Positions 1-20,757 of a stretch of 20,757 bases of DNA are shown here, piece after piece. This DNA is from Saccoglossus kowalevskii (lineage: Eukaryota > Hemichordata > Enteropneusta > Harrimaniidae). Below the pieces are notes generated by a model. It saw nothing but the letters and a program-made list of their open reading frames with translations, did not search any database and was not told the DNA's origin. The stretch spans positions 132,916-153,672 of the forward strand of contig NW_003137328.1 in assembly GCF_000003605.2 (NCBI RefSeq), read 5' to 3'. Positions within the stretch are counted from its first letter, which is position 1; the number at the start of each line of letters is the position of its first letter. Position numbers and translations under genes: made by a program.

Positions 1-1956
1 TTGTCACGTAAGTGTTAATTTTGATGTTTTCTGAGAGCAATGTCCAACATTTAGTACAATCTTGATCTTTAAATAGTGGTAAAATATAGATTTTAATTTT
101 ATAATGAATATATAAAGTATATATATGAAGTATCTTACTGGTTCTCTTATTACAATCACCGAGCACCTGTGATTCCACCAGCTTCGCTCAGATTTTAACA
201 AACCTACCTACATTTGTGCCCGGTATTTTTATTAACTCAAATACATCAGTGTTCTCCCCAGACTCCATGCCAAGCATCGCACCTAACAACACATCTAATT
301 TGCATTATTTATTAGTTTCTTCAGCAAACATTGTGATACAGAAACAACAATAAAGATGAGATATTTTTAAAGCTCATACATTTTATATCATTTTTATATC
401 ACTTCATTGTATTTTATGAGTGCATCAAGTCAAATAAAGTTTGAAATAGAACGGCAAAAAATGTATTGTTATGAATATATTGTTATCAATGGGAGGTAAC
501 TGGTTCATCATTATTATTCAGTTTTAGTGTACATGTCAGTTCATATGACGTGGGGAAAAACATTATTTGGTTAAATTTGTAAAGTCTACCACATTGCGGG
601 TTATCAAAATATGACTTAGAAATTAATAAATCAATAATAGCATTTCAAAACTCAAGTCATCGATTTTTCATTTATCTATACCTTATGCGTAACGCTACGA
701 TCACCAGGGGTATTCACCACTGCTGTTGCGATCATCGGTCCCTGAATTTTGGGTTTAATTAATAATACACAAATTTAGAATGTTTTGTTAATTAAAATGA
801 TTCATTGATGATTATCTTAGAAATTACATCAAAATCTTCAACGAGATGTTATTTTTGAACATCGTGGAAAAAAACATGCACTCTGCGCCGCCATCTTTGT
901 TACCTAGATCGGACTCCCCCTTGTAACCCGGCATGCATCGGTCATGATGTCACAACATGCGTTACGTCGCTTCAGTGAAGTTCCTTGGTAATGACGCACT
1001 ATGAATGAGGTATTTCTAGAGGTCAGGGTTTGTTTTTTCTTTGGCCATCTGCAGTTGAATAATTTTTGCTTTGATTTTTTTACGTTTTTTTTCAAAATGC
1101 GACCTAATTTCACTTGTTTTTTTAATTCTTGGTAATTAGTTTCACCGGCGATGGAGTAGTAAAAACCGCAGTGCAGAAATTGGGATAGATCTTCCCGACG
1201 CAATGGGCAAATTATTACTTTGCAGGCCCTGTTCCCTCGAAAGAGTTCTTGTAGACTTCGGTTTTATCACTGTTTTTGTAAGGCTAACCAGGATTACCTT
1301 TCGATCAATACATGTTATTGTTTTAAAGATGTGCAAGACGAGGCTGACACTTGTAAACAATACAACAACTTAAGCATTACGGACAGGATTTCAAGAATCG
1401 CGGGTGAAACGAAAGCGACACGAGCCTGCGGTGCTTGAAAGGTCTGAGGAAAACACTGTACATGTAACCAGCACATTTGTGAATCAAGATTGACACAAAG
1501 TTGTACAGGGTTCATAGATTTTTTCTATTGATAAATATGACACACAAAGTGAAATTGAACCGCGTCACTTTTGTAACTGCACATGTGTACTCGCCATACT
1601 GATAAAACTGCATACATTTGATGTTTTTAGTCGCTGTATCTGCTCAAATAACATCCATCATGACATATTAAATCATTATATACTAAAACTCACAAATTTT
1701 CAGACCTTCCAATGAAATATTATCAGTATTTTTGCGACAGAATAAGTTATCGCAATATGCAAATATTTGTTCAGAAATTTTAAAGACCACCAAGTTATAA
1801 ATTAATTAATGCAATAATTAGCTAATTAATATGCCAGGAATTGCACCAAAATTCAATCAACACATCTACTCATCATATATCAGCTGTGTGCCAAATTTCA
1901 TTTGAATTGAAATTGTAGATCTTGAGTTATCAGTGGAACAAATTTTAGTTACAGAG
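1..1956. other. Left flank without a recognised gene
   Basis: Very AT-rich except for about 840-1440, which has more CpG. Open frames exist on both strands in that block (for example 904-1203 minus, lysine-rich; 1220-1438 plus), but I recognise none of them and no human-like C5orf34 C-terminal motif appears on the minus strand. The flank may be intron or an intergenic region next to another gene to the left. Confidence 0.5.
887..899 (-). promoter_or_regulatory. YY1-type motif, possible core promoter on minus strand
   Basis: The minus strand reads CAAAGATGGCGGC, containing the YY1 consensus AAGATGGCGGC. In animal promoters this motif usually lies just downstream of the transcription start in the sense direction. 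CRE-like sequences (TGATGTCA, TTACGTCG) are nearby on the plus strand around 938-970. This would fit a gene starting near 900 and running left, which the window cannot confirm. Confidence 0.35.
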
Positions 1957-2068
1957 TCACAGACACCGGTAACACATAAAGCACCATTTCACGGGAGCTA
2001 AAAAATATAAATAATTTATCATTGCCATGAGTAACAAATTTGTATGTGCTATTATTGACTCTGAATAC

Positions 2069-2275
2069 CTTGCTGCTTTAGTGATGAGTCTCCTTACAGA
2101 ATAGATCTGTGTAGTCATATCTGGAGGGGGATTGTCCACTGAATACACTCTCTCTTCAATCTTATCATTGTTATACCAGCAATGTGTAAAGAAACATCCA
2201 GTAGGACCTTTAGACTTGATGATAGAAGCATCCCCTGGCAACAACTCTACACATGGCTTGCTTCCCCAGCATAAC
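2069..2275 (-). CDS. C5orf34: C5orf34 homologue, coding exon 4
   Basis: Acceptor TTTCATTACAG, with the first G finishing the Arg codon split by the minisatellite intron (YR|LCWG). It encodes LLPGDASIIKSKG, then ERVYSVDNPPPD and YSVRRLITKAAR, collinear with human YSGDGSVFKSEG, EKTYSVNNLPPD and LIKQATR. Similarity stops at KAAR, where AAG|GTATTC is a usable donor, so I end the exon there. Without that splice the frame runs to a stop at 1957 with no nearby polyadenylation signal. Confidence 0.75.
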
Positions 2276-5200
2276 CTGTAATGAAACACAGTTAATAATT
2301 GTACACTGATCAGACATACACGTACCTATAAATGACACATTGATTTGATATACACATGTGAACACTACATACCTATAAATGACACATTGATTTGATATAC
2401 ACATGTGAACACTACATACCTATAAATGACACATTGATTTGATATACACATGTGAACACTACATACCTATAAATGACACATTGATTTGATACACACATGT
2501 GAACACTACATACTTATAAATGACACATTGATTTGATACACACATGTGAACACTACATACATATAAATGACACATTGATTTGATATACACATGTGAACAC
2601 TACATACATATAAATGACACATTGATTTGATATACACATGTGAACACTACATACCTATAAATGACACATTGATTTGATATACACATGTGAACACTACATA
2701 CCTATAAATGACACATTGATTTGATACACACATGTGAACACTACATACCTATAAATGACACATTGATTTGATATACACATGTGAACACTACATACCTATA
2801 AATGACACATTGATTTGATATACACATGTGAACACTACATACCTATAAATGACACATTGATTTGATATACACATGTGAACACTACATACTATAAATGACA
2901 CATTGATTTGATATACACATGTGAACACTACATACATATAAATGACACATTGATTTGATATACACATGTGAACCTACATACATATAAATGACACATTGAT
3001 TTGATATACACATGTGAACACTACATACCTATAAACAACATTTTCTGTCCAGATAACTTTCAGTTTTTCTTGACGCACATTATAGGGTTCTGCCGTGTCG
3101 ACACCATTACTGGTTTTATTCCAATTATGCAAATGTGATGCTGGACAGCGTATTGGCAGTGAATTTGGCAGTAAGCATTTTATAACATCACCCGTTTTCT
3201 CTCTAATAACACTATCTTTGTTTTTTTTTGTGTTGTCACTATGGACTTTATCTATGTTACCTTGACCACCAGAAACCGATATGGCTAAGTTTAAAGGGTG
3301 TTCCCAGCAGTCAGGATAGTCGACCAAAGAGTGACGACTCACAATAAATGTGCAAGACGTGCCATGTTTTCCTTCTATTGCAGCATTCATTTCATCATCA
3401 CAGGGAGTGGTGGGATGCTGTTGATTGAGTAACACAGTAAAGCTGCCACCATGATCCAAGTTGTCTAAAGGGGAAGTAGCATTCTTCCTGGGTTCCAGCT
3501 TTCTATCCAAATGTTGACTGACCTCTGCTATGTATTTAACACTGAATTCTTGTTTGTGTGGAGCCAGTATTAAGCTGGCATATTTATCCAATGATGTTAC
3601 AGATACAGATCCATCTTTATGTAGTTTTACGTATTCTTGATTTGGTTGTTTCACCCATCGCACCTGCTTGATGTTCGTAGGCATGGTCTAGATAAAATAC
3701 AATAATAGTTGTAATGCACTGTAGATATCATTAGGTACACATCATTATAACAATACCATGTGCTATTGGATATTTGTCAAGAAATTGATAGTATAAAATA
3801 GAAAAGCAGTTGTGCTGTCTGGTTTAAAATTGAACCATTTTGTTACCATGCTACAAATTTATTCAAATCAATTTACACAAGATGATGTGGCTTACCAATG
3901 TCCAGACGAAAGATATGTTTGATAGAATGCACTTGAGAAAACATGTTTAGGACATTATTATGTAGTAACACACTTCATAACAAAGGAAAATAATGATAAA
4001 CACCAGACAATTATCTCTTAGCAGAGAGTGCTTGCTTTTAATAAATGGGCGCTATTCGGCCATCTTAAAACAAATCATGAAACGAAAAGACTTGTATATG
4101 TATCACAAGATAAATTACGTATGTGTGAAGTTTGAATGTGATCAGTCTAGGCGTGTTTGAGATACACTCACATGGACTCACAAATGTTAGAAATTAATCC
4201 AATGAGACATTGTCAGAGAGTTACAAACCTACCACTATATCCTGTGTATTAATCAGAGCTGGGCAAATAAATGGTTTCTCTGCAAAGTGATTTCGAAATT
4301 CCAATGCTTCCTGGATTTTTCCTTTGAACTCACTTGTTACAAACTGTGTCCGCTGCTGTACTCTGAAATTAATATATTGAAATTAGTAAAACTAAGAAAC
4401 AAGTTTTAAATATCAGTAAAGTGTGTTTCCAATATAACTTTTTGAATTTGATACGTCTTTCTTATGAAACTTTCGAATGCAAACAATGTAATAGTTGGAT
4501 ACTATACATATAACCTATAGTTTGGACATGGTTTGCCATTTTAATTTTATTAATAATTTTATTATTATACATTCCTTAAGACTCAATAATTCATGTTCCA
4601 TATTTTCCAGAGACACCAACAAAATCAACAAGTTTGGTACAAAATTATAATTCCTGATGTCCAAAAGTGGATTTCATTTGTTTATTTAGCACTGGGTGGA
4701 AATAATTTGAGAATATATTTTTTTACTGTATTTCTACAACTGTTTGATACTTGTTTTGGTAGGGTTTGGGGCCTTGTAACTTCCGATGTGAGTGAGACTT
4801 TCAGAACTGTGAATTTGTGTGATACGCAGATCTGACTGTGAAACTATTTATGACCTTGATTTTTTCAAAACATATTAACATATATATTAACATATATTTT
4901 TTTCCTACACAGAAACATTGTTACATTGGCTACAATCAAAATTAAAATTGTGTGAATTATAAGTATGCCAATAAGAGTATGAATTGTACTTGAATCGTAT
5001 GTCAATCGTACTTGCATCCTATATGAATTTTACTCTAATCGTATGTGAATAGTATGCAAATTGTACGTGAATCAAACTGTACACTGTCTCAACAGAGCCT
5101 TGATCTGCTTTACACAGTTTGTTTGTTAGTTTGCTGTTTGTCAACCATTATAGACGCAAGGAAATTTTCCCCTCATGTTTAAGATATTTTTGATGTTAGC

Positions 5201-5425
5201 TTTGTATACACATTGTACAATTTTTACATGATGACTGTATGTGAATCTAGCATACCTATGTAACTGCTGCAAAGGATGACTGGTTGGTTTTTTCTCATGA
5301 ATGAACACAGTCCCACATGGTGACAACTGGAGCTGAGATCCATCAGAATATGTCACTTCTACTGCATCATTACAAAATATCATCATCTGATTTACACTGG
5401 GTAGAGGTGAATACGCCATTATGAG
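2069..5425 (-). CDS. C5orf34: C5orf34 homologue, N-terminal part (4 coding exons)
   Basis: Homologue of human C5orf34, a poorly characterised protein; I do not assign a function. Coding exons at 5256-5419, 4233-4362, 3029-3687 and about 2069-2275 join in phase through GT..AG introns to about 386 codons. The N-terminus VEVTYSDGSQLQLSPCG matches VQVQYVDGSTLQLSPCG in human as I recall it. Exon 2 QQRTQFVTSEF and EALEFRNHF match RQRTHFVIS and RALDFRNS. Exon 3 carries HKDGSVSVTSLDKYA and the CPASHLHNW motif. Exon 4 has ERVYSVDNPPPD (human EKTYSVNNLPPD). The human protein is about 638 residues, so roughly the last 250 are not accounted for. The ATG at 5417-5419 has A at -3 and G at +4. Exon 4 may instead read on to a stop at 1957, giving 423 residues. 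Confidence 0.88.
2324..3033 (-). repeat. 47-bp minisatellite filling C5orf34 intron 3, donor-bearing
   Basis: About 15 head-to-tail copies of a 47-bp unit, plus a truncated copy at the left end and the exon 3 junction itself at the right end. On the minus strand each unit contains TTTATAGGTATGTAGTG, the exon 3 donor sequence, or a one-base variant. At least eight copies keep the exact AG|GTATGT. Two units are slightly shorter near 2889 and 2970. The array makes up nearly all of the 753-base intron. Confidence 0.97.
3029..3687 (-). CDS. C5orf34: C5orf34 homologue, coding exon 3
   Basis: Acceptor TATTTTATCTAG, donor TTTATAG|GTATGT. The 659-base exon encodes IKQVRW, KDGSVSVTSLDKYASL, HKQEFSVKYIAEVSQ, a variable polar middle, then RCPASHLHNWN and VIWTENVVYR. 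These line up with human ITEVRW, GIVKITSLDGHAYL, SQHEFTVHFLCKVSQ and CPVPHLHRWN. The last seven exon bases and the donor are nearly identical to part of the 47-bp repeat that fills the next intron. Confidence 0.9.
4020..4175 (+). repeat. Solo fragment of the Helentron-like core repeat, in C5orf34 intron 2
   Basis: GCGCTATTCGGCCATCTT, ATCATGAAAC, GTATGTGTGAAGTTTGAAT and a closing TTTGAGATAC follow in the same order as in the core units of the element at 8306-9168 (GCCGTTATTCAGCCATCTTT, ATTATGAAAC, GATGTATGTGTCAAA and TTCTGAGATATG). It lacks the ACGG tract and the hairpin. Confidence 0.6.
4233..4362 (-). CDS. C5orf34: C5orf34 homologue, coding exon 2
   Basis: Acceptor TTAATTTCAG, donor ATAGTG|GTAGGT. 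Taking one base to finish the split Arg codon gives RVQQRTQFVTSEFKGKIQ, then LEFRNHFAEKPF, collinear with human RIRQRTHFVIS and LDFRNSS. Ends in phase 0. Confidence 0.88.
4982..5080 (+). repeat. Degenerate 11-bp tandem repeat, about 9 units
   Basis: Nine consecutive 11-base words start at 4982: AATTGTACTTG, AATCGTATGTC, AATCGTACTTG, CATCCTATATG, AATTTTACTCT, AATCGTATGTG, AATAGTATGCA, AATTGTACGTG and AATCAAACTGT. The consensus is about AATCGTAYGTG. It lies in C5orf34 intron 1 on the strand opposite the gene. Confidence 0.85.
5256..5425 (-). CDS. C5orf34: C5orf34 homologue, first coding exon
   Basis: Coding starts at ATG 5417-5419 (context CATAATGG). An acceptor, TTCCCTTTAG, ends at 5426, so a non-coding exon probably lies upstream. 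The donor is CATAG|GTATGC, leaving phase 2. Human-like residues begin around the second methionines (MMIFCNDAVEVTYSDGS), so the first 11 residues are lineage-specific or the start is slightly later. Confidence 0.85.
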
Positions 5426-5542
5426 CTAAAGGGAACATATTAACATTTAGAATAACTAACTAATAACTATCATGCATTTTCATAGCAAGTTCTAAGTTCC
5501 ATGCCCTTTTATATACAAACTATCATGTGACCTTTTGATATA

Positions 5543-5733
5543 CTGTAGAATACTTTATTTTCGCTATTTTCGCTGAAGAGATGATTACGTGAAAATAAAA
5601 TCCAGCGAATATACTTTTTTTCCTATATTTCACATTAAACTCATCAAAAATCAGTGAAAATAAATTCCATACAAAACGCCCAAAAAACCTTTTTAGCGAA
5701 AATTAATTGCAGCGAAAATAAAGTATTCCACAG
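5543..5733. mobile_element. MITE with ~23-bp terminal inverted repeats and TA flanks
   Basis: The left end CTGTAGAATACTTTATTTTC, continuing GCT, is matched by the reverse complement of the right end with one mismatch. TA dinucleotides lie directly outside both ends (5541-5542 and 5734-5735), as expected for Tc1/mariner-type target duplication. The 191-bp interior has further GTGAAAATAAA and AGCGAAAAT repeats but no coding frame, so it is non-autonomous. It sits about 115 bases upstream of the first coding exon of the C5orf34 homologue. Confidence 0.85.
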
Positions 5734-5754
5734 TACTATAGATATATTAATGTT

Positions 5755-5882
5755 GGACAATTGATTCATCCAAATCACATTTGTTCCAAGTCTCGTCGTC
5801 CCATAAGTAGATTCATCCAAGTTGATTCGTCCCACAAGTTTATTCAATTCAAGTCAATTCGTTCAAGTTGATTCATCTCAAA
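5755..5882 (+). repeat. Degenerate GATTCRTCC repeats
   Basis: Several imperfect copies of a GATTCATCCAA or GATTCGTCCCA word, often with AAGT before it, lie between 5763 and 5878 with irregular spacing. This looks like a decayed simple-sequence or minisatellite array. No gene is seen from the MITE to about 6250 apart from this. Confidence 0.55.
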
Positions 5883-6269
5883 GACGATTTTTTCTGTTTA
5901 AGATCAGCTCATACCATGCAAGTTGCCCAATAGTCGCCTAATATCAAATTACCAGGTCAGAACAACAAACTGTATCTACTAGTTTGTATGGTCATGCACT
6001 CATCGTTCCACTTTCAGGTAGCACATTTGTATTATACATGTACCAAGCCTGTTGTCTTGTCACCACACAGACGACATTATTCTTTTTAGCATGGAGGTCC
6101 ATGTTTTTAGTTTGTAAAAAAAAATGCATGACAAGCAAAATCACGTTTCAGTCCAGGCAGAATATAGTAACAAATTCATTCATTTGGAACTTCATTTTGT
6201 AGTCAATAAGATCCTGGAAAATTCGTGAATATGCTCAAAATAGTGAAATTAAATGTAATGGTTTAAACC

Positions 6270-6750
6270 TGTCAGTGTGCACTCAATTCGAAAAGCGAAA
6301 GAGCGAAAGAGTTGGAACGAAACAGCGTTTGAACGAAGCGACACTGAACTAATATTATCAGAGTTGTACATTAACAGTGTTACCAATCACGGCGACGACA
6401 GGTTGAAATTATTAACAATCACGAAAGAATACGAGAATATGGTACAAACCTTCTATAGCGTGTGCTTGTCTGATTCACAACAATTTTAAATGCACAAGTT
6501 CTAGCAAGTTTTGACATGCAATCGTAATTTTCGCAAGTATCGTTGTCGACTCAAAAACAAGGAGGAAGATGTCAAGCCTTTCACTGAATTCCAATTTCCG
6601 TAACAGCACGTGTCCTTACGAATGTCATTAAAAGTGAAAACTACAAATATATGTGATTAAACTTCCCAGGAAAACAAAGTATTTTATAATAGCCGCCATA
6701 TTGAAGTTGTGTGACAACTAGCTTCGTAGAGGGCGCAATGCCCAGTGAGG
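6270..6750 (-). promoter_or_regulatory. C5orf34: Candidate promoter region of the C5orf34 homologue
   Basis: This block has more CpG than its surroundings and contains an E-box CACGTG near 6606 and a minus-strand CAATATGGCGGC at 6692-6703, a full match to the CAANATGGCGGC YY1 consensus. The motif points toward the C5orf34 coding exons 1.3 kb away, whose first acceptor implies an upstream non-coding exon. Assignment to that gene is inference. Confidence 0.4.
6276..6489 (+). other. Unidentified open frame, possible exon
   Basis: The plus-strand frame is open from 6259 to a TAA at 6487-6489. It reads with plausible amino-acid composition, e.g. RKAKERKSWNETAFERSD and KLLTITKEYENMVQ. It has no ATG near its start, but AACCTGTCAG just before 6276 could be a splice acceptor. 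It is less AT-rich than its surroundings. I do not recognise it; it could be a chance frame in a promoter-proximal CpG-richer block. Confidence 0.25.
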
Positions 6751-6789
6751 AGTTTTGATTGGTTGTTGTGAACACTAAAAATAAACTTT

Positions 6790-7870
6790 AGATGGCATTT
6801 ATTGTGCGGGATTGTGTCACAGTAAGGTACTTTCCACGACAGGGGTGGATGCCCTCTGTGATTTTGCATTTTACGCCCACGATTTGGGTTTTTAGAATGG
6901 CGAAATTGGTCAAAATTCACCAAATTTGTAACTTTATACATAGACCTTTTCTAAGGTCCGTGCTTTATACAAATTTGAGACAGAATTTTATATTTCATTC
7001 GATTCTAATTATTGGAACACCAGTGGAATTGAACATTTTCCTTACAAAATTGAAATTTACCTTTGTTTGGGTATTTAAGGGTGGAAATTGAGCATAAATT
7101 TGACTAAATTGGTCAGAAAATGGTAAAATAAATATTTTTGTCGGGATCATTGAATCTTTTTTACCATAACACAGTTTTTAATAACAGTAGTACTTACCAT
7201 CAGTACTGGATTTTAGGACTGAAGATTGGCCAAGAAAATGTCAGAATTGGTAAAAAAAAAATTAAATACAAAATATATTTGTTGGTGTTTGTTGCAGGTA
7301 TATATGATGAAATCATATCACAGTATGGTACTCTTCGAGTTAGGGGTGCAAGCTTTCTTTGATTTGGCATACAAATAGTAAAATTCACCAATTCGTTACT
7401 TTATAGATCATCTATGAAACGTATTTGTACTGGTCTAATCATAATGTAAGCTTTAGAACTAGACATTTTTCAATTCAAGTTTGAACTTATATTATGTCAT
7501 TTTAAGACCGAAAATTTGACAGAAAGTACAGTACCAGTACCTGAAATCAGCCAAACATTATCAAAAGAAAACTGAAAATAAATTATTTTAAGTCGCATCA
7601 AATACGTTTCGAAATAATATATTTGAATGAGTCGCATAGTTCATGCATTTCAAGACAGCAGATTCATCCCAAATATGTAAAAAATTCATCAAAATTTTTT
7701 TCTGGCCTAAATCTAAAATTGGTAAAAATTGACCACATTTAATTTGTTATTGTTATTAAATATATTTATAGAGATTGGGTTCCAGATTTCTTTGAAAACA
7801 GTGGAACTAATAGTGTATTTTAAAACAGCTATTTGGTCGATAAATATGTATTTTTAGAATTGTTGAATAA
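6790..7870 (+). repeat. Diverged ~500-bp direct duplication, unknown repeat
   Basis: TCACAGTAAGGTAC at 6817 recurs as TCACAGTATGGTAC at 7318, followed in both by AGGGGTG-like sequence, a TTTGATTT-like word, and AAAATTCACCAAATTTGTAAC versus AAAATTCACCAATTCGTTAC with ACTTTATA after each. Weaker echoes continue to about 7830. Open frames here carry no recognisable protein. It looks like remains of an old transposable element or tandem duplication. Confidence 0.5.
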
Positions 7871-8305
7871 TGAGTGCATAAATGGGTTTACCAAATGCAA
7901 TGATAATACCCCCGGTAGGGTTTAGTCAGTAGAAAGCTCTTGTGATATACAAGCGATTCTTTATTTCCTGTGTGATGGAGATTTAATACAAACTGAAAGT
8001 TTGAAAACTTGGTATTAATGTGGTAACAATTACATGTAAGAGTTAACACAAAAGTTTCTTCTTTTACCGTGACCACAGTCCCACGGTCGCGTAATTACAC
8101 AATAAAGTGTAGAATGATTTTACTCAAATGAAACAAAAGACAATTATGCACTCCTGCATGTGAACATTTATAAGGTTGATATTGTATTTTTAAAATTGAC
8201 AATAATGACTAATCCAGCAAAAATGTTTGCGTGCTCCTATTAATAGTATACGAACAACTTTTCCCGACTTCGATCTCTAAATCAAACAAGTCATTGAAAT
8301 GACAC

Positions 8306-9168
8306 AGTCCCCGTTAAGTTCTCTTTGTGCTCATCATATTAAAGCGGAGGGGTTGTCGCGAGCGTGTCCTTGAAACTTGAGTTCCAAGCGGCGTATACAA
8401 CTTATTGTTTATTTACATCAAAACACGCGTTTCGTGTCATAATATGGCCAAAATAAAAACAGCCGTTATTCAGCCATCTTTGGTCTGATTATGAAACACA
8501 CTGATATGTATGATGTATGTGTCAAATACGAATAAAAATGGTAAATAAATTGTGGAAATATAGTAGTAAGGCCAAAAAGTCAGATGGCTGTCAATCGGCC
8601 ATCCTTGACCAGATTTTGAAATAAATTGTCATGGACATGCATCCTAACGAGTATAAAGTACAAGATACCGCATAAAAAAACAAAAACAAGATGCCTGCCA
8701 GTCAACCATCTTTGATCCAATTGCGAAATAAATCGTCATGGACATGTATCCTAACATGTATAATCTATGTACCAAGTTTGAATGAAAACTGACAAAGCAT
8801 GTCCAAAATACAACATTTTCAAAAAACAAAATGGCTGCCAGTCGACCATCTTTGATCCAATTGTGAAATAAATCATCATGGACATGTATCCTAACATGTA
8901 TAATCTATGTACCAAGTTTGAATGAAAACTGACAAAGCATGTCCAAAATACAACATTTTCAAAAAAAGAAGATGGCTGCCAGTCGGCCATTTTGAATCGA
9001 ATCGCTAAACCATTGCATGTGCACATGTCCCACATAAAGTACCAGGCACATGCAAAGAATGAACGAAATCGGTCCAAGGGATTCTGAGATATGACTCCGG
9101 ACGGACACACGGACGCACGGAGACCGAATTATAAGTCCCCGTTTTCAGACTTCGTCCGAACGGGGACT
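8306..9168 (+). mobile_element. Helentron-like non-autonomous element (HINE type)
   Basis: AGTCCCCGTT at 8306-8315 is the inverse of AACGGGGACT at 9159-9168. Inside are four to five diverged core units, each starting near GATGGCTGCCAGTCGGCC (about 8461, 8583, 8691, 8831, 8972). The last three starts are 140-141 bp apart. Then comes an ACGG-rich microsatellite (9097-9119) and a terminal hairpin with 10-bp arms AGTCCCCGTT/AACGGGGACT and a 15-base loop (9134-9168). Core repeats plus ACGG tract plus 3' hairpin is the layout of bivalve pearl/Cvg1-like elements related to Helentrons. The minus-strand frame over 8751-9110 is only the repeat read as protein. The exact 5' end is uncertain. Confidence 0.6.
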
Positions 9169-9354
9169 AATAATTTGCGAGCAACGTTTTACACGCATAT
9201 TTACCTGTTTATGAGCAACTTTTCCTGAATTTCTCGCTTCTTTCAATGGATGTCGGAAAACTTTTCAGGACTTTGCACTACAGGGACTAGTATTAGCGCC
9301 CTCTACCAACCAAGGAGAGGGGGTGGCTTGTATGTATCGGTACCTCAGGTAATG

Positions 9355-9978
9355 TTCACCGCACTGTGAATCACTCAGTGACAGATTTGAAGGGGATCCA
9401 ACTGAAATTTAAGGCATGGTCCTACACACTTGGTTTGGAATATGAAAAAATGAAATGGGGAAACTAATGTTTCTGAAGACTGCACTTGCCCATGTTGTAA
9501 GAAAGAAGATGAAACCTTGGAACATTTTGTCCTGTAGTACAGAGTTAAGCTGATGAAGGGATCACAAATATTTTACTGAATAGCGGAGAAAACTATCTTT
9601 ACGCAGATTTTGAACAAAGGAATGAAATAATATGCCTATTGCTGGGAGACAGTACTCAACTCTATAATGATGACATTTGTACAGCCATTGACAAATTAGT
9701 CAAACAATTCCTTATCAGTGCCATGAAGTCCAGACAAAAGTTTTTAGACTAATCTAAATTGGTGTTCTTAGTTTACATTTCCCCCTTAATACCTACATTT
9801 GACTCAATTTCAGTTTTTGTATTTTTTCTTTAATTGCAACATTTGATTCAATTTTTGTTGTTCAATTTGTTATGTAATGCCGCATTTGATTTGTAATTCT
9901 ACATAGCTTTTATTTATTTCTTAAAATAGTCAGCCATATTCAAAAGTGTTGCAACAAATAAATAAATACTTTTTCTTT
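9355..9978 (+). mobile_element. 5'-truncated LINE, 3' end of ORF2 and tail
   Basis: Translated pieces are typical of the extreme C-terminus of a non-LTR retrotransposon ORF2: KFKAWSYTLGLEYEKMKWG, then a knuckle-like CTCPCCKKEDETLEHFVL, then LYADFEQRNEIICLLLGD and IDKLVKQFLISAMKSRQKFL before TAA at about 9751. In-frame stops after GN and after HFVL and a frame change show it is dead. A non-coding tail ends in AACAAATAAATAAATA, like the short 3' repeats of CR1/L2-type LINEs. The clade is not certain. Confidence 0.7.
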
Positions 9979-10217
9979 GCTTTTATGATAAATCAGCATT
10001 CACGATTTGACAGTAAATCCCAGTGGGGTTGCCTTTCTCCCAGTAAACCAATACAAGTCAGGCAATGCTAAGAATAAAGGCAACTGTGGTAAAACAGATA
10101 TGTCAAGCATAACATTAAAGATTTTTTGTGCAAATTCATATGAAAATCAGTGTTTGTGTGAGTTTGTTATACTCTGTTTTGTTTCAATCAGATCTATTAC
10201 CGGTAGGGACAGATCTC

Positions 10218-10440
10218 TCAGATAGCAGAAAGCAAATGCCATTGCTTGATTGATGAAGTTCTATTGTGGAACGCTGTTGAGTTTCTCACAGACCTAAGTG
10301 TATGCATTTTCGGGGATGTTGCGAGTTGTGGTTCATGGGTGTCCTTTAATGCAACAATGACAGAAACCATGATGGAGAGACTATTCTTGGAGTGACCTTT
10401 GGTTTTGACTGCTCCAGTCCCTTCACTTCATCATCCCAGG
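10218..10440. other. Unidentified block open on both strands
   Basis: Minus-strand frame ending TGA at 10218-10220 reads VSVIVALKDTHEPQLATSPK and MHTLRSVRNSTAFHNRTSS. The plus strand is open over the same DNA with AESKCHCLIDEVLLWNAVEF, then SVCIFGDVASCGSWVSFNAT, up to a TGA near 10396. I cannot name either. A decayed gene or transposase fragment is possible; the coding strand is undecided. Confidence 0.25.
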
Positions 10441-10485
10441 AAATGCTTCAACTCATACTGTTAAACACATGATTAATTTTGCTAT

Positions 10486-10833
10486 TTAATTTTGATGTTG
10501 AGGAAATTTTACTAGCTGCGACAGAGGGATAGAAAGGATGTGTTTGTTTCCGCAGATGGCAAGCATAATAGTGCTTGCAGTGGTTCTGATATAATTGGAT
10601 TGAGTTTGATTACAAGTTTTAGAGCATACATGTGGTTGCTGAAGGTCCAGTAGAATACCCATGATCTGAGCTAAGAACGACCTGTATGCATGATACCTGA
10701 ACAGCTCTGGTGTCACACACATGTCCATGTTGCGCATCAACTCTAATTCAGAGAGAAGTTCCCCAGTTTGATCCACTAGAGGGGCCAGAGTAGTGGTGTC
10801 CAACCCTGACCATAACCAAACTATTAAGGTCAT
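10486..10833 (-). other. Unidentified 115-codon open frame
   Basis: ATG-initiated minus-strand frame, 115 residues, GC content above its surroundings. It includes GELLSELELMRNMDMCVTPE, then LFRYHAYRSFLAQIMGILLD and HVCSKTCNQTQSNY. Composition is protein-like with a cysteine cluster, but I recognise no family. TTATGGTCAG inside its beginning could be a splice acceptor and TTCAG|GTATCA a donor. It could be an exon, a gene fragment in an old repeat, or chance. Confidence 0.3.
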
Positions 10834-11602
10834 CTTTGTGTTGTACGACAGTGAGAATTTGTACTATCACATGAATAGGATAACGTGCAATGACGTTTAT
10901 ATTGTCTTGGTATGGAAAACTGTTGTTCCAGCATATTTTCTGCACAAAAATATTGGTACATTGGCTCAAATTGTTATAAACATTAGTGTGAATTACATTT
11001 CACACATACGCGAAATGAATGGTTCACTGTCTTCATGGTGACACTCATAGGGAATATTGATGGGCCCATCTGCCCTCTAGTGATTGAGGTTGGGAGATAT
11101 AATTATTCAATTGTTATCAAAGCAACAGTACACATACATTTATACTTACTATCAATTATCAATACAAATTTTGTCCTATGGCAAAGGATAATGTATTTCT
11201 TCGCCAAAATTTGTTGTAAGTACAATAAACTATTTTAAACTTGGTGAATAATAATTAAACTAAGAAAATCATGTCTACATGAACAAAATGTCATTTTTTG
11301 AATGAAAAATCACTTTTTTTTTTTTACAAAATTACTAATGTTCATAAAGCTCTACTGAATCAAGGAAAACAACAATGTTTTATACATTTTTTTGCAAGAC
11401 ATCTTGACAAGGAATAGTTCCTATTCTTTTGTAACATTTACTGTAAATTCTTGCAAATCATGGACTTATTGCATGCAAGTCACAAACTATCAAGCTCCAA
11501 GGAACATTCACAATAAAATTTTTTCAAAATTAGAATTTTCATCCAAAAGATAAAATGCTAATAATCTTATTTGAGCCCCGCCCAGTTCACATGCAATAAA
11601 AC

Positions 11603-12770
11603 TAGTCTTGTTTAAACAAGTTTACATATTCATTTGTCAGACCAATCTCCCCACATGATACCACCATTCCTGTTCATACAAGCTTACATATTTAATTGCC
11701 ACACCAATCTCCCCACATGATACAACCAGTCCTATTCATACAAGCTTACATATTTAATTGCCACACCAATCTCCCCACATGATACAACCAGTCCTATTCA
11801 TACAAGCTTACATATTTAATTGCCACACCAATCTTCCCACATGATACAACCAGTCCTATTCATACAAGCTCACATATTAAATTGTCAGACCAATCTCCCC
11901 ACATGATACAACCAGTCCTATTCATACAAGCTTACATATTTAATTGCCACACCAATCTCCCCACATGATACCAGTCCTATTCATACAAGCTCACATATTC
12001 AATTGCCACACCAATCTCCCCACATGATACAACCAGTCCTATTCATAGAAGCTTACATATTTAATTGCCACACCAATCTCCCCACATGATACAACCAGTC
12101 CTGTTCATACAAGTTTACATATTTAATTGCCACACTAATCTCCCCACATGATACAACCAGTCCTATTCAAACAAGCTTACATATTTAATTGCCACACCAA
12201 TCTCCCCACATGATACAACCAGTCCTGTTCAAACAAGCTTACATATTTAATTGCCACACCAATCTCCCCACATGATACAACCAGTCCTGTTCATACAAGC
12301 TTACATATCCAATTGCCACACCAATCTCCCCACATGATACAACCAGTCCTGTTCATACAAGCTTACATATTTAATTGCCACACCAATCTCCCCACATGAT
12401 ACAACCAGTCCTGTTCTTACAAGCTTACATATTCAATTGCCACACCAATCTCCCCACATGATACAACCAGTCCTGTTCATACAAGTTTACATATTTAATT
12501 GCCACACCAATCTCCCCACATGATACAACCAGTCCTGTTCATACAAGCTCACATATTCAATTGCCACACCAATCTCCCACATGATACAACCAGTCCTATT
12601 CATACAAGCTTACATATTTAATTGCCACACCAATCTCCCCACATGATACAACCAGTCCAGTTCATACAAGCTTACATATTCAATTGCCACGCCAGTCCCC
12701 CCCCCACATGATACAACCACACGGGATATAACTGCTGTTCTGTTCATACCAACTTACATATTCAATTGAC
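11603..12770 (+). repeat. 62-bp minisatellite, about 18 copies
   Basis: Head-to-tail units of 62 bp, each with ACAAGCTTACATATTTAATT, then GCCACACCAATCTCCCCACA, then TGATACAACCAGTCCTGTTC. I count 18 occurrences of the CACATGATAC word from 11653 to about 12705, with diverged partial units at both ends. One unit near 11964 lacks 4 bases, and the last has an expanded C run. It lies between the TRIP12 3' end and the LINE region, outside both genes. Confidence 0.97.
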
Positions 12771-12964
12771 AAACTTAAATTTTAAAAGACATACACAAGA
12801 TTCAATACAAAAATTCCAACCCATTTTGTTGGCACCAAAATCACAGATGTGTTCTGGAGTATTACACTGAAGGTAGCAATCTCAATAGGGTAATTAATAG
12901 ATCTTCAGTTAAATCAGTCTATGCCTTAACTCAACACGTACCCATGCATACATCTTGAATATAC

Positions 12965-13470
12965 TTTATTTCAAACTACCCTGCTTTTCTTAAAATGTCT
13001 ATTTAAAAGCTGCAATGCTAGAGACAAAGAGTTCTTGTCTCTTTTTCTTCTGAACAACATTTTATTATTCATTGAAACAATTCACATATTTCACAAAATG
13101 TAAGTGAAATGACCACTTCACCCCTCCCCAAATTTTGATCTATCACCCATTGGTCCATAAATATCAATTTATATGCATATTTAGCAGACATGCAAGTATA
13201 TATCTTGTGTAATATAGCATAGCTGTAGAAAAGCACCAAGTAGTTTGTAAATCTGATGCTGTCTCTATACATGTAGTTTGACGACTGCACTGAACACAAA
13301 ACATCTCATATGTTACATATTAATATCTGACCATACAAATAGAGGTAAATAGGCAAAACATTTCTCAAAACAAAATTTGCTTTCGACTGAAGCTTTTGTA
13401 GCAGAAAAAAATAAATTATTCAGTGACTAAAAACAACAAATAAATATTGCAGCTGCATGACACACAAGCA
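12965..13470 (-). other. TRIP12: TRIP12 3' untranslated region with two polyadenylation signals
   Basis: Downstream of the TAG stop there is no coding similarity. AATAAA on the minus strand occurs at 13061-13066 (about 405 bases after the stop) and at 12965-12970 (about 500 bases after). Either could end the transcript, and both lie before the 62-bp minisatellite. The extent is inferred from these signals only. Confidence 0.5.
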
Positions 13471-13667
13471 CTACGAGAGATGAAATGATTGTTGTCCTTC
13501 CATCACAGCAATACGTAGTTTGGATTCCATTATATCTTTGTTGGAATAATCTGGTAGTTTCAAATAGTTCACACATGTCATAACGGAAGGTAAAAAGTTA
13601 TCAGCAGATTCATTTGACTCAAATGTTTTCCTCACTATTGTCAGTGGTGGACTCAAAGCACGGAAAC
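13471..13667 (-). CDS. TRIP12: TRIP12 last coding exon K with catalytic cysteine
   Basis: Acceptor is a run of T followed by GTAG. It reads [18 protein letters not shown], then [16 protein letters not shown], and ends EGQQSFHLS before TAG at 13471-13473. The Cys codon is at 13573-13575, at the position of the ubiquitin-accepting cysteine in HECT C-lobes. The carboxyl end is identical to the human one as I recall it. Confidence 0.97.
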
Positions 13668-16600
13668 CTACAAAAAAAAAAGAAAACATAATTTATCAAG
13701 TTGATTAATACATGTAGTTAAGATTTGGCCTGGAATATTTTACACAAAGCAAGACATGTTTTCAATGTGTACCATTAGAAGTAGTTGTGAAAGATTGTCT
13801 AAGATTATAAAAATACACAACACAATTATATTCTTAACTCACCTCCAACTGGCAGTCTGGGACTTCCAGTCACAAACTGTAAAAACTGCCTTTGTTGTTC
13901 TGAGTTATAGAATGTTAAAATTTCAAATAAAAGCTTGACAGCCCGACTGAAAGATAATAAGACAATTTAAAACTGAGATTAGTTGGGATTAGATCAGTTA
14001 TAATGATGCATATAGTGGTTTTATTGCATGTTTTCACTTTCAGTATTTTGTGGTCTAAAGCAGTAATGATCAGTGCTATACACAGCACATTTGTTCTAGA
14101 CCGTGACTATTGCAAAATTCTAAGCAGAATGTAATAATCAAAGAAAGCTTAGAGAGAACTCCCATGTACTCCATGGTATTTGAAGAATTTAGAAGAAATA
14201 GAGAATATTTAAAAAAAAATTAAGATTAGTCGTTTAAACATGATGGCAGTTGGATAATATAATGCACAGTGTGAAAGCACCTCTGACCCATAGTTTTTGA
14301 AGATTATTATATTAACAGAAAAGGAATAAATTTAAATTTAATTTTACATTTGTGGTTTGCAGTTTGTTTATCACAGAGCACCTATGCACCAAGTTAAGTA
14401 GTTATCAAGATATTGGGTATATTGTTGAATTGTTTTGTGGTTGAACTGTAAATATGGTAGCAATTTATTCTAGGTGCATGTATGGCTTCTGATTGATATA
14501 AAGATTACCTGTCATGATTATAACCATGATCTGGTCTACAACAATCCATGAGTGTTTTCATCTCCCATGGTTCATAAGTATTGCCACACAGTAATTGGTC
14601 CATCTGAAATGCAATTTATTTCAACAGTTAAGACTATGTGAAATGGAGCATTCTCACTACCATGAGATTCATCAAGCATTACTTTCAACACATCCCAAAT
14701 TCTGGTTCATTGATGCTTAGAGCAGAAAGGGTCGTGATTTTTCCATTGCTTTGATTTTGTGGGAAACAAATTGTGAATATGAAAATGCAGGAAAGCACTA
14801 AGTTGTAGCAGAGACAATTTCACCAGAAAAGGAAACACAGTGACAATCTTGAGGTCATTTTCTACACAGTCCGTGGATGGAAATGTGATTATCTCAACAA
14901 CCAAAAATCACTTCACAGCTTACTCACCTCTTCAGGGTAAAAACATTTAAGAAGAGATATAGGAAATACAGATTCAAAACCATCTCTGAATGCTTCACAT
15001 TGCCTTGACACACCTTCCACTAGAGTCCAGTGCACAAGCAGCTACAAAAACAAAAACAATTAAAGTATGAAGCAAACAAATGGTAATGAAATAATATGCA
15101 ATTACTCATAAACAGTACACAGAAAAATTATTGATTGACACATAGTGGAGGTCGATGTGACTGTGCACTGTAATCTCTGTAACCTTATTATCATTCATCT
15201 CAACACAACTGCTTGGTGTGTGAAGCCCAGAAGCGAGCAAGATGGTGACAAATTTGTCTTCTTCAAAATATAACATAATAATTCAATATTTGGAATTTGC
15301 ATTTACCTAATTAGGTAATGTACCCTGTGTAAAACAAAATTACAGCACACTGTAACTTAAGATGATACATAATAACAAGAGCTTGTACCATGCAATTATG
15401 GAGATAGATCATACCTGTAAATATTCTTGTAAGTTGTGTATTGTAACTGGAATATCTTTCCCACCTTTCTTTAATTCAATATTAGGATATCCAGGTAAGA
15501 CGAAATCTAATGCCAAATCTTCAACAGAACAACCATCCATTGTAAGACTATCTAGAGCTAACTGTAGACTAGCAGGAGTCTGAAATCAAACATAACAAGA
15601 CCATAGCATATCACACATCATGTACTGTACAATAATGGGTTTAAATATAGATTATATTCATGTCAAAAGGCAATTGTACAATTAATGTATTTACTGACTT
15701 CAAGTTCACTGCACCATCAGTGCAGTGTTTAAGGTACACAGTACTGTACACGATTAGTTTCATTTTTTTGTTAACTTTTACAATTTTATTTTGACAGGAG
15801 CTATGATGATTAATTAGGCATCCAAGGATTGTGGGTCAATGTTTTTTTTAAAATTGGTATACATGCCTACTGATCAACAAATTTAAGTAAGAGAGCACAT
15901 TTCAAGCTCTCAGCCCACCACCTTTATTGGTAATTAGATGATTTCACAGCTTTCCTATTTTATTCATAATTTTGCAACTTTTAAATTAAATTTAATATAA
16001 CTTGATTTTTGCAGCATATTTAATACATCACATTCACCGTCATGCTGTGAATACTGATTCAGTGATCACCTTAACATTGACAATTTCACCACAACATAAA
16101 GTTAAATCTTTTACTCACTAAATAAACTAAGTACAGGCATATGTTGCATAAAAAAGGGAGCTTTTTAGACAATGCATAGATGAATTCACCTGATGTGTGA
16201 AATAACATCTTTGATTGGATAACTCCTTAACTACAGGTCATAATTTCTTGTGTACGGACGGCCAAGCTCACTGTAAACACGCAGACACATAATTTTGAAT
16301 TTTTTATTGCATTTAGGAAACAAATATCGTATTTGATTTGTTGGTAGCAGAGGTGTCTCTATAGTCAGGTGATTGTTGATACACAACAAAGGCATCCATT
16401 TTTGGTTTATATGTACTTCTATTTGAGGCGTGCTTGTAATATAACTTGAGATGTCACATGTTTATTTGTTGGCAGTTTCAAATGTGCAAAGTGCCATTGT
16501 CGATCACTGTGTTGTTTGCATAAACTGAAACCTGCCAATGTTTGCTAGATCAAATAACGGCAATTGTCCTGTTATCTGCTGTAACCCCCCCCCCCATCTA

Positions 16601-19512
16601 AAAAAAAATCAATCACTATTTATTGCATCAACCAGAAGCACTATTTAAATTTGTGCACAAAACATTTTTTATTATTTGTAAGCTATAATTTATACTCTTG
16701 AAATGTTTTTGCAGTAGATATTGAATGTATAAATCTATAAAGTACTGAATTAGTTTCAACCATTTTCAATTTAATTCACATAAAGCAGTGACTTAGCAAA
16801 TACTACCAAGCTACTAACTACAGAATGATTGTATGACTGGAGAGAATAAGCCATAAACATTGATTTGTACTTACATGTGACTGGTCATGTTCCAATCTTT
16901 TCTTCTGTCTGAGTATATCTTGTAACTGGTTATATGAATTGGCAATAACTTGGTCAACATGGCGCAAATCAGAGGCACTAACAGTGGACTCCTCACCTAG
17001 AATCCACTTGTAAAATGATAGACTAAATGGAATGTCAATCTAAAATCAAGTAAAGAATAACTATCATTTATTAACCTTAAAATATAGATATAGATGCTAG
17101 AAAGTGCTCCTGTGTAAAGTGAATTCAATATTTGTTGATACTCAGTTTACTGAACAAATAACATACAACCATTTCTGCCTGACAATAAACTGCACAAACA
17201 ATATGCTTGCAAAAGTTTTAACTCATTTGAGCAAAATGTTGTTAGGATATGAACAAAACTTGCTTAAATAAGTTAACTGGTATGCAGATTAGCTAATTAA
17301 CTTATGCATATTGATTTCAATGTGGTGTTAGACTTTCAACTACACAATCAGTGAGAAATGAAGTCGGGCAGACACATGCACCCCCCCTCCCCCCCACACA
17401 CACATACACAGATGACGGAAGCAAACACAGAACACAAGTCTCTGTTTCAGATTATGTTTGTTAAGTTTTACATGGAATGAGCGACAGGATCTTTCAATAT
17501 CTTTGGCATTGCTAAATATTGGCAGATGAGTGTAGGTCTTGTGCAATCGTACATTCACTGGTGAACTCACCATTCTTGAATCCATTAAAGCTTTGGCTAC
17601 AAATCTGCCAATGAACTTGAATTTGTATCTCAGCTTTGCAACTGCACCAAGTTTTGCTGTCTTTGGTATTGGGGATGGAAAGAGACCTGTTGGTGCATGT
17701 AAGTACAGCACCCCATCTTGATTACCTACAACAGGCAATATTAGAGTAAGTAAGTAATGGAGTAACACTTACTGACCAATCATGTACTGGTAACAGCATT
17801 TGTAAATCATAGGCTCTCTACATTCTATTTAGGAGCAGTACACACATTTTTGACAACACCACCAAAATTATGATATTTTCAACAAACATATATACCCAGA
17901 TATTTTGGTAATTATGCAAACATATGTCAGTAATTATGATTGAAACAGGAATGTCAATACATATAAACAGACAGAGAAGAAAGTACCTTTAGGATCAGGT
18001 AAGGGTACAGCCTCTCCTGCCCATATATCTAGATCAGCTCTCTGAATCTCTTGAGACACAAGTGCATAGAATTCTAAAGTCGGTCCTAACCCAGTTCCAA
18101 CCTACAGAGAAAACATTCTGTCAGGGTCAGGTTCTCAAGTCTAAAAAATTGAATCTGCTAAAGATTACCTGTACTCTTTGTATAAGATTATGCAATGGCA
18201 AATTTGTGGAGGTCTGCAGACGCAATGTACTCAGTAATGAAGGATATAAAAGTGTTCTGGTTGAGTGAGAGGGGCATATCGAAGACACTATATATACCAC
18301 AATGAAATTCACAGAACACTGTGATGTAATATGTTTGTCAACGTTGTTGCAATATAATATATGGGGAATGGGTAAAATGCACTGTTTGTTGACCACCTAT
18401 TAATTAGACCATGAAACTATTGATTACATCATTTTTGTCATCTCCATCATTTGCTGACCACTGAAATCTTGATCAAGCATACACAGTTTTATGATGCATG
18501 CCAGTGGTTGAACTTTGTGTTATTTGGGAATGGTTCTCAATTGTTCAGAAAGAATTGGTGTGGCTTTTATTAAGGATGCAGCTCCTAACACAGATTTTAC
18601 AGTACTAGTGAATTTGATTTGTTTAACATTATAAATAACACTTTTTATAGTTATTAACTGGGTCAATAAATATTCAAACTATTGGTAAAAAAAAATATTC
18701 CTATAGGTGGTGTTTATGCTAATTGATGAAGAAGACATTACCTCATTTTCATATTGTATTTCTAGAATTGCCTTTGAACTGCCTAATTCTTCAATGACTG
18801 TTTCTGCTTGCTGCAGTAAATTATCTCTTGACACGGTTCGCTGAGGAAAAATAACAAACAGAAAAATGAGTGACACAAGTTGTTAAATTACAGACTGATG
18901 TATTCTGTAGCTAGGTGAAAGGTTTTTCCAGAATCCTGGAGGGAAAAATAGCTAAAGCATTTCATGAAATAAGAACACTGAAGGATATACAACCGCTGTA
19001 GCTTTATATTATGGTATATCCTTGAAGTATGTCAGACCATTGTGAGAATGTATGGGTTATTGGAGTTAATCTTTGTAATGTAAGACACTTGTTGTCATGA
19101 CTTACCTTCCTTCTATCTAGTCTAGGTGCAACACGTTCACCAGCATCAGATGAATTCATATCAGGATTATTATCCTGTAATCTCTGCATAGCTCTATCTC
19201 TATCAAAGGCAGTGACGTAAAACAACAGCTGACGTGTATCAAATGGCAATAAAAATGGACTGCAAAAACAAAACAGATTAACTTAAGCAAAGAAAGAAGC
19301 CATCCAGAATTTGGTGTTTTAATTCATAACAGGTGTATGCGTAGATGAGTTCAGCTTGACAATACATACCAGTATTTAGCCACATCTCCTAACCATGATG
19401 GCAAGTTTCCTGTCATAATAACTAATGGATCTTGTAACTGTCTTGCCGCCTTTGCAGTTACCTTACTGTTAATGAATTCATGGGTAGACAAAACAGCATG
19501 TGGTTCAGCACC
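13471..19512 (-). CDS. TRIP12: TRIP12 E3 ubiquitin ligase, C-terminal 501 codons (11 exons)
   Basis: HECT-type E3 ubiquitin ligase, a mainly nuclear enzyme that takes ubiquitin from an E2 on a cysteine and passes it to substrate lysines. Eleven exons on the minus strand (19370-19512, 19106-19259, 18742-18840, 17987-18101, 17571-17725, 16875-17039, 15415-15579, 14928-15041, 14509-14603, 13843-13946, 13471-13667) have GT..AG introns and agree in phase at every junction, giving 501 codons and a TAG stop. The order matches human TRIP12 as I recall it: [32 protein letters not shown], the HECT N-lobe, then the C-lobe with [16 protein letters not shown] and the end EGQQSFHLS. The MTC cysteine is the expected catalytic residue. 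Length from FINSK to the end is close to human. The upstream armadillo and WWE parts lie past the right edge. Nothing suggests a pseudogene. HECTD1 and UFD4/UPL3 relatives are less similar. Confidence 0.96.
13843..13946 (-). CDS. TRIP12: TRIP12 exon J, HECT hinge and start of C-lobe
   Basis: Acceptor TTATTATCTTTCAG, donor GGAG|GTGAGT. It encodes [18 protein letters not shown], then [15 protein letters not shown]. The FVTGSPRLP motif is the N-lobe to C-lobe transition typical of HECT domains. Confidence 0.96.
13947..14508 (-). other. TRIP12: TRIP12 intron I-J
   Basis: AT-rich intron of 562 bases between exons I and J. I see no repeat of note and no RNA gene. Confidence 0.8.
14509..14603 (-). 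CDS. TRIP12: TRIP12 exon I, end of HECT N-lobe
   Basis: Acceptor TTGCATTTCAG, donor GACAG|GTAATC. It encodes MDQLLCG, then [17 protein letters not shown]. It ends in phase 2; the split Ser codon is completed by the next exon to give DSRAVK, as in human. Confidence 0.95.
14928..15041 (-). CDS. TRIP12: TRIP12 exon H, HECT N-lobe
   Basis: Acceptor TTTTTGTTTTTGTAG, donor GAG|GTGAGT, 38 codons, phase 0 at both ends. It encodes [19 protein letters not shown], then FYPEE. This is the highly conserved segment before the LDQLLCG motif. Confidence 0.96.
15415..15579 (-). CDS. TRIP12: TRIP12 exon G, HECT N-lobe
   Basis: Acceptor TTTGATTTCAG, donor CAG|GTATGA, 55 codons, phase 0 at both ends. It encodes [15 protein letters not shown], then [18 protein letters not shown], close to the human LTMNGCSVEDLGLDF block. 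In HECT enzymes this stretch precedes the E2-contacting part of the N-lobe. Confidence 0.96.
15580..16874 (-). other. TRIP12: TRIP12 intron F-G, largest complete TRIP12 intron in window
   Basis: 1295 bases without a coding exon, bounded by CAT|GTAAGT and TTTGATTTCAG on the minus strand. It contains a C run beside an A run near 16585-16608. No transposable element end is clear. Confidence 0.8.
16875..17039 (-). CDS. TRIP12: TRIP12 exon F, HECT N-lobe
   Basis: Acceptor TACTTGATTTTAG, donor CAT|GTAAGT, 55 codons, phase 0 at both ends. It reads [18 protein letters not shown], then a less conserved stretch, then [14 protein letters not shown], matching IVRQKKRLEQDKSQ in human. The segment length equals the human one. 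Confidence 0.95.
17040..17570 (-). other. TRIP12: TRIP12 intron E-F
   Basis: 531 bases holding a C-rich and CA-rich simple repeat at about 17379-17410. The frame that runs from exon E into this intron on the minus strand has no family similarity. Confidence 0.8.
17571..17725 (-). CDS. TRIP12: TRIP12 exon E, HECT N-lobe
   Basis: Acceptor CCTGTTGTAG, donor ATG|GTGAGT. It encodes [12 protein letters not shown] and [19 protein letters not shown], the conserved HECT helix (FLGKLMAKAIMDFRL in human as I recall it). The reading frame stays open past the donor, but the residues there lose all similarity, which supports the splice. Confidence 0.95.
17987..18101 (-). CDS. TRIP12: TRIP12 exon D, start of HECT domain
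   Basis: Acceptor TTTTCTCTGTAG, donor AAAG|GTACTT. It begins [18 protein letters not shown], the hallmark opening of the HECT N-lobe in the TRIP12/UFD4 group, and ends in phase 1 within PDPKG. The tryptophan in DIWAGE matches the DLGLWRGE region of human TRIP12. Confidence 0.95.
18102..18741 (-). other. TRIP12: TRIP12 intron C-D
   Basis: 640 bases with no recognisable coding or repeat content. Short open frames on both strands around 18062-18396 are not conserved protein. Confidence 0.8.
18742..18840 (-). CDS. TRIP12: TRIP12 exon C
   Basis: Acceptor TTTTTCCTCAG, donor GAG|GTAATG, 33 codons, phase 0 at both ends. It reads [13 protein letters not shown], then [16 protein letters not shown], which is the lead-in to the HECT domain. 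The human counterpart as I recall it reads [15 protein letters not shown]. Confidence 0.95.
19106..19259 (-). CDS. TRIP12: TRIP12 exon B
   Basis: Acceptor TTTTTGCAG, donor AAG|GTAAGT. It encodes [20 protein letters not shown] followed by an acidic, polar stretch and APRLDRRK. This block is strongly conserved in TRIP12 and its yeast relative Ufd4, just before the HECT domain. It ends in phase 0. Confidence 0.95.
19370..19512 (-). CDS. TRIP12: TRIP12 exon A (most upstream in window)
   Basis: Acceptor TTTTTACATAG precedes the exon and donor TG|GTATGT follows. It reads EFINSK, then [18 protein letters not shown], matching the TRIP12 segment just before the FDTRQ block. It ends in phase 2 and the split Cys codon is completed by the next exon. 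Starting here in phase 0 is inferred, because the preceding exon is outside the window. Confidence 0.93.
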
Positions 19513-20090
19513 CTATGTAAAAATGAAATATTAATGTAGACAAACAATTGCCTTGCACAGCTCTACAGACATATCAAGTTTTCAAAACCACTGGTGTAAT
19601 CCCTAATGGAACAAATCTTACTGAAATATTGTTTTAGACACAAATGCATGGGCAAAGTGACCCTATATAAGGCAAAAACTAAAGGTTGAGTAGTTGCCAT
19701 TTCACTGAAATTACCTTAGAAAATTATGATGCACACTATTATGGAAGATGACAAAATCATCGATGAGAGACAGGCAGAGAGGCTAAGCCTCTGAAGAAGG
19801 TGATATATTTGACATTTTGCCCAGGGTCTCCGGTAACTTGTCCATAATTCCCTGAGGTTCACATGACAAAAACTGGATTTCAATAGATGGTACCATCAGG
19901 AGACCTGGATGGAACCACGCTACAATCTTTTTTCACTTGGGAATGATTTAATGTTACAACATTGGTATACAGCATATATGTTATGCTTTTAGTATTCAAA
20001 TTTTGGTGATGGCTGTTACAAGTTGATTGATAACACAGGAAATATTTTGATAAAAATAAAAATGATTGCATTTTATGCATAAGTTGGTTA
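19513..20090 (-). other. TRIP12: Upstream TRIP12 intron sequence
   Basis: Sequence 5' of the most upstream exon seen. Around 19740-19910 is a block with GCCTCTGAAGAAGGTGATAT, reminiscent of tails of retroelements, but too short to classify. Otherwise nothing. Confidence 0.5.
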
Positions 20091-20757
20091 TAATAATAAT
20101 AATAATAATAATGTTTATTTGCCATAGATTACATAAAAAATTACAATACAGCAATAAATAATAACTAATAAATATTGATAAATAATAATAATATTAATCT
20201 ATGGCTGGGAAACAGAAATTAGCTCATGCAGAGCTAGTCTAGTCTATTTCCCATCAACATATATTTGTAAATAGCTATTTATTAAAAAGGGCAATCAAGT
20301 AGACAGAAAAAACTTATTTACAATGGTTTGCTTACACACCGATACATGTTTGTATGCCTCTATATATACATATTGGAATATAACTATGGATGATTACAGT
20401 GGATTAAATAGTCTTTCACTTCTTTTTTAAAATTTGCTCGAATACGAATCAATTGGATATCCAGGGGTAAGCTGTTCCAAATTTTAGTTCCCTGGTAATC
20501 GACTGAAAACTGACCCAAATTTGTCTTTTTCATTGGTAGAAGAAAGTTTGAATTATCCCTTGACCTAGTGTGATAATGGTGAGTATGGAAATTGAAATAG
20601 TAATTAAGGTCACGTGGCAATCTGTGAAATTGTAGTCATGTATAAATGTACATAGCTGATACTTAAATTGGTCATAAATATTGAGAATACGTAGTGACTG
20701 AAAAAGAGGTTTACTATGTGCACAGTAGTCTTTAATAGCATGATACGACAGCTTTTT
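20091..20757 (-). mobile_element. LINE 3' end (CR1/L2-like), cut by window edge
   Basis: Minus-strand reading from the right edge gives KPLFQSLRILNIYDQFKYQL, then, after one frame change near 20629-20650, HTHHYHTRSRDNSNFLLP, NLGQFSVDYQGTKIWNSLPL and FKKEVKDYLIHCNHP before a stop at 20384. This is the typical end of ORF2 in CR1/L2-like LINEs (NTR..., RTNYGQ, GPKIWNSLP, FK..LK.YL). A 3' non-coding part follows and ends at AAATAAACATT plus an ATT triplet run (20093-20113). It lies in the intron upstream of TRIP12 exon A and is broken by at least one frameshift. Confidence 0.8.

Follow-up and report, generated by a model that had tools for sequence, protein, structure and literature searches.

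Intron 3 of the C5orf34 homologue of Saccoglossus kowalevskii opens with a minisatellite that runs across the boundary between exon 3 and intron 3, takes in the last bases of the exon and copies its splice donor in unit after unit. Judged by its anatomy, this array is a mirage in the structural sense, that is, a minisatellite lying across an exon-intron boundary. We consider it probable that the intron is removed whole, that the exon-proximal donor is used most, and that the products of the other donors, here called decoys, decay. A slash marks the splice junction in the sequences given below.

The host gene and its third intron

The window (the whole 20,757-nt stretch of DNA that was analysed) carries on its minus strand a homologue of C5orf34, the four joined exons of which (5419-5256, 4362-4233, 3687-3029 and 2275-2069) give a single open frame that matches the families C5orf34-like_N (4.9e-30), C5orf34_2nd (3.2e-18) and Polo_box_4 (1.5e-24). 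The features of this locus are as follows.

5256-5419, minus strand: first coding exon of the C5orf34 homologue (joined-frame translation)
4233-4362, minus strand: exon 2 (joined-frame translation)
3029-3687, minus strand: exon 3, the final 7 nt of which (3029-3035, TTTATAG) belong to the repeat (joined frame and unit list)
2323-3035, minus strand: 47-bp x 15.2 minisatellite across the boundary of exon 3 and intron 3 (TRF and unit list)
2276-3028, minus strand: intron 3, 753 nt (frame-preserving join TAT AG/G TTA within the Polo_box_4 match)
2276-2325, minus strand: 50-nt tail of intron 3, which starts with the last partial unit (GTACGT) and continues with unique sequence, TTAAC and the acceptor TTTCATTACAG
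2069-2275, minus strand: exon 4 (joined frame and domain match)

Reading frame and domain content both give good support to the predicted join of exon 3 (3029) with exon 4 (2275), because intron 3 interrupts the Polo_box_4 match (residues 307-385). No intron array was described for C5orf34 among the matches listed in a search of the literature by gene name, the coverage of which was partial.

Elsewhere in the window, positions 13471-19512 of the minus strand hold the C-terminal exons of a TRIP12-like HECT ubiquitin ligase, with an open joined frame; its last exon matches Pfam HECT and has TRIP12 as its best PDB match. A second minisatellite (62 bp x 18, TRF) lies at 11596-12719, past the stop codon of the TRIP12-like gene, and a 140-bp x 2.2 direct repeat occupies 8682-8995, inside sequence that by eye resembles an interspersed element.

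The array includes the end of exon 3

The minisatellite at 2323-3035 has a period of 47, 15.2 copies and 98% matches by TRF. The donor of exon 3, on the minus strand, reads ...TGTTGTTTATAG/GTATGTAGTG, with 3029 as the final exon base and 3028 as the initial intron base, and the edge of the array lies 7 nt inside the exon (TTTATAG/GTATGT). Read along the gene, exon 3 terminates in TGTTGTTTATAG and the unit consensus in TGTCATTTATAG, and the stretch identical between the two is exactly 7 nt long (TTTATAG, 3029-3035) and lies in coding sequence. An earlier reading of the window, made from the sequence alone, had claimed that the array takes in the last exon bases, and this was confirmed. The chance of a 7-nt identity between exon and unit, computed from the composition of exon 3, is 9.6e-5, or 1.4e-3 if the AG is given. 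The units are nearly identical to each other: only 10 of 705 unit cells depart from the consensus, these are confined to 3 of the 47 columns, and 6 of the 10 fall at position -1 of the donor.

The sequence-only reading had further described the intron as made of the repeat. This is true of the 47-bp x 15.2 array and not of the final 50 nt (2276-2325), which are unique past their first 10 nt and contain a branch-like TTAAC at 2291-2295, 16 nt from the intron end. We did not accept this tail as a diverged sixteenth unit: of 2000 shuffles each, 47 full and 166 fixed-end ones attained its global alignment score, and 85 and 190, respectively, its local score; with stricter gap settings, and leaving aside the shared 10 nt, 1670 of 5000 shuffles attained its score. 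Neither descent of the exon 3 end from an older, diverged unit (248/2000 and 806/2000 shuffles, global) nor relatedness of the unit to the first bases of intron 1 (GTATGCTAGATTCACAT; 197/2000 and 767/2000 shuffles, global) was significant.

The repeat is specific to this junction. With 3 or fewer mismatches allowed, a 25-mer across the junction had 14 matches in the 572-Mb genome, 13 of them in the array and 1 elsewhere (contig C3232), and its reversed control had 0. The sole outside match carries 3 mismatches, and a repeat occurring elsewhere without any link to the exon, which by its own account would have told against the earlier reading, was not seen. The 1,001 bases around the array had no second place in the 572-Mb genome in a search that skips simple and very common words, and the viral contigs scanned with a 39-mer of the unit gave 0 matches. 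Inclusion of the last exon bases and specificity to the locus both support the proposal that the array grew from the exon-intron junction, and because of the two together we regard such growth from the exon 3 junction itself as very probable.

Arrays at other donor boundaries of the genome

At least four donor-boundary arrays are present in the genome, in the C5orf34 homologue and at FMO-like, acetyl-CoA hydrolase/transferase-like and fasciclin exons. The three arrays outside the C5orf34 homologue are located as follows.

Contig C2885, about 92850-94486 (stretch L007, 9930-10000, and stretch L006, 1-1570): FMO-like array, on the same contig as the C5orf34 array and ~40 kb from it
Contig C253, 1196657 onward (stretch L033): array at an acetyl-CoA hydrolase/transferase-like exon (Pfam 5.4e-11)
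Contig C93, 302400-303400 (stretch L032), minus strand: array at a fasciclin exon (fasciclin 2.9e-5)

The FMO-like array begins at the exon end VLVVGIGNSAVDVATDCASVGR, in an exon with a Pfam FMO-like match (7.4e-6), and has a unit of 56 bp, of which 47 nt are exonic and 9 intronic. With the real one counted, it holds 28 donors, of which 27 are TAG/GTAAGTAT (U1 duplex energy -12.4), and both flanking exons of the 1701-nt intron join in frame; it is a bolder case than the C5orf34 array. A mariner-type transposase-like stretch was noted by eye beside it (L006, about 1800-2600). In the acetyl-CoA hydrolase/transferase-like array, the donors are flush with the exon and units of 40-41 bp share 7-9 exonic nt; the fasciclin array is also flush with its exon, and its units measure 66 bp, with ~40 exonic nt, on the exon side and shorten to 46 bp deeper in the array. 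Both of these arrays were judged from the upstream exon alone.

They were found among six arrays whose flanks were inspected, chosen by eye among the matches listed. Two of the six (L033 and L032) are flush with coding exons, in two (L030 and L035) no long open frame runs up to the first donor, and the remaining two had N upstream (L031) or a flank sequence that starts inside the array (L034). A TRF survey of 28 stretches of ~10 kb (8 on the contig that carries the C5orf34 array, 20 on other contigs, some of these small and mostly satellite) gave 37 rows, some overlapping, with a period of at least 15 and at least 2.5 copies; the consensus of one row, that of the FMO-like array, contained AGGTRWGT on either strand. 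The genome is rich in tandem repeats. Several 10-kb stretches from contigs of 15-28 kb (L011, L012, L017, L020 and L026) are nearly all satellite array, with periods of 31-489 bp. When a pattern of three donors at 20-50-bp spacing was compared with its reversed form, triple AGGTRWGT showed no clear excess genome-wide (3911 matches versus 2880 reversed), and triple AGGTAAGT had 1133 matches versus 1610 reversed. These genome-wide counts were not used as evidence because satellites dominate them.

Relation to known systems

This kind of structure is already known from the mirages of amphioxus, and human IFI6 provides a functional parallel. Amphioxus mirages are described as tandem repeats that span exon-intron junctions of the Adh3, globin (BflGb6 and BflGb9), PGBD5 and troponin C genes; many of their units carry AG/GT, the arrays are unstable in length, and splicing is reported to be normal (PMC3087553, PMC3902484). 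Set beside these cases, the C5orf34 array has the same anatomy: it reaches from the intron 7 nt into exon 3, and AG/GT is kept in many but not all of its units, namely in 9 of the 15 decoys (8 with GTATGT and one with GTACGT). Its copy number is different, with ~15 units here and 28 donors in the FMO-like array versus the 6 and 3 units reported for the two amphioxus BflGb6 haplotypes.

The original paper on the human IFI6 minisatellite is reportedly that of Turri et al. (1995). As summarized in a later source, two downstream repeat units of IFI6 (6-16, G1P3) serve as splice donors (PMC4526556). The C5orf34 array is likewise a minisatellite, with units that are donor-like by sequence; however, in IFI6 the repeats are in use and known isoforms arise from them, whereas every C5orf34 decoy joined to exon 4 leads to a premature stop. 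The human UBC tandem array uses dual-specific splice sites, and VCX3A also has such sites in tandem, according to PMC10809524. The likeness to the C5orf34 array lies in a tandem unit with an AG/GT site; in UBC, as presented there, whole coding units are spliced in frame, whereas the C5orf34 unit is mostly intronic and its length is not divisible by 3. The tandem duplications with AGGT that underlie intron gain (PMC4974935) are also local duplications that copy splice signals, but in the C5orf34 case an existing intron would have been lengthened.

Decoy donors and the predicted outcome of their use

The donors of the array are listed below by position; U1 denotes the duplex energy with U1.

3021-3031, minus strand: authentic donor from -3 to +8, TAG/GTATGTAG (PWM 8.01, U1 -8.3)
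2882-2984, minus strand: three exon-nearest decoys (2981, 2935 and 2889), all without the -1G (U1 -3.2, -3.2 and -3.4)
2835-2845, minus strand: first of the 8 decoys that equal the authentic donor (donor comparison)
2795, 2748, 2701, 2654, 2466, 2419 and 2372 (first intron base), minus strand: the other 7 identical decoys
2506-2610, minus strand: three further decoys without the -1G (2607 and 2560 with T, 2513 with A; U1 -3.2, -3.2 and -5.0)

The sequence-only reading spoke of a ladder of near-equal donors, and the comparison bears this out. Eight of the 15 decoys are TAG/GTATGTAG, the same as the real donor from -3 to +8, and the U1 duplex energy is -8.3 kcal/mol for the real donor and for each of these 8; because they are equal, any score of the -3 to +8 stretch will tie. 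The last-copy decoy (2325) is TAG/GTACGTGT (GTACGT; U1 -8.2). In the six decoys without the -1G (T at -1 in 4, A in 1, and the -1G deleted in 1), the energy falls to between -3.2 and -5.0. Three of the 5 distinct variant alleles lie at the -1G (0.0044 over all columns), and the three exon-nearest decoys are all among the weakened six, which has a chance of 0.044 if the units are independent, which they are not. These patterns are a hint of selection against decoys. A mutational hot spot spread by duplication fits the -1G pattern as well as selection does, because the GT is lost in no unit.

RNA structure that hides the decoys was not seen in predicted pairing, which gave the real donor no advantage (predicted unpaired probability of 0.27, versus 0.05-0.50 for the decoys). 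Purines make up 61% of the last 47 nt of exon 3, which contain 9 GA-type triplets, whereas the unit is 48% purine and has none, and we infer a difference of the exonic-enhancer kind. This GA-rich context cannot be the whole answer to donor choice, because the FMO-like array copies up to 47 exonic nt with each donor and the argument is therefore not general.

By translation, all 15 decoys joined to exon 4 give a premature stop. Decoy 1 causes a frameshift with a stop 25 codons past exon 3, and decoys 2-15 run into a common in-frame TAG 18 codons past exon 3. The three-frame cycle of decoy use that had been envisaged thus has no outlet in the protein, and one-base deletions in two units break its strict form. 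Transcripts spliced from a decoy to exon 4 would be expected to undergo nonsense-mediated decay.

These results bear on the possibility that the array is a functional ladder, in which several donors are used as in human IFI6, either making isoforms or tuning expression through decay. The equality of 8 of 15 decoys with the real donor and the donor use reported for the IFI6 repeat units in PMC4526556 point in this direction, but no coding isoform of the IFI6 type would arise from the unit donors, the 15 predicted isoforms all carrying premature stops, and amphioxus mirages are reported in PMC3087553 and PMC3902484 not to disturb splicing. We therefore regard a functional ladder as unlikely.

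Acceptor-like ends of the units

The units were also said to place an acceptor-like end directly against a donor, in the form of a ratchet point, and this juxtaposition of AG and GT is indeed present at 9 of the 15 unit junctions. On a small local matrix built from the 14 acceptors of the window, the intron 3 acceptor included, the unit junction AATCAATGTGTCATTTATAG/G scores 6.26 versus 5.80 for the real intron 3 acceptor, the latter being its score when left out of the matrix; 3.5% of the 231 AGs in other introns score as high as the unit junction. Pyrimidines make up 9/17 of the tract in the unit and 11/17 in the real intron 3 acceptor, with a range of 8/17 to 15/17 over the 14 window acceptors, one of which is below the unit. 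A single unit could hardly be a mini-intron, because its sole branch-like YTNAY at a usable distance lies 33 nt from the unit AG and ~13 nt from that unit's donor.

The strong decoys are all preceded by AG, and mis-splicing from one of them to exon 4 would leave TTTATAG/GTTATG. Because the TTTATAG of the exon stands before each strong decoy and would leave an acceptor-like AG flush with exon 4, such products may be repairable. The -1G sets both donor strength and repairability, and units that lose it would therefore become weak and irreparable together. A related thought appears in the Discussion of PMC10809524, where expansions with dual sites are held to be less harmful since they can be spliced out. 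That the array is a self-correcting intron, in which the flush AG is re-spliced from the authentic donor and the exact correct mRNA is restored, is an idea we offer as speculative and rather improbable.

Recursive splicing of intron 3 is possible on the sequence, and would be unneeded for 753 nt. Recursive splice sites have a strong polypyrimidine tract and a branch site before AG/GT, and the ratchet points of Drosophila lie in long introns with strong pyrimidine tracts. The C5orf34 units share with these ratchet points the juxtaposed AG and GT; intron 3 itself is 753 nt long, and its tract is modest. Removal in two or more steps through the dual sites, with the array excised piecewise and the same donor regenerated at each step, could draw on the retained AG/GT, on the score of the unit junction relative to the real acceptor and on the dual-specific sites used in the human UBC array, as described in PMC10809524. 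However, the tract of 9/17, the poor branch-like site and the shortness of the intron speak against it, as do the donor columns of the FMO-like array, which do not stand out in conservation (equal or higher in 13 of 56 circular 11-column windows, the donor window among them), and we consider such removal quite improbable.

Origin and tolerance of the array

The insertion into intron 3 of an unrelated minisatellite or mobile element that matches the exon end by chance is very improbable, for although minisatellites are many in this genome (the 62 bp x 18 array at 11596-12719 of the window is an example), the match at the exon 3 edge is exact over 7 nt, the 572-Mb genome has no other close copy of the junction 25-mer, and three other exons show the same anatomy, with 47 exonic nt copied in one case.

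The array is most likely a by-product of local tandem duplication. This mirage account starts from structure, locus specificity and near-identity of the units, which are observed, and from them we infer the process of duplication and expansion. A 47-bp stretch, consisting of ~7 nt of the exon 3 end and the first ~40 nt of intron 3, would have been duplicated in tandem, and the copies would then have expanded and been homogenised to ~15 by slippage or unequal exchange. The array would be tolerated because its copies lie within an intron that is presumably removed as one piece. The exon-proximal donor would be used most, likely because it is made first, because it is part of exon 3 with GA-rich upstream sequence absent from the units, and because position -1 is weakened in the three decoys that follow it. 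If a decoy were spliced directly to exon 4, the product would carry a premature stop, and the transcript would probably be removed by nonsense-mediated decay.

Significance

This analysis adds the recurrence of such arrays on one contig and in one genome, the long FMO-like array of identical donors, and the suggestion that strong decoys may be repairable by build. The arrays amount to a natural competition experiment, with identical donors at 47-nt spacing in the C5orf34 homologue and at ~56 nt in the FMO-like gene, which also copies as much as 47 nt of exonic context, and they ask what beyond local sequence marks the right 5' splice site. If self-correction were true, it would explain how this animal tolerates donor arrays of 15-28 copies. 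That boundary minisatellites recur in a single genome, with two in a 45-kb span of one contig, bears on the lengthening of introns and on the possible origin of new ones.
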